64,000 nt of DNA from the NCBI GenBank assembly GCA_944325865.1, contig CALVBS010000001.1:1-64000 (forward strand), in the 5' to 3' direction. A program made the translations under genes and the position numbers. The first letter of the stretch is position 1. Each line of letters opens with the position of its first letter. The DNA comes from Candidatus Gastranaerophilales bacterium (lineage in GTDB: Bacteria > Cyanobacteriota > Vampirovibrionia > Gastranaerophilales > Gastranaerophilaceae). Below are positions 1-64,000 of the stretch, one piece after another. Under the pieces are notes generated by a model. It worked only from the letters and a program-made list of their open reading frames with translations, was not told the origin of the DNA and searched no databases.

Positions 1-122
1 ACCTTGAGTGTGTCTCCCCTCTCATAAAACCTGACATTTAGTCAGCTTTTGTTCGGCAGAGTACCACATGCTCATATGAAGTTGTCAGCGATTTCTTTCT
101 GAAATCCTGTCCGTTAAGGACA
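1..122 (-). ncRNA. structured 5' leader RNA of a gene beyond the left edge
   Basis: Read on the minus strand, this stretch folds into several hairpins. UGUGUC near its 5' end can pair with GACACA near position 10-20 and close a multibranch structure. Inside are GAUUUC/GAAAUC and CUGAC/GUCAG hairpins and an alternative GUCC/GGAC hairpin. A possible promoter lies just upstream. There is no open reading frame of note on either strand. The layout is that of a regulatory leader, for example a ribosomal-protein leader or riboswitch, for a leftward gene outside the window. I cannot match it to a named family. Confidence 0.35.
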
Positions 123-130
123 CATTTATT

Positions 131-160
131 AATTTATTATAAATATTGCTTTAATGTCAA
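131..160 (-). promoter_or_regulatory. candidate sigma-70 promoter firing leftward
   Basis: On the minus strand TTGACA (155-160) is followed by an AT-rich stretch. ATAAAT lies at 17 bases spacing and TAAATT at 18. A better TATAAT match is only 13 bases away, so the exact -10 is uncertain. It would drive the structured leader at 1-122. Confidence 0.35.
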
Positions 161-253
161 GAGATTTGTTCGTTTTTTGTAAAATATATGGTTATTCATC
201 CTTGAATTTCTTGTTAGTTCTTGTTAGTTTAATTTTTGGAAGAGGGTGTAAGT

Positions 254-1222
254 GTGTATGTAACTCCAATAAGTTTCAATAATACAAATGGATATGCTTA
301 TAGAACTGTTAGTTCTGAAAGCCGTCATTCGTTGCCAGTGTCAAAAACTACATCTTCTGATACGGTATCTTTTCAGGGACTTAATTTGAAGAAATATAAT
401 CCTGCGTATAAGTTTGGATTCAGATTCCTTTTTGAAAGTTCTCAGATTAACTCCAGAAAACGCTTTTCTCCTACAATTTCCGGAATGGAAGGAAAACTTA
501 AGGAAGTATTTATTCCTCTGAATAACAAAGCAAAAGACAAAATTGTTGCTTATGATATAAATCCTGAAAATACAGATAAATATATTATATTTTTTCATGG
601 ATCGTCACAAAATATTTCCAACTGTCAGCGAATTTATAAGGAAATTTTGGCTTCAAGGTATGCGGTTCTGGCACCGGAATATAGCGGATACGGTAAAAAT
701 AAACCTATCAAGGCTGATGAATCTACCTTGAATATGGATATTGACGCCGCACTGAATTATTTGAAAAATAAAGGTATAAAACCTCAAAATATTGGGGTTG
801 TCGGTCACAGTTTCGGCGGTTATGCCGCAGTGTCAGCGGTTACAAAAGAACCTGATGCAGCATTCGCTGTTCTTATTTCTCCGTTGAATTCATTTCGTTA
901 CGAGGTTGAAAATGTTATGAACAGTAAAAGGTTTAAGATGCCGAAAGTATTTTTATATGCTTATAAGATGTTTCCTAATATGCTAAAACCTCTTGAAAAT
1001 ATGCTGAAAACTGAGGAAAGAATATCAAAAAGCCCTGTGCCGTTTTACATTATTCATTCGGTAAATGATAACTGGATTCCTGTTAAATCCTCACAATCAC
1101 TTGCATCAAGAGCAAGGCTTTTGAAAAATTTAATTATTCTTGAAGAGGGCGGACATCATGTCGATGACGGAAAGCTTGTAGTCTTGGGTGATATTTTGAA
1201 GAAACTTAATCCTTCTTCTTAA
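254..1222 (+). CDS. alpha/beta hydrolase (serine hydrolase) with SFQG-motif N-terminus
   Basis: Predicted serine hydrolase of the alpha/beta-hydrolase fold; substrate unknown. The first GTG with a good ribosome-binding site (GGAAGAGGG, 7 bases upstream) is at 254; a TTG at 236 would add six residues and has no such site. Numbering from that TTG, the oxyanion region is HGSS at about 121, the nucleophile is S192 in GHSFGG, the acid is probably D278 and the histidine is H307 in EGGHH. The first 60 residues are Ser/Thr/Asn-rich, show no signal peptide and contain VSFQG, a motif seen in other unnamed proteins here. It resembles the dipeptidyl-peptidase/BAAT-type hydrolases used as small esterases. 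It stands alone, 73 bases before the ABC exporter gene. Confidence 0.8.
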   Translation: MYVTPISFNNTNGYAYRTVSSESRHSLPVSKTTSSDTVSFQGLNLKKYNPAYKFGFRFLFESSQINSRKRFSPTISGMEGKLKEVFIPLNNKAKDKIVAYDINPENTDKYIIFFHGSSQNISNCQRIYKEILASRYAVLAPEYSGYGKNKPIKADESTLNMDIDAALNYLKNKGIKPQNIGVVGHSFGGYAAVSAVTKEPDAAFAVLISPLNSFRYEVENVMNSKRFKMPKVFLYAYKMFPNMLKPLENMLKTEERISKSPVPFYIIHSVNDNWIPVKSSQSLASRARLLKNLIILEEGGHHVDDGKLVVLGDILKKLNPSS

Positions 1223-1295
1223 ACTTTTATTGTGTATTTAGTTTTTTTATGTAATAATCCTATTACGTTGATTAGAGATTAGAGGACTTTATTTT

Positions 1296-3131
1296 ATGGA
1301 ATATATTTTAAAGAATACTGTATCAAAGGATGCTTTTAAGTATGGTTATCTGCTTAAAAAGATTTATCCTTACATAAGACCTGTTATGGGCAGAGCGATA
1401 TTGAACCTGTTAATTGCTATACCGCTCGGACTTTTGGACGGTGTTGTGGCTTTATCATTAAAACCATACCTTGATCTTGTTATCAACGGAAATCCAGAGC
1501 AGGTATATACTGTTTGGGGACATGAAGTACATATTCAGGCTGCATTTGCCGCAATTATTCCGTTTGGTATTATAGGATTTGCTCTTTTTCAAGGTGTATT
1601 GAAATATGTCAGCAATTATTTGACGGATTGGACAGGGCAGAAAGTCTCAAATTCTTTGAAAATTGATTTATTTAAAAAACTTACACGTCTTGATCCGCAA
1701 TTTTATGATGTAAACTCTTCAGGGTTAGTATTGACCAGATTCCTTTCAGATCCTGACGCAGCCTCAAAAAGTATTATTGAAAGTTTAAAATCTTTTATAG
1801 CAACATTTTTTGGTTTGGTAGGGCTTGTCGGAGTTCTCTTGTATAATTCGTGGCAGCTTGCCATTATAGGTTGTACGATTATGGCTATTGCCGTTACTCC
1901 GGTTGTCTTTATCAGAAAGAAAATCAAGAGTGTTTCAAATGCAAGCATGGTTGTCGGCGGTAATATGACAACAAACTTTAATGAAACTTTTGCCGGCAAT
2001 AAGATTATGGCTGCATATAATTTACAGGAAAATCAGAATAAAAAGTTTGAAAATCAGATACATGACCAGTTTAATCTTGCAATGTCTTTGACAAAACGTG
2101 TTGGCTGGATGTCTCCGATAATGTATTTCGTATGTTCAATAGGTATTGCTATTGTTATGGCATACGGAAACCACTTGATTTTATCCGGGCAAATGACGGC
2201 TGGAAGTTTTGCGTCTTTTGTTACGTCTCTTTTGCTCTTATACAAACCTACCAAAACCCTTGGTAATACTTTAACAAGCCTTCAGGGTACTTTTGTTGCT
2301 ATGGGACGTGTTTTTGAATTGTTTGATCTTCAACCTCATATTCAGTCAGCTCCTGATGCAATTAAAGCTCATGGCCTTAATGATTCTATTGAATTTAAAA
2401 ATGTATATTTTGAATATGAAAAAGGTTTGCCAGTATTGAAAAACTTTAATCTGAAAGTTCAAAAGAATGAGACTATTGCACTTGTCGGTAATTCAGGCGG
2501 CGGTAAAAGTACGGTTGTAAGTCTTATTCCAAGATTTTATGATGTAACTTCCGGTTCTGTTAATTTTGACGGTATTGATATAAGGCGTTTTGAACTTAAT
2601 TCGTTAAGAGATCAGATTTCATTTGTATTTCAGGATAACTTTCTATTTTCAGGCTCTATCAGATACAATATTATGATGGGTAATGAAAATGCTTCCGAAG
2701 AAGCTCTTGATAGAGTAGTAAAAATGGCACATCTCGACGAGTTCATTGCAACACTTGAAAATGGTCTTGATACTGTTGTAGGAGAACGAGGAACAACTTT
2801 GTCGGGAGGTCAGCGGCAGCGTGTTGCTATTGCAAGAGCTATGCTTAAAGATGCACCTATAGTAATTCTTGATGAAGCAACATCCGCTTTGGATAACGAA
2901 TCAGAGGCTATTGTGCAAAAGGCTCTTGATAACCTTATTCAAAATAAAACAGTATTTGTCATTGCACACAGATTATCAACTATTAAAAATGCTGACAGAA
3001 TTGCGGTAATTAATGAGGGAGAACTGGCAGAACTGGGAACTCATGACGATTTGATGAATATTAATGACGGCATTTACAGAAAACTTTATGAAATGCAGTT
3101 TAAACATCAGGAAGAATCAGCAGAGGTTTAG
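1296..3131 (+). CDS. ABC transporter ATP-binding/permease, MsbA-like exporter
   Basis: Half-size ABC exporter (611 residues, usual length) with a fused membrane domain of about six helices (residues 30-320) and a nucleotide-binding domain (about 365-600). Walker A is GNSGGGKST (about 397-405), the signature LSGGQ near 502, Walker B VILDEATSALD near 525 and the switch histidine in IAHRLST near 557. It acts in the inner membrane as a homodimer. The closest functional idea is the lipid flippase MsbA, but multidrug exporters look alike at this level. Start ATG has GAGGA upstream. The small gene at 3143 follows after 11 bases and is probably cotranscribed. Confidence 0.85.
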   Translation: MEYILKNTVSKDAFKYGYLLKKIYPYIRPVMGRAILNLLIAIPLGLLDGVVALSLKPYLDLVINGNPEQVYTVWGHEVHIQAAFAAIIPFGIIGFALFQGVLKYVSNYLTDWTGQKVSNSLKIDLFKKLTRLDPQFYDVNSSGLVLTRFLSDPDAASKSIIESLKSFIATFFGLVGLVGVLLYNSWQLAIIGCTIMAIAVTPVVFIRKKIKSVSNASMVVGGNMTTNFNETFAGNKIMAAYNLQENQNKKFENQIHDQFNLAMSLTKRVGWMSPIMYFVCSIGIAIVMAYGNHLILSGQMTAGSFASFVTSLLLLYKPTKTLGNTLTSLQGTFVAMGRVFELFDLQPHIQSAPDAIKAHGLNDSIEFKNVYFEYEKGLPVLKNFNLKVQKNETIALVGNSGGGKSTVVSLIPRFYDVTSGSVNFDGIDIRRFELNSLRDQISFVFQDNFLFSGSIRYNIMMGNENASEEALDRVVKMAHLDEFIATLENGLDTVVGERGTTLSGGQRQRVAIARAMLKDAPIVILDEATSALDNESEAIVQKALDNLIQNKTVFVIAHRLSTIKNADRIAVINEGELAELGTHDDLMNINDGIYRKLYEMQFKHQEESAEV

Positions 3132-3142
3132 GTAAATATATT

Positions 3143-3472
3143 ATGACAAATCTTGTTTTGAAAAAATGGATTGAACCTTATGTCCTACTGGAAACGTTAA
3201 AAAATCAATATGAAATGAGTGACTTTACATTTGACGGTTGGACGAAACCGGAGAAGATGAAAGAGTTTTTTAAAGCTCTGGAGAAACCTGATACTATAGG
3301 ATTGTATATGAAAAACGTAAATAAATTTTATGTTTTTTCCGGAGTTGCACAACTTAACTTAAAAGAGTTATTTAATTTTTGTGATGACGATTTAATTTCT
3401 GAGGCGGATTCAAATACTGCATTGCAGCTTGTTGATATGGGGAAGGCCGAGGCTTCTTTTATAAAATTATAA
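3143..3472 (+). CDS. small hypothetical protein downstream of ABC exporter
   Basis: 109 residues, soluble, no signal peptide, no motif I recognise. It is mixed in charge with an aromatic-rich centre (residues 25-70). It begins 11 bases after the ABC exporter stop codon, so it is probably in the same transcript, which is the only clue to its role. TTAGGT upstream is a weak ribosome-binding site. Codon use and composition match the neighbours, so it is probably a real gene. Confidence 0.6.
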   Translation: MTNLVLKKWIEPYVLLETLKNQYEMSDFTFDGWTKPEKMKEFFKALEKPDTIGLYMKNVNKFYVFSGVAQLNLKELFNFCDDDLISEADSNTALQLVDMGKAEASFIKL

Positions 3473-3552
3473 AATTTTGTTAAAATAAGGCAATTTTTTT
3501 CCCACAAAATCCTTTATATAAATACAGGGGATTTTATAAGGGGAAAATAAAA

Positions 3553-4377
3553 TTGTTAAGTTCTATTGCTAGAAATCTTAATACAACTTATGTGCAGAAT
3601 AATTATTTCGGTATGAACAGAGGTCCTGTAATTTTACCGTATAACAATTTTCCGAATCCTCCTTCTTGGAGCGGCGGATGTTCTGTATTTAATTTTCCAA
3701 TGCCTTCTTATAATCCGTTCTGGGGCGGCGGGTTTATGATGAATCCTTTTGGCGGAAACTTTATGATGCCATTTTTCGGCTGCTGGGGTGGTTTTGGAAA
3801 CAGGTTCTTTGACATGATTATGTCAATGCAGCTGTTTCAAATGACAATGAATTCATTCACTAATCTGGCAAACTCTTTAAGTAAAGTAAGAACACCGTCA
3901 CATTCTTATAATTATTCGACAACTCCCGCATCAACGGTTCGCAGGTCTAATTATTCTAAGAATTTCAATATAATAACAAAAACGAGTTTGCCTCAACTGA
4001 AAGATATAGGTTACAGTTCAAAGAAAGGTAAAAAACTTGCAGAAGCTGCATTGTCAAATTCCGTCGGATTTACCGGATATTGTGCAAAATATGTGAGAAT
4101 GGCACTTGAAAAAGCAGGGTTGTCTAATGGTATGCGTGCAGATGCTGCTGATTATAATACTGTTTTAAGCATGAACAAAAACTTTAAAGAAATTTCTGCG
4201 GACGGTATTAATTTATCTTCACTTCCTGCAGGGTGTATTCTGGTATATGACAGAGGAAAGTCCGGATATAGTTCTCAATACGGGCATGTTGAAATTACAA
4301 CCGGAAGCGGACAGGCAGTAAGTGACGGCATAACTACAAATATAAGACCGGGTGCCCGAGTTTATGTACCCGTTTAA
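3553..4377 (+). CDS. CHAP/NlpC-like cysteine amidase with Gly/Phe/Met-rich N-terminus
   Basis: 274 residues from a TTG start preceded by AAGGGG. Residues 20-110 are low-complexity, rich in Gly, Phe, Met, Asn and Pro. The C-terminal 110 residues look like a CHAP or NlpC/P60-type peptidoglycan amidase: candidate nucleophile C177 in GYCAKYVR, candidate histidine H245 in YGHVEI, and a PAGCILVYDR segment typical of the strand before the histidine. Such enzymes cleave peptide cross-links in the cell wall. No signal peptide is visible, so export would need another route. It converges on coaE with overlapping stop codons. Confidence 0.65.
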   Translation: MLSSIARNLNTTYVQNNYFGMNRGPVILPYNNFPNPPSWSGGCSVFNFPMPSYNPFWGGGFMMNPFGGNFMMPFFGCWGGFGNRFFDMIMSMQLFQMTMNSFTNLANSLSKVRTPSHSYNYSTTPASTVRRSNYSKNFNIITKTSLPQLKDIGYSSKKGKKLAEAALSNSVGFTGYCAKYVRMALEKAGLSNGMRADAADYNTVLSMNKNFKEISADGINLSSLPAGCILVYDRGKSGYSSQYGHVEITTGSGQAVSDGITTNIRPGARVYVPV

Positions 4378-4943
4378 AAATTTAATAAAAAATCATTAAC
4401 GGATTTTTCTAATTCGGAAATGGTTCCGTTATTGTAAATAACATATTCACACAGGTTCAATTTAGTGTCCTGTGAAAGCTGTGATTGCATTCTTTGTTTT
4501 GCATAATCAGTCGGATAATGATTCCTCGATAATAAGCGTTGAAGGCGAATTTCGTCATCCGTATAAATAAGAAGAGCTTTATCAAATATATTCCTCATAT
4601 CACTTTCAAACAAAAGCGGTATCCCGACAAAAACAAGGGATTCGCTTTTATTTTTTTCAAAAAACTCTGATATTTTCTCCTTGATTGCAGGGTGTATAAT
4701 CTTTTCAAGTTGTGTTTTTAATTCAGGAGCTGAAAATACCAGTTTCCCTAACTTGTTACGGGAAATTTTGGAGTCTTCCATAATGTCGAAATTTCTAAAA
4801 GCTTCTTTAATTGCAGGCATGTTGTCAAGAAGTTCATGTGCGGTTTTATCTGTATCAAGGACTTTATATCCTTTTGCTTCCAAAATTTTTTGAACAGAAG
4901 ATTTTCCTGATGCGATATTTCCTGTAATTGCAATTTTAAGCAT
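4374..4943 (-). CDS. coaE: dephospho-CoA kinase
   Basis: Last step of coenzyme A synthesis: ATP-dependent phosphorylation of the 3'-hydroxyl of dephospho-CoA in the cytoplasm. 189 residues, normal for the family. The P-loop is GNIASGKSS at residues 8-16, followed by a DTD(K) motif around 30 that is typical for substrate binding, and the lid region LQRLLSRN follows near 140. Its start overlaps the end of the pseudouridine synthase gene by 8 bases, so the two are translated from one message. Confidence 0.93.
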   Translation of the reverse strand: MLKIAITGNIASGKSSVQKILEAKGYKVLDTDKTAHELLDNMPAIKEAFRNFDIMEDSKISRNKLGKLVFSAPELKTQLEKIIHPAIKEKISEFFEKNKSESLVFVGIPLLFESDMRNIFDKALLIYTDDEIRLQRLLSRNHYPTDYAKQRMQSQLSQDTKLNLCEYVIYNNGTISELEKSVNDFLLNF

Positions 4944-5670
4944 TTTTTGAAATCCTGTTGAGAAAGTTTTTTAATTCTTTAATCTGTTTAGGCTTTATCG
5001 GTTTAAATTCACCGCGTTTCAATCCTGCAAGATCAAGTGTTGCATGTCTGGTTCTTTTAAGAGTTTTGACTTCATATCCGACATGTTCAAACATTTTTCT
5101 GATTTGACGGTTCATACCCTGAAACAGTGTTATTTCCATTGTTGTATGCTCATTATCCTGTTCAAGAACAGTAATATCAGCATATGCAATCTTTCCTGCT
5201 TCGATTTCAATACCGTTTGCCAGTTGTTCAAGCTCGTGTTTATGAATCATTCCGCCTATTGTAACAAGATAAACTTTAGGTACCTTAACTGACGGGTGAG
5301 TAAGTGCATTAATCAGTTCTCCGTCATTTGTAAGAATTAGTAATCCAGTTGAGTCTTTATCAAGCCTTCCGACAGGTTTCAGGTGATACATTGATTCCGG
5401 TAAAAGGTCATAGATTGTTTTTCTGCCTTTTTCGTCATCGGCGGTTGTTATATACCCGGCGGGCTTATAGAATCGATAATATTCATGTCTTACAGGATGG
5501 ATAAGCTTTTTATCAACAAAAACTTTGTCTTTCTCCTGTACAAGATATCCGAGTTCCGTAACTTTTTTGCCGTTAACCATAACCTGACCGTTTTCAATCA
5601 GTTCATCGGCTTTTCTTCTGGAACAAAGTCCGGAAGATGCAATATATTTGTTTAAACGAGTGCCGGACAT
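4936..5670 (-). CDS. RsuA/RluB/RluE-family pseudouridine synthase
   Basis: Converts a uridine in rRNA to pseudouridine. An N-terminal S4 RNA-binding domain (residues about 3-50: LNKYIASSGLCSRRKAD) is followed by the catalytic domain with GRLDKDSTGLL, D104 being the catalytic aspartate. 244 residues is the usual size. The exact rRNA target (RluB-, RluE- or RsuA-type) cannot be set from sequence alone. It overlaps the upstream thioesterase gene by 19 bases and coaE by 8, forming a tight three-gene minus-strand operon. Confidence 0.9.
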   Translation of the reverse strand: MSGTRLNKYIASSGLCSRRKADELIENGQVMVNGKKVTELGYLVQEKDKVFVDKKLIHPVRHEYYRFYKPAGYITTADDEKGRKTIYDLLPESMYHLKPVGRLDKDSTGLLILTNDGELINALTHPSVKVPKVYLVTIGGMIHKHELEQLANGIEIEAGKIAYADITVLEQDNEHTTMEITLFQGMNRQIRKMFEHVGYEVKTLKRTRHATLDLAGLKRGEFKPIKPKQIKELKNFLNRISKNA

Positions 5671-6074
5671 TTTAGTGATTCCTCAAACGTTTTAGCAAGA
5701 ATTTCCGGCATTCTGCGGTATAGTTTTCCGTTGTTTGAGATTGCCACAACGTCAACTTCGGCTTCAATAAATTTTTTTCCGGTCTCTTTTGACAGGATTG
5801 TCTGTTTAAATGTAACAGAAAGTCCGTTAAATTTAGATATTTCCGTTTCGATAATCATATCATCATCAAGTCTTGCTGACATTTTATATTTAATATTGAT
5901 GTTCGTGACAGGAAGGACAATATCCTGATTCTTTAAATCAATAAGATTGTGTCCCATTTGTTCACAGAGCATAACTCTGCCCATTTCAAGCCATCTTAAA
6001 TAAGAACCGTGCCAGACAACGCCGTAAGCATCGGTATCAGAATAATAAACTTTTTGTTCAAATGTATGTTTCAT
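5652..6074 (-). CDS. acyl-CoA thioesterase, YbgC/4HBT hotdog family
   Basis: 140 residues, the normal size for a single hotdog-fold thioesterase. The signature YSDTDAYGVVWHGSYLRWLE is at residues 11-30, with the catalytic Asp within the DTD (13-15) and H22. YbgC-type enzymes hydrolyse short acyl-CoAs; some relatives act on hydroxybenzoyl-CoA or DHNA-CoA. It is the first gene of the operon with the pseudouridine synthase and coaE; the link to coenzyme A metabolism is consistent but indirect. Confidence 0.85.
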   Translation of the reverse strand: MKHTFEQKVYYSDTDAYGVVWHGSYLRWLEMGRVMLCEQMGHNLIDLKNQDIVLPVTNINIKYKMSARLDDDMIIETEISKFNGLSVTFKQTILSKETGKKFIEAEVDVVAISNNGKLYRRMPEILAKTFEESLKCPALV

Positions 6075-6182
6075 ATTCGGATTATAGCATGAAACTGTTA
6101 TAAGATTTGTAAAAAAATAATCAAATAAGGCAATAAAAATTCTTTATGTGTTTTATTCTATGTGTGTAGTGTAGGAAATTTT

Positions 6183-7046
6183 ATGTTATCTGTACAGAAT
6201 ATAAATCAAAATTTCAATAATACAGGGAGTAACCTCCAAAGACCATTATCAAATCCTGCTTTTGGTAATCGGGAATATTATCCTTACGGTTCTCAAAACG
6301 GAGGTTATTATGAGAATAATGACACCACAGATATAGGAAAAACTGCTATAACGGCTGGGCTTTTGCAGTTACTTTCTTCATCTTTAAATAAGGCATCACA
6401 ATGGTTAAGCAACAGGCTGACTTCCGGAAAAGAATTTGCCGGTGCTGATGATGTTGCCAGAGTTGCCGGTGATATGGTTAAAAATAACAAACTGGATGTA
6501 ACAATTGAATATATTAGTCCGGAAAATCTCGGTGAGATGACCAGAAAATACGGAGGCGGACTGGAAGAAGTTGCACATGGGAAAAATGCATTTTTCTCTC
6601 CTGAAAAGAAATTAGCAGTGGCTCCTAAATCAAAACCGTCTTTACTTCCGCATGAGTTAGGCCATGCAATAAATGCCAAAAGCAGATTTTGGTCTGCAAT
6701 GCAAAAATCAAGACGTTATACCTCAATGGTTCCTCTTGCGGTTTTGTTATTGAGTAAATTTAAGCCTGATAATTCTGGTGAACCTAATTTTGTTGAACGA
6801 AATGCCGGACTTCTTGGCTTCGGAGCATTTTTGCCTACAATAATAGAGGAAGGCAAGGCCTCATTACGCGGTATAAAGCAGGCTAAAAAGACCCTTGCAA
6901 ATGAGATTAAATCGGGCAAAATTAAACTCGGAGCATTGAAACGGAATTATTTTGTGGCATGGCTAACCTATTTGCTGGCCGGTGTTGGGCTTGGTGTTGC
7001 AACAAAATATTCAATAGTTGAGAATAACCTCTATAACGGAAAATAA
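6183..7046 (+). CDS. predicted membrane-anchored zinc metallopeptidase (HELGH), PAFGN-motif N-terminus
   Basis: The ATG at 6183 follows TAGGAAA and is preferred over ATG 6162, which has no ribosome-binding site. The N-terminus is Asn/Gln/Tyr-rich and disordered with PAFGN near residue 25. A zinc peptidase motif LLPHELGHAIN is at about residues 155-164 from this start, with His-Glu-x-x-His in place. After it come two or three hydrophobic stretches, the last near the C-terminus (YFVAWLTYLLAGVGLGVAT). I infer a membrane-bound gluzincin-like peptidase of unknown substrate. The third zinc ligand is not obvious; E of NFVERNAG or EEGKAS is a candidate. Confidence 0.6.
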   Translation: MLSVQNINQNFNNTGSNLQRPLSNPAFGNREYYPYGSQNGGYYENNDTTDIGKTAITAGLLQLLSSSLNKASQWLSNRLTSGKEFAGADDVARVAGDMVKNNKLDVTIEYISPENLGEMTRKYGGGLEEVAHGKNAFFSPEKKLAVAPKSKPSLLPHELGHAINAKSRFWSAMQKSRRYTSMVPLAVLLLSKFKPDNSGEPNFVERNAGLLGFGAFLPTIIEEGKASLRGIKQAKKTLANEIKSGKIKLGALKRNYFVAWLTYLLAGVGLGVATKYSIVENNLYNGK

Positions 7047-7050
7047 TTCG

Positions 7051-7275
7051 CTATTCATGTTTATTATACTGAACAAGCTGTTCAAACTTTAAATCAAGAG
7101 CTTCCAGAAGTGAAAGAATTGTTAAAAGAGTCGGATTCATTTCGGCTCTTTCTATTTTGCCTATATGTGTCGGATTAAGATTACAAATTTGACCGAATTT
7201 TTCCAGTGAATATCCTCGTCTAACCCGTTCAACTCTAAGATTATTTCCAAATTCAATTAATTTCGGATACTTCAT
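7051..7275 (-). CDS. small XRE-family HTH regulator, divergent to prepilin-like gene
   Basis: 74 residues, almost entirely one Cro/C1-type helix-turn-helix domain (LRVERVRRGYSLEKFGQICNLNPTHIGKIERAEMNP, with the typical SLEKFG and NPTHIGKIER helices). It is transcribed away from the prepilin-like gene that starts at 7383; the 107-base gap holds a consensus promoter and palindromes. It probably binds there. The stop is only 4 bases from the end of the metallopeptidase gene on the other strand. Confidence 0.85.
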   Translation of the reverse strand: MKYPKLIEFGNNLRVERVRRGYSLEKFGQICNLNPTHIGKIERAEMNPTLLTILSLLEALDLKFEQLVQYNKHE

Positions 7276-7292
7276 ACCTTAATCTTAGCTTA

Positions 7293-7358
7293 TTGACAAA
7301 AATAATTCCGCTCATTATAATGGCAATATTAATCATTTTAATGATTATATTTATCATT
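7293..7358 (+). promoter_or_regulatory. consensus sigma-70 promoter with downstream palindromic operator
   Basis: TTGACA (7293-7298) and TATAAT (7316-7321) are separated by exactly 17 bases, a perfect consensus. Just downstream, 7330-7347 is a perfect palindrome with 8-base arms (TAATCATT and AATGATTA). A second overlapping inverted repeat (AATGAT / ATCATT) runs 7340-7358. Both lie between the promoter and the ribosome-binding site (GGAGG, 7372-7376) of the prepilin-like gene. The position suits repression by the divergent HTH protein. Confidence 0.7.
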
Positions 7359-7382
7359 ATAAGGATTAAATGGAGGTTGATA

Positions 7383-8096
7383 ATGATTGATAAAATTACA
7401 AAGACAAATTTTGCAGCATTCACTTTGGCGGAAGTCCTCGTAACACTTGGAATTATAGGAGTAATTGCTGCATTAACTCTGACTCAGCTTATAAAGGACT
7501 ATCAGGGGAAAGTTTTACATACTCAGTTATTAAAGGCCTATTCAGTTTTATCTCAAGCCTTGGAACGTATGGCTGTCGGAGAAAATTAGGTAGTTAATGC
7601 TGCAAATTATTATCCTTATAAGTTTCAGCCTGTTTTTATCAAATACTTTCTGGTTTATAAAGACTGTGGTCGAAAAGATTGTGAAACGATGGAGAATGAT
7701 AGTTTTAATATGCCTGATGATGAGTCATTGTTTTTAAAGATTGAAAATTATGAAACATATACACGTGACAGAAATATAAAATCGGCATTTTTAGACGACG
7801 GGCAGTTTATATTTTCGGATGGTATGTTTGTTATGATAGAAAATGTTTGTGCTCAAAATTTATTTATCTCTGTTGATGTAAACGGTATTAAAAAAAGACC
7901 TAATGCTTGGGGGCATGATTTATTTACATTTCAGGTAACGGATGACGGCAGGCTTTTGCCAATGGGGGCTATAGGAACGAGATACACTGATATGAATACT
8001 TATTGTTCTCCGACCTCTTCAGATGACCAAAATGGAATAGCATGTACGGAAAAAGCCCTCCGCGATTCAAAATATTTTAAGAATTTGCCAAAGTAA
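7383..8096 (+). pseudogene. prepilin-like gene interrupted by in-frame TAG
   Basis: Starts at ATG 7383 after GGAGG. It encodes A|FTLAEVLVTLGIIG, a type IV prepilin/pseudopilin signal with Glu at +5 and one N-terminal helix. Codon 69 (7587-7589) is TAG. The same frame then stays open to 8096 and continues a normal pilin-like globular part with the hallmarks VDVNGxKKxPNxxGxDxFxF and a C-terminal KNLPK, as in the neighbours. A single substitution explains the break. Either it is a recent nonsense pseudogene, or read-through or a mixed population hides it. The downstream part has no obvious ribosome-binding site. Promoter and ribosome-binding site look intact. Confidence 0.8.
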
Positions 8097-8252
8097 AAAT
8101 GTTACACATATAAGTTTTTGCAAAAATGATGTGTAAGTGTGCCGGACTGAACTTGTTTTGGTATTTATCAATAGTTAGACTCTGAAACGAGTTTATAAAT
8201 GCAATTTATATATTGTTTTGGGTAATATTATATATAAATCCCTAAAAAACTA

Positions 8253-8393
8253 TTGACTGAAAAAAATGTTTGGGTTAAACTGAAATAGTTCGCAAAGCGG
8301 ACAGAGCCGAAGACGATAAAATAGCTCTATTTTCGTTAAGGTTCAGATGGTGAAGTCATCTATTTATAAAAATGATAATTGAATAAATCACTT
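8253..8393 (+). other. promoter and structured leader upstream of tRNA-Pro
   Basis: TTGACT (8253-8258), 17 bases, TAAACT (8276-8281) forms a promoter. The following RNA has three hairpins: GTTCGC/GCGGAC (8288-8302, loop AAA), an arm closed by ACG/CGT with AAAATA/TATTTT inside (8313-8336), and GATG/CATC (about 8346-8360). CTGAA at 8280 could pair with TTCAG at 8342-8346 to make a three-way junction if transcription starts a little earlier. It ends directly at tRNA-Pro. It could be just the tRNA precursor leader or a separate small RNA. The stretch 8097-8252 before it holds nothing I recognise. Confidence 0.4.
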
Positions 8394-8470
8394 CGGGATG
8401 TGGCGCAGCTTGGTAGCGCACCTCGCTTGGGACGAGGGGGTCGCACGTTCAAATCGTGTCATCCCGACCA
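8394..8470 (+). tRNA. tRNA-Pro (anticodon TGG)
   Basis: Full cloverleaf of 77 bases. The acceptor CGGGATG pairs with CATCCCG. The anticodon stem CCTCG/CGAGG carries loop CTTGGGA (anticodon TGG), the T-arm loop is TTCAAAT, and the 3' CCA is encoded (8468-8470). It is followed at once by an intrinsic terminator. Confidence 0.95.
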
Positions 8471-8475
8471 TTTTA

Positions 8476-8508
8476 AAAGACCGTCCTAAATGTGACGGTC
8501 TTTTTTAT
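8476..8508 (+). terminator. intrinsic terminator after tRNA-Pro
   Basis: Stem AAGACCGTC / GACGGTCTT with an 8-base loop, followed by a run of T. It ends the tRNA-Pro transcript just before yidC. Confidence 0.9.
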
Positions 8509-8553
8509 TAAGAGTATAATATTGTTATTATTAAATTATGAGGATTAGGGAAA

Positions 8554-9657
8554 TTGGATTTTGTAGGATTAACTATTGAATTATTAAAGGTTTTAGCTTC
8601 TTTTGTAGGAAGTTACGGACTTGCAATTGTTGTTTTGACTCTTATCGTAAGAGCTGCTCTGTGGCCGCTTAATACATCCCAGCAGCGTTCAATGAGAATG
8701 ATGCAGTCTTTGCAGCCAAAGTTAAAGGCAATTCAGGAACGATATAAGTCAAATCCGCAGGTTATGCAGCAAAAAATGATGGAATTTTACAAAGAGCATA
8801 ACTTTAATCCAATGGGCGGCTGTCTGCCTTTGTTGATTCAGATGCCTATTTTTATTTTGTTATATTCTGCTTTGATGAATCCTGCTTTTATTCAAGTTGC
8901 AGGTAATTCAAAGTTCCTTTTTATAAACAGACTTGATACAACTTTACGTGCCAGTGCAGGTATCTCTAATGACGGTATTATGGGTACTTCCAAATATGAT
9001 ACTTTTATCCCCGGTAAAGTTGCTAAAGTATATCTGCCAGATAAAGTTCTTGATAATGTTAAAATTACCGATGCTAAAAAAGCATTGCAAATACAGGGAA
9101 GTGAAATAAATCCTGGTGAAAATATTGATTTCAAAATAAGCCTTGATCACCTTGATTTAAAATTCTCACAGCTTGATAAAGTTGAAAAAGCCGAAGTTAC
9201 AATTACCGATGTTAATACAAAAGAAATGGAAAATGTAACATTTGAACGTGCAGGTGATTTGCTTGTTGCTTCAGTTCCTACCGTTGAAATCAAAAAAGAG
9301 TTTCACTGGGATATTCTTGCTCTGATTGTGCTTTTCGGCCTGACAATGTGGCTTTCTCAAAAACTCATCATGTCAACATCAAACAAAAATAAAGATGATA
9401 TGGATCCGACTCAGGCTGCTATTCAAAAATCAATGGGTACTTTTATGCCAATTATGATTATCGGTACTTTTGTAATTGTTCCGATTCCGGCAGGTGTATT
9501 TATCTATTTGATTGTAAGCAACATCGTTCAGGTATTGCAGACTGTAATCATCAACAAGCAGATGGATGCGGAAGATGCAGCAAAGAAAGTTAAGGCGTCT
9601 GACGGCTCTAAGGTGATTGAAGCTGAAATTGTCGATGATAACAAGAAAGGAAAATAA
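8554..9657 (+). CDS. yidC: membrane protein insertase YidC/Oxa1
   Basis: Inserts and folds inner-membrane proteins, alone or with SecYEG. It starts at TTG 8554 after TTAGGGAAA. The N-terminal part shows the insertase core: a first helix (about 15-35), R33 in LIVRAALWPLN (the conserved groove arginine), the cytoplasmic hairpin SLQPKLKAIQERYKSNPQVMQQ and the NPMGGCLPLLIQMPIF helix. Between that helix and the later helices (about 255 onward) sits an insertion of roughly 120 residues, apparently a periplasmic beta-rich domain. Length 367 lies between Gram-positive (~260) and enterobacterial (~550) forms. It forms an operon with the small gene at 9661. Confidence 0.92.
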   Translation: MDFVGLTIELLKVLASFVGSYGLAIVVLTLIVRAALWPLNTSQQRSMRMMQSLQPKLKAIQERYKSNPQVMQQKMMEFYKEHNFNPMGGCLPLLIQMPIFILLYSALMNPAFIQVAGNSKFLFINRLDTTLRASAGISNDGIMGTSKYDTFIPGKVAKVYLPDKVLDNVKITDAKKALQIQGSEINPGENIDFKISLDHLDLKFSQLDKVEKAEVTITDVNTKEMENVTFERAGDLLVASVPTVEIKKEFHWDILALIVLFGLTMWLSQKLIMSTSNKNKDDMDPTQAAIQKSMGTFMPIMIIGTFVIVPIPAGVFIYLIVSNIVQVLQTVIINKQMDAEDAAKKVKASDGSKVIEAEIVDDNKKGK

Positions 9658-9660
9658 AGC

Positions 9661-9978
9661 TTGAAAGTTGTTAACCGTTTAGTTGAAAAATATCGGGGAA
9701 TGCGTTTTGAACCGCGTGCATCTGAATTTACAAAATATATTTACGTAAAACAACGCGGAAAAGTCAGCGACTTGCGTTCAAAATTTGCGAATGAAGAAAT
9801 CCAGAATGCTCTTTATTCACGAACTATTAAAATTCCGCTAAACGATTTTTCAAGGGATAACTGGCAGCTTACAAAAGAAGGTGCGGAAGATATAAAATTA
9901 TTTTATAAAAAACCTAATCTTGCAAGTCGAATTTCAAGTTTCTTCTTCTGGATGTGCGGGTTTGACGGAAAGTTGTAA
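9661..9978 (+). CDS. small basic hypothetical protein between yidC and queA
   Basis: 105 residues from a TTG start 3 bases after the yidC stop, with GGA in the end of yidC as a weak ribosome-binding site. It is basic, has no signal peptide and no motif I know. The last 15 residues are hydrophobic and aromatic (ISSFFFWMCGF). Tight spacing with yidC and then queA (2 bases) suggests one operon. Some yidC operons carry small RNA-binding or rnpA-like genes, but this one does not resemble them. Confidence 0.6.
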   Translation: MKVVNRLVEKYRGMRFEPRASEFTKYIYVKQRGKVSDLRSKFANEEIQNALYSRTIKIPLNDFSRDNWQLTKEGAEDIKLFYKKPNLASRISSFFFWMCGFDGKL

Positions 9979-9979
9979 A

Positions 9980-11044
9980 ATGTTGCTATTATCTGATTTT
10001 GATTATGATTTGCCGGAAGATTTGATTGCACAATTTCCGGCTGATAAAAGGGAAAATTCAAGAATGCTTGTTTTAAATAGAAACGAGCATTCTATTTCTC
10101 ATAAACATTTTTATGACATTGTAGATTTGATTGAGCCGGATTCTCTTCTGGTGCTGAATAATACAAAGGTGCTGCCGGCACGTCTTTACGGAACAAAAGA
10201 AACCGGTGCCAAAATTGAAATTTTTCTCTTGAAACCGGTTGAAGATTCTACTGAACACGAATCAGTATGGCAGGTTTTAATTAAACCTTCAAAAAGAGTG
10301 AAATCCGGAACTATAGTAAAAGTTAGCGATGAATTGTCCGTTGAAGTTATTAAACGTCTTGAAGATGACGGAGAATGGCTGGTAAAACTTCTTTATTCAG
10401 GCGAAAATCTGCTGGATGTTTTGCACAGAAACGGGAATATTCCGCTCCCTCCTTATATTGAACGGAAAATGCAGACAGAAGATATTAAAAAACTGGATTT
10501 TGAACGCTACCAGACAGTTTATGCCAAAGATGAAGGTTCCGTTGCTGCACCTACTGCAGGTTTGCATTTTACAAAAGAAATTCTTGATAAATTAAAGGCA
10601 AAAGGTGTCGGGATTGCTTATGTTACTCTTAACGTCGGACTCGGCACATTCAGACCGGTTAAGTGTGAGAATGTGCTTGAACATAAAATGCATTCAGAAA
10701 CTTTTGAAATTACTCAGGATGCCGCAGATTTAATTAATAGAGCAAAATCTGAAGGTAAAAAGATTATTGCGGTTGGCACAACAACAGTTCGGACTCTGGA
10801 GACTGCTTATCAAAAATATGGTGAAATTAAAGCCTGTCATGACCATTCAGAGCTTTTTATTTATCCTCCTTATGAATTTAAAGTTATAGATAATTTGATA
10901 ACTAACTTTCACCTGCCGAAATCGACATTGTTAATGCTTGTCAGTGCACTGGCGGGGAAAGATTTCATATTTGAAGCTTACAAAGAGGCAATCGCACAGA
11001 GATACAGATTTTTCAGTTACGGCGATTGCATGTATATTTGTTAA
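9980..11044 (+). CDS. queA: S-adenosylmethionine:tRNA ribosyltransferase-isomerase
   Basis: Transfers and isomerises the ribose of S-adenosylmethionine onto preQ1-tRNA to give epoxyqueuosine. I chose ATG 9980 (MLLLSDFDYDLPEDLIAQFPA), the usual QueA start; earlier in-frame codons lie inside the preceding gene. Family hallmarks: LNNTKVLPARL, DEGSVAAPTAGLHFT (about residues 197-212), VTLNVGLGTFRPV and ITNFHLPKSTLLMLVSA near the C-terminus. Length 354 is typical. It converges on the small HTH gene with a 4-base overlap. Confidence 0.95.
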   Translation: MLLLSDFDYDLPEDLIAQFPADKRENSRMLVLNRNEHSISHKHFYDIVDLIEPDSLLVLNNTKVLPARLYGTKETGAKIEIFLLKPVEDSTEHESVWQVLIKPSKRVKSGTIVKVSDELSVEVIKRLEDDGEWLVKLLYSGENLLDVLHRNGNIPLPPYIERKMQTEDIKKLDFERYQTVYAKDEGSVAAPTAGLHFTKEILDKLKAKGVGIAYVTLNVGLGTFRPVKCENVLEHKMHSETFEITQDAADLINRAKSEGKKIIAVGTTTVRTLETAYQKYGEIKACHDHSELFIYPPYEFKVIDNLITNFHLPKSTLLMLVSALAGKDFIFEAYKEAIAQRYRFFSYGDCMYIC

Positions 11045-11250
11045 TCTTTATCAGGAATATATTCAAGTAAATCGGAAATTTTACAGTTAAAGTATTTGCA
11101 CAATTTGTTTAGTGTGTGAATGCTTATATTTATATTTTTATTATTTCTGATTGTAGAAAGTGTAGATTTGCCGATACCTGTTTTCTGAAAGATATCTTCG
11201 GCTGTAGTTCTGTGCTGCCATATGAGGTCGTCTAGTTTAAATATTATCAT
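11041..11250 (-). CDS. small XRE-family HTH regulator, divergent to prepilin-like gene
   Basis: 69 residues forming one Cro/C1-type helix-turn-helix (TAEDIFQKTGIGKSTLSTIRNNKN, recognition helix near 25-40), then NKLCKYFNCKISDLLEYIP, the usual end of such domains. It is divergent to the prepilin-like gene at 11355 across 104 bases that hold a promoter and a near-perfect palindrome. The arrangement is the same as at 7051/7383 and 31002/30864. Confidence 0.85.
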   Translation of the reverse strand: MIIFKLDDLIWQHRTTAEDIFQKTGIGKSTLSTIRNNKNINISIHTLNKLCKYFNCKISDLLEYIPDKD

Positions 11251-11280
11251 CCTAATATTATAAACTTAGATATTACATGA

Positions 11281-11329
11281 TTGACATATATTATTACTTA
11301 TCATATTATAATTATGATTAATGATAATT
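11281..11329 (+). promoter_or_regulatory. promoter and palindromic operator before prepilin-like gene
   Basis: TTGACA (11281-11286) with TATTAT 17 bases on (11304-11309); TATAAT overlaps at 11307-11312 but with 20 bases spacing. 11310-11329 is a 20-base palindrome with outer arms AATTAT/ATAATT and a central ATTAAT, broken only at two symmetric positions. ATGAT and ATCAT elements recur in the operator at 7330-7358. Confidence 0.55.
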
Positions 11330-11354
11330 TTGTGTAATAAATCTTAGGAGGAGT

Positions 11355-12113
11355 ATGAAAAAGAACGCTTTTACGCTCGCGGAAGTTTTGATAACTCTCG
11401 GGATAATCGGAGTTGTTGCAGCAATGACATTGCCTGCGTTGATGGCTGATTACAAGGCAAAAGAATTGGAGGTTCGGTTCAAAAAAGCACAGTCTGTTAT
11501 ATGGAATATACATCAGCGAATGATTGCTGATTATGGTAGTGTTTACGGTACTTTTATACAGAAAGATGTTATTATGACCGATAATGAGAGCGAAAAGGCA
11601 CTCAGGTATAAATATATAGAAGCATTTATGAAATATGTTAACGGCGGGAAAATTTGCACATGGGGGAATGCAATTTTGTCCTGTATGAATAAAAGTAATC
11701 CTGTTGATTACAAAACTTATGACGGAAAAAATACGGCACATTTGACAGCAGATGCTGTTACTGACAGGGTGGTTGTTGCTCCTGACGGTATTACAATTTT
11801 CTTTGGCAACACAGAATACAGAAATAACAGAATTTATGTTGATACAAACGGAGCTCTGAAAGGACCTAACAGATTAGGATTTGATTTATTTGCATTTGAT
11901 GTTGATTCAAATGATAAAATTATTCCGCCAAAGACTTTCGGTGCTGCTGGAGATAACCTTGTCACGGATGATGGAGAGTCCGGTACTACAAATGATTGTT
12001 CTATTAAGAAGAAGGGAAACAAGTATAACGGTTTCGGGTGTACTATTTTTGCAATGAATGACCAAAATCCGGATAATACGTCTGTATCATATTGGAAAAA
12101 TCTGCCAAAATAA
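11355..12113 (+). CDS. prepilin-like (type IV pilin/pseudopilin N-terminus) protein, intact
   Basis: 252 residues from ATG 11355 with GGAGG upstream. The N-terminus KKNA|FTLAEVLITLGIIGVVAAMT is a prepilin leader with cleavage before Phe, Glu at +5 and one membrane helix that packs into a pilus or pseudopilus. The globular part contains VDTNGxxxGPNxxGxDxFxF (about 155-185) and ends YWKNLPK. These blocks recur in the broken copies at 7383 and 18722, so it belongs to the same subfamily. Two cysteines near the C-terminus may form a disulfide. Major versus minor pilin, or a free surface protein, cannot be told. No pilus assembly genes are in the window. Confidence 0.85.
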   Translation: MKKNAFTLAEVLITLGIIGVVAAMTLPALMADYKAKELEVRFKKAQSVIWNIHQRMIADYGSVYGTFIQKDVIMTDNESEKALRYKYIEAFMKYVNGGKICTWGNAILSCMNKSNPVDYKTYDGKNTAHLTADAVTDRVVVAPDGITIFFGNTEYRNNRIYVDTNGALKGPNRLGFDLFAFDVDSNDKIIPPKTFGAAGDNLVTDDGESGTTNDCSIKKKGNKYNGFGCTIFAMNDQNPDNTSVSYWKNLPK

Positions 12114-12146
12114 AACCAATTATGTTCATGATACAATATAATCAAG

Positions 12147-13673
12147 ATGAATTTAGATAGTGCGATAGATAGTTTTTTATCACCGATAGCCGATAAAATT
12201 TCAGGGATAATCTTTAGCCACGTGACTATTCACGGTGTTAAGATTGAATTTCTGATTGCCCTTTTAATGTTTGCGGCTGTATATTTTACTATACGTACAA
12301 GATTTATCGGAGTATGGGGCTTTAAACATGCACTAAAGCTTATTACAAAAAATTATGAGCATAAAGATATTATTGTTAAAAAGAAGAAAGGTGAAGTTTC
12401 TTCTTTTCAGGCGTTGACTGCAACAATTTCTGCATCTGCCGGAATCGGCAATGTCGCAGGTTCTGCAGCTGCAGTTTCCGTCGGCGGACCGGGAGTTATT
12501 TTCTGGATGATTATTGCAGGATTTTTTTCTATGGCATTAAAATTTGCCGAAGTTCTGCTGGGTTTGAAATTTCGTAAAGTTAATCCTGACGGAACTGTTG
12601 CCGGCGGCCCTATGTATTATATTCAGACCGGCTTGAAAAATCATAAAATTCTCGGAAAATTTGCCCCTCATCTGGCAAAAATTTATGCAGTGTGCTGTAT
12701 CTTTGCAATGATTGGCGGGTGGAATTTATTCCAGATTAATGCAATGACAACACAGATTACGGAAGTCACGGGCGGAGAACACAGTTTCTTTGCAAATCAA
12801 AGCTGGCTTTTGGGTTTGATTGTGGCTGTAATTACATATTTTACAATTATCGGCGGGATTAAAGCTATCGGGAAATTTACCTCAAAGGTTACGCCTGCCA
12901 TGTGTACTTTATATGTTGCATCCGCTTTTGTTGTGTGTCTTATGAATATACATCATCTTCCGCACACAATTCATGTGATTATAACGGAAGCTTTCAAACC
13001 GAGGGCAATGGAAGGCGGAATGTTTGCATGCATGCTATGGGGGTTCAGACGTGCAATGTTTGCAAATGAGTCGGGACTCGGAACCGCACCTATTGCTTTT
13101 TCTGCTGTCAGAACCAGTAAGCCTGTTGCTCAGGCGTTTATTGCCATGCTTCAGCCTTTTGTTGATACTGTAATTGTAGGTTCGGCGACAGCTTTTGTAA
13201 TTGTTGTAAGCGGAGTGTATTTACAAAACACGGGACTTGCCGGAATCGAATTAACTTCTAAAGCCTTTGGAACGGTATGTCCGTTTTTCCCTATATTATT
13301 GACATTTATGGCAAGCTGTTTTGTCCTTTCGACCATGCTTTGCGGATCTTATTACGGAATTAAAGGCTGGACTTTCCTGTTTGGTGATACAAAATTGACA
13401 ACAAGGACTTTTCAGGTTATATATTGTATATTCATAGTGATTGGTTCAGCCATGAACTTTAAAAGTATTATAAATCTTTCTGATGCATTTACTTTGTTTT
13501 TGGCCGTTCCGAATTTGATAGCAGTTTTCATACTTTCGGATGTTGTTTTAAAAGAATTGAAACGCTATTGTAAAAAATATAATGTTGGGCTTTTTAAAAA
13601 TAAAAAGATAGAAGAGAAAGAGGAGACAGAAAATGAAGAAAAGTTGCCTGGAGATAGTAAGACAAAAGTGTGA
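12147..13673 (+). CDS. sodium:alanine/glycine symporter (AGCS family)
   Basis: Sodium-coupled uptake of alanine or glycine through the inner membrane. 508 residues with about eleven helices. The family signature runs through VSSFQALTATISASAGIGNVAG (about 86-107) and GGPMYYIQTGL (about 152-162), and the GMFACMLWGFRRAMFANESGLGTAPIA stretch is diagnostic. The C-terminal 25 residues are charged and rich in Lys/Glu. ATG lies only about 5 bases after a TATAAT and has no ribosome-binding site, so the message may be nearly leaderless. The next gene overlaps its end by 41 bases. Confidence 0.92.
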   Translation: MNLDSAIDSFLSPIADKISGIIFSHVTIHGVKIEFLIALLMFAAVYFTIRTRFIGVWGFKHALKLITKNYEHKDIIVKKKKGEVSSFQALTATISASAGIGNVAGSAAAVSVGGPGVIFWMIIAGFFSMALKFAEVLLGLKFRKVNPDGTVAGGPMYYIQTGLKNHKILGKFAPHLAKIYAVCCIFAMIGGWNLFQINAMTTQITEVTGGEHSFFANQSWLLGLIVAVITYFTIIGGIKAIGKFTSKVTPAMCTLYVASAFVVCLMNIHHLPHTIHVIITEAFKPRAMEGGMFACMLWGFRRAMFANESGLGTAPIAFSAVRTSKPVAQAFIAMLQPFVDTVIVGSATAFVIVVSGVYLQNTGLAGIELTSKAFGTVCPFFPILLTFMASCFVLSTMLCGSYYGIKGWTFLFGDTKLTTRTFQVIYCIFIVIGSAMNFKSIINLSDAFTLFLAVPNLIAVFILSDVVLKELKRYCKKYNVGLFKNKKIEEKEETENEEKLPGDSKTKV

Positions 13674-14268
13674 AAGCTGCATGGGTTGTGCATTGGCAAA
13701 ATCACGTAATAATGTAGTTTTTGCGGACGGTAATCCTTCAACTGCCAGAATTGTTTTAATCGGTGAAGCTCCTGGCGAAATGGAAGATGAATGCGGAAGA
13801 CCGTTTGTAGGAAGAGCCGGTCAGTTATTGGACGAATTTCTTGCAGAGGCCGGAATTTCAAGAGAGAATGATGTTTATATGATTAATACTGTTAAGTGCA
13901 GACCGCCGGAAAACAGAGTTCCTACAGATGAAGAAAAATCAGCATGCCACAAATTTCTTGTTGCACAGATTGATATTATTAAACCGGATGCTATTGTTCT
14001 TTGCGGTGCTACTGCTCTCAAATCATTTGTAGAACTTGATAAAAAGCAAACGATTTCAAAAGTTCGCGGTAAGTGGATGACAGTTACTGTTGATGGTGTT
14101 GAGTATCCTGCAATGACTATTTTCCATCCGTCTTATCTTTTGAGAAATCATTCTATGGAAGAGGGTTCTCCAAGAAGACTTATGCAGCAGGATTTGGCAG
14201 AAATTAAAAATAGATTTTTGAGTGACAAAATTTTTGTAACCGCTCAAAAAGAGCTGGCTCTTGTATAA
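13633..14268 (+). CDS. family 4 uracil-DNA glycosylase (Fe-S type)
   Basis: Removes uracil from DNA arising by cytosine deamination. 211 residues. GEAPGEMEDECGRPFVGRAGQLLD (about 42-65) is the family 4 active-site block. FHPSYLLRN is the second block. Four cysteines in the expected places (two near the N-terminus in CESCMGC and two later, including the VKCRPP cysteine) would bind a 4Fe-4S cluster. The start has AGAGGAG upstream although it lies inside the end of the symporter gene, pointing to coupled translation. Confidence 0.92.
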   Translation: MKKSCLEIVRQKCESCMGCALAKSRNNVVFADGNPSTARIVLIGEAPGEMEDECGRPFVGRAGQLLDEFLAEAGISRENDVYMINTVKCRPPENRVPTDEEKSACHKFLVAQIDIIKPDAIVLCGATALKSFVELDKKQTISKVRGKWMTVTVDGVEYPAMTIFHPSYLLRNHSMEEGSPRRLMQQDLAEIKNRFLSDKIFVTAQKELALV

Positions 14269-14314
14269 TTTTTTCATGCTATACAGCCTGAATTTGTAAT
14301 TATTTAAGTATAAA

Positions 14315-14345
14315 AATCTCCGTTATTATTTAGCGGAGATTTTTT
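14315..14345 (+). terminator. intrinsic terminator after uracil-DNA glycosylase
   Basis: AAATCTCCG / CGGAGATTT stem with an AT-rich loop and a following T run. Confidence 0.9.
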
Positions 14346-14346
14346 A

Positions 14347-14375
14347 TTGCATATTGATATAAAATAAGTTATAAT
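14347..14375 (+). promoter_or_regulatory. sigma-70 promoter of poly-G prepilin-like gene
   Basis: TTGCAT (14347-14352) and TATAAT (14370-14375) are separated by 17 bases, shortly after the terminator of the preceding gene and 40 bases before the start codon. AAAGGAG at 14403-14409 is the ribosome-binding site. Confidence 0.65.
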
Positions 14376-14414
14376 TTAAATTGTAGATATAATTTACATT
14401 TAAAGGAGATAAAT

Positions 14415-15193
14415 ATGCTAAAATTCAATCGTAGTGCTAATTTGCGGGGGGGGGGCATCCGAATTTAAGCTCTCCTGTTAAGTTTTTTAATGCATTTACC
14501 TTGGCGGAAGTATTAATTACTCTTGGAGTAATTGGTATTGTTGCAGCATTAACAATACCAAATGTTACTTCTCTTTATAGAAAAAACATTGCAGAGACCC
14601 GGCTTGCAAAATTCTATTCCGTAATGAATCAGGCGATACAGCGTTCTGAAGTTGATAACGGGCCAAAAGAATACTGGGCTTCTATGGCATCAGGCCATGG
14701 TGACGAGAGCGATGAAGCGGTTGCCAGTGGAACGAAAATTATGCCTGAAGATTGGTATAACAAATATTTAAAGCCTTACATTCAATCAACAAATGTTAAA
14801 ATTAACGATAAAACAAATAAGGTAATGGTGTATTTTTCTGATGGAGGCTTATGTTTGATTGGAGGTGCAAGTTTTCAGTTTTGGCCGCAGGGGAGTGATT
14901 TTGAAAATTATGGAGAAGATGATTCTGGAAACGCTACTAATAACTATGAGCTTTCCGGTATAAAGTATTTTACTTTTTTCTTTGCTCCTGCGGATAATTC
15001 CGATGCTAATAAATATCATTTTAAGAAGGGTGTTGAACCTTATAAACGTAACTGGGACGGAACTATAGAAAAGCTAAAGAATGATAGTGCAATAGGATGC
15101 AGCAAAACTGTTTCAAATGAAAGAGCTTATTGTACGCCGTTAATTCAGATCAACGGCTGGAAAGTTCCTGATGATTATCCTGTAAAGTTCTAG
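14415..15193 (+). CDS. prepilin-like gene, out of frame at a poly-G tract (possible phase variation)
   Basis: The only ATG with a good ribosome-binding site (AAAGGAG, 6-7 bases) is 14415, but its frame stops after 17 codons. Ten G residues (14446-14455) follow codon 10. With 11 (or 8) G the frame joins the long frame without a stop: 260 codons, giving a basic leader, then NA|FTLAEVLITLGVIGIVAALT, a prepilin signal with Glu at +5. As given, the prepilin frame opens only at TTG 14501, which lies inside the signal and would delete it. The globular part ends with C-T-P-LIQINGWKVPDDYPVKF, nearly the same as the end of the gene at 30160, so both form a second subfamily. Either the locus is phase-off here or the assembly lost one G. 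Confidence 0.8.
14446..14455 (+). repeat. homopolymer tract of ten G
   Basis: A run of ten G in an AT-rich genome, located between the ribosome-binding site/start codon and the prepilin signal of the gene at 14415. It is the longest G run I see in the window. Such tracts change length by polymerase slippage and act as on/off switches for surface genes in other bacteria. Confidence 0.9.
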
Positions 15194-15209
15194 AGTATGT
15201 GATAAAAAT

Positions 15210-15249
15210 GGCAGTGGAATGTTAATTTATTGTCCCACTGCCTTTTTAT
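15210..15249 (+). terminator. intrinsic terminator after prepilin-like gene
   Basis: GGCAGTGG / CCACTGCC stem with a loop of about 16 bases and a following TTTTTATT. It lies at the end of the convergent gene on the minus strand and may also act on it weakly. Confidence 0.85.
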
Positions 15250-16598
15250 TATGATTTAGCTGCTTTATTAATACTAGCGTTCATATTAGCATTGACAATT
15301 CCGGGTTCAAGTTCTGAGCCGGTAACAAGTCTTCTGAATGCATACTGAGCTTTTGGCAGACAGTATGCAAGAAGAAAGCTGCTTATTCCTACATTTGCAA
15401 GAATATTAAATGTTTTTACACCCTTTGCCCGTTTTGCAAATTTTGATATCTGTTTTGCGAATTCATCTGCTTGTAAATTTTTGGCTGATTCAATAGCCAT
15501 ATCCCGGAAGATTTCTATTTCATTTTTAAATTCTCGTAATTTTTTTATATTAACATAAGCTCTCGGGTCACGTACTCCGTTTTCAAGCATTTTTACTTTT
15601 TCAAACTTGTTGGCATATTTAACAAACAAACTTTCAGGATTATTATCTACAAAATCAAGCAAGTCTTTTGCTTCATTTGATTTTGGCAGTTTTATTGTAT
15701 TATTTGTAATTGCTTCAATAAATTTTTTATCGGCAAGCATTAATGGATCAAGGTTTGTGTTAAGTTTGAATACGTTTTTGCATGTTTTATTCAGAATTTT
15801 TTCAATTTGTGTAGGTGCAACATAATTTAAATACATCATTCCCGCCATTTTGAATGCGATATCTTTTGCTTCGTTCCTGTTTCCGTCAGCACCTTTTCGT
15901 GCAGTCACAACTCTGCCGAGTGCGTAGCCTCCGTCAATTACTTCCATTTTCTGTAATGTTGAAAAGTTAGCAAGTGTACCTGCAATGTTTCCTGTGAATG
16001 CAGGTTGTTTGTTTGCTTTTATTTTTTGGAATAAATCTCCTGTAAATGCTTGCGTTTTTTGCTCCTGCAATTCTTTTTTACTTTTTATTTCAGCAATTTT
16101 CTTTGCGGATGAGGCGAATATCATTTTGGGAAGTATAAAACCTATAAATGCAATAGGTATTAATGTTGCTGCTGCAAATCGCCATGCAAGCATATTTTTA
16201 TATGCATTTTGTACCTCTTTTGTTCCAAGTTTTTTCAAGTCATCTATAATTTCTTTAGAAACTTTGCCTTCAAATTTTTTGATGTTATAGTTTAATCCCT
16301 GAAGATTTTCTTCTTCTTTTAATAGTTTAATATTTACATTAGGATTGAAACCTTTTGCTTTAATTATTTTATTGGCAATTCTTTCAACAAGAGGTATTCC
16401 GCCGAGCCACACTGCAGAGCCTGCATATTCATCCAAAAATCGTTCACGGGTTGCAAGTTTTTGGACTTCTTCATCGTTTTCATTTTCTTTGTATGTCAAA
16501 TATACCTTTGACGGAATTTCGATTCCGCAGTCTCTGACCAGTAAGGGGTATATGCTGCTGTTATTACCGATAGCTGATATTATACTTGTTACGTTCAT
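15249..16598 (-). CDS. unnamed membrane protein with two AFTG motifs
   Basis: 450 residues from ATG 16598, which has GGAG upstream; an ATG seven codons earlier has no ribosome-binding site. Numbering from that earlier ATG, the protein has a helical soluble N-terminal part (to about 140), a membrane helix around 145-168 (WRFAAATLIPIAFIGFILP), a Lys-rich segment with QAFTGD and PAFTGN (about 190-215), a long helical region and a second hydrophobic stretch around 405-425. No family I recognise. The AFTG motifs link it to other unnamed proteins here (VSFQG, ISFNG, PAFGN). Upstream is an RNA element that may control it. Confidence 0.6.
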   Translation of the reverse strand: MNVTSIISAIGNNSSIYPLLVRDCGIEIPSKVYLTYKENENDEEVQKLATRERFLDEYAGSAVWLGGIPLVERIANKIIKAKGFNPNVNIKLLKEEENLQGLNYNIKKFEGKVSKEIIDDLKKLGTKEVQNAYKNMLAWRFAAATLIPIAFIGFILPKMIFASSAKKIAEIKSKKELQEQKTQAFTGDLFQKIKANKQPAFTGNIAGTLANFSTLQKMEVIDGGYALGRVVTARKGADGNRNEAKDIAFKMAGMMYLNYVAPTQIEKILNKTCKNVFKLNTNLDPLMLADKKFIEAITNNTIKLPKSNEAKDLLDFVDNNPESLFVKYANKFEKVKMLENGVRDPRAYVNIKKLREFKNEIEIFRDMAIESAKNLQADEFAKQISKFAKRAKGVKTFNILANVGISSFLLAYCLPKAQYAFRRLVTGSELEPGIVNANMNASINKAAKS

Positions 16599-16654
16599 TT
16601 TATATTTTCTCCAATTCAAAATTAAATACTGACCTTATTACGCGATGGGGAAAT

Positions 16655-16756
16655 CCTGAAAAGGCCGTTATTTAAAAGAATTGAAAAAAGTTAAAAATTG
16701 CGTAGCATCAATCCTACAGCCTTTTCAGGTTGCTATGATGCTGATGATGCAATTTT
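16655..16756. other. two interleaved inverted repeats (pseudoknot or attenuator)
   Basis: CCTGAAAAGGC (16655-16665) is the exact inverted repeat of GCCTTTTCAGG (16719-16729). AAAATTGC (16694-16701), extended by GTAGCATCA, is the inverted repeat of GCAATTTT (16749-16756) with TGATG before it. The two pairs interleave, so they form a pseudoknot or exclude each other. On the minus strand the second hairpin is followed by TTTTTAACTTTTTT and looks like a terminator in the leader of the gene at 15249-16598. The rest of the gap to typA (16757-16925) is AT-rich and shows nothing else clear. Confidence 0.5.
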
Positions 16757-16925
16757 GAAGTAAATTCTTTATTCATAAATTTTTTCCTGATATTATATTA
16801 GCAGGAATAAAATAAAATGCAAGTGCATAAACTATTGCAAATAAAATATTAGCAATATAAAATAAAAGTGTAAAAATCACACTTGCAATTAGATGTAAGT
16901 ACAAGTAAAAGTAATGGCGGGATAT

Positions 16926-18725
16926 ATGACAAACACTAACGAAAATATAAGAAATATAGCGATAATTGCACACGTTGACCACGGTAAAACTACCCTTGTT
17001 GACTGCCTTTTAAAGCAGGCAGGGGCTTTTAGAGATAATCAGCAGGTGCAGGAACGTGTTCTTGACAGTAATGATTTGGAAAGAGAACGCGGTATTACAA
17101 TTCTTTCTAAGAATATTTCAATTAACTATAAAAATACAAAGATTAATGTTGTGGACACTCCGGGGCACGCTGATTTCGGCGGAGAAGTTGAACGTGTATT
17201 AGGGATGGTTGACGGGGCATTGCTTATTGTTGATGCCGCAGAAGGACCTATGCCGCAGACAAGATTTGTTCTTTCAAAGGCTCTTGAATTAGGTTTAAAA
17301 ATAATTGTGGTTATAAACAAGATTGATAAACCTGCAGCAGAACCGTTAACGGCACTTGATAAGGTTTTTGATTTGTTTACGGAATTAACGGACAGAGAGG
17401 ACTTAATTGATTTCCCGTTTATTTTTGCAAGCAGTTTAAACGGTTTTGCAATAAAAGATTTAGATGATGAAAGAAAAGATATGATTCCGCTTCTGGATTG
17501 TATTTTAGAAAATATTAAACCTCCAAAGGGTGATGCTTCAAAACCATTCCAATTCAGGGCTACAACTCTTGATTATAACGACTATGTAGGAAGAATTGTA
17601 ATAGGACGTATTGAAAACGGAAAAGTAAAATCACAGGAACAGGTTTGTGTTATTCATGCCGATGGCAGCCAAGAAAAAGGTAAAATTACTAAGTTGTTCG
17701 GATTTCATGATTTGGGAAGAACCGAAATTCAGGAAGCGTCTGCCGGTGATATAGTAGGTATTGCTGGTTTTGCAGATGTGCAGATTGGTGAAAGTATCTG
17801 CTCTCTTGATAACCCTCAGCCTCTACCTCTGATTAAGGTTGATGAACCTACACTGCAGATGAATTTTTCTGTTAACGACAGCCCGTTTGCAGGTACTGAA
17901 GGTAAGTTTGTTACTTCCCGTCAGTTGAGAAAACGCCTTTACGATGAATTGGAAAAGAATGTAAGTTTGCGAGTTGAAGATACTGACAGAACTGACGTAT
18001 TCAGAGTATCAGGCCGCGGCGAACTTCACCTCGGTATTTTGATTGAAACGATGCGTCGTGAAGGTTACGAATTTCAGGTTTCAAAACCGGAAGTTATATA
18101 TAAGACCATTGACGGAAAACAGTGCGAACCTTACGAAAACCTGATAGTAGATGTTCCGGAAGAATATGCCGGAAGCTGTATTGACAGATTGTCAGGCAGA
18201 AAAGCGGAAATGAAGGAAATGAACAATGCCAAAGGCAGAACTACTATGACTTTCCATATTCCGGCAAGAGGCTTAATAGGCTTTAGAAGTGAATTTATCA
18301 GAATGACCCGCGGTGAAGGTATAATGTATCACACTTTCCTCCACTACAGACCTTATGCCGGTGATATTCCTCGTCAGAGAAACGGTTCTATTATTGCCCA
18401 TGAACAGGGTGAAGCTATTCCTTACGCACTTGCTCAATTTGAAGACAGAGGAACTTTCTTTGTCACTCCGAAAACAAAGGTTTACCGCGGTATGATTATC
18501 GGTGAATGTAATAAGCCGCAGGATATCGTGGTTAATATCTGCAAAACTAAGAAATTAACCAATATGAGAAGTGCAACGGCAGATGTTATGGTTACTCTTC
18601 AAGCTCATAAGGAAATGTCACTTGAAGAATGCCTTGAATATATTGCGGATGATGAACTCGTTGAAATTACACCTGAAAATGTAAGGATTCGTAAAGCGGA
18701 TTTGAATAAGAAAATTTATAATTAA
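16926..18725 (+). CDS. typA: translational GTPase TypA/BipA
   Basis: Ribosome-associated GTPase of the EF-G family that helps 50S assembly and stress or low-temperature growth. About 600 residues, usual size. G1 AHVDHGKTT, G2 region ERGITI, G3 DTPGHADFGGE, G4 NKIDKP are all present. The C-terminal TypA-specific blocks are also present (ARGLIGFRSEF, GEAIPYALAQFEDRG, MRSATADVMV). The ATG at 16926 (MTNTNENIRN) fits the family start and has GGCGGG upstream; ATG 16914 would add four residues. Confidence 0.95.
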   Translation: MTNTNENIRNIAIIAHVDHGKTTLVDCLLKQAGAFRDNQQVQERVLDSNDLERERGITILSKNISINYKNTKINVVDTPGHADFGGEVERVLGMVDGALLIVDAAEGPMPQTRFVLSKALELGLKIIVVINKIDKPAAEPLTALDKVFDLFTELTDREDLIDFPFIFASSLNGFAIKDLDDERKDMIPLLDCILENIKPPKGDASKPFQFRATTLDYNDYVGRIVIGRIENGKVKSQEQVCVIHADGSQEKGKITKLFGFHDLGRTEIQEASAGDIVGIAGFADVQIGESICSLDNPQPLPLIKVDEPTLQMNFSVNDSPFAGTEGKFVTSRQLRKRLYDELEKNVSLRVEDTDRTDVFRVSGRGELHLGILIETMRREGYEFQVSKPEVIYKTIDGKQCEPYENLIVDVPEEYAGSCIDRLSGRKAEMKEMNNAKGRTTMTFHIPARGLIGFRSEFIRMTRGEGIMYHTFLHYRPYAGDIPRQRNGSIIAHEQGEAIPYALAQFEDRGTFFVTPKTKVYRGMIIGECNKPQDIVVNICKTKKLTNMRSATADVMVTLQAHKEMSLEECLEYIADDELVEITPENVRIRKADLNKKIYN

Positions 18726-18990
18726 GGTAAATTTTTCCAATATTCACTTTCTGTTAATGCTTTATTAGTACATCCAAAGCCGTTTCTGTTAGAGGTTGAT
18801 GTAGTGGACAATATTCTTTGTCTAAAAATTCTGTTCCTTTAACCCCCATTGGCATTAATTTCCCGTTATTCATAAACTGAAACGCAAAAACATCATGGCC
18901 TAACTGATTCTGTGTTTTTTTAGAGCCGTTTACATCAATAATCAAAATAATTGTATTTGACCTGTTGACATGTCTGTTAACGGAAAAGGT
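18722..18990 (-). pseudogene. 3' remnant of a prepilin-like gene with frameshift
   Basis: The frame reads IIDVNGSKKxxNxLGHDVFAFQF and GKLMPMG, the conserved core of the prepilin-like family, up to EYC. One base is then missing. In the next frame the match continues through NGFGCTNKALTESEYWKNLP and a stop at 18722-18724. The reading frame is open only back to about 18990, so signal, membrane helix and most of the globular domain are gone. The stop shares bases with the typA stop codon on the other strand. No promoter or ribosome-binding site is visible; this is a dead copy. Confidence 0.8.
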
Positions 18991-19058
18991 TTAACGTTGA
19001 CTATGCAATCATTATTTTGTAAAATTAGACTGTATTTAAGAGATTAGGGAGTATTAAA

Positions 19059-20336
19059 ATGGATATAAAATCAGTTATTCTGGCTGCCGGTAAGGGTACA
19101 AGAATGAAGTCGGAAACTCCGAAAGTTTTACATGAAATTTTCGGAAAAACGCTTGTTGGTTATGTGCTTGACAGTGTTAAAAACATAACAAGTGAAAATT
19201 TTGTAATTGTAGGTCATCATGCCGAAGAAGTCGAAGATTTCGTTAAAAATAATTATAATAATGCAAAAACAGTGCTGCAGACTCCACAGTTAGGAACCGG
19301 ACATGCTGTTTCCATGGTTTGTCCTATGTTAAAGGATTACAAAGGTTTGGTGCTGATTTTGTGCGGTGATACTCCGCTTATTACTGAAGAAACGTTGAAA
19401 AGTTTTGTCGAATTTCATAAAGAAAATAAATCCGATTTGACTGTAATGAGTACAATTTTTGATAATCCTGCAAACTACGGCAGAATTATTCGAGAGAACG
19501 ATAATTCTTTAAAATGCATTGTTGAAGAAAAAGATGCAACTCCAGAACAAAAAGCAGTTAAAGAGGTTAATGCAGGAATATACTGTCTTGATTGGGCAAA
19601 GGTATGCCCTGCTTTTTCTCAGTTGACAAGTAACAATGCTCAGGGAGAATATTATCTTACTGATATTATTGAATGGGGAAAGAAAAATTCTTTAAGCGTA
19701 AACGCATATATTATGGAAAATAATGAAGAAATTTTCGGGATTAACTCTCGTGTGCATCTTGCTCAAGCTACAAAAATTATGCAGCACAGAATTAACGAAA
19801 AACATATGCTTAACGGAGTTACTATAGTTGATCCGGATACAACTTATATTAGTGCTGATACTGAAATCGGGCAGGATACGATAATTTATCCTTCTACTTA
19901 TATTGAAGGTAAAAATAAAATCGGTAAAAAATGTAAAATTGGCCCTATGGCTCACCTCAGAGGCGGGGTTGAGATTGCTGACAATGTAAAAATCGGCAAT
20001 TTTGTGGAGGTTAAAAAATCCAGAATAGATTCTAATACCAATGCAGGGCATCTTTCTTATATCGGTGACAGTGAAATAGGCTCTCAGGTTAATATAGGTG
20101 CTGGAACGATAACAGCCAATTACAATCCGCTCACAAAAGTAAAAAGTAAAACCGTGCTGAAAGATAATGTCAAAATTGGGTCAAATACGGTTCTTGTAGC
20201 CCCTGTTGAAGTGGAAGAAGGTGCTAATGTAGGAGCATTGAGTGTTATTACAAAAAATGTTCCGTCCTGGGCACTGGCTTTAACACGCTCTCCTATGCGA
20301 ATTGTTGCAGACTGGGTAAAAGAACAGCTTAAATAA
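19059..20336 (+). CDS. glmU: bifunctional UDP-N-acetylglucosamine pyrophosphorylase / glucosamine-1-phosphate acetyltransferase
   Basis: Makes UDP-GlcNAc for peptidoglycan and lipopolysaccharide. The N-terminal uridylyltransferase has LAAGKGTRMKSETPKVLH (7-24). The C-terminal half is a left-handed beta-helix with hexapeptide repeats and the acetyltransferase block NAGHLSYIGDSEIGSQVNIGAG with catalytic histidine candidates in MAHLRGG. 425 residues is about 30 shorter than the E. coli protein, the loss being at the C-terminal tail after the last helix coils. The start has GGGAG upstream. Confidence 0.93.
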   Translation: MDIKSVILAAGKGTRMKSETPKVLHEIFGKTLVGYVLDSVKNITSENFVIVGHHAEEVEDFVKNNYNNAKTVLQTPQLGTGHAVSMVCPMLKDYKGLVLILCGDTPLITEETLKSFVEFHKENKSDLTVMSTIFDNPANYGRIIRENDNSLKCIVEEKDATPEQKAVKEVNAGIYCLDWAKVCPAFSQLTSNNAQGEYYLTDIIEWGKKNSLSVNAYIMENNEEIFGINSRVHLAQATKIMQHRINEKHMLNGVTIVDPDTTYISADTEIGQDTIIYPSTYIEGKNKIGKKCKIGPMAHLRGGVEIADNVKIGNFVEVKKSRIDSNTNAGHLSYIGDSEIGSQVNIGAGTITANYNPLTKVKSKTVLKDNVKIGSNTVLVAPVEVEEGANVGALSVITKNVPSWALALTRSPMRIVADWVKEQLK

Positions 20337-20406
20337 AACTTGTTCTACGCATTAATACTATACTCTACAATATAAACTTAAAAAGATATATTGAACTTAA
20401 ATCGGT

Positions 20407-20970
20407 TTATCTAAAAAGTCTTTCAAGTTTTCTTGGCCAGACATATCCGACATGACCTATGTATTTTCTTGTATTTCCGTTTTCGGTTCTTACAAACATA
20501 TTAAAAGTTCCGTAAGGTCGTGCGATTTTGTCGGAATATGTTGCAAGCGTAAACATATCTATATAATCAATATTGTCAACTGAAAAATCTTTTGTTTTAT
20601 CTTCTAATTCAAGTTTTCCGTTGAGTTTTTGTGATACAAAGCGTATTCTGCTTACTTTCAGTTCTTTTGCTGTAAGTTTGAAATCCTGATTTGTATCCAT
20701 TTCATAGAATGGTTCAAAGAGTCTGTCTTTATCTTTTTCACATCCAAGTAAATCTTTTTGAGTGTAAGACCCGTTTGTTTTTTCATGAATCATATAATAT
20801 TTTGTGCTGCCTATTTTAATCCAAAACGGAGTGCTGTCTGCAAATTTTGTTGAAAAAATATTAAACATTACGGGCGGTTCATCTCTGCCGGTATCCAATC
20901 CATATGACGGCGAGATTCCCAGTGCTGTAAAAAGTATTCCGAAAAATATAATTGTTTGGAGTTTTTTCAT
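20407..20970 (-). CDS. secreted EF-hand-like protein
   Basis: 187 residues from ATG 20970 with GGAAAGG upstream; an earlier in-frame ATG at 21027 would precede the signal peptide. Residues 1-24 form a signal peptide (MKKLQTIIFFGILFTALGIS...SYG). A canonical calcium loop is at 92-103: D92, N94, D96, K98, E103 (DTNQDFKLTAKE). Only one EF-hand is obvious. The rest is beta-rich with no family I know. Probably periplasmic or released. Divergent from the MFS gene, whose start is 22 bases beyond the earlier ATG. Confidence 0.7.
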   Translation of the reverse strand: MKKLQTIIFFGILFTALGISPSYGLDTGRDEPPVMFNIFSTKFADSTPFWIKIGSTKYYMIHEKTNGSYTQKDLLGCEKDKDRLFEPFYEMDTNQDFKLTAKELKVSRIRFVSQKLNGKLELEDKTKDFSVDNIDYIDMFTLATYSDKIARPYGTFNMFVRTENGNTRKYIGHVGYVWPRKLERLFR

Positions 20971-21048
20971 GGCCTTTCCTTTTTTACTATTATAACGAAA
21001 AATAAATAAAAAGGTTTTGTTAAACAATTTTTGATATAATATTTTATT

Positions 21049-22440
21049 ATGACCAATCGGAAAATAAAATGGGCGATGTTTGTCATAATAGCTGTCGGAA
21101 ATTTTATCGGCATGCTGGATTCGACAACCGTTAATCTTGCACTTTACCCTATGTCTGTTGATTTGAATGTATCAATGGGGCAGATTCAGTGGGTAATGAT
21201 AGCATATATGCTCACTTTAACGGTTTTATTGCCGTTTTTCGGTAAACTTGGTGATATTTTCCCGAAAAACAAGCTTTATGCTGTAGGATATGGAATTTTC
21301 GCACTGGGTGCTTTTTTAAGTATGATTGCTCCCAATTTTCATACTCTTATTGCCTTTCGTTGTTTTGAGGCACTGGGTGCATCAATTATGCTTTCAAATG
21401 CTCAGGCGATTATTGCAAGAATTTTTTCTAAAGAACGCAGAGGTAAAGCTCTTGGTTTAAACGGATGTATCGTTGCAATAGGCGGAATGAGCGGCCCTGC
21501 AATCGGTGGTTTTTTGATAAATTATTTCGGATGGCATTCGGTATTTTTTCCGTGTATTCCGTTTGCTCTAATTGGGGTTTTCTACAGCTGGAAAATGCTT
21601 CCGAATTACGTGAAAAAGAAAAAGTTCAGATTTGACTATCCGGGTTTTATATATTTTACTATAAGTCTGCTGGCACTTTTGCTTGCCATATCAGAAGGCT
21701 ATCAATGGGGCTGGACATCCGTTAAGATTATTACTCTTGGTATAATAACTCTGCTTTTTGGCGGTTTGTTTTATTTTAGGGATCATAAAATTAATTATCC
21801 TCTCATTGATTTTTCAATGTTTGCAATAAAACCGTTTACTTTTGGTAATCTCGCTGTTATGACATCCTATATGGCTATGTACACAAACAGCATTTTGCTT
21901 CCGTTTTATTTGCAGGAAATTTTGAAATTGGATGCTCTTACTGCAGGTTTGTTAATTTTGCCTTATTCGGTAACACTTTCTTTTGTTGCTCCTGTGAGCG
22001 GACGATTATCCGGAAAATACGGCAGCAGGTATTTAACGCTTGCCGGACCTATAGTTTATATAATTGCACTTTTAATGTTTACAACATTTGATAAATCGAC
22101 ACATCTCTGGGAAATTGTTGTTGCCTCCGGTGTTATGGGAATCGGAAACGGTTTATTCCAATCTCCGTCAAATAATGCAATTATGACCAGTGTGAAAAAA
22201 AACGAACTCGGAATTGCCTCCGGTATTCTGGCCTTATCAAGAAATATGGGTAATATTCTGGGCGTTGCAGTTACGATTACGCTTTTTGAAACATTTAGAG
22301 AATTTTTTATTCACCATGGAGAAATATATGAACGGGCATTTCTTAACTCGTATCATACAACCATGTGTTTTGGTATATTGTTCGGGTTAATGTGTTTTAT
22401 TTTTGCTTTTGTTGCCTACAGACCGGCGAAACGGGTTTAG
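21049..22440 (+). CDS. MFS transporter, DHA2 (EmrB/QacA) drug:H+ antiporter type
   Basis: Inner-membrane drug or metabolite exporter driven by protons. 463 residues with about fourteen helices. FIGMLDSTTVNLAL in helix 1 is the DHA2 motif D1; GKLGDIFPKNKLY is motif A between helices 2 and 3; and LGASIMLSNAQAIIARIF follows. ATG lies about 10 bases after TATAAT with no ribosome-binding site, so the message may be leaderless. The next membrane gene starts 23 bases after its stop. Confidence 0.9.
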   Translation: MTNRKIKWAMFVIIAVGNFIGMLDSTTVNLALYPMSVDLNVSMGQIQWVMIAYMLTLTVLLPFFGKLGDIFPKNKLYAVGYGIFALGAFLSMIAPNFHTLIAFRCFEALGASIMLSNAQAIIARIFSKERRGKALGLNGCIVAIGGMSGPAIGGFLINYFGWHSVFFPCIPFALIGVFYSWKMLPNYVKKKKFRFDYPGFIYFTISLLALLLAISEGYQWGWTSVKIITLGIITLLFGGLFYFRDHKINYPLIDFSMFAIKPFTFGNLAVMTSYMAMYTNSILLPFYLQEILKLDALTAGLLILPYSVTLSFVAPVSGRLSGKYGSRYLTLAGPIVYIIALLMFTTFDKSTHLWEIVVASGVMGIGNGLFQSPSNNAIMTSVKKNELGIASGILALSRNMGNILGVAVTITLFETFREFFIHHGEIYERAFLNSYHTTMCFGILFGLMCFIFAFVAYRPAKRV

Positions 22441-22463
22441 TATATTTGTGATAAACTGAAAGT

Positions 22464-23498
22464 ATGAGTAAGAAAAAGATTGCAGCTTTATTAATAACAA
22501 TAGGCTTGCTTGCCGCTGTATTTTATGAAATTAACTGGAGAGAGCTTATAGATACTTTCAGAGATTTTAATTTCAAAAATATTTGGCTTATTGTTCCAAT
22601 GTATGTTTTAACCCTTTATGCAAGGGGAATTCGCTGGAAAGCTCTTTTGCTTAATAATCCAAAATATTCATCACTTCATCTTGGTGAAGTTTTTACTGTA
22701 GGAAGTATGTTGAATATTTTTCTTCCAGCAAGAGCGGGAGATGTTTATAGAGCATACTACCTTGGCTCTGTTAAGGGTGAGAAGAAAATGAAAGTGTTCG
22801 GTTCTATTATTCTTGAACGTACCCTTGACGGAATCAGTGTATTTCTTATGCTTCTTCTTGCCATATTATTTTATTGTAAACAAGATTGGATTTTACATAT
22901 TGCATACGGTATAGGAGCTTTGTTTTTTGGAAGTTTAGTCGTCTTTTATATAGTTTTTAAGTTTAATAAAATTGATGCAATTTGCGAATATTTTATACGG
23001 TTAGTCCTGAAACTTCCTGACAGATTTTCTCATAGACTTTCAGCATTAATTGAAAAATTATCCAGTCATACAAAATCTTTTATGGAAGGTTTTGAGGTTC
23101 TGGACTATTGGAATTACTGGTTGCTTGCCTGTATTACAAGTCTTGTTGTCTGGGGTATTGAAGCATATGTTGCATATTTGATTGTTGACAGTTTTTCACT
23201 TGGACTCGGATTTGCTGCCGGACTTTTCGTCTTGAGCTTAATTTCTTTTTCAACAATGATTCCATCAACATCTGTATTTTTAGGTCCGTATCAGGTCGCA
23301 TATATCATGGCTCTCGGTATTTTCGGGATAGAAAAGTCAACGGCTCTTGCTGTTTCTACTGTTCATCAGACCTTGCTAATGCTTATGCTAACTGTTATCG
23401 GAGGCTGGTTCCTTTTAAAATTTAATATTTCAATGAAAGATATTAAAAATGCGGAAGAATCAGAAGAGAAAGCTGAAAAAGAAAAACTATCTGTTTAA
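22464..23498 (+). CDS. flippase-like integral membrane protein (LPG synthase TM / UPF0104 family)
   Basis: 344 residues, seven or eight helices. Family hallmarks: ARGIRWKALLLN (about 54-65), FLPARAGDVYRAYYLG (about 90-105), ILERTLDGISV and the STSVFLGPYQ block near 270. These proteins share the membrane part of MprF and are thought to translocate lipids or glycolipids; no soluble synthetase domain is present. The C-terminal tail is Glu/Lys-rich. It is probably cotranscribed with the MFS gene and overlaps the convergent peptidase gene by 12 bases. Confidence 0.82.
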   Translation: MSKKKIAALLITIGLLAAVFYEINWRELIDTFRDFNFKNIWLIVPMYVLTLYARGIRWKALLLNNPKYSSLHLGEVFTVGSMLNIFLPARAGDVYRAYYLGSVKGEKKMKVFGSIILERTLDGISVFLMLLLAILFYCKQDWILHIAYGIGALFFGSLVVFYIVFKFNKIDAICEYFIRLVLKLPDRFSHRLSALIEKLSSHTKSFMEGFEVLDYWNYWLLACITSLVVWGIEAYVAYLIVDSFSLGLGFAAGLFVLSLISFSTMIPSTSVFLGPYQVAYIMALGIFGIEKSTALAVSTVHQTLLMLMLTVIGGWFLLKFNISMKDIKNAEESEEKAEKEKLSV

Positions 23499-24254
23499 AT
23501 CTTTTGAGAGAAAACCTGTAATAAATTTAAATTTTTTCAAAAATGTATTTATTGACAAATCGAAGCTTTCCCCTGTTTTTTGGTTGTAGATATTAATTTT
23601 TTCAGTTTGTTTGTTTACATCTGTGATAACATAACAGTGCCATGTTTCGAGTTTTGGAAAATTAACAAAGTATCCTGTGCCGGCAATGAAATTATGTTCT
23701 CCATTAGAGGAAGAAATTAAATTAAGAATGGTTTTTGCTTCAGGGGTGCTTGATATTAAGGTGTTTTTCAGCGAATATTCATTTACACATCTTGGTTTCT
23801 TTCCTGTAAACATATGCATGAATTTGCTTGGCGAATTGTATTCAAATTTTTCTACGGATTTTGGAATACGGCTTATTAATGACTTGAGAAACGGATGTTG
23901 TTTTATAAGTTTATTCATTGCAATTTCCATTGCTTTTAGTGTATTATTCTCTTCAATGTTATGCATGACAATATTGCCGTATTTATCAGATAGTTTCAGA
24001 TTATTTATCTCTTTTAAAGTTACGAATATATCTTTTTCTGAATCATAAATATTTGAAAAATGAATTTTATACTCCGGCAAATCCGGATTGAAAGTTTTTT
24101 GAATATGTTTTTTGAGAATTGATTTACCCGTATCAGTTCTTGTCAAAGCATTCAGTGTTGAGGCAAGATAACAGTCTGAAAAGATTTGTTTTGCATTTTT
24201 TAATGATGATATCTCTTGTTCCGAAATCGGTCTATAGAATTTTTGAATATTCAT
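23487..24254 (-). CDS. calpain-like cysteine peptidase, second of a tandem pair
   Basis: 255 residues. The order of blocks matches the catalytic core of calpains (clan CA, C2-like): nucleophile C28 in SDCYLASTLNALTR, helix MEIAMNKLIKQHP (about 109-121), FMHMFTGKKP (about 145-154), H206 in WHCYVITDV, and a C-terminal strand with NQKTGES that may give the Asn. There is no signal peptide. About one third of residues match the upstream paralogue at 24298 by eye, so the pair arose by tandem duplication. This copy is shorter in the segment after the cysteine. Function is inferred only from the blocks. Confidence 0.6.
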   Translation of the reverse strand: MNIQKFYRPISEQEISSLKNAKQIFSDCYLASTLNALTRTDTGKSILKKHIQKTFNPDLPEYKIHFSNIYDSEKDIFVTLKEINNLKLSDKYGNIVMHNIEENNTLKAMEIAMNKLIKQHPFLKSLISRIPKSVEKFEYNSPSKFMHMFTGKKPRCVNEYSLKNTLISSTPEAKTILNLISSSNGEHNFIAGTGYFVNFPKLETWHCYVITDVNKQTEKINIYNQKTGESFDLSINTFLKKFKFITGFLSKDLNR

Positions 24255-24297
24255 ATTTTAGCTAAAAATCCTCAATATATTTTTTTGCCAAGTTATT

Positions 24298-25158
24298 TTA
24301 TTCAAGTGTCTCATTGAAATAGCCTGTGATGTATTTGAATTTTTTCAAAAATTCATCAAATGATAAATTTAAGTCTTCATTTGTTCTTTTATTTTTTAAG
24401 GTCACGGATTTATTGTCCGGATTAACATTAGTTATTGTAAAACAATGGAATGATTTTATCCTTTTATCAAAAGAAATTCCGGAACCGGCAACAAAACTGT
24501 AATTGTTTCCCGGAGTTTCAGCCATTCTTGAGAGTAATTCGTAAACTTCTGGTTTATATTTTTTCATAGTTAAATTCAGCGATTTTTCCCCTATACTTAT
24601 TGGCTTTTTGCCGGTAAACATTTCCATAAATCTTGATGGAAAATTGTATTCAAATTTCTTTTGAATAAACATTTTCCATACACGGTTGATAAAAGCTTTC
24701 TTTGACGGATGTTCTTCAATCAGTTTTGACATAGCAATTTCGCAGGTTCTGACAATAGGATTAGTCTGTTTTTCGCTAACAGTTTGATATTTTTTTAAAT
24801 CCTCTGATGTTACTTTATATGTTTTTGCTGCTCCGTCTATATCTTTGAAAGTACAGCTGAACTCCTCTGATATTTCAGGATTTGATGCAGTTAAACTGTT
24901 TCTTTTTATATATTCGGGCGTATTATAAAGTTCATTGTATAGCTCTCTTTTTTGTGCCGCATTAATTTGTTGTTTTATATTGTTTTGAAGAATTTCGGCT
25001 CCTTTTGCACTGCGGCTGAGAGCTTCCAGTGACGAAACAAGATAGCAGTCATGAAATACCTGTCTGGAATTTTTTATGCTTTCCATAGATGTTTCATTAA
25101 CCGGTTTATAAATATTATCCGGTATAAATGTATAACTTCCTGCCTGCGACACTGCCAT
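24298..25158 (-). CDS. calpain-like cysteine peptidase, first of a tandem pair
   Basis: 286 residues from ATG 25158, 41 bases after the HTH stop; an earlier in-frame ATG (25242) would overlap the HTH gene. Candidate triad: C38 in FHDCYLVSSLEALSR, H238 in FHCFTITNV and an Asn in LKNKRTNED. Helix CEIAMSKLIEEHP and the FMEMFTGKKP block lie between them as in calpains (iEKAyAKl, then lTGG). No signal peptide or calcium-binding domain is visible. Part of a probable HTH-peptidase-peptidase operon. Substrate and self/non-self target are unknown. Confidence 0.62.
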   Translation of the reverse strand: MAVSQAGSYTFIPDNIYKPVNETSMESIKNSRQVFHDCYLVSSLEALSRSAKGAEILQNNIKQQINAAQKRELYNELYNTPEYIKRNSLTASNPEISEEFSCTFKDIDGAAKTYKVTSEDLKKYQTVSEKQTNPIVRTCEIAMSKLIEEHPSKKAFINRVWKMFIQKKFEYNFPSRFMEMFTGKKPISIGEKSLNLTMKKYKPEVYELLSRMAETPGNNYSFVAGSGISFDKRIKSFHCFTITNVNPDNKSVTLKNKRTNEDLNLSFDEFLKKFKYITGYFNETLE

Positions 25159-25199
25159 ATATTTTTTAAAACAGATGCGGCTTAATAATTGCCTGATTT

Positions 25200-25436
25200 T
25201 TAAGTTTCGTGAATATCTATTTTGTAACCTAATATTTCGCAAATCAATATCATTTCTGAAAATTTCAGAGTTCCTTTTTCAATTTTTGCTCTAACGTTGA
25301 ATCTTGAATATTCTTTCCCGCTCAAAAAGCTCATTCGTCTTGCAAGTTCAGCTATTGTAATCTTATTTCTGAACAATAAAAGTCTTACAAGTTCGTTTAT
25401 ATCTGTCTTTGAATCAATATCAATATTTATAGCCAT
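25200..25436 (-). CDS. small HTH protein (DUF6471-like) heading the peptidase pair
   Basis: 78 residues. It reads LVRLLLFRNKITIAELARRM...FNVRAKIEKGTLKFSEMILICEILGYKI: a helix-turn-helix in which the second half (K-I-x-K-G-T-L) matches the DUF6471-type consensus. The gene at 33900 is a clear relative (NNKLARGSLRYSDAKLIADVLEYKI). It precedes the two calpain-like peptidase genes on the same strand and may control them. Confidence 0.7.
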   Translation of the reverse strand: MAINIDIDSKTDINELVRLLLFRNKITIAELARRMSFLSGKEYSRFNVRAKIEKGTLKFSEMILICEILGYKIDIHET

Positions 25437-25479
25437 TATTTTATTATAAGCGGATTGTTAATGTATTGATATTTTTATA

Positions 25480-25506
25480 AAAAAGCCTGCGATTGCAGGC
25501 TTTTTG
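25480..25506 (-). terminator. intrinsic terminator after proS
   Basis: AAAAGCCTGC / GCAGGCTTTT stem with loop GATT. T runs flank it on both strands, so it may act both ways, but its natural user is proS, whose stop codon lies immediately next to it. Confidence 0.88.
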
Positions 25507-27240
25507 TTATTTAATCTTTTTAACAATTTCAACCAGATGTTCAACCGCAATTTCAGGCTTAACCTTTTCAATTTCGCCTGTTTCTCTTGTTTTATATTCA
25601 ACAAGACCTTCGTTGATTGTTTTTCCGACGGTAACTCTGTACGGAAATCCGATTAAATCTGCGTCTTTAAATTTTACACCAGCACGTTCATCTCTGTCAT
25701 CAAGAACCACTTCTGCACCTGCTTTTTTGAGTTCTTCATACATTTTTTCCGCGGTTTCCATTTGTAATTTATCCTGAATGTTAACAGGTACTATTACAAC
25801 GTGGTATGGAGCGATTGAAATAGGCCATTTAATGCCGTGTTCATCGTAGTGTGCTTCTACTGCAGCCGCAGCTGTTCTTGAAATTCCTATACCGTAACAG
25901 CCCATAATGTAAGGATGAGATTTTCCGTTTTTATCAAGATATACGGCATTCATCGGTTTCGAGTATTTGGTTCCGAGTTTGAAAATATTTCCGACTTCAA
26001 TTCCTTTTGTAACTTTCAGCGGTTTGCCGCATTCAGGGCAGAAATCTCCTGCTTCTACCAGCCTGATATCAGAATATTTAATTTCATCAATTCCTAAATC
26101 AGAAAGGTTCGCACCTACCTGATGTTTGTCTGTCTGATTAACTCCGACAACGAAGTTTTTCATTTCTCTTACAGTTTCATCCGCAATAATCGGAACATTT
26201 TTCATTCCTTTTGGTCCGATAAAGCCCGGAACGGCATCAAAACCATTTTCCGCCATAAGTTCCGCTATTTCGGAAGATGAAGCTATTCTGATTTCAATTC
26301 CGCCAACGGCATTCATTAATTTCGTTTCTTCAACTGTTCTGTCAGCTCTGATTAATGCAATAACAGGTTTCTTATCAACTATGTAAACAAGCGATTTTAA
26401 AATTAAAGTTGACGGAATATTTAAGAATTTACTCAATTCTTCTATTGAATGAGTGTTTGGAGTATCAATGATTTTAGTTTCACTGAAGTATTCTTTGCCG
26501 TCAACAACAGCTTGAGGTAATTTTGATACAGCGTGATTTGAATTTGCTGCGTAATCACATTCGCAGTAAAATACATCATTTTCACCGGCATCTGTATCAG
26601 TGATTACCATAAATTCGTGAGAAACGCTTCCGCCGATTGCTCCGGAATCTGACTGAACCATTTTGGTATCAAGCCCGCATCGGTCAAAGATTTTTTTGTA
26701 AGCCTGTGCCATATTTTGATATTCTTTATCTAAGCCTTCTTCTGAGGTATCAAAGCTATAGGCATCTTTCATAATGAATTCTCTGCCTCTCAAAAGCCCG
26801 TATCTCGGACGAACTTCATCTCTGAATTTTGATTGTATCTGGTATAAATTAACAGGCATTTGTTTATAAGATTTTAATCCGTCACGTGCGATTGCCGTGA
26901 TAATCTCCTCGTGAGTAGGTCCGAGACACATAATTCTGTCGTGGCGGTCTTTTAATCTCATCAATTCTTTTCCGTAAGCGTCCCATCTTCCGGATTCTTC
27001 CCAGAGTTCTTTCGGCTGCACAAACGGCATCAAAAGCTCCTGTGCTCCGGCTGCGTCCATCTCTTCTCTTACGATATTTTCAATCTTTTTCAATACTCTC
27101 CACATCAGGGGTAAATAATTATAAACACCGGATGTTAATTTCCTGATATATCCGGCTCTTGCAAGCATTTTGTGTGAAATAACTTCCGCATCTGACGGAT
27201 ATTCACGCAAAGTTTGCACAAACAATTTCGACATTTTCAT
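25507..27240 (-). CDS. proS: prolyl-tRNA synthetase
   Basis: Charges tRNA-Pro. 577 residues, the bacterial type with an editing domain inserted between motifs 2 and 3 (about 230-395). Motif 1 is around LTSGVYNYLPLMWRVLKKIE, the TxE loop is GPTHEE, motif 2 is QSKFRDEVRPRYGLLRGREFIMKDAYSF and motif 3 is MGCYGIGISR. The C-terminal anticodon domain is complete. ATG 27240 has AGGAAG upstream. Its tRNA partner is at 8394. Confidence 0.95.
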   Translation of the reverse strand: MKMSKLFVQTLREYPSDAEVISHKMLARAGYIRKLTSGVYNYLPLMWRVLKKIENIVREEMDAAGAQELLMPFVQPKELWEESGRWDAYGKELMRLKDRHDRIMCLGPTHEEIITAIARDGLKSYKQMPVNLYQIQSKFRDEVRPRYGLLRGREFIMKDAYSFDTSEEGLDKEYQNMAQAYKKIFDRCGLDTKMVQSDSGAIGGSVSHEFMVITDTDAGENDVFYCECDYAANSNHAVSKLPQAVVDGKEYFSETKIIDTPNTHSIEELSKFLNIPSTLILKSLVYIVDKKPVIALIRADRTVEETKLMNAVGGIEIRIASSSEIAELMAENGFDAVPGFIGPKGMKNVPIIADETVREMKNFVVGVNQTDKHQVGANLSDLGIDEIKYSDIRLVEAGDFCPECGKPLKVTKGIEVGNIFKLGTKYSKPMNAVYLDKNGKSHPYIMGCYGIGISRTAAAAVEAHYDEHGIKWPISIAPYHVVIVPVNIQDKLQMETAEKMYEELKKAGAEVVLDDRDERAGVKFKDADLIGFPYRVTVGKTINEGLVEYKTRETGEIEKVKPEIAVEHLVEIVKKIK

Positions 27241-27464
27241 ATTATTAACTTCCTCATATTAATTTATGATTTTATTTTACCATGCTGAAAATATATTTAA
27301 AATATTGTATTTGGTTTCTTGGTTAGCAAAAAATTTTTTGTTTATATTTTATTTTTATATGCTTATTTCTTGTTGCTGTGATAAATATTTAGGAAACTTA
27401 ATAAGTTTTCTCTTTGACCGGTATTATTATATACTCTTAATTGAAGTTTTTGGGGAATGTAAAT

Positions 27465-28427
27465 ATGTTTATTGAAAATTTAGGATTAAATTCAGGGAAA
27501 AGTTCGTATAATTTTAAATCAGGTGCAAAAAGCATATCTTTTAATGGTATGCCGCATATCAATTCTGTCGGTAAAAGTTTTAAAAATAATATTCAGATTG
27601 TTTTTTCGGATATTGACGGTACAATCAGCAAACACAGTGATATGATGTCTAAAAAAACAATAGATACCGTAGATTTTTTGCATGAAAACAATGTACCGGT
27701 TGTTTTAACTACGGCACGCTGTTATCAAGATACTCTTCCTATTCTTCGACAATTTTCTCACAGACCTGATTATACAATAGTACTTCAAGGGGGAGGTCTT
27801 GTTAACGGGAGCGGAAATTCGCTTTTTGAAAATACTATTTCTGCAAGAGCAGGGAAAAAGCTTGTAAAATGGTTTAAATCAATCAGGCAGAATGATAAAA
27901 ATTCTCACTTAATAATGTATTTTGATGAGCAGCCTTATTCAATGAGCGGTATTCAGTTTCCATGGAAATCTTACAGCCCTGTTAAGCAGGTTAATTCTTT
28001 CGACGACCTTTTTGAAAGTAAAAAACAGCTTCAAAAAGCAATAATTTATAAGTATGATGCGGCAAGGTGTCCTGATTATAATCAGTCGGATGTTATTAAT
28101 TCCTTTAAAGGTGCACATATTCGCGACCTGGATATAAAACCTTCCGGTTTAAGTGTGTTAGAATTTCAGAATAAGTGGGTTTCAAAAGACAAAGCTATTG
28201 ATTTTCTTTTAAGAGCACTGAAGCTTGAGCCGAAAAACGCAATGGTAATTGGTGATTCTGCAAATGATATTGAAATGATGGATTTTATTAGAAAACAGAA
28301 CGGATTGGCTGTTGCTATGGGAAATGCTGATGATTTTGTAAAGTCCCATGCAAATGCTATTACTTCGCATATTGATGAAGACGGGTTCTCCACTGCGGTA
28401 GGAAAGATTTTTGATACTTTAATTTAA
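27465..28427 (+). CDS. HAD-superfamily phosphatase (Cof type) with ISFNG-motif N-terminus
   Basis: 320 residues from ATG 27465 after TGGGGAAT; an upstream TTG at 27441 is less likely. The HAD core has motif I FSDIDGTIS (about residue 48), motif II TTAR, a type IIB cap (about 90-220), motif III lysine in SKDKAIDFL and motif IV GDSANDIEMM. Members dephosphorylate sugar phosphates or cofactors. The 40 residues before the enzyme are Ser/Asn/Gly-rich with SISFNG, unlike ordinary Cof proteins, and match the motif in other unnamed proteins here. Its end overlaps the convergent TPR gene by 9 bases. Confidence 0.8.
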   Translation: MFIENLGLNSGKSSYNFKSGAKSISFNGMPHINSVGKSFKNNIQIVFSDIDGTISKHSDMMSKKTIDTVDFLHENNVPVVLTTARCYQDTLPILRQFSHRPDYTIVLQGGGLVNGSGNSLFENTISARAGKKLVKWFKSIRQNDKNSHLIMYFDEQPYSMSGIQFPWKSYSPVKQVNSFDDLFESKKQLQKAIIYKYDAARCPDYNQSDVINSFKGAHIRDLDIKPSGLSVLEFQNKWVSKDKAIDFLLRALKLEPKNAMVIGDSANDIEMMDFIRKQNGLAVAMGNADDFVKSHANAITSHIDEDGFSTAVGKIFDTLI

Positions 28428-29342
28428 TTCGGATAATGCCTTTTCTATAGTTTTTCTGGGAACTGATAATGTTTTTTCATTTTCTAAAGCATTCTTCAAA
28501 TCTGTTTTACAAGCTTCCAGATCCCCAAGATTTTTGTCAAGCTGGTAGAGAATAAAGAATAAATTGCCGGTTACAACTCCGTTGTTAAAAGCCATATTTA
28601 ATACAAATTTTGCTTCCTGAAACATCCCCTGTTGTGCCATAATTTGAGCGTAGATTTTATAAGCTTCTTCATCTTTCGGGTTGAGTTCAAGGGTTTTTGT
28701 GAGTTTTTCCAGAGCATCCTGAATATTGCCGTTTTCATAATCTATTACTGCCAGATTGTAATATGCCCAGCTGTAATCAGGGGATAATTCAATGACTTTT
28801 ATAAATTCATCTGCTGCAGCTTCTGAATCTCCCATTGTTTTATAAATATTTCCAATATAAAAATGTGCATAAATATCGTTGTTGTTAAGGTCAATGGTGT
28901 TTTGGAAATTTAACATTGCATTGACAAGGTCTCCCTTTTTAAAATAGCATATGCCAAGACTGAAATATGAATTTGAATCATTTTCGTCGATTTCCAAAAC
29001 GTGTTGAAAGCACTCAATACCTTCATCATATTTTTTCTGTTCTATATATACAAGTCCAAGGTTAAAATAAGCGTCTGCTTCATTCGGTGCAAGTTTTATT
29101 GCAGTTTGGTATGCATCTGTTGCTTTGTTGTACTGTTTAATTTTTTCGTAAACGATACCAAGGTTGTAGTAAATCCCGCTGTCATCGCTGAAATATTCTT
29201 TTAAGTATAAAAGATGCTGAAGAGCTTCTTTTGTATAACCGTTGTCAAGCAAAAGTACTGCAAGTTCACGTCTTGCCTGAAAATTTTGTTCATCTTTAGC
29301 TAATGTATCCTGTAAATCCTGTATTCTATCAATATCTGACAT
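28419..29342 (-). CDS. TPR-repeat protein
   Basis: 307 residues, almost wholly tetratricopeptide repeats: at least six 34-residue units such as YYNLGIVYEKIKQYNKATDAYQTAIKLAPNEADAYFNLGLVY. No signal peptide and no catalytic domain; it is probably a cytoplasmic scaffold. It is one of three TPR genes in the window (also 41164 and 42991). Confidence 0.85.
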   Translation of the reverse strand: MSDIDRIQDLQDTLAKDEQNFQARRELAVLLLDNGYTKEALQHLLYLKEYFSDDSGIYYNLGIVYEKIKQYNKATDAYQTAIKLAPNEADAYFNLGLVYIEQKKYDEGIECFQHVLEIDENDSNSYFSLGICYFKKGDLVNAMLNFQNTIDLNNNDIYAHFYIGNIYKTMGDSEAAADEFIKVIELSPDYSWAYYNLAVIDYENGNIQDALEKLTKTLELNPKDEEAYKIYAQIMAQQGMFQEAKFVLNMAFNNGVVTGNLFFILYQLDKNLGDLEACKTDLKNALENEKTLSVPRKTIEKALSELN

Positions 29343-29441
29343 AGCTGTATGATATCAGCAACATATACAATATGCAATATCTTATTTGTATTTTTTATTA
29401 AAATATGGTATAATTTTTCAAAAATGTGGAGGATAATTATT

Positions 29442-30116
29442 ATGAAAATAAAGCTTTTTGCAATGATATTAGGACTGTTTTTGTTGGCTAATACTGTATT
29501 TGCGGCTCCGTTTAATGCTAATGCAAAAACAAAAAGGATTCCGGCTGGGACAAAGTTAAAACTGGAACTTCTTGCTCCGTTGACTACAGCTCAGGGTGCA
29601 GGTAAAGATTTTTCAGCTGTGTTGATAACAGACCAGACATCTGATTCTGATGTTATATTACCATCTGGTTCTCTTGTAAGGGGAATTGTTAAAAATGTAA
29701 CTCCGGCAAAGAGATTTTCAAAAGGTGCAATTTTATATCTAGACTTTGACCACGTTGTTACTCCGAACGGCAGACAGCTGCCTTTGTCGTTATCTGTTGT
29801 CGGCAGATCCGATATGACTTATGATGGCGGTATTACTACAACAAAAGGTTATGGTGATGCTGTTAAGAAAAATTGGGAAAGAACCAAAGAAATTACTTCA
29901 AATTGTGTAGACTGGGGCAGTGATGTCGCAAATGACGGGGCTGCCAAATATGTTACGGTTCCGGTCGGTGCAATCGGAGGAGCAATCGGAGGCGGAGCTT
30001 ATTTTGTGTGGGATAGTATTGCTGATATGATACGGAAAGGCGAGGATGTCTATATCAAAACAGGCGAAGTTCTTGAGGTAATTTTATCAGAACCGATTGA
30101 TGTTCCGGTTATATAG
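29442..30116 (+). CDS. secreted protein with RIPAGT beta-domain (TrbI/VirB10-like fold possible)
   Basis: 224 residues from ATG 29442 with GGAGG about 9 bases upstream; the longer frame from 29349 would put the signal peptide inside. Signal peptide MKIKLFAMILGLFLLANTVFA. Then RIPAGTKLKLELLAPL, VILPSGSLVRGIVKNV and a PNGRQLPLSLSV strand, a pattern like the beta-barrel of TrbI/VirB10-type or RIPAGT surface proteins. A Gly-rich GAIGGAIGGGAYF segment near 190 is hydrophobic. The last part (TGEVLEVILSEPIDVPV) repeats the RIPAGT-type strand ending. Function unknown. Confidence 0.6.
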   Translation: MKIKLFAMILGLFLLANTVFAAPFNANAKTKRIPAGTKLKLELLAPLTTAQGAGKDFSAVLITDQTSDSDVILPSGSLVRGIVKNVTPAKRFSKGAILYLDFDHVVTPNGRQLPLSLSVVGRSDMTYDGGITTTKGYGDAVKKNWERTKEITSNCVDWGSDVANDGAAKYVTVPVGAIGGAIGGGAYFVWDSIADMIRKGEDVYIKTGEVLEVILSEPIDVPVI

Positions 30117-30159
30117 TTTTTAAATTTTGATAATAAAAATACCGCTTATATGGCGTTTT

Positions 30160-30864
30160 TTATCTTACCTTAAACGGATAATCCTTTGGAATCTTCCATC
30201 CGTTTAGCTGAATTAAGGCTGCACACCAGGCTTTATTTGCAGCTCCTTTTTTGCAGGCATATTGTGCGTTAGATGTTGTTATAGCCTCGACTGTAACTGG
30301 TTCAAGCGAGTATTTGTTAGGTTCAAAACCTTTTGTATTATATTTCACAGTTTCAACCTTCATACCCGGAGTAAATAGAAAAGCAAAATAGGTTATGCCG
30401 CAGCCTTCTCTTTCGATATCTCCGGTATTTTCATTTGTTATTGCAAAGCTGTTTTCATTAAGATTTTTTGCATTCGGGAAAAAGAAATAATCATATCCGC
30501 CACTTTGCTTAGTTACTAAGGCGGTTCCGTCTGAGAAATATACCGCAAGGTTTCCTCCTCCGTAGCTATTAAAACTTGTTATTGAAAGATTGTTTATATA
30601 TGGCAAAAAATATTTCTTGAAAAATTCTTCTGCACTCAAACTTGTTCCCCATTGTTCTCGCGGGCCGTTATCAATCTCTGATAATAATATTGCCTGATTC
30701 ATTGTGCTGTATATTTTTTGTAATTTTGCTTCAACTTCTTTATTCCTGTTAGTTTGAATTAATGCGGGAAGTGTCATTGCTGCAATAACACCGATTATAC
30801 CGATAGTAATCAAAACTTCTGCAAGCGTAAAAGCCGGTTGAATTCCTCTAATTTTGAGTTTCAT
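30160..30864 (-). CDS. prepilin-like protein, intact, NGWK subfamily
   Basis: 234 residues from ATG 30864 with GGAGGGG upstream. QPA|FTLAEVLITIGIIGVIAAMT is a prepilin signal with Glu at +5 and one helix. The globular part ends C-A-A-LIQLNGWKIPKDYPFKVR, matching the poly-G gene at 14415 (LIQINGWKVPDDYPVKF). Mid-protein blocks YFSDG and FFFPNAKN also match. It is divergent to the HTH gene at 31002 with a strong promoter and an inverted repeat between. Likely an inner-membrane-anchored or pilus-incorporated surface protein. Confidence 0.85.
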   Translation of the reverse strand: MKLKIRGIQPAFTLAEVLITIGIIGVIAAMTLPALIQTNRNKEVEAKLQKIYSTMNQAILLSEIDNGPREQWGTSLSAEEFFKKYFLPYINNLSITSFNSYGGGNLAVYFSDGTALVTKQSGGYDYFFFPNAKNLNENSFAITNENTGDIEREGCGITYFAFLFTPGMKVETVKYNTKGFEPNKYSLEPVTVEAITTSNAQYACKKGAANKAWCAALIQLNGWKIPKDYPFKVR

Positions 30865-30888
30865 CTCTAAAATCCCCTCCTTTTTTTA

Positions 30889-30931
30889 AGTTTTACCTCT
30901 ATATTATAAGAGTAAAACTCAAAATAATCAA
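30889..30931 (-). promoter_or_regulatory. promoter overlapped by an inverted-repeat operator
   Basis: On the minus strand TTGATT (30926-30931) and TATAAT (30903-30908) are 17 bases apart, driving the prepilin-like gene. An inverted repeat AGTTTTAC(C)TCT ... AGAGTAAAACT (about 30891-30920) covers the -10 box and most of the spacer. This is a typical site for repression by the divergent HTH protein at 31002. Confidence 0.65.
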
Positions 30932-31001
30932 TATATTTTATGCGTTGTGCTCGGTGTTAAATTCTCTAAGAATATATAAAATATTTAAAAAGAGGATAGA
31001 A

Positions 31002-31322
31002 ATGAATTTGAAAAAGTGTTTCGGACAAAATGTTCAGAAGTACAGAAAATACAGAAATTTGACTCAAGAAAAGCTGGCAGAACTCGTAGGGGTTGATGTT
31101 ACAAGTATTAGTGCAGTGGAAACAGGGAAGTACTTTCCTTCTGCGGATAATCTCACAAAAATTGTTGAGGTTTTGCAGGTTAATTTTAGTGATTTGTTTG
31201 AATTTGATTCTTTGGTTAGCAATGAAGAAATTTTTAATGATATAGTAGAAATTATTTCTGCATTTAAGGATGATAAAAAGCGTCTTAACGCAGTAAGAAA
31301 CTTTGTTAAAACGCTTATTTAG
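31002..31322 (+). CDS. XRE-family HTH regulator, divergent to prepilin-like gene
   Basis: 106 residues from ATG 31002, which has GAGGATAG upstream; a longer frame from 30945 has no ribosome-binding site. N-terminal Cro/C1 helix-turn-helix (VQKYRKYRNLTQEKLAELVGVDVTSISAVETGKYFPS), then a helical C-terminal tail of about 40 residues, perhaps for dimerisation. It pairs with the prepilin-like gene at 30160-30864. Confidence 0.88.
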   Translation: MNLKKCFGQNVQKYRKYRNLTQEKLAELVGVDVTSISAVETGKYFPSADNLTKIVEVLQVNFSDLFEFDSLVSNEEIFNDIVEIISAFKDDKKRLNAVRNFVKTLI

Positions 31323-31335
31323 AATTAATTATTAT

Positions 31336-33087
31336 CTACATTCTTTCGGGTGCAGTGACCGCAAGAATGTCAAGTGCATTATTTAATACTTTCTTTACAG
31401 CAATAACAAGTGCAAGTCTTGCTTTCATCATTTCTTTGTCATCAGAGATTACGCGGTTTGCATTATAGAATGAATGAAATTCCGAGGCAAGCTCCTGAAC
31501 GTATCTGCAGATTGTATATACCTGTCTTGTTTCAGCAGAAGTTTTTATCATTGATTTGTATTCTTCAAGTTTAAGAATCAATTTTTTCGCCGTATCAAGT
31601 GTCGGCAGGATTGTTTCAGGAGAATAATTATTTATAATTTCATCAAGTTCTGCTTTTGTTAACGGTGCCGGTGTTGTTTCGCCGGTTTCCGTATTGAGTT
31701 TTTCTTCAACTGCATTTCTCAAAATAGAGCAGGCTCTTGCGTGTGCATATTGAACATAAAATACAGGGTTTTCGTCACTGTTGGTTTTTGCAAGTTCAAT
31801 ATCAAAATCAAGCGTTGTATCAATATTTCTCATTGACATCCAGAATCTTGTTGCATCAACTCCGACTTCATCTATCAGATCGTCAAGCGTCACCATATTT
31901 TTACGTTTGCCCATACGGACTTCGTTGCCGTTTATCACGAGGTTTACAAGCTGGCCGAGAAGAATTTCAAGTTTATTCGGGTCATATCCGAGAGCTTCAA
32001 TGGAAGCTTTTACTCTGGCAACATAACCGTGGTGGTCTGCTCCCCAGATGTTTATCATTCTGTCAAAGCCTCTTTCGAGTTTATCAATGTGGTATGCAAT
32101 ATCAGCAGTCAGATATGTGTTGGAGCCATCGGCTTTTTTTATTACTCTATCCTGATCATCGCCGTAATCAGAAGATTTAAACCAATCCGCTCCGTCTTTT
32201 TGATAAATCTTTCCGCTGTCTTTAAGTTTTTGAACACATTCATCGACCTTGCCTGATTTATGAAGTGTTAATTCTGAATAAAAATTGTCAAAGTGAACAC
32301 GGAAGTTTTCAAGCAATTCTTTTTGCAAACGTTCCATTTCTGCTTTTGCAAAGTCAGAGAGTTTTTTTACGTCAAGGTACCCTTCACCCTCATTACCTCT
32401 CCCGCAAGGTGCGAGGGAGGTTAATTTATTAATTTCTATATATTTTTTTGCAACAGGAATTAAATAGTCTCCGGGGTAGAAGTTTTTCCTTTCAACTTCA
32501 TCTGTCGGGAAATCAATATCTTCCCCCAGCTGCTGGCGTACGCGGATGGCAAGAGAGTTTCCGAGTTTATTAATCTGTGAACCTGCATCATTAATATAAA
32601 ATTCCTGATAAACTTCATGTCCGTAAAATTTTAACAGATTTGCCAGCACTGAACCCATTGCAGCCCAGCGTCCGTGACCGATATGAAATGGCCCTGTAGG
32701 GTTTGCTGAAACATATTCAAGAATTATTTTTTCTGTTTTTACATTTTCCGGTTTTCCGTAATTTTTATCCTTTTCGAAAATTTCTTTTATTGAGTTTACA
32801 AGAAGTTTTTTACCTGCTTTAAAGTTGATAAAACCTGCAATTACCGTATAATCGTTATCGTCTTTATTAACATATTCCAGTATTGTATTTGCAATCATAG
32901 GCGGAGCCATTTTTGCAAACCTTGCAAGTGAAGATACATTTATTGCAAAATCTCCAAAGTCCGGATTTTTGGGGCGTTCTGTTGAAAGAGTACCCGGGGC
33001 GTATTCTTTCATTTCACCTAATTTATTATCTTTAACAGCTTTTTCTATTGCGGTTTCTATTTCATTCAAAAAATAATCTTTAATCAT
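31336..33087 (-). CDS. argS: arginyl-tRNA synthetase with in-frame palindromic insert
   Basis: Charges tRNA-Arg. 583 residues. HIGH motif in ANPTGPFHIGHGRWAAMG (about 120-135), an N-terminal Add1 domain before it, MGKRKN in the KMSKS position and a DALR anticodon domain at the end (from about 455). Around residues 222-236 the protein reads TSLAPCGRGNEGEG, which has no place in the family and is encoded by a GC-richer palindrome (32381-32422). The frame stays open through it, so the enzyme is probably active with a surface loop added. Partners tRNA-Arg CCG and CCT are at 37.8 kb. Confidence 0.93.
   Translation of the reverse strand: MIKDYFLNEIETAIEKAVKDNKLGEMKEYAPGTLSTERPKNPDFGDFAINVSSLARFAKMAPPMIANTILEYVNKDDNDYTVIAGFINFKAGKKLLVNSIKEIFEKDKNYGKPENVKTEKIILEYVSANPTGPFHIGHGRWAAMGSVLANLLKFYGHEVYQEFYINDAGSQINKLGNSLAIRVRQQLGEDIDFPTDEVERKNFYPGDYLIPVAKKYIEINKLTSLAPCGRGNEGEGYLDVKKLSDFAKAEMERLQKELLENFRVHFDNFYSELTLHKSGKVDECVQKLKDSGKIYQKDGADWFKSSDYGDDQDRVIKKADGSNTYLTADIAYHIDKLERGFDRMINIWGADHHGYVARVKASIEALGYDPNKLEILLGQLVNLVINGNEVRMGKRKNMVTLDDLIDEVGVDATRFWMSMRNIDTTLDFDIELAKTNSDENPVFYVQYAHARACSILRNAVEEKLNTETGETTPAPLTKAELDEIINNYSPETILPTLDTAKKLILKLEEYKSMIKTSAETRQVYTICRYVQELASEFHSFYNANRVISDDKEMMKARLALVIAVKKVLNNALDILAVTAPERM
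32381..32422. repeat. REP-like palindrome inserted in argS
   Basis: About 42 bases, richer in G+C than the gene around it. Core: CCTCTCCCGC, five-base loop, GCGAGGGAGG, pairing in eight Watson-Crick pairs plus one G-U with a single mismatch. Length is a multiple of three and the argS frame passes through as TSLAPCGRGNEGEG. It looks like small mobile palindromes known to insert within protein genes. I saw no second copy in the window. Confidence 0.65.
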
Positions 33088-33141
33088 CTTTTTCTCTCCT
33101 GTAGTTTTAATATTAACATAAACATGGAGAGGTGGATTATA

Positions 33142-33741
33142 TTATTTGTCTTTGCAGCTCTTAGCTTTGTTCCAGCCTATTTTTTCAGGACAGTGCAGGT
33201 AATCAAGATTTTCATTTATTATTACCCAGGCTGTGCACGTTCCGCTGTTGCCCTTATTGTTTAGGTAAGTATCAAAATTTTCTGCTTCTACATTCGGCAA
33301 ACTTTCCTTATTGTTTATTCCGTTTGGTAGTACTCTGTTTGTGAAAAATCTGAATTCAAAAATATCTTTGCCATATTCATTTGGTTTTCCTTTACCATTA
33401 ATATCAATCAGTACTGTTGCACAAGAATTGTAATGTAATTCAATTCGGCTTCTTGTGCTTACCTGTGCTGAACAAACATGTCCTGTTCCGTTATTTGGGT
33501 TTCTGCTGGCAACAGCTATTGCGGTTCCGTCGTTCAATGTAATCGCAGGATAAGTCATTGCAAATCCGACAGAACAATCGGCGGCTGAATTGCATTTTTT
33601 TATTACTGCAAGATTTTTACTTAACTCCTGCAAAAGGTATTCCGTACTGTCATCTACCCATTCATTCAAATCTCCGTTTTGTGCCCGCATCTTCAATACA
33701 ACATTTTGAAGAATTGAATAAGTTCTTTTTAACTTAATCAC
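33142..33741 (-). pseudogene. 5'-truncated prepilin-like gene
   Basis: 199 residues from GTG 33741. The frame begins at IKLKRTYSILQNVVLKM, which in relatives lies directly after the prepilin helix. The frame is open only 14 codons further up, and those codons encode no FTLAEVL signal, no membrane helix and no start with a ribosome-binding site. The rest is normal for the family: VLIDINGKGKPNEYGKDIFEFRF and several cysteines. I conclude that the 5' end was lost and replaced. A soluble product from GTG cannot be excluded. It is divergent to the HTH gene at 33900. Confidence 0.7.
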
Positions 33742-33899
33742 AGTTTGTCTTTCACTTGTATTATTTATTTCTCCTGTGTAATATTATATTTCATATTCAT
33801 GTATATTATATATGTTTTTATATAAAATACAACTGTAACCGTTTACATTATCTGGTTTTCGTTTACATTTCTTTATGGCATATATTAAAATTGTTTATT

Positions 33900-34130
33900 A
33901 TGTCCGAGGGATTAAATAAAGACTTTTTTAATGATATACGCTATGAAATTCGTTCCTATATGGTTGCACGAGGACAAACCTATCAATCAGTTGCCCAAAT
34001 GCTGAATAAAAAATTCGGATTAAAATTTACTGCTCAAAGTTTAAATAATAAATTAGCCCGCGGTTCTCTGCGTTATTCCGATGCAAAACTTATTGCAGAT
34101 GTACTTGAATATAAAATTAAGTGGGAATAA
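33900..34130 (+). CDS. small HTH protein (DUF6471-like), divergent to truncated prepilin-like gene
   Basis: 76 residues from ATG 33900; no ribosome-binding site is visible. IRSYMVARGQTYQSVAQMLNKKFGLKFTAQSLNNKLARGSLRYSDAKLIADVLEYKIKW matches the DUF6471-type HTH, with K-L-A-R-G-S-L as its second half. It is a paralogue of the gene at 25200. GTTTACAT occurs twice upstream (around 33840 and 33861), about 21 bases apart, a possible binding site. Confidence 0.7.
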   Translation: MSEGLNKDFFNDIRYEIRSYMVARGQTYQSVAQMLNKKFGLKFTAQSLNNKLARGSLRYSDAKLIADVLEYKIKWE

Positions 34131-34165
34131 TTTTTTATATTTTCTGTTTGTAATATAATACTGTT

Positions 34166-35533
34166 ATGATTAATCTGGAAAATATAATTGAACGTATCCG
34201 TGAGATTATGGATGATGAAACTTCCGAGCAGCTCAAAGAAGAGTTGAACGGTTATCACGTTGCGGATTTGGCTGATATTTTTCAGGAATTAAAACCTGAT
34301 GAGCGTTTGGAATGCTTTAAGCTGCTGGATGTTGAGAAGGCTGCGGATTTAATGGAATATTTACCTCCTCAAATTCAGGTTGAGTTGTTGAGTGATATTG
34401 ATGAAGAAATGGCCTCAAAAATTCTTACACGACTTCCTCACGATGCAGCTGCTGACGTTCTTGGCGATATGGAAGATGATGAAAGCGAAACTTATCTCGA
34501 TAAACTCCCTCATAAATTCTCGGAAGAAGTCAGAGAACTTTTGACTTATAACGAAGATACTGCAGGCGGTATTATGAATCCTGTTGTACTTACTGTTAAC
34601 TCTGATATGAGCGTTCAGGATGTTTTGAACCATATCAGGATAAAGGCAGAGCAGGACAATATGGAATTATACTATGTTTACGTAACTGATAAGCAGAATC
34701 ATCTTCTGGGCGTTGTTTCCTTAAGAAAACTATTAACTTCTCCGATTAATCAAAAAGTCGAAGATATTATGATTTCTGATATTGTTAAACTCCATGTGGA
34801 CGATTACAGTGATTTTATTATCGATGAGTTTATGAAATATCAATATAATGCTCTTCCGGTTGTTGATTTATACAATCGTTTGAAGGGAATGATTACCTGG
34901 GATGATGTTCACGATTTGTTTGAAGAAGAAACAACTGAAGAAATTTATCAGTCTTCAGGTATTTCAACTGAGATTGTTGATGAAGACGAAATTCTGTCGG
35001 GTAATATAATTAATGCTCTCAGAGCAAGAACTCCATGGCTTTTTATAACTTTACTCGGGGAATTTGTGGCTGTTAATGTTGCAAATCATTTTGACCATAC
35101 TTTGAATGCATTACCGATAATTGCAATATTTATGCCGCTGCTTGCAGGGTTGGGCGGTAATATCGGAACACAGAGTATTACTCTTATGGTTCGCGGTCTT
35201 TCTACGGGGCAGGTCACTTTGAGTTCTGCGGTTCATCATATATTTAGAGAGGCTTTTATTGGTATGCTTATAGGAGGATTTTTCGGAATCCTTGTGACTC
35301 TTGTAACCTGGGGCTGGCAGCATAACATCGAATTGGGTATAATTGTCGGGGTTGCCATGATTATCAATATGACAATGGCCACTATTATCGGAACATTTAC
35401 ACCGTTTGCACTCAAATCTCTGAATGTTGATCCTGCGGTGGCTTCCGGACCTGTTATTGCAACCACTATTGATGTTGTAGGGTTGGCTGTGTATTTCACT
35501 CTTGTGTCTGTTTTTCTTGTAAGAGTTATGTAG
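34166..35533 (+). CDS. mgtE: magnesium transporter MgtE
   Basis: Mg2+ channel of the inner membrane gated by cytoplasmic Mg2+. 455 residues, normal. MgtE N-domain with helical repeats (1-130; DLADIFQELKPDERLECFKLL), a CBS pair (about 135-260), the plug helix and five membrane helices (about 285-455) with PLLAGLGGNIGTQS, the conserved pore segment. ATG lies about 8 bases after TATAAT and has no ribosome-binding site, as seen in other transporter genes here. Confidence 0.94.
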   Translation: MINLENIIERIREIMDDETSEQLKEELNGYHVADLADIFQELKPDERLECFKLLDVEKAADLMEYLPPQIQVELLSDIDEEMASKILTRLPHDAAADVLGDMEDDESETYLDKLPHKFSEEVRELLTYNEDTAGGIMNPVVLTVNSDMSVQDVLNHIRIKAEQDNMELYYVYVTDKQNHLLGVVSLRKLLTSPINQKVEDIMISDIVKLHVDDYSDFIIDEFMKYQYNALPVVDLYNRLKGMITWDDVHDLFEEETTEEIYQSSGISTEIVDEDEILSGNIINALRARTPWLFITLLGEFVAVNVANHFDHTLNALPIIAIFMPLLAGLGGNIGTQSITLMVRGLSTGQVTLSSAVHHIFREAFIGMLIGGFFGILVTLVTWGWQHNIELGIIVGVAMIINMTMATIIGTFTPFALKSLNVDPAVASGPVIATTIDVVGLAVYFTLVSVFLVRVM

Positions 35534-35612
35534 TAAATACATAGTTTATTGTATTTAATTTATTTACTTTATATTAGAATTGAATTTGTGGATATTAATA
35601 TAGGATAGATTT

Positions 35613-36965
35613 ATGATTGAAAACGGGAAAATTACTCCAAAAAATAACGGTGAAAATGAAACTCAAACTACAAACCGTAATATTGACAGGTTAACAAAAA
35701 AACAAAGGGAACAAGCTCTTTTTATAAGATTTTTTGCTTTTATGATTGTTATCTTCGTGGTTGTAGTTGCGGCAATTCTTATTTTGGCCGGTTATAACAG
35801 CAATTTTGCAGAAAATTTTGATGAAAATACTTTTATAGGTAAAATATTTTCAAAATCGGTTCAAAGTAATGAAACAAAGCAAAAGGCCGAATTTACCTGG
35901 CCGTTTGGGTTAAGAAAACAAAATATTCTTCTGCTTGGAGTTGATGCAAGTGAAAATCCTGATGACCTGTGGACCGGAACAAGGACAGATACTATTATTC
36001 TTGTAAATATAGATCCTAAATCAAAGTCAATTAATGCAATATCTATTCCACGTGATAGTAAAGTTTATTTACCGGAGGGGCATGGCATTCAGAAGATTAA
36101 TTCTGCTCATGCTATAGGCGGTGTAGGGATGACTATTGAAACCATTGAAAAAACTCTCGGTGTAAGAATTGATCGTTATGTAATGGTTCATGATGCTGCC
36201 GTAAAAGCGATTGTTGAGGCTCTTGGAGGTGTTGATGTTTATGTAGAAAAACCTATGCATTATCACGACTATGCAGGACATCTTCATATTGATTTATCTA
36301 AAGGTGTACACAGACTTTCGCCAACAGAAGCTGTTGGATATTTAAGATTCCGTCATGATGCTCTGGGTGATATAGGCAGAACACAACGTCAGCAGTGGTT
36401 TTTGAGAGGCTTATTAAATGAACTTAAAAAACCTGAGACAATAGCAAAAATTCCTGATATTGTTTCTGTTGCTAATAAGTATATAAAAACTAATATGTCT
36501 TTATATGAATTAACCCAGTATGCTTCTTTAATGAAACATGTTGATATGGATAAAATCGAAGTATCAGTTCTTCCGGGGGCTCCTAATAAAAAAGGTTATA
36601 TAAGCTACTGGATTATAGATCCTGAAAAATCTCAGGAAGTTATTAACCGGCTTATTTACAGAGAAAAAGTGCAGACTGATAGTGCTGTTCAATTTAGAGC
36701 AGGCCTTATGTATGCTGAAAATGATGCGGCAGAAGCACAGCTTGTAAAAAATGAACTTGAGGCTGCAGGTATAAATATTGTATGTACTGGACATCTTTCA
36801 AGAACGCATACTCAATTTATAGCTCATTCACCGCAAGTAACACTTGAATATTATAACTGGTTGAAAAAACAATCTCCGTCTATAAGCGGATTCCAGTTTG
36901 TTTATGAACCTGTTAATTATTTTTGCGGAGAAACCGATTTTACAGTTATAGTTGCGGGTAAATAG
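35613..36965 (+). CDS. LytR-CpsA-Psr (LCP) family glycopolymer transferase
   Basis: 450 residues: cytoplasmic N-terminus, one membrane helix (about 40-62), LCP domain (about 105-260) and a C-terminal LytR_C-like domain (about 350-450). In the LCP domain, NILLLGVD, GTRTDTIILVNIDPKSKSINAISIPRDSKV (with the polyprenyl-phosphate-binding arginines) and AVGYLRFRHDALGDIGRTQRQQWFLR are typical. The family moves glycopolymers from undecaprenyl phosphate to peptidoglycan or proteins, as in cyanobacteria. The start has AGGAT upstream. It ends at a strong terminator. Confidence 0.9.
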   Translation: MIENGKITPKNNGENETQTTNRNIDRLTKKQREQALFIRFFAFMIVIFVVVVAAILILAGYNSNFAENFDENTFIGKIFSKSVQSNETKQKAEFTWPFGLRKQNILLLGVDASENPDDLWTGTRTDTIILVNIDPKSKSINAISIPRDSKVYLPEGHGIQKINSAHAIGGVGMTIETIEKTLGVRIDRYVMVHDAAVKAIVEALGGVDVYVEKPMHYHDYAGHLHIDLSKGVHRLSPTEAVGYLRFRHDALGDIGRTQRQQWFLRGLLNELKKPETIAKIPDIVSVANKYIKTNMSLYELTQYASLMKHVDMDKIEVSVLPGAPNKKGYISYWIIDPEKSQEVINRLIYREKVQTDSAVQFRAGLMYAENDAAEAQLVKNELEAAGINIVCTGHLSRTHTQFIAHSPQVTLEYYNWLKKQSPSISGFQFVYEPVNYFCGETDFTVIVAGK

Positions 36966-36984
36966 TTGAATTAATACAAATATC

Positions 36985-37029
36985 AAAAATCTCAATCAGA
37001 CGAAATGACATAATGATTGAGATTTTTTT
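36985..37029 (+). terminator. intrinsic terminator after LCP gene
   Basis: AAAATCTCAATCA / TGATTGAGATTTT stem, 15-base loop and T run. Confidence 0.9.
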
Positions 37030-37097
37030 GTCAACTTATTTACAAAACTTAAAAAATATGTTATAGTTTTTACGTTACTTAATATGGAGAGAGATTT

Positions 37098-37697
37098 ATG
37101 AATAATGCGATGTTTTTGTCTAATCCCGGAACTGTGATTGCTATAGTTCTTGGCGTTTTGGTTCTATTGTGGGCTTATTCAATTTATGTTTCTTTAATAA
37201 AGAAAAAGAATAAAGCCAAAGAAGCATTTTCAAGTATTGATGTACAGTTGAAAAAAAGATATGACTTAATTCCAAATGTTTTGTTTATTGCGAATAAATT
37301 TATGGAGCACGAGAGAGGCCTTTTGGATGATATTACAAGATTACGTGCTCAGGCTGCTAAATTGCCGGCTGAACTTAACAATGCTGAACAAACTCTGAAT
37401 CTGGATAAAGAAATAACTACCAAAATGGGTCAGTTGATGGTAAATGTTGAAAATTATCCGCAATTAAAATCCGATCAAACAATGATTCAGGCAATGCAGA
37501 CATATAATGAACAGGAAGAGCATATTGCCGCTGCTAGAAGATTCTATAACTCAGCTGTTTTAGAATTAAACAATGCAGTTGAAATTTTCCCTAGTTCACT
37601 GATAGCATCGATGCTTAATATAAAACATTTGCCGTTCTTTGAGGTCGCAAATGAGGCAGAGCGTCAGGCTATTGATGCAAGTAAGTATTTTAAATAA
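37098..37697 (+). CDS. LemA family protein
   Basis: 199 residues. One N-terminal membrane helix (about 12-32) then a long helical domain: VSLIKKKNKAKEAFSSIDVQLKKRYDLIPNVLFIANKFMEHERG is the family block, followed by ARRFYNSAVLELNNAVEIFPSSLIA. LemA proteins are of uncertain role in the envelope. It is a single-gene transcript with GGAGAG upstream of ATG and a terminator behind. Confidence 0.92.
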   Translation: MNNAMFLSNPGTVIAIVLGVLVLLWAYSIYVSLIKKKNKAKEAFSSIDVQLKKRYDLIPNVLFIANKFMEHERGLLDDITRLRAQAAKLPAELNNAEQTLNLDKEITTKMGQLMVNVENYPQLKSDQTMIQAMQTYNEQEEHIAAARRFYNSAVLELNNAVEIFPSSLIASMLNIKHLPFFEVANEAERQAIDASKYFK

Positions 37698-37705
37698 AAA
37701 CTTTG

Positions 37706-37734
37706 AAAGCGGCTTTTATAAAGCCGCTTTTTTA
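37706..37734 (+). terminator. intrinsic terminator after lemA
   Basis: AAAGCGGC / GCCGCTTT with loop TTTTATAAA and a T run. Confidence 0.9.
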
Positions 37735-37756
37735 TGATAAAATAAATTTAGGATAA

Positions 37757-37830
37757 GCGTTTGTAGCTCAGTTGAATAGAGCGTCGCTCTCCGAAGGCGA
37801 AGGCCGCGGGTTTGACTCCCGCCAAACGCA
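37757..37830 (+). tRNA. tRNA-Arg (anticodon CCG)
   Basis: 74 bases; acceptor GCGTTTG / CAAACGC, D-arm GCTC/GAGC, anticodon loop CTCCGAA (anticodon CCG), T-arm GCGGG/CCCGC, discriminator A. CCA is not encoded. Confidence 0.94.
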
Positions 37831-37872
37831 GTGATATAATAGAATCGGTTGACAGCCGGTTAAAATATAACC

Positions 37873-37899
37873 AACAGGGAAGTTTACTTCCCTGTTTTA
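37873..37899 (+). terminator. intrinsic terminator between the tRNA-Arg genes
   Basis: ACAGGGAAG / CTTCCCTGT with loop TTTA and TTTTAT after it. It separates the two tRNA-Arg transcripts. Confidence 0.85.
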
Positions 37900-37905
37900 T
37901 AAAAT

Positions 37906-37979
37906 GGCTTTGTAGCTCAGTAGGATAGAGCGACGGTTTCCTAAACCGGTGGTCGCGGGTTCGACTCCCGCCAAGGCCA
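37906..37979 (+). tRNA. tRNA-Arg (anticodon CCT)
   Basis: 74 bases; acceptor GGCTTTG / CAAGGCC with one G-U, anticodon loop TTCCTAA (anticodon CCT), T-arm GCGGG/CCCGC. CCA is not encoded. It has the same T-arm as the CCG tRNA next to it. Confidence 0.94.
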
Positions 37980-38069
37980 TTTTATTTTGTATTTTGCATT
38001 TATCAATCTTCGCGAAATACAGATAAACATTTTTATGTTATAATTCTTTTAACAAAAATTTTAAAACAT

Positions 38070-38165
38070 GTTTTCTAGGGTTCCGCGGTAAAGTCCGGCT
38101 GGTCCGAGAGAAAACTCACGGATAATTTTTCTGTGTACACGGAGGGATAAAAGCCCGGGAGATAA
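38070..38165 (+). promoter_or_regulatory. guanidine-I (ykkC-type) riboswitch
   Basis: The conserved blocks of the guanidine-I riboswitch occur in order: CTAGGGTTCCG (from 38075), CTGGTCCGAGAG (38099-38110), ACGG, and ACACGGAGGGATAAAAGCCCGGGAGA (38137-38162). A TATAAT at about 38039 may be its promoter. The last block overlaps the first arm of a terminator, so guanidine binding would sequester it and let transcription continue into the exporter gene. Confidence 0.95.
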
Positions 38166-38189
38166 TAATTTATCTCACGGGCTTTATTA
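38150..38189 (+). terminator. riboswitch-controlled terminator
   Basis: AAGCCCGGGAGATAA / TTATCTCACGGGCTT stem followed by TATTAT. Its 5' arm is part of the guanidine aptamer, the standard on-switch layout. Confidence 0.85.
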
Positions 38190-38214
38190 TGTAACAAATG
38201 AAAGGATTAAATAT

Positions 38215-38532
38215 ATGGAATGGATTATTTTATTTATTGCAGGGTTGTTTGAAATCAGCTGGGCTATTGGATTGAAATATTCTCACGGATTTACCCAGAT
38301 TATTCCTTCAATTTTGACTGTAATCGGTATGATTGCAAGTTTTTATTTTCTGGCACTTGCACTTAAAAGTCTTCCGCTTGGAACTGCTTATGCTGTCTGG
38401 ACAGGAATTGGAACTTTAGGAACGGTAATTCTGGGTATTATACTTTTTAAAGAGTCGGCAACAGCAATGCGGTTGTTCTGTATTGCTCTTATTATGTGTG
38501 GTATTACCGGATTAAAGTTAATTACGCATTAA
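38215..38532 (+). CDS. gdx: guanidinium exporter, SMR family (Gdx/SugE)
   Basis: Exports guanidinium in exchange for protons as a dual-topology dimer. 105 residues, four helices. The key E13 lies in GLFEISWAIGLKYSHG; W16 and K20 of the Gdx signature are present, as is GTAYAVWTGIGTLGTV (61-76). The single gene after a guanidine riboswitch settles the subtype against drug-exporting EmrE. Confidence 0.93.
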   Translation: MEWIILFIAGLFEISWAIGLKYSHGFTQIIPSILTVIGMIASFYFLALALKSLPLGTAYAVWTGIGTLGTVILGIILFKESATAMRLFCIALIMCGITGLKLITH

Positions 38533-38544
38533 ACAGGTAAAATT

Positions 38545-39132
38545 TTATGATATAGGCAGGCTTATCTGATTATTCTCGGGAATATTTAATGCCATAGTTT
38601 TAATTTTCTTATAAATTTCGTATGTCATGATACAGTCATTTAGAGCTCTGTGATGTCCTTCAGTTGAAATTTCAAAGCGTTCTGCAAGGTAGCTAAGTCT
38701 GTGTGAAGGAAATTTACAGAATTTTCTTGCAAGACGCATTGTATCAACGTAATCGTTTGAAAATTCCCTGTTGAAGTGTCGCAGCAGATTATCATATATA
38801 AAATTAATATCAAAATTGACGTTATGACCAATTATACAATCATCAGAGATAAATTCGGTAAAATCAGGCAAAACTTCTGTAATTTTGGGTGAGTCCGCAA
38901 CCATTTCATTTGTTATTCCGGTAAGTTTTGTGATAAATGAACCTATTGAGTTATCAGGTTTTATCAGTGAAGAATACTGACTTATGATTTTGTCATTTCG
39001 TACTTTTAAAGCTGAAAGCTCTATAATTTCGTTTTTTGTGGTTGAAAGTCCGGTTGTTTCTATATCTATAATAGTATAATCCGAAGGAAATTCTAGTTTG
39101 CCTTCACCTTTTTTCCTTACTGTATGTATCAT
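38545..39132 (-). CDS. DnaQ-like 3'-5' exonuclease (DEDDh)
   Basis: 195 residues, exonuclease domain only. ExoI IIDIETTG (D23, E25), ExoII HNVNFDINFI (D108), ExoIII HHRALNDCIMTYEIY (H161, D166) are all present, so it should be active. It may be a separate polymerase III epsilon-like proofreader or a repair or RNA-processing nuclease. The C-terminal clamp-binding sequence may be NNQISLPIS. Convergent with gdx. Confidence 0.88.
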   Translation of the reverse strand: MIHTVRKKGEGKLEFPSDYTIIDIETTGLSTTKNEIIELSALKVRNDKIISQYSSLIKPDNSIGSFITKLTGITNEMVADSPKITEVLPDFTEFISDDCIIGHNVNFDINFIYDNLLRHFNREFSNDYVDTMRLARKFCKFPSHRLSYLAERFEISTEGHHRALNDCIMTYEIYKKIKTMALNIPENNQISLPIS

Positions 39133-39242
39133 AGTTTAATTATAAAGTAAGAAAAATTTCGTTTCAAATTTTTTGCTATATTTTTATTGACGATTTCAAA
39201 AAAATAATTTATTATTAGCTTGTTAACAAAAAGGAGAGCTAA

Positions 39243-40400
39243 ATGAATAATTTTGAATTTTATTGTCCGACAAGGGTTTTGTTCGGAAAAGGACAAATAG
39301 CCGAATTACCGCGGTTAATTGATAAATCAAAGAAAATTCTTATGACATATGGCGGTGGTTCTATAAAGAAAAACGGTGTTTATGATCAAGTTAAAAAAGC
39401 ACTGGAAGGATATAATGTACTTGAGTTCGGAGGTATTGAACCTAATCCTAAATATGAAACTTTAATGAAAGCTGTAGAAATCGTAAAAAGAGAAGGCGTT
39501 GATTTCTTGCTTGCTGTTGGCGGAGGTTCAACTCTTGATGGTACCAAATTTATAGCTCTTGCCTCAAAGTATGACGGCGATGATGCTTACGATGCTATTA
39601 TGATTAGAGGGGAGCATCCTGATTCAGCAGTTGAGCTTGCTGATATTATTACTCTGCCGGCTACCGGTTCTGAAATGAATAACGGCGGGGTTATTTCAAG
39701 ATTGGCAACAAGCGAAAAGCTTGCTTTTCACAATCCTAATTGTTTCCCTAAATTTTCTATTATAGATCCGGAAGTTACGTATAGCCTTCCTGTACGACAG
39801 ACTATCAATGGTATTGTTGATACTTTTGTTCATACAATGGAATTCAACTGTACCTATGATGTAAATTCACCGTTACAGGATATTTGGGCTATGGGTATTT
39901 TGAGAACGCTTATTCAGGAAGCTCCAAAGGTCCTTGCAAATCCTGAAGATTATGATGCAAGAGCAAATATCTTCTGGTGTGCCACATGTGGTTTGAACTA
40001 TTGGATTTCTGTAGGAGTGCCGCAGGATTGGTCAACTCATATGATCGGACACGAATTAACTGCTTTTTATGGTATTGACCATGGACAGAGCCTTGCTATA
40101 ATTCTTCCGCGGTTATTGCGTAACCAGAAAGTAAGTAAATCTCAAAAATTGGCTAAAATTGCAAGAGAAGTATTTAAGGTCGATGAAAGTGTTGACTTGA
40201 AAGCTGCTGATATAGCTATTGATAAAATTGAGGAATTCTTTAACTCAATAGGTATGAAAACCCATCTTGCAGACTACGAAATTGACCCTGCGGAGGCTGC
40301 AGAAAAAATCAGAGACAGATTTGCAAAACGCGGAGTTGCTTTTGGTGAAAAAGGTGCAATTACTGCGGATGTTGCTTATGATGTAGTACTGGCTTCATAA
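39243..40400 (+). CDS. iron-containing alcohol dehydrogenase (YqhD/butanol dehydrogenase type)
   Basis: Reduces aldehydes with NAD(P)H. 385 residues, usual size. It begins MNNFEFYCPTRVLFGKGQI; the coenzyme region has GGGSIKKNG and VGGGSTLDGTKF; metal ligands lie in D-x-x-x-H of IVDTFVHTME and in THMIGHEL...GIDHGQSLAIILP. GSIKKNG is the mark of the NADPH-preferring YqhD/BDH branch. Ribosome-binding site GGAGAG. A likely fermentative or detoxifying enzyme. Confidence 0.93.
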   Translation: MNNFEFYCPTRVLFGKGQIAELPRLIDKSKKILMTYGGGSIKKNGVYDQVKKALEGYNVLEFGGIEPNPKYETLMKAVEIVKREGVDFLLAVGGGSTLDGTKFIALASKYDGDDAYDAIMIRGEHPDSAVELADIITLPATGSEMNNGGVISRLATSEKLAFHNPNCFPKFSIIDPEVTYSLPVRQTINGIVDTFVHTMEFNCTYDVNSPLQDIWAMGILRTLIQEAPKVLANPEDYDARANIFWCATCGLNYWISVGVPQDWSTHMIGHELTAFYGIDHGQSLAIILPRLLRNQKVSKSQKLAKIAREVFKVDESVDLKAADIAIDKIEEFFNSIGMKTHLADYEIDPAEAAEKIRDRFAKRGVAFGEKGAITADVAYDVVLAS

Positions 40401-40426
40401 ATTCTTTTACTTTTTACTTAATTAAA

Positions 40427-40455
40427 AAAAGGAGGTTTCATAGCCTCCTTTTATT
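40427..40455 (+). terminator. intrinsic bidirectional terminator
   Basis: AAAAGGAGG / CCTCCTTTT stem with an 8-base loop; A and T runs flank both sides, serving the alcohol dehydrogenase and the convergent HAD gene. Confidence 0.85.
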
Positions 40456-41143
40456 TTGCTGTTATCGGTTCTGTATTCAAAATACTTTTATAATCTTTAA
40501 AATCTTTTATTATCTGTGATACGGCCGGGATTTTTTCGTACAATTCAATAGGCTCCATTGACGCAATAGCAACGATTTTACCTATTCCGGCAGCTCTTGC
40601 AGCTTCAATTCCTGAAACTGCATCTTCTATTACAATACATTCAGAAGGCTGCAAATTCAATTTTTGTGCAGCAATTTTGTATATATCAGGTGCCGGTTTC
40701 CCGGGAATTTTGCCGTTTGCATAAACTATTTTATCAATATCAAACCAGCGGGCAAGTTTAAATTCTTTTATGTAAAATTCAACATTGTCAATTTCAGACA
40801 TTGTCGCGATTGTTCTGGGAATATTATTTTCTTTCAGATAGTCCAGAAATTCTTCGGCATGAGGGGCAAGGTGAAAATGTTCGGGGTCATTAAGACACAT
40901 TTGACGATAGACACTTTCTTTTTCTTTCCCGAATTTTTCAACAAGCTCTGCAGATGGTTTTTTGCCAATTAAATATGCGATAATATCCTCATTGGTTCTG
41001 CCGAACATAAAATCACGCATTTCTTCATCAGTAAATGCATGGTCTCTTAATCTTTTGGAAAATTCTCTCCACGCTTCCAGATGTTTTTCGGAATCCCAGA
41101 AAAGTGTTCCGTTAAAATCAAAAATTACTCCTTTATATTGCAT
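40451..41143 (-). CDS. HAD-superfamily hydrolase (beta-phosphoglucomutase-like) with D-to-N in motif I
   Basis: 230 residues with an alpha-helical C1 cap. Motif I reads FDFNGTLF: the nucleophile D9 is present, but the second Asp, the usual acid/base, is Asn (N11). Motif II is ATMS, motif III K in GKPAPDIYK and motif IV CIVIEDAVSGIEAARAAG. Overall it looks like beta-phosphoglucomutase or sugar-phosphate phosphatases. The Asn variant occurs in some HAD lineages and may slow or change the reaction. It is followed upstream by a TPR gene on the same strand, 20 bases away. Confidence 0.85.
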   Translation of the reverse strand: MQYKGVIFDFNGTLFWDSEKHLEAWREFSKRLRDHAFTDEEMRDFMFGRTNEDIIAYLIGKKPSAELVEKFGKEKESVYRQMCLNDPEHFHLAPHAEEFLDYLKENNIPRTIATMSEIDNVEFYIKEFKLARWFDIDKIVYANGKIPGKPAPDIYKIAAQKLNLQPSECIVIEDAVSGIEAARAAGIGKIVAIASMEPIELYEKIPAVSQIIKDFKDYKSILNTEPITAK

Positions 41144-41163
41144 AATGTCTCCAAGTCAGATTT

Positions 41164-41739
41164 TTATATATTGTTTTCCATTATTTTATTATAGTAATCA
41201 AGGTAAATTTGTGCATCTTTTGTTTTGTTTAGCTTTTTCAAGGTATATGCAAGGTTGTAATGAAAATCAGCTTCTGTCGGCTTTAAGTCTATTGCATACA
41301 GAAAATTCTTTCTTGCATCTTTGAGTTTTCCAAGCTTTAAATACGCACATCCCATATTATAATAAGCATAAGCAAAATCAGGTTTTAACTTTATAACGGC
41401 TTTATACTGTTCTATAGCCATATTAGGTTTTTCCTGTTCAAGGTACAGGTTGCCGAGATTATATGCGGCTTTATAGAATTTTATATCATTTGCCAATGCC
41501 TGATTATACATGAATTCAGCATCATCGTTTTTTCCCTTGTCATGAAGAATATTTCCGAGTAAAAGCCAGTTTTGAGGGGTTCTCATCTCTGAAGGTATGG
41601 TTAATATCAGATTAAAAGCCTCTTCAATCCTGTTTTCGGCATAAAGCATATTTGCCTGCTCATTAATCATAGAATCTTCCGCAAATGCTGAAATTCCTGA
41701 TAATACTAATATAACTGCAAGATACACAATTCTCTTCAT
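41164..41739 (-). CDS. secreted TPR-repeat protein
   Basis: 191 residues: signal peptide MKRIVYLAVILVLSGISAFA, then four or five tetratricopeptide repeats (for example NWLLGNILHDKGKNDDAEFMYNQAL with a one-residue difference, and AYYNMGCAYLKLGKLKDARKNFLYAIDL). Likely periplasmic adaptor. Probably cotranscribed with the HAD gene that follows. Confidence 0.85.
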   Translation of the reverse strand: MKRIVYLAVILVLSGISAFAEDSMINEQANMLYAENRIEEAFNLILTIPSEMRTPQNWLLLGNILHDKGKNDDAEFMYNQALANDIKFYKAAYNLGNLYLEQEKPNMAIEQYKAVIKLKPDFAYAYYNMGCAYLKLGKLKDARKNFLYAIDLKPTEADFHYNLAYTLKKLNKTKDAQIYLDYYNKIMENNI

Positions 41740-41789
41740 AAGAAAATTATATACTAAATTAATTAAAAATCAAAAATTAAAACTTTTAT

Positions 41790-41879
41790 TTGACTCTTAA
41801 AAAAGAAAGGTAATAATGTTATTGATGTCTCTTTTACTGGTTAATACCCGCATCTACTCCTTGGTGCGGGTGTTCTTTT
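41790..41879 (+). ncRNA. candidate small RNA with its own promoter and terminator
   Basis: TTGACT (41790-41795) with TAATAA or TAATGT 15-18 bases on, then about 55 bases ending in ACCCGCA / TGCGGGT (41846-41871, 12-base loop) and GTTCTTTT. Between two minus-strand genes, it is the only plus-strand transcript signal in this 242-base gap. A 20-codon frame inside has no ribosome-binding site. The hairpin alone could be a stray terminator. Confidence 0.35.
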
Positions 41880-41892
41880 GCTATTAAATACT

Positions 41893-41925
41893 CAAAAAAA
41901 AAAGAGGTTGAAATTTTCAACCTCC
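41893..41925 (-). terminator. intrinsic terminator after gene at 41982-42818
   Basis: Minus strand: GAGGTTGA / TCAACCTC stem with a short AT loop followed by ten T (complement of the A run at 41893-41903). Confidence 0.85.
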
Positions 41926-41981
41926 TACACACACGTTTTTAGTACACACTACTTAAGAAATATTTAAGATTATGTTTCGGT

Positions 41982-42818
41982 TTAAGATTCAGCGACAAGG
42001 GCATTTTTGTTTGAACTTTGTTTTATTGCTCCTAATCCCAGAGCTGAAAGTAAGCCGATTACTCCGCCTATACCTGCTGCTATAATCGGTTTCGTTTTGA
42101 AGAATCCTTTTACAGCTTTAAGTGATGATAGCAGATACATACTGCCTGCACCTACAACCGCACCGCCTGCGGCGTTACCGATAAGTTTCTTTGTGTTTTC
42201 CCAGCGGGCTACCGGCTGTCCGTCAATGGTTGCAATGTTTTCTTCTGCGGTTGTCTTATTCGCAAATCCTAAAGTTACAGATTGCAAGAATCCCTGAGTC
42301 AGAGAACCGTTTCCATATTTTCTCAAGTCTTCTGATATGCTTGTATTGTAAATCTGTTTGTAAATCGATTTAGCCATACCCAGCACGTATTCCTGATCCG
42401 CATCCGGTCCGCAGATATTTCTTACACTTTCAATATAAGCTTTCATTGCAGGAATTACCTGTTCCTGTTCATCTTTCATTATTTTTTCATGTAAGATTTC
42501 TGCCTGATCTTCTATTGCAAGTTCCGGAGCTTTTGCGTGGAAATTGACTTCTCTGCGTTTTTGATGCTGATGAATTTGTGAATCATACATAAAATCCTGC
42601 CACTTGGTCATGTTGTCAAAATAGCCTTCATAATTCCAATTACCGCCAAATGTCGGCATAAACGGCATTGTCATTCCTCCGAATACGCTTCCATTCATAG
42701 AGAGAAGGTCTCCTGTGCCTCCCAAACTATATAGGTCACTCAATCCCACACTGTTTGCGTAATTGCTGTACAGGTTCATTCCATACGGATTGATTGCACT
42801 GACATTTTCACCTGCCAT
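41982..42818 (-). CDS. unnamed protein with Gly/Phe-rich N-terminus and C-terminal glycine-zipper helices
   Basis: 278 residues with a very strong GGAGG ribosome-binding site. Residues 1-70 are rich in Gly, Ser, Tyr, Met, Phe (VFGGMTMPFMPTFGGN), similar in style to the CHAP-like protein at 3553. The middle is soluble and helical. The end has two hydrophobic Gly/Ala-rich helices (GNAAGGAVVGAGSMYLLSSL and AAGIGGVIGLLSALGLGAI). No family known to me. The glycine zipper pattern suggests membrane insertion or oligomerisation. Confidence 0.65.
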   Translation of the reverse strand: MAGENVSAINPYGMNLYSNYANSVGLSDLYSLGGTGDLLSMNGSVFGGMTMPFMPTFGGNWNYEGYFDNMTKWQDFMYDSQIHQHQKRREVNFHAKAPELAIEDQAEILHEKIMKDEQEQVIPAMKAYIESVRNICGPDADQEYVLGMAKSIYKQIYNTSISEDLRKYGNGSLTQGFLQSVTLGFANKTTAEENIATIDGQPVARWENTKKLIGNAAGGAVVGAGSMYLLSSLKAVKGFFKTKPIIAAGIGGVIGLLSALGLGAIKQSSNKNALVAES

Positions 42819-42990
42819 TTCCTAACCTCCAAATTATATTAACTTTAACCTACCTTACTTATATAAAAAATTTTTCTTTATTAAAATTGCATTAATGTAT
42901 AATTTATGTAACATAACTTTACAATTAATATTTGATACATAGTTGCCTGTATTGTCGTTTATGTATAGAATAGTGTAGGGAGAGCTTTTT

Positions 42991-44061
42991 GTGCTTAAAA
43001 GAAGATTGCGAAAATTTTTTTCATTCTTAGTATTTGTTGCATTTATTGCTTCAATTTTTATGTATCCTAATTTCTACAAAAGACAGGTAAATAAAGTTCG
43101 CGGGATGTATTATGTTGCACAGGGTGACAAATATTTAAGAAAAACGCAGTTTCAAAAAGCCATTGATTTGTATAAAAGAGGGCTTGGATATTATCCTGAA
43201 CATTACGGAGCCTGGTTAAATCTCGGTAATATTTATATTGCGTATGAAGATTTTTATTCTGCTCTGGATGCTTATGATAAGGCCATTAAGTATAATCCGA
43301 ATTATGTTATTGCAAGAATGGATCACGGAATTGTTTCTGCTGAAAAGATGGGTGATTTTGATTCTGCGATTGATCAGTACCAGTATATTACTGGAATTAG
43401 AAAAAGGCTTGTTTATATCCCATTTGTATTTAATAACCTTAGAAGTTATAAGACCAATATCGGGCTTGCATATTATAATATGGGTGTTGCATACCGTCAA
43501 AAATCAATATATTCGGATGGTGATATAACCCAGCAGAGTTATTATCTTTTAGAGGCTATAAAAGCATATAAAGAGGCTATTAAATATTTAAAAGATGATT
43601 ATGATGCTTTTTATAACCTTGCATTAGCATATCATTTGAATAAGGATTATAATCTTGCCGGATTAAATTACTGCAGAGCCATAGAACTGGGACCTATGAA
43701 TTATGAAGCTCATTATAATCTTGCGGTTCTTCTTCAGGAAATGAAGCATTATAAAGAAGCATATGAAGAAATGGAAAAAGCAAATACTCTTATCGGTTCA
43801 AAAGATTCAAATTCAGCGAGGCAAACTTACATGTTTGACGTAATGAGTGATGTGACGCAAAGAGTCCTTCTTGATGATGAAGGCAGAGAGTATGTAAAAA
43901 AACATTATGAGGAAGAGGGCCCGGATGCTGAATTGCAGGCTCACTTAACATATGAAAACGGTAAGGTTATAGCGACAGAGGAACTTGATGAAGCTATTTT
44001 GAAAAATCTGGCAACTTGTAAATCAAGACACTTGTTTATTAATCCTGATGAAGATTTGTAA
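42991..44061 (+). CDS. membrane-anchored TPR-repeat protein
   Basis: 356 residues from GTG 42991 with GGGAG upstream. One N-terminal membrane helix (about 10-27, basic in front), then TPR units: YYVAQGDKYLRKTQFQKAIDLYKRGL, YGAWLNLGNIYIAYEDFYSALDAYDKAI, and three or more others to about residue 270. The last 80 residues are charged and without repeats. Likely faces the periplasm as a scaffold. Convergent with the ABC permease genes. Confidence 0.85.
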   Translation: MLKRRLRKFFSFLVFVAFIASIFMYPNFYKRQVNKVRGMYYVAQGDKYLRKTQFQKAIDLYKRGLGYYPEHYGAWLNLGNIYIAYEDFYSALDAYDKAIKYNPNYVIARMDHGIVSAEKMGDFDSAIDQYQYITGIRKRLVYIPFVFNNLRSYKTNIGLAYYNMGVAYRQKSIYSDGDITQQSYYLLEAIKAYKEAIKYLKDDYDAFYNLALAYHLNKDYNLAGLNYCRAIELGPMNYEAHYNLAVLLQEMKHYKEAYEEMEKANTLIGSKDSNSARQTYMFDVMSDVTQRVLLDDEGREYVKKHYEEEGPDAELQAHLTYENGKVIATEELDEAILKNLATCKSRHLFINPDEDL

Positions 44062-44072
44062 GTTTTAGCTTT

Positions 44073-44918
44073 TTATCCCTTAACAGCACCTTCATTTTCG
44101 CCGGAAATAAAATATCTTTGCATAGCAAGGAAAAATATTACAATAGGTATGGTTGCAAGGATTGAACCTGCTGCTATAAATCTCCAGTTAGAGCTGAACA
44201 TTCCCTGCAGATTGTTTACTCCTACAGGCAGTGTGTACATTGATTCTTTGGTTAATACAATGCTTGGCCACAAAAATTCCCCCCATGAACCTATAAATGT
44301 AAATATTGCAAGGACTGCAAGCGAAGGTTTGACCATAGGGAGCAGAACTTTTGTAAATACCTGCCATACGCTGCAACCGTCAACAATAGCCGCTTCTTCC
44401 ATTTCTCTCGGTATTCCCAGAAAAGCCTGTCTCATTAAAAATATTCCGAAGGCACTTACGGCAAACGGCATTATTAATCCTACAAATCCGGCAAAATTAT
44501 TTACAGTATCAACAAGATGAAGTTTGAGTGTTATAAGATATACAGGAAGCATTATAGCCTGAAACGGTATCATTATTGTCGCTAGTATTGAAAAAAAAGC
44601 AATCTTTTTTCCTTTAAACTCCATTCTCGCCAGCGGATAGCCTGCCATTGCAGAAAGTATAAGGTTTAATAGCACTGTGCCGCCGGCAACAATCATACTG
44701 TTTATAAAGTATCCGATAAAGTCAACTTTGTGCCATACTCCAATATAATTTGCCCATGTAAAATCTTCAGGGATAATTGCGGGAGGATATGCAAATATGT
44801 TTTCTGCCGGACCTTTCAGTGATGTTGATATAAGCCATATAAACGGAAATACCGAAATCAGTGAAACTGCTATTAATATTATATGAATGTATATATTTTT
44901 AAATCTTAAATTTTTCAA
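44073..44918 (-). CDS. carbohydrate ABC transporter permease (MalG/UgpE type)
   Basis: 281 residues, six helices. The EAA loop that docks with the ATPase reads EEAAIVDGCSVWQVFTKVLLPMVKPSL with one residue fewer than shown in the family consensus (about 180-205). The N-terminus FPFIWLISTSLKG is typical of the MalG/CUT1 branch. It forms an operon with the MalF-like gene 16 bases upstream. No ATP-binding or substrate-binding gene lies next to it, so a shared MsmK/UgpC-like ATPase elsewhere is assumed. Confidence 0.9.
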   Translation of the reverse strand: MKNLRFKNIYIHIILIAVSLISVFPFIWLISTSLKGPAENIFAYPPAIIPEDFTWANYIGVWHKVDFIGYFINSMIVAGGTVLLNLILSAMAGYPLARMEFKGKKIAFFSILATIMIPFQAIMLPVYLITLKLHLVDTVNNFAGFVGLIMPFAVSAFGIFLMRQAFLGIPREMEEAAIVDGCSVWQVFTKVLLPMVKPSLAVLAIFTFIGSWGEFLWPSIVLTKESMYTLPVGVNNLQGMFSSNWRFIAAGSILATIPIVIFFLAMQRYFISGENEGAVKG

Positions 44919-44934
44919 TCCTTCAACCTTTCAA

Positions 44935-45807
44935 CTAAATTTGATATTTATTCCGTTCAAAGCAAAATATGTTTATTAATGAAAATATCATTACGATAAC
45001 CAGTAATACTACGGCCATGGCAGAGGCATAGCCTAAATCAAGATTTTCAAAAGCTCTCTCGTATATGTAATATACAATGGTTTTACTTGAATTTAGCGGG
45101 CCGCCTTTTGTCATGACGTAAATTTCTGCAAAAACCTTCATTGCAGAAATAGCACTTATTGTTGTAACCAGAGCTATTGTAGGCATTATGTGCGGAATGG
45201 TAACGGTTAAATGTTTTGTAAGAAAATTCGCTCCATCTATATCGCAGGCTTCATATAATTCTTTTGGGACACTCATTAACGCTGCCAGATAGATTATCAT
45301 ATAATATCCGATACCTTTCCAAATTGTTACCCAGATAACAGAATACAGAGCCCAGTTCGGATCTGTAAGCCATCCTACAGGGTTGAATCCTAATAATGTA
45401 ACCAGATAATTTAATATCCCCTGATCGGCATAAAGCCATTTAAAAGCTATTGCTGCAACAACGATAGATACAATTACAGGAAGGTAAATCAATATTTTAT
45501 ATAGTGTCACGCCCTTTATTTTTTGATTTATTAATATAGCTATAAACAGAGGAAATATGGCTAAAACAGGGACAGCCACAAATAAATATAAAAATGTATT
45601 CCACAAAACTTTATAAAATACAGGACTTTGAAACAGTTTTAAATAATTTTCCATGCCTGTAAATACCGGATGATATATGCTTGCTGAATAATCATAAAAA
45701 CTCAAAATAACCGTTTGAAAGAACGGAATAAAGAAAAATATTAATAATACAATGCCTGCAGGCAGTAAAAATAAATATGGTGCATATTTCCCGTAATATT
45801 TAAACAT
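44935..45807 (-). CDS. carbohydrate ABC transporter permease (MalF/UgpA type)
   Basis: 290 residues, six helices. LFLLPAGIVLLIFFFIPFFQTVILSF at the start and the EAA loop LYEACDIDGANFLTKHLTVTIPHIMPT (about 190-215) with YIMTKGGPLNSSKTIVYYIYERAF behind it are typical for CUT1 sugar importers of the UgpA/LacF branch. Partner of the permease at 44073. Confidence 0.9.
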   Translation of the reverse strand: MFKYYGKYAPYLFLLPAGIVLLIFFFIPFFQTVILSFYDYSASIYHPVFTGMENYLKLFQSPVFYKVLWNTFLYLFVAVPVLAIFPLFIAILINQKIKGVTLYKILIYLPVIVSIVVAAIAFKWLYADQGILNYLVTLLGFNPVGWLTDPNWALYSVIWVTIWKGIGYYMIIYLAALMSVPKELYEACDIDGANFLTKHLTVTIPHIMPTIALVTTISAISAMKVFAEIYVMTKGGPLNSSKTIVYYIYERAFENLDLGYASAMAVVLLVIVMIFSLINIFCFERNKYQI

Positions 45808-45858
45808 AGAACTATTATATAAAAACGGGTATTATTTTTCAAGAAAGTAACAATGTTT

Positions 45859-46689
45859 TTAAACGGTTGTTATATCTTTGAAAAGGCCTTTTAGTCCTTT
45901 AGGATTAACAGAAATTATTTCTGTATCAGGGTAGTGAATTCGAGCAAATTCTTTCATTTTTATCCAGCCATCAATGACTTTTTCCGTATTAAGATTATTC
46001 TTCTGCAAGTTAAAATGTCCTGAAGTATTACAGTCACAACCTACAATATAAATTCTTTTCGGGTTAGTCCATAGTATAAATTGCATTGCAGGAAATACTA
46101 TGGAGTATGAGTCGCCCAGCGGTTCGTTTGCTATATCTCTGGTAAAATGTTTTCTGTAAAACGGAGCATCAACATAGTATCTTTCAGCATTTATGCATTT
46201 GCTCTCAGGAATAACTGACTTAGGCCATATTTCCTCTGACATGATTCCGCAAAACTTTTTTGCACCCTCATATGCCATAAAATCGCCAAAATATTTTCTT
46301 GTCGCATCGGAATAATCCTGTACGAAGAGATAATCAAATTTAACTTTTTTATATGTAAATGCTCGATTTACTCCTACATAGACGGCATCTTGTAAAGGTT
46401 CAAATTTATCAAGGCTCGGACCGGTTGCAATTAGTACAACATTTTTACCGTAATTAATATTTTTATATTTTGTAAAAACTTCCCTATGGAGACTGCTTAC
46501 GCTTATACTGTGAGAAATAATTTCATTGAGAGAAAGAACTCTGCTGTCAAGTCTGCTGTCATGAATTTTTATTTTTAATCCGAGAATTGAAATTATCTTA
46601 TAATTAAGCTCATTTCTTACCGAAAATAATTTCTGTATAATGCTTTTGATATTAATAGACCTTTTGACCGAAAATTTTTTTGTCTCCAT
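45859..46689 (-). CDS. DUF115/GT42-like glycan biosynthesis protein
   Basis: 276 residues. NYGKNVVLIATGPSLDKF (about 80-97) followed by VYVGVNRAF and FDYLFVQDY resembles the nucleotide-binding start of DUF115 (MptE-like) and GT42 sialyltransferase-like proteins. IYIVGCDCNTSGHF near 215 matches their second block (S/G-x-D). Such genes modify surface glycans or flagellin. The donor and acceptor are unknown. The first 60 residues are basic and look like a separate segment. An HTH gene lies 14 bases upstream on the same strand. Confidence 0.65.
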   Translation of the reverse strand: METKKFSVKRSINIKSIIQKLFSVRNELNYKIISILGLKIKIHDSRLDSRVLSLNEIISHSISVSSLHREVFTKYKNINYGKNVVLIATGPSLDKFEPLQDAVYVGVNRAFTYKKVKFDYLFVQDYSDATRKYFGDFMAYEGAKKFCGIMSEEIWPKSVIPESKCINAERYYVDAPFYRKHFTRDIANEPLGDSYSIVFPAMQFILWTNPKRIYIVGCDCNTSGHFNLQKNNLNTEKVIDGWIKMKEFARIHYPDTEIISVNPKGLKGLFKDITTV

Positions 46690-46703
46690 AATATAATCCG
46701 TTT

Positions 46704-46979
46704 CTATTTTTCTATCAATGAAAACTCGTCTGGAAGGTTGTCTTCAACCCTCTTGAGTAATTCGGAGGGCTTAATATTCAGAGCTTCACAGAGTGTCCAT
46801 ATTGATATAAGCTTGGGTTCGTTAATTCCGTTTTCCAGTCTGCTTATAAGAGATTTTTGGATATCAAATTCATAGGCAAGAATCCTTAGTGACTTTTTCT
46901 GCTTTTCGCGTTCAGCCTTTAGCTCATGTGCAAGCAATCTGAATATAAGTTCCGCTTTTTTATTTTCTTTATGCTGCAT
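46704..46979 (-). CDS. XRE-family HTH regulator
   Basis: 91 residues. HELKAEREKQKKSLRILAYEFDIQKSLISRLENGINEPKLISIWTLCEALNIKPSELLKRV is a classic Cro/C1 domain. It starts an apparent two-gene operon with the glycan-related gene at 45859 (14-base gap). This repeats the pattern of small HTH genes next to accessory genes in this window. Confidence 0.88.
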   Translation of the reverse strand: MQHKENKKAELIFRLLAHELKAEREKQKKSLRILAYEFDIQKSLISRLENGINEPKLISIWTLCEALNIKPSELLKRVEDNLPDEFSLIEK

Positions 46980-47054
46980 ATATAGAATTTATGATGTTTT
47001 ATTTTAAAAAGCTTTCTATGTATAGAACCCAAAGTGCTATTTATGCAAATGATT

Positions 47055-47909
47055 CTATTTTACTATCATTACGTCACTATGGGTAATTTCGAGTACTCTT
47101 TTGCTTACGGAACCATGAAATTTACTGCGTAGATTATTTTTATGCCTTGTTCCCATTACAATTAAATCAATTCCTTCTTTAAGTGCAAAATCATTGATTT
47201 TTTCAGCAGGTATGCCGGTTAAAACAGCATTTTTAGCAACAGGCAGATTATATTCTTCAAGTTTTGTTATTACATTTCTAATCATTTTTTCTGCAAAACG
47301 TTCCTGCTGTTTTTCAATTTCCAAAAGCCAGTGGGTATCAAGCGTTCCTTCAAGGAAAAGAAAATTAGGATTTTCTGATACAACACATATATAAATTTCT
47401 TTTTGGTTCAGGTTAAGTAACTTTATTGCTTCACTTAATGCATGGGACGAATTATCAGTGCCATCGGTTGCAAAAAGAATTTTTTTAGCGGAATTTGATT
47501 GAGTTGAAACATAAGAAGATACCGTTATGTTATTTATAACATCTCTGGAAACAGAGCCCAGCCATCTTTGCAGCCCCTTTTTACCATGTGAACCCATAAT
47601 AACCATTTCATAATCTTCCCTGTCAGTTTGTTCAAGGATGCTCGCAACACTTTCCCCGCATCGTTTTAACTTATCACCCATAATAAGATTTGTCTTGTGT
47701 ATTTCTTTTTCAGCATAATTTAAAATGTTATCCGCTACATTTGCACAGGAATTTGCAAATCCATCTTCTTCTATGCTTACTTCATCCGGTAAAAAACTCC
47801 AGTCTATAACACAGATAACGTCAATGATTGCACCTTTACTCCATCTCGCAAAATTATTCAGTGCATTAAAGCTTATTTTTGATCCGTCAGTACAGAATAA
47901 AACTCTCAT
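47055..47909 (-). CDS. universal stress protein with two UspA domains
   Basis: 284 residues from ATG 47909, which has AGGAGG upstream (a longer frame begins at 47951). Two tandem UspA domains: first VLFCTDGSKIS ... VIMGSHGKKGLQRWLGSVSRDVI, second ILFATDGTDNSSHAL ... VMGTRHKNNLRSKFHGSVSKRVLEITHSDVMIV. Both carry the G-2x-G-9x-G(S) ATP-binding pattern. Such proteins respond to stress or energy state in the cytoplasm. Confidence 0.9.
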   Translation of the reverse strand: MRVLFCTDGSKISFNALNNFARWSKGAIIDVICVIDWSFLPDEVSIEEDGFANSCANVADNILNYAEKEIHKTNLIMGDKLKRCGESVASILEQTDREDYEMVIMGSHGKKGLQRWLGSVSRDVINNITVSSYVSTQSNSAKKILFATDGTDNSSHALSEAIKLLNLNQKEIYICVVSENPNFLFLEGTLDTHWLLEIEKQQERFAEKMIRNVITKLEEYNLPVAKNAVLTGIPAEKINDFALKEGIDLIVMGTRHKNNLRSKFHGSVSKRVLEITHSDVMIVK

Positions 47910-48036
47910 GAAATCCTCCTTTTTCGAATTGTTATAAATTATGTTAAGCAAAATTACATTAGCTGGTCATACAAATTTTTTTCTGATATCATACAAGTGT
48001 GGATAATCGCTGTTAATAGGATTAAATGTTATAGTC

Positions 48037-48648
48037 ATGCAGGCAGGCTCAAAAGTTAATCTAAGGGAATATAAAAGTTTAGTCGAAACTATTGCCAAAG
48101 TTGAGTATCAAAAATTTTCGATATCTCATCTTGTTGACTTGCCTGAACTTATTAACATCGGAAACCACACTTTATATATCCTGTTTAAAAACAACAAACC
48201 AGAAACTTTTAACAGCACATACCTATCCACGGCTATTAAATGGGCGATAAGAAATGAGGTAAGACGCAGGTATAAGTGGTATTCTCTTAAAAATCGTAAA
48301 GATCGTTATGAAGCTGAAGATGAAGAACAGGAATTAAGATGCGAAGTTTATAAGACGATTCTTTCTATTGATGAAATGCAGGATGCTGAAGTCCCGACTC
48401 AGATTAAAGCCGAAGAGAAAACCCCGGAAGAAGCTATTGAATTTTCTGAGCTTAAGGCACATATATTAGAATCAATGAAGCGTCTTCCAAAACGGGAACG
48501 GGAACTTATTGAATATAAATTTTTTAAGGAGAAAAAGTTGAGGGAAATTTCGGAAGAGTTTGAAATTTCCCAATCAAGGATTTCAAGGATTATACAGTCA
48601 GGACTTGATAAAATTAAAAAAGATTTAAAGCGGCAGGGAATTATTTAG
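48037..48648 (+). CDS. sigma-70 family RNA polymerase sigma factor
   Basis: 203 residues. Region 2-like part (about 20-85; HTLYILFKNN, STYLSTAIKWAIRNEVRRR), an acidic linker, and region 4 (about 150-200; LPKRERELIEYKFFKEKKLREISEEFEISQSRISRIIQSGLDKIKKDL) with a clear helix-turn-helix. No region 1 or 3 is obvious. It resembles FliA/ECF-size alternative factors, but I cannot assign a regulon. It lies 2 bases before gcvPB. Confidence 0.82.
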   Translation: MQAGSKVNLREYKSLVETIAKVEYQKFSISHLVDLPELINIGNHTLYILFKNNKPETFNSTYLSTAIKWAIRNEVRRRYKWYSLKNRKDRYEAEDEEQELRCEVYKTILSIDEMQDAEVPTQIKAEEKTPEEAIEFSELKAHILESMKRLPKRERELIEYKFFKEKKLREISEEFEISQSRISRIIQSGLDKIKKDLKRQGII

Positions 48649-48650
48649 GG

Positions 48651-50078
48651 ATGAAAACAATATTTGAAAAAAGTAATAACTCGGGGATATGTTTAACGGA
48701 TGAGAAAGAAGACTTATCTTTTCTCGACAAAACAGTTCTCCGTTCCGAAAAATGCGGACTTCCTCAGGTTGGTGAACTTGAAGTTTTGAGACATTATAAA
48801 GAATTGTCTGATCGTAATTTTTGTATTGAAAAGGGTTTTTATCCGCTTGGTTCATGCACTATGAAGTATAATCCTAAAGTGAATGAACTGCTGGCATCTC
48901 TTGAAGGTTATGCAAATCTCCATCCGCTTTCTTCGGATGAGGATTCTCAGGGTGCTCTGGAGCTGATGTATATGCTTCAAGAATCTCTAAAAAAGATTAC
49001 GGGAATGGATGCGGTATCTCTTCAGCCTGCTGCCGGTGCTCATGGTGAACTTACCGGCATGATGATTATTAAAAAATATTTTGAGGTAAAAGGCGACTGC
49101 AGAAAAAAAGTTATAATTCCTGATTCTGCTCACGGTACAAATCCGGCAAGTGCACATATGTGCGGTTTTGATATTGTTCCTGTTAAGTCAAATGAAAAGG
49201 GACAGGTTGATATATCAGCCTTAAAAGATGTTTTAGATTCTGATGTTGCAGCAATTATGATGACTAATCCTAATACATTAGGTATTTTTGAAGAAAATGT
49301 TCTTGAAATATCAAAGTTAATGCATGATAACGGTTCGCTTTTGTATTATGACGGTGCAAATTTTAATGCAATTATGGGCTATACAAATCCGAAACTTATG
49401 GGATTTGATGTCGTTCATTTGAATTTACATAAAACCTTTGCAACTCCTCATGGCGGAGGCGGTCCGGGTGCAGGTCCTGTAGGCGTTGTGGATGCTTTAA
49501 GAGAATTTTTGCCGGCTCCTGTTATTGACTTTGACGGTCAAAAATATTTCAGAAATTATAATATTAAGCATTCTGTCGGACAGGTAAGAAGTTTTTACGG
49601 AAATTTCGGTGTATTGGTCAGAGCTTATGCTTATATTCTTATGATGGGAAATAATCTTAGAAATGCAACGGAAGATGCAGTTTTAAACGCTAATTATATA
49701 AAAGAAAAACTTAAAAAATATTATGATTTGCCGTATGATGAGCCTTGCATGCATGAATTTGTTTTGTCAGGTGAAAGACAAAAACATGATTTCGGTGTTA
49801 CAACATTGAATATAGCAAAACGATTAATGGATTTTAATATTCATCCTCCAACCGTTTATTTCCCATTAATTGTGCATGAGGCGATTATGGTTGAGCCTAC
49901 CGAATCTGAAACAAAAATTAAACTTGATGAATTTATTAATGCTATGATAAAAATAGCAAAAGAGGCAGAGCTGGAACCTGAAAAGATTCTTTCTGCACCT
50001 CATAAAACTCCGGTAGTTCGTGTAGATGAAACTAATGCTGCACGTCATCCGGATTTGAAATTTGTTGATACCCACTAA
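48651..50078 (+). CDS. gcvPB: glycine dehydrogenase (decarboxylating) subunit 2
   Basis: PLP-dependent P-protein of the glycine cleavage system, C-terminal half of a split form. 475 residues. The PLP lysine is in HLNLHKTFATPHGGGGPGAGPVGV (about 255-278). ALELMYMLQESLKKITGMDAVSLQPAAGAHGELTG and PDSAHGTNPASA are further blocks. The subunit 1, T and H genes are not in the window. It follows the sigma factor gene directly and the CoA-activase-like gene is 18 bases on. Confidence 0.94.
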   Translation: MKTIFEKSNNSGICLTDEKEDLSFLDKTVLRSEKCGLPQVGELEVLRHYKELSDRNFCIEKGFYPLGSCTMKYNPKVNELLASLEGYANLHPLSSDEDSQGALELMYMLQESLKKITGMDAVSLQPAAGAHGELTGMMIIKKYFEVKGDCRKKVIIPDSAHGTNPASAHMCGFDIVPVKSNEKGQVDISALKDVLDSDVAAIMMTNPNTLGIFEENVLEISKLMHDNGSLLYYDGANFNAIMGYTNPKLMGFDVVHLNLHKTFATPHGGGGPGAGPVGVVDALREFLPAPVIDFDGQKYFRNYNIKHSVGQVRSFYGNFGVLVRAYAYILMMGNNLRNATEDAVLNANYIKEKLKKYYDLPYDEPCMHEFVLSGERQKHDFGVTTLNIAKRLMDFNIHPPTVYFPLIVHEAIMVEPTESETKIKLDEFINAMIKIAKEAELEPEKILSAPHKTPVVRVDETNAARHPDLKFVDTH

Positions 50079-50096
50079 AAATAAGAGATTTATATT

Positions 50097-51242
50097 ATGG
50101 AAAAAAATGATAAGAAAAAAATAAAAGTAGCATTTCCGCATATGGGAAATATTTGGATTGCATGGGCCGCTGCATTAAGAAAAGTTGGTGTTGAAGCTTT
50201 TATACCTCCTTATACAAGTAAAAAGACGCTTTCTCTCGGTACTAAAAATTCCCCTGAAGCAATTTGTCTTCCTTATAAATTAATTCTCGGTAATTTTGTC
50301 GAAGCAATAGAGGGTGGAGCTGACTATGTAGCGATGATAGCTTCTCCGGGATGCTGCAGGTTAGGTGAATACGGTGCATGTATCAACAATGCACTTGCAG
50401 ACATGGGATATAAAACGAATTATATTGAATTGACCCTTTATGACGGAATTAAAGGTATGTTTGATTTTCTTAAAAAAATCAGCGGTAAAAACGATCCTGT
50501 TCTGTTTACAAGAGCTGTAGTGCTTGCTATCAGAAAAGTATTTTTGTTGGATGATCTTGACAGAAAACTTTCTTATTGCCGTGCCAGAGAAGTTCATCAG
50601 GGAGATGCCGAAAAACATTATCTAAAATGTTTGAAAATAATTGATGCTGCAATGAACACTCGCGAAATGAACAGAGCTAAAAAACTGGTTTTTGAAGAAA
50701 TGGATAAAACAGAAATTGATACTAATAAGGATGTTTTACATGTTGATATAACCGGCGAAATCTATCTCGTTTGCGACAGGTTTTCAAATCAGGATATTGT
50801 TAAAGAACTTGGAAAAATGGGGGTAGAAACAAGAAAAAGCCTTACTGTAAGCGGTTTTCTAAAAGATGCAATCATTCCTAAAATCTTTAGAAAAGGAGAA
50901 ACACATTTGCAGCGTGCAGATAGAATGGCAAAACCGTATTTAATGAGAGATATAGGCGGAGATGCTCTGGAGTGTGTTTCTGATGTTGCTTATGCAAATG
51001 AAAGGGGAATCGATGGAATCATTCATATAAGTCCATTTACCTGTATGCCTGAGATTATGTCACAGAATATTTTTCCGGCAATGAGAGAAAATTGTGATAT
51101 TCCTATTCTTCCCCTTATTATGGATGAACAGACCGGTAAAGCCGGATATCTTACCAGATTGGAAGCATTTGTTGACTTGATGAGAAGAAGAAAACGCAGA
51201 CTTGTTCTGGAGGCAAAAAAACAGGCAGAATCTGTTAAGTAA
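50097..51242 (+). CDS. acyl-CoA dehydratase activase-related protein (DUF2229/HgdB-like)
   Basis: 381 residues. KVAFPHMGNIWIAW, NSPEAICLPYKLILGNFVEAIEGGADYVAMIASPGCCRLGEYG and the later HISPFTCMPEIMSQNIFP match the family of 2-hydroxyglutaryl-CoA dehydratase D-component/activator-like proteins. Cysteines in these blocks probably bind an Fe-S cluster. Their role outside amino acid fermentation is unclear. It follows gcvPB closely. Confidence 0.8.
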   Translation: MEKNDKKKIKVAFPHMGNIWIAWAAALRKVGVEAFIPPYTSKKTLSLGTKNSPEAICLPYKLILGNFVEAIEGGADYVAMIASPGCCRLGEYGACINNALADMGYKTNYIELTLYDGIKGMFDFLKKISGKNDPVLFTRAVVLAIRKVFLLDDLDRKLSYCRAREVHQGDAEKHYLKCLKIIDAAMNTREMNRAKKLVFEEMDKTEIDTNKDVLHVDITGEIYLVCDRFSNQDIVKELGKMGVETRKSLTVSGFLKDAIIPKIFRKGETHLQRADRMAKPYLMRDIGGDALECVSDVAYANERGIDGIIHISPFTCMPEIMSQNIFPAMRENCDIPILPLIMDEQTGKAGYLTRLEAFVDLMRRRKRRLVLEAKKQAESVK

Positions 51243-51285
51243 TGTGTTGGTTAAAAAATATTTTCAACTGAGGTAGTATAAAAAT

Positions 51286-52119
51286 ATGTTTAAACTGTTT
51301 AAAAATGCATTCAAATTAACAAATGAAGGAATCCTTCTTGCTATACCGCTAATTTTATTTTTGTGGTTGCTGACAATTTACCTTACATTTGCAAAAAGTG
51401 TTGTTGATACGTTGCCGGAGGCTTTATCTGCACTGGTAACTCTTTTGTGTATGACAGGTGCGTTTTTTGCAGGCTGGTTTTATATGGTTAAAAAGAGTAT
51501 AGAAGTATCCAAGACTGAATTTGTGCTTGATGAGGACAGGGCCAGAGCATTATTAAATTTGATGAAAAAAATTCCTACCGGCATTGGTAAATATTTTCTT
51601 GCATTTTTGGGAATGTCTATGGCCGCATTATTGATATTTGCACTATACGGGGCACTTGTATATAAATTTGGATTACATTTTATTGGCAGTATTGATTTTA
51701 CTCCGGCACAAATCCGAGGAGCCATGGCTTCTCCGCAGGATATGAAAACGTTTTTGGATTCGTTAACTCCGGAACAAATTTATATACTTGGAAGTTGGAA
51801 TTTACTTTTCATGGCAGCGACATCCTTATTATCTTTTCTTTTAATGCTATGGGTGCCGGAGATAATTTATCAAACTAAAAATCCGGTTATGGCTTTATTT
51901 AAATCCTTGAAAAAGTTGTTTTTAAAATTTCCTAAATCATTAGTACTTTTTATCTATCTTACGTTTTTAAATATTATTATATCTTTTGCAAATACTTTCG
52001 CGGTAATTCATCCGTTAATTTATATTATATTAATGACAGTATATTTCTATTTTCTTGTGTATGTTGTTGTTCTAATCTTTTACTACTATGATACGGAATT
52101 TAACCATGTCGAAGAGTAG
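51286..52119 (+). CDS. integral membrane protein, unnamed
   Basis: 277 residues with about five or six helices (about 15-35, 45-65, 95-125, 160-190, 215-240, 245-265). No catalytic motif. It resembles DUF4013-type or glycerophosphodiesterase-linked membrane domains only in outline. Its stop overlaps the start of miaA by 14 bases, so translation is coupled. Confidence 0.65.
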   Translation: MFKLFKNAFKLTNEGILLAIPLILFLWLLTIYLTFAKSVVDTLPEALSALVTLLCMTGAFFAGWFYMVKKSIEVSKTEFVLDEDRARALLNLMKKIPTGIGKYFLAFLGMSMAALLIFALYGALVYKFGLHFIGSIDFTPAQIRGAMASPQDMKTFLDSLTPEQIYILGSWNLLFMAATSLLSFLLMLWVPEIIYQTKNPVMALFKSLKKLFLKFPKSLVLFIYLTFLNIIISFANTFAVIHPLIYIILMTVYFYFLVYVVVLIFYYYDTEFNHVEE

Positions 52120-52975
52120 GGTAATTGCGGTAGTTGGGGCAACGGCCAGCGGAAAAACAGATTTTGCTGTTAAACTTGCAAAGGAAATCGGTGGAGAGGT
52201 CATTTCCGCAGATTCAAGACTTGTGTATAAAGGTTTTAATATTGCCTGTGCAAAGCCTTCATTGGAGGAACAAGATGGTATTCCGCATCACATGATAGAT
52301 ATAGTGGAGCCGGAAGTTGATTATTCCGCAGGGTTATATGTAAATCAGGCAAAAAAGTGTATTAAAGAAATAATCTCACGTGGTAAAATTCCAATTATTG
52401 CAGGTGGTACAGGCCTTTATTTCAGAGTTTTACTGGAAAATTATGATCTGCCGGAAGTTGAACCGGATTATGAATACCGGAAAGAACTTAATACTCTTGA
52501 TAAAGATGAACTTTATAAAATGCTTTGTGAAAGAGATTTTGTGTGTGCGGGAAAAATAGATAAAAATGATAAAAAGAAAGTTATAAGGGCATTGGAGGTG
52601 TTTCATACTACCGGACGTCCAATGAGTGCATTGCAAGGGATAAAGGAACCGGAATTTGATGTGGAATGGATTGGAAGAAATTTTCCTCGAGATGTTCTAT
52701 ATGAGAGAATTAATAAAAGAGTCGATTTGATGTTTGAGTGCGGTATAATTGATGAAACGAACTATCTGTTGGAAAAGCACGGCAGAATCCCTAATATAAT
52801 TTATACAATAGGGTATCAGGAGGTTATTGCATATTTGGATGGTAAATTGTCACTTGAAGATGCTAAGGATAAATTGAAACAAAATACCAGAAATTATGCA
52901 AAAAGACAGCTCACATGGTTTAGAAAAAATCATGATATAAAATGGAATGTCTATCCTGATAAGTTGAAAAAGTAA
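52106..52975 (+). CDS. miaA: tRNA dimethylallyltransferase
   Basis: Adds a dimethylallyl group to A37 of tRNAs reading UNN codons. 289 residues from ATG 52106, close before the P-loop as is usual; an earlier ATG at 52088 adds six residues. P-loop GATASGKTD (about 11-19), SADSRLVYKGFNIACAKP, the GGTGLYFRVLL block, KKVIRALEV and the C-terminal YAKRQLTWFRKN are all present. Confidence 0.94.
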   Translation: MSKSRVIAVVGATASGKTDFAVKLAKEIGGEVISADSRLVYKGFNIACAKPSLEEQDGIPHHMIDIVEPEVDYSAGLYVNQAKKCIKEIISRGKIPIIAGGTGLYFRVLLENYDLPEVEPDYEYRKELNTLDKDELYKMLCERDFVCAGKIDKNDKKKVIRALEVFHTTGRPMSALQGIKEPEFDVEWIGRNFPRDVLYERINKRVDLMFECGIIDETNYLLEKHGRIPNIIYTIGYQEVIAYLDGKLSLEDAKDKLKQNTRNYAKRQLTWFRKNHDIKWNVYPDKLKK

Positions 52976-53063
52976 GTAGAATAAGCTATTTTGGTTATTG
53001 CGGTTATAGTTTTTATGTTCATGTTAATATAATAACAAATATTTTATTAAGAGGGATATTTAT

Positions 53064-56000
53064 ATGAATAAAGAAATGTTGAAAAAAACTGGTATTATAT
53101 CCGGTTCTATTATCTTAGCAATATATGTTTTATTTTTGGTAGTACCGCTATTTTTAAACGGTATAGCTGCTTCGTGCGGTCATTTCATAACAAGTACGGT
53201 AAAGGATACAACCGGATTTGTTGTTAAGTTTGAAAATATTAGATTCGTTACGACCCCAAAGCTTACTGCAGGTATAAAGATAGGACATTTTACGGCAGCT
53301 TTGCCTGACGGAGATGTTATGCTTTCTCTTGACAATGCTTACGGAAAAATATCCCTTTTACCTTTGCTTATCAAGAGAATTGAAATTGATACAATCGGAG
53401 CCGATAATGTTTCGGCTTCTTTAAAGGTTAAAAAAGACGGAAAGTTCTTGCTTGAGGATTACCTTCCTAAAAATGAAAGTCCGGTAAATACTGATGCGGC
53501 AGATACTCAGGCTCCTATGACAGAATTACCGCTTGGTTTAAAACTTTCAAATCATCTTCCGGATATTCATGTAAAATCTTATAAATTGGGATTTGTTGAT
53601 ATTCCGACTAATGATGAATACTATATTCAGGGAAATAATTTTAAAATAAAAGATTTTATTCTTAATAGGAAGATTAAACTGTCAACTGACGGTAAAATAG
53701 TTTTGGCGGACAAAACCCCGTTTAATTATAACTTAAAGGTTTTTAATAAAGTTATGCCTGATATTGATTTAAATGATTTGATTTTTGCTCCTGCAACTGA
53801 TGAACAGGATAAGCAGACACAGACTTTTAGCTTTAATGTCATTGATATATTTAAAACTATAAATAAAAATATGCTGACTGCAAATTTGAATGCAGATGTT
53901 AAGACATCCGGAGATTTTGAGGATATTAATATTGATGGCTTTATTAATATTGACAATATTTCTGTGGCCAAAAACGGAGAACCTTTACCGGCAGGTCATA
54001 TCAATTTTACTCATAAGGGAAAACAAATAGAAATTGACTCTGCCTTATATACTGCTAAAGATGAAACTACTTCTTTTACAGGTAATATAAAAACAGGTAA
54101 AAATCCGCATATTGATATAAACTGTAAATCAAATGCTTCTTTTAATAATATTTTTAGAGTAATTGACAGTATAGCAAAATCAGTAAATTATACTGATTTA
54201 GATACATTGACTGCCACAGGCGGAATTGACGCTGATTTTAATATTAAAGCTGATAAAAAGGCTATACACTCAAACGGGTATTTTAAAATTCCTTCAGCAA
54301 GTATCAGGTACGGGCTGTATAATGTATTGATTGATAAAATTTTTGCACATATTGATTTTGCAAATGATATGGTAAGTATAAAGGATGTCCAGTTTACAGT
54401 TATGAATCAGCCGTTAAAAGCATATGGGACAATCCAGAATGATACAACATCTGATTTACACCTTACTGCGGATAAACTTCCTATCAAAGGGCTTGTAACG
54501 GCTGCAGGCCAGTTGGCTTTATTAAAAGAAAATAACATTAAAAGCGGAACCCTTTCACTTGATGCAGCCTTAGGAGGTAATTTTAAAAAGCTTGAGCCTG
54601 TTGTTGATTTGTATATTAATAATGTAAATGTTTTAAATATTCCTTCAAATACTACGGTTAAGCTTGCAGATTCAAAGTTTAATCTATCCGCCTCAGGAAA
54701 TTCTTATAAAGGTGTTCTGGATGTTAACTCCGTTCAGATTCTTAATCCGATGGCTGATTTGTCTATTCCTGCGGCTAAAGTATCGCTTGATGAAAATGAG
54801 ATAGTAATTGATAATACATATCTGATGTTTGATAATTCCCGTATTGATATATCAGGTAAGATTGAGGATTACATAGATAAAAATATTGCAATAAATATTG
54901 TCGCAAATGGAGAACTTGTTGCATCTGATTTGCGTTCGCTTATTCCTGCTGATTTGCGTTCTTATATTACAGCATCAGGAAAAATCCCTGTATATGTTAA
55001 TATAACAGGAAATGATAAAACCCAGCTTATAAAAGCTCAGGTTCTTGCAACACCGGCTAATTATCTTAATATTATAAAAGCGGATAATTTAAACGGTAAA
55101 AATACCCTGCTCGGTGCTGTTTTGCAGATTAAGGATAATTCTTTAAAATTTTCCGATACGGGTCTTTATACTACATCAGTGAAATCGCTTCCGGCTTCAC
55201 AAATGTCTGAAGCTCTGATTTCTGTAACAGGTTCAGTCGATGAGCTTGCGTCAAAACAAATTTTGAACAACGTCAAAGTTAATATTCCATCTCAGGTAAG
55301 TTTTGAAATTCCGGGATTTTCCGGTTCAAAAGCCGCAGCTCTCGGTGATATAACTTTGAATGGTTCCGTTTTAAGTCCTTCATTTAAAGGGAAAATATCG
55401 GTGCCTGATGTTGAAATTCCACAAATTAAGACATCTTTGAAAAATATTACTGTCAATATGAATTCAAAGTCTATAAATGTTAATACTCCTAAAATTATTA
55501 TTGATAATTCAATTATGCGTGCGACAACGGATATTAACCCTAATTTTACAAACGGTGTGATTGTTACTAATCTTGACTACCATGCAGATAATTTGGATTC
55601 GGATACGCTTATTTCTGCAATGGCAGGCATGCCGGCTCAATCATCGGGTGTTTCCGCTTCTGCCTCGTCCTCTAATTCATCAAGTCAGAATCTTGGTGTA
55701 GTTGTTCAAAAAGGCAGGGGAACTATTACAAAATTTAAATCTGGCGGTATTATTGCCGAAAATCTGACGAGTGATTTGAGTCTTAAAAACAATGTATTAT
55801 ATCTTAATTCACTACAGGGCAATGCTTTTAGCGGTAAGTTCAACGGTGATGTGTCTGTTAATCTTATAAGCGGTGCAACAAATGTTGATTTTACAGGGAC
55901 CGGCATGAATGCAGAAAATGCTGTTGCGGGGGCTGCGGGTCTTAAGAATGCCCTGTCTGGGACTCTAGGTTTTAATGCAAAGGTTACAATTAATGCTTAT

Positions 56001-56906
56001 GCACCTGATTGGAACGGTATGATGAAATCTTTAAAAGGAAGTGCCGATTTTGATATTCAAAAGGGAACTTACGGAAATATAGGCCGCTTGGAAAACCTTT
56101 TATATGCTCAAAATATTATTTCAAACGGTATTTTAAGTGCGGCACTTACTCCAATCGTTAATATGCCTGTTGTAAAAAGTACTGCCAACTTTGAAAGTTT
56201 AACCGGTAATATGACTTTTGACAACGGATGGGCCAATCTGCTTTCTGTGAAATCTGCAGGTCCTTCTATGTCAGCCTTTATTTATGGTAAATATAATCTG
56301 GTTAATGCATCGGCTAATGTTACTATTCTCGGCCGTCTGGGTGCTGATGTAGTAAAAGTTCTCGGTCCTGTAGGGGAACTATCTGCAGCGAAGTTGACAT
56401 CTTATTTACCTAAATTCGGTACTGCTACTTTAAACTTTTTAAATGCTTTGACAACAAATCCTAACGGAGAAAGAACTGCCGAAATACCGGCTCTTACCGG
56501 AGGGAATACTCAGTATAATGACTTTAAAGTCCTTTTTAACGGTGGTGTCGAAAGTAAAAGTTCGGTTAAATCTTTTAAATGGCTTTCTGTATGTGATACA
56601 TCTGAAATTGAAGGCGGTTCTCTAAAAGAACAGTTGCAGCAAAGTCAGGATGCTATTAACCAGCTTCGTCAACAAAAGAAAGAGGAAGTACAGCAGACAG
56701 TTACTGCTGTAAAAGAATCTGCCAAGCAAACATCAGAGGATATTAAAAATCAGGTTCAAAATGTAAAAGATAGTATTGACGAAATTAAAAATCTTTTTAA
56801 AAAGCCGTCAACTACTTCTACACCGGCAACTGAGTCTGCAACAACTACAACAACTACAACTACGGCTCCGTCTGCAGTTTCCTCTGAACCGGTTACAACT
56901 CCTTAG
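53064..56906 (+). CDS. very large AsmA-like envelope protein
   Basis: 1280 residues. Short cytoplasmic end, one membrane helix (about 10-35), then long beta-rich repeats of the AsmA/TamB type across most of the length (KVEFENI-like opening VVKFENIRFVTTPKLTAGIKI). GLKNALSGTLGFNAKVTI and SLKGSADFDIQKGTYGNIG near 970-1005 match the conserved AsmA_2 end, where the family reads LxGxxxFxxxxG. A Gln/Lys coiled coil (about 1190-1250) and a Thr-rich tail (ATTTTTTTTAPS) follow. The family forms bridges that carry phospholipid between inner and outer membranes, which implies an outer membrane here. Confidence 0.82.
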   Translation: MNKEMLKKTGIISGSIILAIYVLFLVVPLFLNGIAASCGHFITSTVKDTTGFVVKFENIRFVTTPKLTAGIKIGHFTAALPDGDVMLSLDNAYGKISLLPLLIKRIEIDTIGADNVSASLKVKKDGKFLLEDYLPKNESPVNTDAADTQAPMTELPLGLKLSNHLPDIHVKSYKLGFVDIPTNDEYYIQGNNFKIKDFILNRKIKLSTDGKIVLADKTPFNYNLKVFNKVMPDIDLNDLIFAPATDEQDKQTQTFSFNVIDIFKTINKNMLTANLNADVKTSGDFEDINIDGFINIDNISVAKNGEPLPAGHINFTHKGKQIEIDSALYTAKDETTSFTGNIKTGKNPHIDINCKSNASFNNIFRVIDSIAKSVNYTDLDTLTATGGIDADFNIKADKKAIHSNGYFKIPSASIRYGLYNVLIDKIFAHIDFANDMVSIKDVQFTVMNQPLKAYGTIQNDTTSDLHLTADKLPIKGLVTAAGQLALLKENNIKSGTLSLDAALGGNFKKLEPVVDLYINNVNVLNIPSNTTVKLADSKFNLSASGNSYKGVLDVNSVQILNPMADLSIPAAKVSLDENEIVIDNTYLMFDNSRIDISGKIEDYIDKNIAINIVANGELVASDLRSLIPADLRSYITASGKIPVYVNITGNDKTQLIKAQVLATPANYLNIIKADNLNGKNTLLGAVLQIKDNSLKFSDTGLYTTSVKSLPASQMSEALISVTGSVDELASKQILNNVKVNIPSQVSFEIPGFSGSKAAALGDITLNGSVLSPSFKGKISVPDVEIPQIKTSLKNITVNMNSKSINVNTPKIIIDNSIMRATTDINPNFTNGVIVTNLDYHADNLDSDTLISAMAGMPAQSSGVSASASSSNSSSQNLGVVVQKGRGTITKFKSGGIIAENLTSDLSLKNNVLYLNSLQGNAFSGKFNGDVSVNLISGATNVDFTGTGMNAENAVAGAAGLKNALSGTLGFNAKVTINAYAPDWNGMMKSLKGSADFDIQKGTYGNIGRLENLLYAQNIISNGILSAALTPIVNMPVVKSTANFESLTGNMTFDNGWANLLSVKSAGPSMSAFIYGKYNLVNASANVTILGRLGADVVKVLGPVGELSAAKLTSYLPKFGTATLNFLNALTTNPNGERTAEIPALTGGNTQYNDFKVLFNGGVESKSSVKSFKWLSVCDTSEIEGGSLKEQLQQSQDAINQLRQQKKEEVQQTVTAVKESAKQTSEDIKNQVQNVKDSIDEIKNLFKKPSTTSTPATESATTTTTTTTAPSAVSSEPVTTP

Positions 56907-57865
56907 AGAATGCAGGCAAGAACCATAAGTATCAGCATACCGATTTGAACACCTGTTGTCATATTTCTGGCAAATTTGTTCGAATCGTATTGCCCTGCTG
57001 ATTTTTGTGCATTGTAGGCACTTGAAATCCGATTTATTCTTGTTTGATGATCTTCACTGTCAAATACTGTTCCGAACATATACTGTTCTATTCTTGCAAG
57101 ACGATTTTCCATTGTATCATCTTCAAATTTCTGTTTTAATAATTTTTTCTCAACTGTAGATAATGAAGCTTTTTTAGGTTTAGGGTTGTCATTATATCCG
57201 TAGTTATCCTGAAACATAGCGTTTTGGCGGGCATTGAATGAGTTATAATCGAACATATCTGTTTGCATGTATTTATTCATATGGAAATCTCCGCCGAGCG
57301 GTACTATATCATCCTGATCATAAAACGTATTTGTCGATTGTGCTATTGCGTTATCCATAAGTGATGGCGGACGAATTTCGGCTTTCAGTCTGTCGACCCG
57401 CGTACTTAAATCATCATTGTAAGTTTTATTGAAGGTTTTCTTTTCAAGATTTGAAAGCCTTACGCTGATATCTTCTTTCGGAAATGTTTTTTGAAAAACT
57501 TCTTCTTCAAGTTCGTCAACCGCAGGATAGCTGACATTAGATGCAGCCTTTGGCGGTTCTATTGATTTGTATGAATCAGACGGATCAGCAAATGTATCTT
57601 CCGTCGGTGTAATTTCCTGACCTATTAAATCTGCAGATAAGTCCTTTTTCAGTTTTGCAATACGTTCGTTCTGTGATTTGTTTGAAGTTGTACCATAAAC
57701 TGTAGTTTCCAGTCTGTTTAGTCTCGTAAGGTCATTTTCGTTATTATATTGATAACCGTACAAGGAATCTTCAAGTTTTCCCAGAATTGATTGATTTGCT
57801 GTCAGTGCAAATGCGGCCGGGTTAAATAAAATTGAGATGGTTATTAGCAGAATAATTTTTTTCAT
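56903..57865 (-). CDS. secreted repeat protein with LE-x-x-x-F-G units
   Basis: 320 residues from ATG 57865 with AAGGAG upstream. Signal peptide MKKIILLITISILFNPAAFA. A repeat of about 25-30 residues occurs at least five times: a leucine/glutamate start, an aromatic-Gly or Phe, a short acidic stretch, then RLxRLE (for example LEDSLYGYQYNNENDLTRLNRLE and IEQYMFGTVFDSEDHQTRINRI). Repeats sit at both ends of a disordered Asn/Asp/Tyr-rich centre. A hydrophobic helix ends the protein. Function unknown; I have the impression that similar units occur in other cyanobacterial relatives. Stop overlaps the AsmA-like gene. Confidence 0.7.
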   Translation of the reverse strand: MKKIILLITISILFNPAAFALTANQSILGKLEDSLYGYQYNNENDLTRLNRLETTVYGTTSNKSQNERIAKLKKDLSADLIGQEITPTEDTFADPSDSYKSIEPPKAASNVSYPAVDELEEEVFQKTFPKEDISVRLSNLEKKTFNKTYNDDLSTRVDRLKAEIRPPSLMDNAIAQSTNTFYDQDDIVPLGGDFHMNKYMQTDMFDYNSFNARQNAMFQDNYGYNDNPKPKKASLSTVEKKLLKQKFEDDTMENRLARIEQYMFGTVFDSEDHQTRINRISSAYNAQKSAGQYDSNKFARNMTTGVQIGMLILMVLACIL

Positions 57866-57961
57866 ATCAAGCTCCTTAGCCATAGGATAATCCTCGATAT
57901 GAATAAAAACTATTCAACGTGCTTGTGATTTCTGAAATTCGGAATTTTAACACAAAATAGC

Positions 57962-58006
57962 AGGACTAAAGTACTATAATTTAAAAATTATAATACTTTA
58001 GTCCTA
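57962..58006. repeat. long AT-rich hairpin between nifS and the repeat-protein gene
   Basis: AGGACTAAAGTA and TACTTTAGTCCT are exact inverted repeats and the bases between continue to pair (ATAATT/AATTAT), giving a stem of nearly 20 pairs with a tiny loop. It lies 16 bases after the nifS stop. There is no strong T run, so it may be a processing or weak termination site, or a small repeat. Confidence 0.7.
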
Positions 58007-58021
58007 TATAAAATAACTAAA

Positions 58022-59227
58022 TTAAACAAAATGTTTTTGTTTTTTTAGTTCTGCTAGTTCTTCCTGATATGGCGAAATATTTCTGATTTTTTCAATAATA
58101 CCGGGAAGAACTTCAGTTACATAATCAATTTCGGCTTCTGTTGTATATTTGCTGAGCGAGAAGCGAATGCTTCCATGAATAGCTGTAAACGGAACATTCA
58201 TAGCTCTTAAAACGTGGCTTGGTTCCAGTGAACCTGATGTACATGCACTTCCGGAACTTGCACAAATTCCTAAATCACTCAAATGCAGAAGGATTAATTC
58301 TCCTTCAATATATTCAAATCCGATATTTGACGTATTAGGAACTCTAAGAGCAGCACCGGTGTTTAGGCGAGCATTGAATATATTTTTCAGAATGCCTGCT
58401 TCAAGCTTGTCTCTAAGCCTTCTTACTTCGGTTGCTTCATATTTTAAGAAATCTTGTGCAATTTCTGCAGCTTTTCCAAGTCCTACAATGTACGGAACAT
58501 TTTCTGTTCCTGCACGTTTACCTCTTTCCTGATGCCCGCCTATAATTAACGGTGTAATGATTGTTTTTGAATTGCAGTACAAAGCTCCGACACCTTTTGG
58601 TGCGTGAAATTTGTGTCCGGAAATTCCCATCAGGTCAACTCCCAATTCCTGAACGTCAATAGGAATTTTGCCTGCAACCTGAACCGCATCAACAAAGAAT
58701 TTTGTCTGAGGATTTTTTCGTTTTATAATTTCAGAAATCTTTTGTATCGGGAAGATAACGCCTGTTTCGTTGTTGGCATACATTACAGAAACTAATGCCG
58801 TGTCAAAATGAATTGCTTCTTCAAGTTGAGCCAAATCCAATTCTCCGTTGGAATTTACACCAATATAGTCAACGGTATAACCTTCTTTTTCAAGAGTTTG
58901 ATATAAATTTAAAACACACGGGTGTTCAACTTTAGTGGTAATAATATGTTTTTTATTCCGATTCATATTTAAAACCCCGCGGATTGCGGTATTTGCACTT
59001 TCGGAACCGCAGGATGTAAATAGTATTTCTTTTTCATCAGCGGCATTAAAGAAGTCTTTTAATTTTCCTCTTGCTTCTTTTAATGCGTTAGAGGGATTTT
59101 TGGCAAAGTCATACATACTGGAAGGGTTTCCGTATTCATTTTTAAAATAAGGAAGCATCGCTTCAAGAACTCTGTCATCAACCCTTGTTGTTGCGTTATT
59201 ATCAAGGTAAATTAATTTTTTATCCAT
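58022..59227 (-). CDS. nifS: cysteine desulfurase (NifS/IscS type)
   Basis: Takes sulfur from cysteine for Fe-S clusters; PLP enzyme. 401 residues. YLDNNATTRVD start, PLP lysine in SGHKFHAPKGVGALY (about 200), and the persulfide cysteine in SSGSACTSGSLEPSHVL (about 325). This is the NifS/IscS class I form. Translation is coupled to nifU: the genes share one base. No nitrogenase genes are seen, so this is the general Fe-S system. Confidence 0.94.
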   Translation of the reverse strand: MDKKLIYLDNNATTRVDDRVLEAMLPYFKNEYGNPSSMYDFAKNPSNALKEARGKLKDFFNAADEKEILFTSCGSESANTAIRGVLNMNRNKKHIITTKVEHPCVLNLYQTLEKEGYTVDYIGVNSNGELDLAQLEEAIHFDTALVSVMYANNETGVIFPIQKISEIIKRKNPQTKFFVDAVQVAGKIPIDVQELGVDLMGISGHKFHAPKGVGALYCNSKTIITPLIIGGHQERGKRAGTENVPYIVGLGKAAEIAQDFLKYEATEVRRLRDKLEAGILKNIFNARLNTGAALRVPNTSNIGFEYIEGELILLHLSDLGICASSGSACTSGSLEPSHVLRAMNVPFTAIHGSIRFSLSKYTTEAEIDYVTEVLPGIIEKIRNISPYQEELAELKKQKHFV

Positions 59228-60072
59228 TATGCACCTACTTCTATAACTTCAATATCTTTACTTACGGTTTCTTTTAAAGTCATTTCTACAAAAGATTTAA
59301 GTGTCAGCATCGAATTCTTACAGCCCGAACACTTTCCGCGAAGTTTGACATAAACTTTGTTGCCGTCAATATCGACAAGCGTGATGTCTCCGCCGTCTTT
59401 TTGAAGTTCCGGCGAAATTTGTTTTTCAATAATATTATTTATTTTAAGTATTTTCTGTGCAGGAGATAAGTTGCCTTCTTTTTTCCCTTCACTTTCTTTT
59501 TTGTAATAAGTATCAATAATATCCTTGATTAAGCCTTTGCATTTTCCGCAGGCTCCGCCGGCTTTTGTGTAATTGGTTACTTCTTCAACTGTTTTTAGCC
59601 CATTTTGTTTAATGGCATCCCATATAATATTTTCAGTTATGCCGAAGCATGTGCAGACAATTTTTTCTCTTTTTTCTTCTTCAGCTCTGATATCATCTAA
59701 ATCCTGGTAATCTCCGTAACTTTTCAGAGCATCTTCAAGAGCTTCATAACCCATAACGGAACAGTGCATTTTTTCCGGCGGCAGACCGCCTAACTGGTCA
59801 GCAATATCTTTGTTTGTAATTTTTCTGACTTCATCAACTGTTTTGCCTATAATCATTTCAGTCAAAATACTTGAACTTGCCACAGCTGAACCGCAGCCAA
59901 AAGTTTGAAATTTTGCATCTGTAACGATTCCGTCTTTAATTTTTAAATATATTTTCAACTGATCTCCACATGTAAGAGAGCCCGCCGTACCTATTGCATC
60001 AGCATCATCAATTTTCCCTACATTACGAGGGTTTCTGTAGTGATCCATAACTTTTTCGGAGTAATCCCACAT
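59227..60072 (-). CDS. nifU: Fe-S cluster scaffold NifU (three domains)
   Basis: 281 residues from ATG 60072 with AAAGGAAA upstream. Domains: IscU-like scaffold with three cysteines (SLTCGDQ, FGCGSA, MHCSVMG; about 1-125), a central BFD-like 2Fe-2S domain (CTCFGITE ... GGACGKCKG; about 135-180) and a C-terminal Nfu domain with CSGC (about 205-275). Full-length NifU of this kind occurs in epsilonproteobacteria and cyanobacterial relatives as the main scaffold. Operon nifU-nifS. Confidence 0.93.
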   Translation of the reverse strand: MWDYSEKVMDHYRNPRNVGKIDDADAIGTAGSLTCGDQLKIYLKIKDGIVTDAKFQTFGCGSAVASSSILTEMIIGKTVDEVRKITNKDIADQLGGLPPEKMHCSVMGYEALEDALKSYGDYQDLDDIRAEEEKREKIVCTCFGITENIIWDAIKQNGLKTVEEVTNYTKAGGACGKCKGLIKDIIDTYYKKESEGKKEGNLSPAQKILKINNIIEKQISPELQKDGGDITLVDIDGNKVYVKLRGKCSGCKNSMLTLKSFVEMTLKETVSKDIEVIEVGA

Positions 60073-60149
60073 AATCAATTTCCTTTATCTTACTACTACA
60101 ATAATTATATTTTACTCCAAATAATTTTCTCTTTAAATATACTTAATAA

Positions 60150-61184
60150 TTAATTAATTTTTGTATGCGTAATCTTTATTAATTCTTGTATAATTTCTTT
60201 AATCTCATCGGATATATCGTTAATATCGGTTATATTTTTTTTGACCATTGTGGCAAATTCGGCTTTTTTAAACTCATGCATTCCCCGATGTTTGAAAAAA
60301 TCAGTTAAAAATTCTACGGTTTCTCCGTCTGCTATGGGTTCCATACCTGCAAAAGATATGTTTGCGGTTGCATAATTAAGGGTTTTTTCCAGCAGATGCA
60401 CCGGAATTATATCTTCAAATTCACCTTTTTTAATAATATGTATTTTGTCGATTTCTCTTAATCGTGGTTGAATTTCTTTGCGGTTTTCCTCTGCATCATT
60501 ATCAAGAAGTATAAATATCGGAATTTTTAAATATTCACTCATTTTATAAAAAGTTTTTACAACCTGATTTTTCCCGCCGGCAGAGACCACATAAATACCA
60601 TATTTATCAAAATCAAAATTGAGAATCTTGGCAAATTCCGGCAGCAGGGTTTCTTCTGTTATCCCTTCACATATTAAAACCGCAGAGAGTGGAAATCTTA
60701 ATGAATGAGCCTGCCTCATAGCAATTCTGTCAGAATCTTCTGCAAGCGAATTGAGCCATTGAAGGTTTTTAACATCAGAATACCTTGTAAGCTCAATTAT
60801 TCCATCATAATTAATATTGTTGTTAAGAAATTTTTGTATATTGCTATCCAGCTTGAATGTTGACATTTCGTATTTTTTTATTTCGGTATTTATTTTACCG
60901 CTGTTTATTATTTCTATTCCAAGCTCTTTTAGAGAGTAGTTAATAATAAATTCTGCTATTGAAGTTATTTCTTTGTAATCTATATTATCAATATCAGTTT
61001 TTTTTAATTTAGGCTGAATAAGGTTGCCTGTAATTATATCCGAAAATACTCTCAAATATTTTGTTTCCGTAAATTTAAAACGGGTAAGTCTATCAGCAGA
61101 TATTATCAGTTGTTCTTTGCCAAGCGGTTTTACTTTATAATTTTTCAATAATTCCTCTTTTGTAACATTATTTACATTTTTCAT
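60150..61184 (-). CDS. stand-alone TOPRIM-domain protein (OLD-nuclease-like)
   Basis: 344 residues. Residues about 165-265 form a TOPRIM fold: LICEGITEETLLPEFAKIL (acidic start), VVSAGGKNQVVK, PIFILLDNDAEE (D-x-D) and GEFEDIIP, as in OLD-family nucleases and abortive-infection proteins. The ATPase that normally precedes it is missing; instead there is a helical region of about 160 residues. Could be a defence nuclease, or a repair factor. Not in an operon with a clear partner. Confidence 0.68.
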   Translation of the reverse strand: MKNVNNVTKEELLKNYKVKPLGKEQLIISADRLTRFKFTETKYLRVFSDIITGNLIQPKLKKTDIDNIDYKEITSIAEFIINYSLKELGIEIINSGKINTEIKKYEMSTFKLDSNIQKFLNNNINYDGIIELTRYSDVKNLQWLNSLAEDSDRIAMRQAHSLRFPLSAVLICEGITEETLLPEFAKILNFDFDKYGIYVVSAGGKNQVVKTFYKMSEYLKIPIFILLDNDAEENRKEIQPRLREIDKIHIIKKGEFEDIIPVHLLEKTLNYATANISFAGMEPIADGETVEFLTDFFKHRGMHEFKKAEFATMVKKNITDINDISDEIKEIIQELIKITHTKIN

Positions 61185-61251
61185 TTACTGCTAGCAATTT
61201 TTTTAATGTTTTGTTTTTAATATAAATAAGGTAGCAGTGGAGTTAGTTAAC

Positions 61252-62682
61252 GTGTATTCAATCAGACCTGATTTTCAACAATATAATTATACCACAACAG
61301 CTAATATCAGGACCAAAAAGGTTGAAGATAGTCGTGAAAATGTTGTGAAATCAAATGGTTTGTATGCAACAAACTCTATGAAAGAAGTTCCGTTTAACCC
61401 TACATTTGCGGCTTCCGCTCTTAGGACAAGATTAAATTCAAATGAGGAAAAAGATAAATATAATAAAATTTCTAAAATGGTAGATAAGCAGACCCGTAAA
61501 AATCTGGATTCAATTTTGAAGAAAGGAATACTGCTTAATGCCGAGTCAAATGATAATACTTCAGTTCTGGATAATTTATATAAAATTGCGACTTTAAAAA
61601 GAGCTGACGGGCTTGATAATACTATTTTATTAAAAGAAACAATCGCAATTCTGAATAACAATTATCTTATCAGACAAGAGTTTGGCGATATTCCTAAACA
61701 ATTTGAATCTGAAGTTATGAATGCATACCGCAATACGGGAATGTCTTCATCAAATGTGCATTTTGGTGCTGCACAAAAAGCAAATGTTCCGGATGAGGTT
61801 AACGTTGAACATTCAGGAACATGTGTTGCTGCAAGTGAAGAGTTTAATCTTGCACAAAAAATGCCGGCTGAATTTGTTAGATTTGTTGAAGGATTGAGTT
61901 CTCCGGCAATGTCAGTTCAGAAAACTATTAAGCTCTCAAATCTCGCTGATAATACTCTTGATGCGGTTTGGCTTTTAAATGCTTTTGAAATACCTTATGA
62001 AATGAAAGATTTTAATACTGCAAAATTGACTTTTGCTCCTGATAAAAATGCGATTGTCAGAGCAAAAATTCAATCTGTTGACAAAGATCAGAATGAGCGT
62101 TCCTGTGTTGATGTTCTTATGCAGTCAACTCTTATGCAAGTTGGTTCACAGCAGTCTTATGATACATTAACTGATACTCGTCACGGAAAATTTAATCAAA
62201 ACGATAAAGGTTTGATTGAATTTGAAAAGACTTTCACAGAATCAGTACTTGAAGACAAGAATAAAATTTCTGTCACATACCAAACTGTTGACGAAAATGC
62301 AAAACTTATAGGTTATGAAACAGATATGGCAACAACAAAACGTCATATCGTTGAATCTCTGGACAGAGGTGAAAATGTAATCGTAGGATACACACAGGTT
62401 GACGGAAATAATATAATTATAAATGGTCATGAGATTACTATTGTCGGATATAAGGAAAATAATAACGGGAAATTGACATTTATATGTAATGACACTGACG
62501 ATGGAATTTCAAAACCTATCGAATATGGTGAGGACTATTTACTCCCTAAGATTCATCATGCGGCCCTTCCACACGATATTGTACAAAATGATGTTAAGCT
62601 GGTGGAAAATTGGGTAGAAGGCATAAATCGCTACAATGAATTGAAAAAACAACAAAAAAATACATTAACAGAAGCAGCATAA
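61252..62682 (+). CDS. papain-like cysteine peptidase-like protein, unnamed
   Basis: 476 residues from GTG 61252, which has GGAG 9 bases upstream; a GTG at 61237 has none. Numbering from that earlier codon, the first 60 residues are disordered with NPTFAAS near 54. A helical domain follows to about 170. Then come C196 in HSGTCVAASEEF, H398 in NGHEITIVGYK and an Asn/Asp pair in FICNDTDDG about 20 residues later. This order Cys-His-Asn fits a papain-like (clan CA, C39/transglutaminase-like) fold. It is an inference from motifs; activity is untested. The 5'-nucleotidase follows after 15 bases, probably in one operon. Confidence 0.5.
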   Translation: MYSIRPDFQQYNYTTTANIRTKKVEDSRENVVKSNGLYATNSMKEVPFNPTFAASALRTRLNSNEEKDKYNKISKMVDKQTRKNLDSILKKGILLNAESNDNTSVLDNLYKIATLKRADGLDNTILLKETIAILNNNYLIRQEFGDIPKQFESEVMNAYRNTGMSSSNVHFGAAQKANVPDEVNVEHSGTCVAASEEFNLAQKMPAEFVRFVEGLSSPAMSVQKTIKLSNLADNTLDAVWLLNAFEIPYEMKDFNTAKLTFAPDKNAIVRAKIQSVDKDQNERSCVDVLMQSTLMQVGSQQSYDTLTDTRHGKFNQNDKGLIEFEKTFTESVLEDKNKISVTYQTVDENAKLIGYETDMATTKRHIVESLDRGENVIVGYTQVDGNNIIINGHEITIVGYKENNNGKLTFICNDTDDGISKPIEYGEDYLLPKIHHAALPHDIVQNDVKLVENWVEGINRYNELKKQQKNTLTEAA

Positions 62683-62697
62683 TAAAGGAAAATAACA

Positions 62698-64000
62698 ATG
62701 ATAAACGGCTTAAATTCATATTCAAATACAAATTTTATTAAAACGTACGCGAGTAGAATGAGTCCGCCGACTAATAATAAACAGGAAACCAATCATTTTC
62801 AGAATGTACCAGATTCTGAAATGACTCAGGGAAAGCCTGTAAAAGCAAGTATATTTTATATGAATGATTTACACGGGCAAAATATCAGAATGGAACGTCT
62901 GTTTAATGCGATTAAACAGTTTGATTTGCAAACTTCCAAAGATACTGATAAAATGAAATTTGCTTCCGGCGATATTATGTTAGGTGAAGATGAAAAGCAT
63001 GTAAAAGTCGCCGATACCTTTTTAAATCTGGCAGGCGTAATGGCTTCTGTAATCGGAAATCATGAATGTGACATGCCGACAGCACAATTTGCAAATCTCA
63101 TAAATGATAAAAAATATAAATTGCTTGGTTTGAATATGAATCCGTCAATCAATAACCCAATAAAAAAATATATTGAGAAATCTTATGTTCAGGAAATTAA
63201 CGGTAATAAGTACGGAATTATAGGGCTTGTTCCGCCTGATTTGGCTGACTTTGTAAAACTTCAGGAGCATTTACCGGATTTGCACATTGAAAAAGATTTT
63301 AATAAAACAATAAACGAAGTTCAGGCAGAAGTTGATAAATTTAAAAAAGATGGTATCAATAAAATAATAGTATTATCACACTCCGGCTACAGACAGGATG
63401 TAAAGCTTGCACAAAGCGTAAAAGGAATTGATATTATTTTAGGTGCACACACTCATAATTTACTTGAAGGCATTGAAAAGGATAAAAATTTATTCTATTC
63501 TCCAAGTGATGAACCTGTTATTATCACTCAGGCTGGACGTGACGGAAAAAATTTTGGAGTCTTAAATGTTGAATTTGATAATAATGGTGTTATTAAAAAA
63601 GTCCAAAATAATCTTGGAAAGACCGACCTTTATAGCCGAAATCTAATTGCGAGGAAACAATTTGAAGATATTTTAGGTAATCCTGAGGTTGTTGGTTCTC
63701 TCGGAAATGTTGAAAAAGTTCCGGATGATATATATGCACATGAAAATCCACATTGTGACTTTATTATGGATGCTATGCGAAAAGAATTGGGTACAGATAT
63801 TGCAATGATGAATTCGGGTAATATTCGAGGACAATTTGAAACAGGCAGAGTTGATACCAGAGATTTAGCAATAATTTCACCATTTGCCAATAAGGTTGTT
63901 GTGGTTAAAGTTTCAGAGGATGAAATTGTAAATGCAATTAAAAAACGTTCTAAAACAACAATGCAGTCACGTTCGCATCGTCCGGGGCTTGTTCAGGTTT
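62698..64000 (+). CDS. 5'-nucleotidase/UshA-like metallophosphoesterase (partial, runs off the window)
   Basis: 434 codons visible, no stop before the window end. ATG 62698 with AAAGGAAA upstream. Metal-binding blocks: MNDLHGQNIRM (about 60), ASGDIML (about 92), GNHECDM (about 120), VLSHSGY (about 224) and GAHTHN (about 243). The C-terminal nucleotidase domain begins near 350 with NSGNIRGQFETGRV. The usual first motif D-x-H reads D-L-H here. Members release phosphate from nucleotides outside the cell, yet no signal peptide precedes it; instead there are about 45 Asn/Ser-rich residues. Confidence 0.85.
   Translation, partial: MINGLNSYSNTNFIKTYASRMSPPTNNKQETNHFQNVPDSEMTQGKPVKASIFYMNDLHGQNIRMERLFNAIKQFDLQTSKDTDKMKFASGDIMLGEDEKHVKVADTFLNLAGVMASVIGNHECDMPTAQFANLINDKKYKLLGLNMNPSINNPIKKYIEKSYVQEINGNKYGIIGLVPPDLADFVKLQEHLPDLHIEKDFNKTINEVQAEVDKFKKDGINKIIVLSHSGYRQDVKLAQSVKGIDIILGAHTHNLLEGIEKDKNLFYSPSDEPVIITQAGRDGKNFGVLNVEFDNNGVIKKVQNNLGKTDLYSRNLIARKQFEDILGNPEVVGSLGNVEKVPDDIYAHENPHCDFIMDAMRKELGTDIAMMNSGNIRGQFETGRVDTRDLAIISPFANKVVVVKVSEDEIVNAIKKRSKTTMQSRSHRPGLVQV

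Follow-up and report, generated by a model that had tools for sequence, protein, structure and literature searches.

The G10 tract at the start of the gene studied here is most likely a slipped-strand poly-G contingency switch of a type IV pilin-like gene, with the studied copy assembled in the OFF state. Replication would add or lose one G, so that the frame of the upstream ATG would enter or leave the prepilin frame. A tract length of the right residue modulo 3 would then yield the complete prepilin, a substrate for the one prepilin peptidase that the genome encodes. The switch would take the form of a portable cassette, made up of a ribosome-binding site (RBS), an ATG, about 10 codons, the G-run and post-tract stops, that has been set before many divergent pilin-like genes. 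Most copies would be OFF at any moment, and each cell would thus show a small, shifting subset of its pilins. For living cells, we infer slippage of the tract, together with expression of the protein, its display at the surface and a benefit in the gut.

The poly-G tract and the pilin-like gene behind it

The window, meaning the whole 64,000-nt stretch of DNA that was analysed, belongs to a Candidatus Gastranaerophilales genome (G000) of 2.03 Mb and 99.45% completeness. Homologous records come from gut-metagenome genomes of Candidatus Gastranaerophilales. The features of the studied locus lie on the plus strand. An inverted repeat seen in the sequence, AATCTCCG..CGGAGATTTTTT at 14315–14345, probably terminates the uracil-DNA glycosylase gene that lies upstream; a consensus terminator scan did not list it. 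An RBS, AAGGAG (14403–14408), lies a short distance 5' of an ATG at 14415, which together with the next 28 nt forms a leader (MLKFNRSANL.., 14415–14445) whose homologues precede other tract genes, a DUF4422 gene among them. The G10 tract, the putative switch, occupies 14446–14455 and starts 31 nt after the ATG. It is followed by a linker, HPNLSSPVKFFNA (14456–14494), that is free of stops in the prepilin frame, and then by the prepilin-like coding region (14495–15193), with a FTLAEVLITLGVIGIVAALTIP N-terminus.

At the assembled length of ten Gs, the frame from the ATG reads MLKFNRSANLRGGGIRI* and yields a 17-aa product that ends at a stop codon at 14466–14468. The neighbouring frame, which contains FTLAEVLITLGVIGIVAALTIP, stays open between the tract and 15193; by arithmetic, it is joined to the ATG frame at 11 G (260 codons, stop counted) or at 8 G (259). 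The original prediction, made from sequence alone, had placed ten Gs between an RBS plus ATG and an FTLAEVL signal, a 17-residue peptide as the present product and an uninterrupted prepilin-like reading frame at 11 or 8 G, and each of these statements is borne out. Its claim that long G runs are rare in such DNA also stands, as shuffled sequences give an expectation of 0.01 G10 runs per window and the 64,000 nt contain no other G run longer than 5 and no C run longer than 6. No in-frame start with an RBS was found between the tract and the prepilin motif of the studied gene, and a plain RNA fold of its 5' end was unexceptional (z 0.49). On the minus strand, a 456-aa gene with no Pfam match (15249–16619 of the window) is kept beside the pilin in syntenic relatives.

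The studied protein has a PF20318 (DUF6613) body (Pfam E=1.6e-22). N_methyl (PF07963) is not among its Pfam matches; the neighbouring gene at 11355 does match PF07963. The class III signal (G/A)-F-T-x-x-E is present as A-FTLAEVLITLGVIGIVAALTIP and opens a hydrophobic N-terminal helix, with E5 invariant and F1 nearly invariant among 22 homologues. The AlphaFold model (mean pLDDT 86) predicts a 53-residue N-terminal helix (residues 3–55) followed by beta strands. VIA-align ranks three type IV pilins as its nearest structures, at middling Z scores of 5.3, 4.1 and 3.9, and a Foldseek search of the PDB with the same model returned nothing under E 0.001. The genome encodes one prepilin peptidase (Peptidase_A24, PF01478, at C3:222510), several T2SSE/PilB-type assembly ATPases (PF00437, at C9:8889 and elsewhere) and MutS. 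At least 69 of its genes carry the strict FTLAEVLIT prepilin motif, a very large repertoire for 2 Mb.

A leader cassette shared across genes and genomes

Across the whole genome, 18 G/C runs of at least 8 nt were found. All are 10–12 nt long, with none of 8 or 9, and composition leads one to expect about 0.1 runs of at least 10 nt and 3 of at least 8. Thirteen of the 18 lie between an RBS plus ATG and a prepilin motif, about 10 codons into the gene. None of the 13 linkers from tract to motif has a stop in the prepilin frame (0 in 371 codons), while the other two frames of the same linkers hold 28 and 52 stops; the corresponding 0 stops across 91 direct-fusion loci is true by construction, and only the 13/13 from this genome is counted as evidence. 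As assembled, two of these 13 pilin-like loci are ON and 11 are OFF.

The other five runs are associated with DUF4422, GT8+TupA, AlgX-like acetyltransferase and autotransporter-like genes, and with the region 5' of a small membrane-protein gene; non-pilin tracts are located in surface-polysaccharide and autotransporter genes. The DUF4422 gene (L015, 4004–4015) is ON and shares its leader cassette with the pilin genes, whereas the AlgX-like acetyltransferase gene (L016, 3955–3965) is split by a G11 and is OFF as assembled. A G12 near the 3' end of the GT8+TupA gene (L014, 3969–3980) is a candidate for C-terminal phase variation, and the gene that follows has a similar end sequence without the run. 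In L022 (3986–3995), a G10 (C10 on the gene strand) lies about 40 nt upstream of the small membrane-protein gene and is possibly a promoter or 5' UTR switch.

Leaders are far more alike than the genes they precede. Over the 28 nt that precede the tract and the 40 nt that follow it, identity is 83–89% between loci whose pilin bodies share about 30% of residues, in a comparison of 969 separate-leader pairs and 12 direct-fusion pairs chosen for similar leaders. The studied gene and the DUF4422 gene have almost identical leaders. As judged from these alignments, the ATG leader with its G-run is an apparently portable cassette standing before divergent pilins.

The studied locus is syntenic in relatives (symporter, uracil-DNA glycosylase, pilin, hypothetical gene), and the locus and its counterparts have three different 5' modules. 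The original prediction had looked to homologous loci. In two syntenic orthologues (those of G012 and G003), a G11 tract is present in the different form of a separate leader; in two others (G004 and G009), the gene starts from a simple RBS-ATG without any tract, with 61–66% identity of the pilin itself, and the missing tract counts against the prediction.

Tracts of at least 9 G were also counted in 39 genomes. Members of the same family carry 0–116 (median 36.5) and members of other families of the order 0–6 (median 2; p=1e-6). The highest values, 115 and 116 tracts per genome, occur in G032 and G010. G032 belongs to another genus, and its modal tract length among the loci sampled is 13. A search of the open-licence PMC literature found nothing on phase variation in Melainabacteria or Vampirovibrionia.

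Frame states, selection and the resting phase of the tracts

Two paralogues within the genome, L023 (G11, OFF) and L024 (G10, ON), have flanks that align without an indel, so a single G separates ON from OFF in this cassette; the difference is observed in paralogues of the studied gene, not in the studied gene itself. Two further same-genome pairs also differ by one G (G11/G12 at L263, and L147/L173). Of the readings weighed, the one originally predicted, a pilin-like protein subject to phase variation, has the best support, if not proof, on the strength of the 13 like loci with their ON and OFF copies, the single-G paralogue pair, the surface-type targets, purifying selection and the abundance of tracts across the family.

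OFF copies are under purifying selection and are not decaying. The dN/dS ratio is about 0.09 (0.021/0.224) between the syntenic orthologues of G003 and G012, whose assemblies both show the short-leader (OFF) state, and about 0.10 (0.091/0.939) between the OFF paralogues L013 and L017 of the own genome. These ratios, the roughly 250 open codons past the tract with no other lesion, and the dozens of intact genes in the same state make it very improbable that the studied gene is a decaying pseudogene with a broken frame, on its way to loss, even if such a gene would also have no intact start joined to its frame as assembled and a 5' end that differs in some relatives.

Beyond what had been predicted, tract length is non-random and mostly one G above the in-frame length. 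The 104 direct-fusion loci include all three phases: 72 would be in frame with one G fewer and 22 with one G more, and 10 are in frame as they stand. Permutation of lengths within genomes gave expectations of 51.3 +/- 3.4 one-over and 21.7 in-frame loci, and the observed 72 and 10 were reached in 0 of 5000 trials, a p-value that overstates independence because the paralogous leaders are related. The one-over excess holds both at a modal length of 11 in same-genus species and at the modal 13 of G032. In the one-over frame, a stop follows at a median of 5 nt past the tract, and in two G003/G012 orthologue pairs the run length has changed by substitution with the phase kept. The studied gene is in the minority OFF phase, one G short. 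In our reading, the default state is OFF and is tuned so that a one-G contraction turns the gene ON. That length follows the flanking phase speaks against free switching, and since most loci are exactly one G over, a free-running switch alone is insufficient as an explanation. Because MutS is present, the tracts may slip more slowly than they would in species that lack mismatch repair.

The same regularity feeds the main rival to a DNA switch, decoding at the RNA level. Here the DNA length would stay fixed at one G over, and either transcriptional slippage with the loss of one G or +1 ribosomal frameshifting would make the full-length pilin, giving low, constant expression with no cell-to-cell switching. 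The strong one-over excess at several tract lengths and in two genera with modes of 11 and 13, the stop about 5 nt past the tract in exactly the one-over frame and the kept phase of the orthologue pairs are all as this explanation would have them. We nevertheless consider it unlikely. The studied gene, like 22 of the 104 loci, is in the other OFF phase; ON copies are present; paralogues differ in length by one G; the separate-leader form described below requires the opposite shift; and the codons before the stop share no common shifty sequence. A prfB-like +1 frameshift at the stop was rejected as a candidate in its own right, there being no common shift codon, and survives just as part of this rival.

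An assembly or sequencing error, with a true length of 11 (or 8) and a gene that is always on, must also be weighed, as homopolymers are error-prone and most public relatives are metagenome assemblies. However, many genomes from different assemblies are dominated by out-of-frame lengths, the modal length is sharp and genome-specific, 53 of 69 G11 tracts fall in one class, and random errors would not track the flanking phase. An error is accordingly quite improbable, and slipped-strand switching remains the preferred reading.

Separate leaders and comparison with known systems

Most tracts in G003 and G012 lie in a leader ORF of their own (ATG, 29 nt, G11), with a stop 11 nt past the tract. The form is found at L094, L106, L134, L188 and about 60 other loci of these two genomes. 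The leader stop is followed first by a CCTCCG element, next by a hairpin (CCGTG..CACGG) and its T-run, and finally, at about +145, by an RBS and ATG that belong to the pilin itself. Of 64 leaders, 58 have such a hairpin with 5 or more T within 8 nt. At G12 the leader frame is longer and mostly extends to +61 to +112, far enough to reach or pass the hairpin; this long state is seen at four loci and the short one at 61. The CCTCCG element can pair, as an anti-Shine–Dalgarno (anti-SD) sequence, with the pilin's CGGAGG (95.8% of cells paired). For the hairpin and the anti-SD pairing, 96–98% of cells are paired, compared with 35–55% when slid, and there are almost no double changes, so both are conserved without covariation. 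A pairing of the CCTCC element with the G-run is likewise predicted by RNAalifold, where there is too little variation for assessment, and a plain RNA fold of a separate-leader transcript showed nothing special (z -0.37).

This layout suggests that the separate-leader form may act as a heritable attenuator. In the off state, a ribosome on the leader would stop early, the hairpin and the anti-SD would be left free, and the gene would be off; in the on state, the leader ribosome would reach or pass the terminator, and the gene would be on. Leader-peptide attenuators of the trp type consist of a short leader ORF, a hairpin with a T-run and then the gene's own RBS. The G003/G012 form has the same layout, which is absent at the studied locus, but its input would be a heritable change in tract length rather than amino-acid supply. 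No paper joining slipped-strand phase variation, a leader peptide and transcription termination was found in the open-licence PMC literature.

A joint reading, offered tentatively and with a good deal more doubt than the switch itself, is that a portable switch cassette has spread before a large, divergent pilin repertoire in a single family of cyanobacterial relatives that do not photosynthesise, that its resting phase is one G over and that in some species it has become a heritable attenuator. Most pilins would then rest off, each one contraction away from on.

Knowledge of large poly-G phasomes comes mainly from Campylobacter, Helicobacter and Neisseria. The present one would belong to common gut bacteria of the cyanobacterial phylum, and its targets would be the pilin-like genes as such, in some species dozens of them per genome, making the surface of these uncultured bacteria a shifting mosaic. 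Because every switch site is known, ON and OFF states could be readable directly from existing metagenomes. The one-over phase and the separate-leader form pose the question of whether cells tune the default state of slippery tracts.

The closest likeness is to Campylobacter jejuni (PMC4965091) and Helicobacter canadensis (PMC2823697), in which coding G-runs turn surface-structure genes ON or OFF by frame, many per genome, and in which C-terminal tracts also occur, as in the GT8+TupA gene of the genome studied here. As a known precedent, 29 poly-G/C loci are counted in C. jejuni NCTC11168, where slippage products increase from G8 to G11 (PMC4965091). The tracts described here differ in belonging to another phylum, in targeting mainly pilin-like genes, in lying at nearly the same codon of a shared leader cassette, and in reaching 116 (of at least 9 G) per genome with most loci one G over. 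In Listeria monocytogenes inlA (PMC2831843), the tract is likewise near the start codon and the OFF peptide is very short (8 aa, compared with 17 aa here), but that tract is poly-A and affects a single gene, whereas here a cassette is found genome-wide. Neisseria species average 15–19 poly-G tracts per genome, and their poly-G/C phase variation (pilC and pilin-modification genes) is similar in that frame switching acts on type IV pilus function (PMC5953494). The genes that switch in Neisseria are those for glycosylation and for an accessory pilus protein, and the variation of pilin comes from recombination with silent copies (PMC5953494); here, each pilin-like gene itself bears a putative switch.
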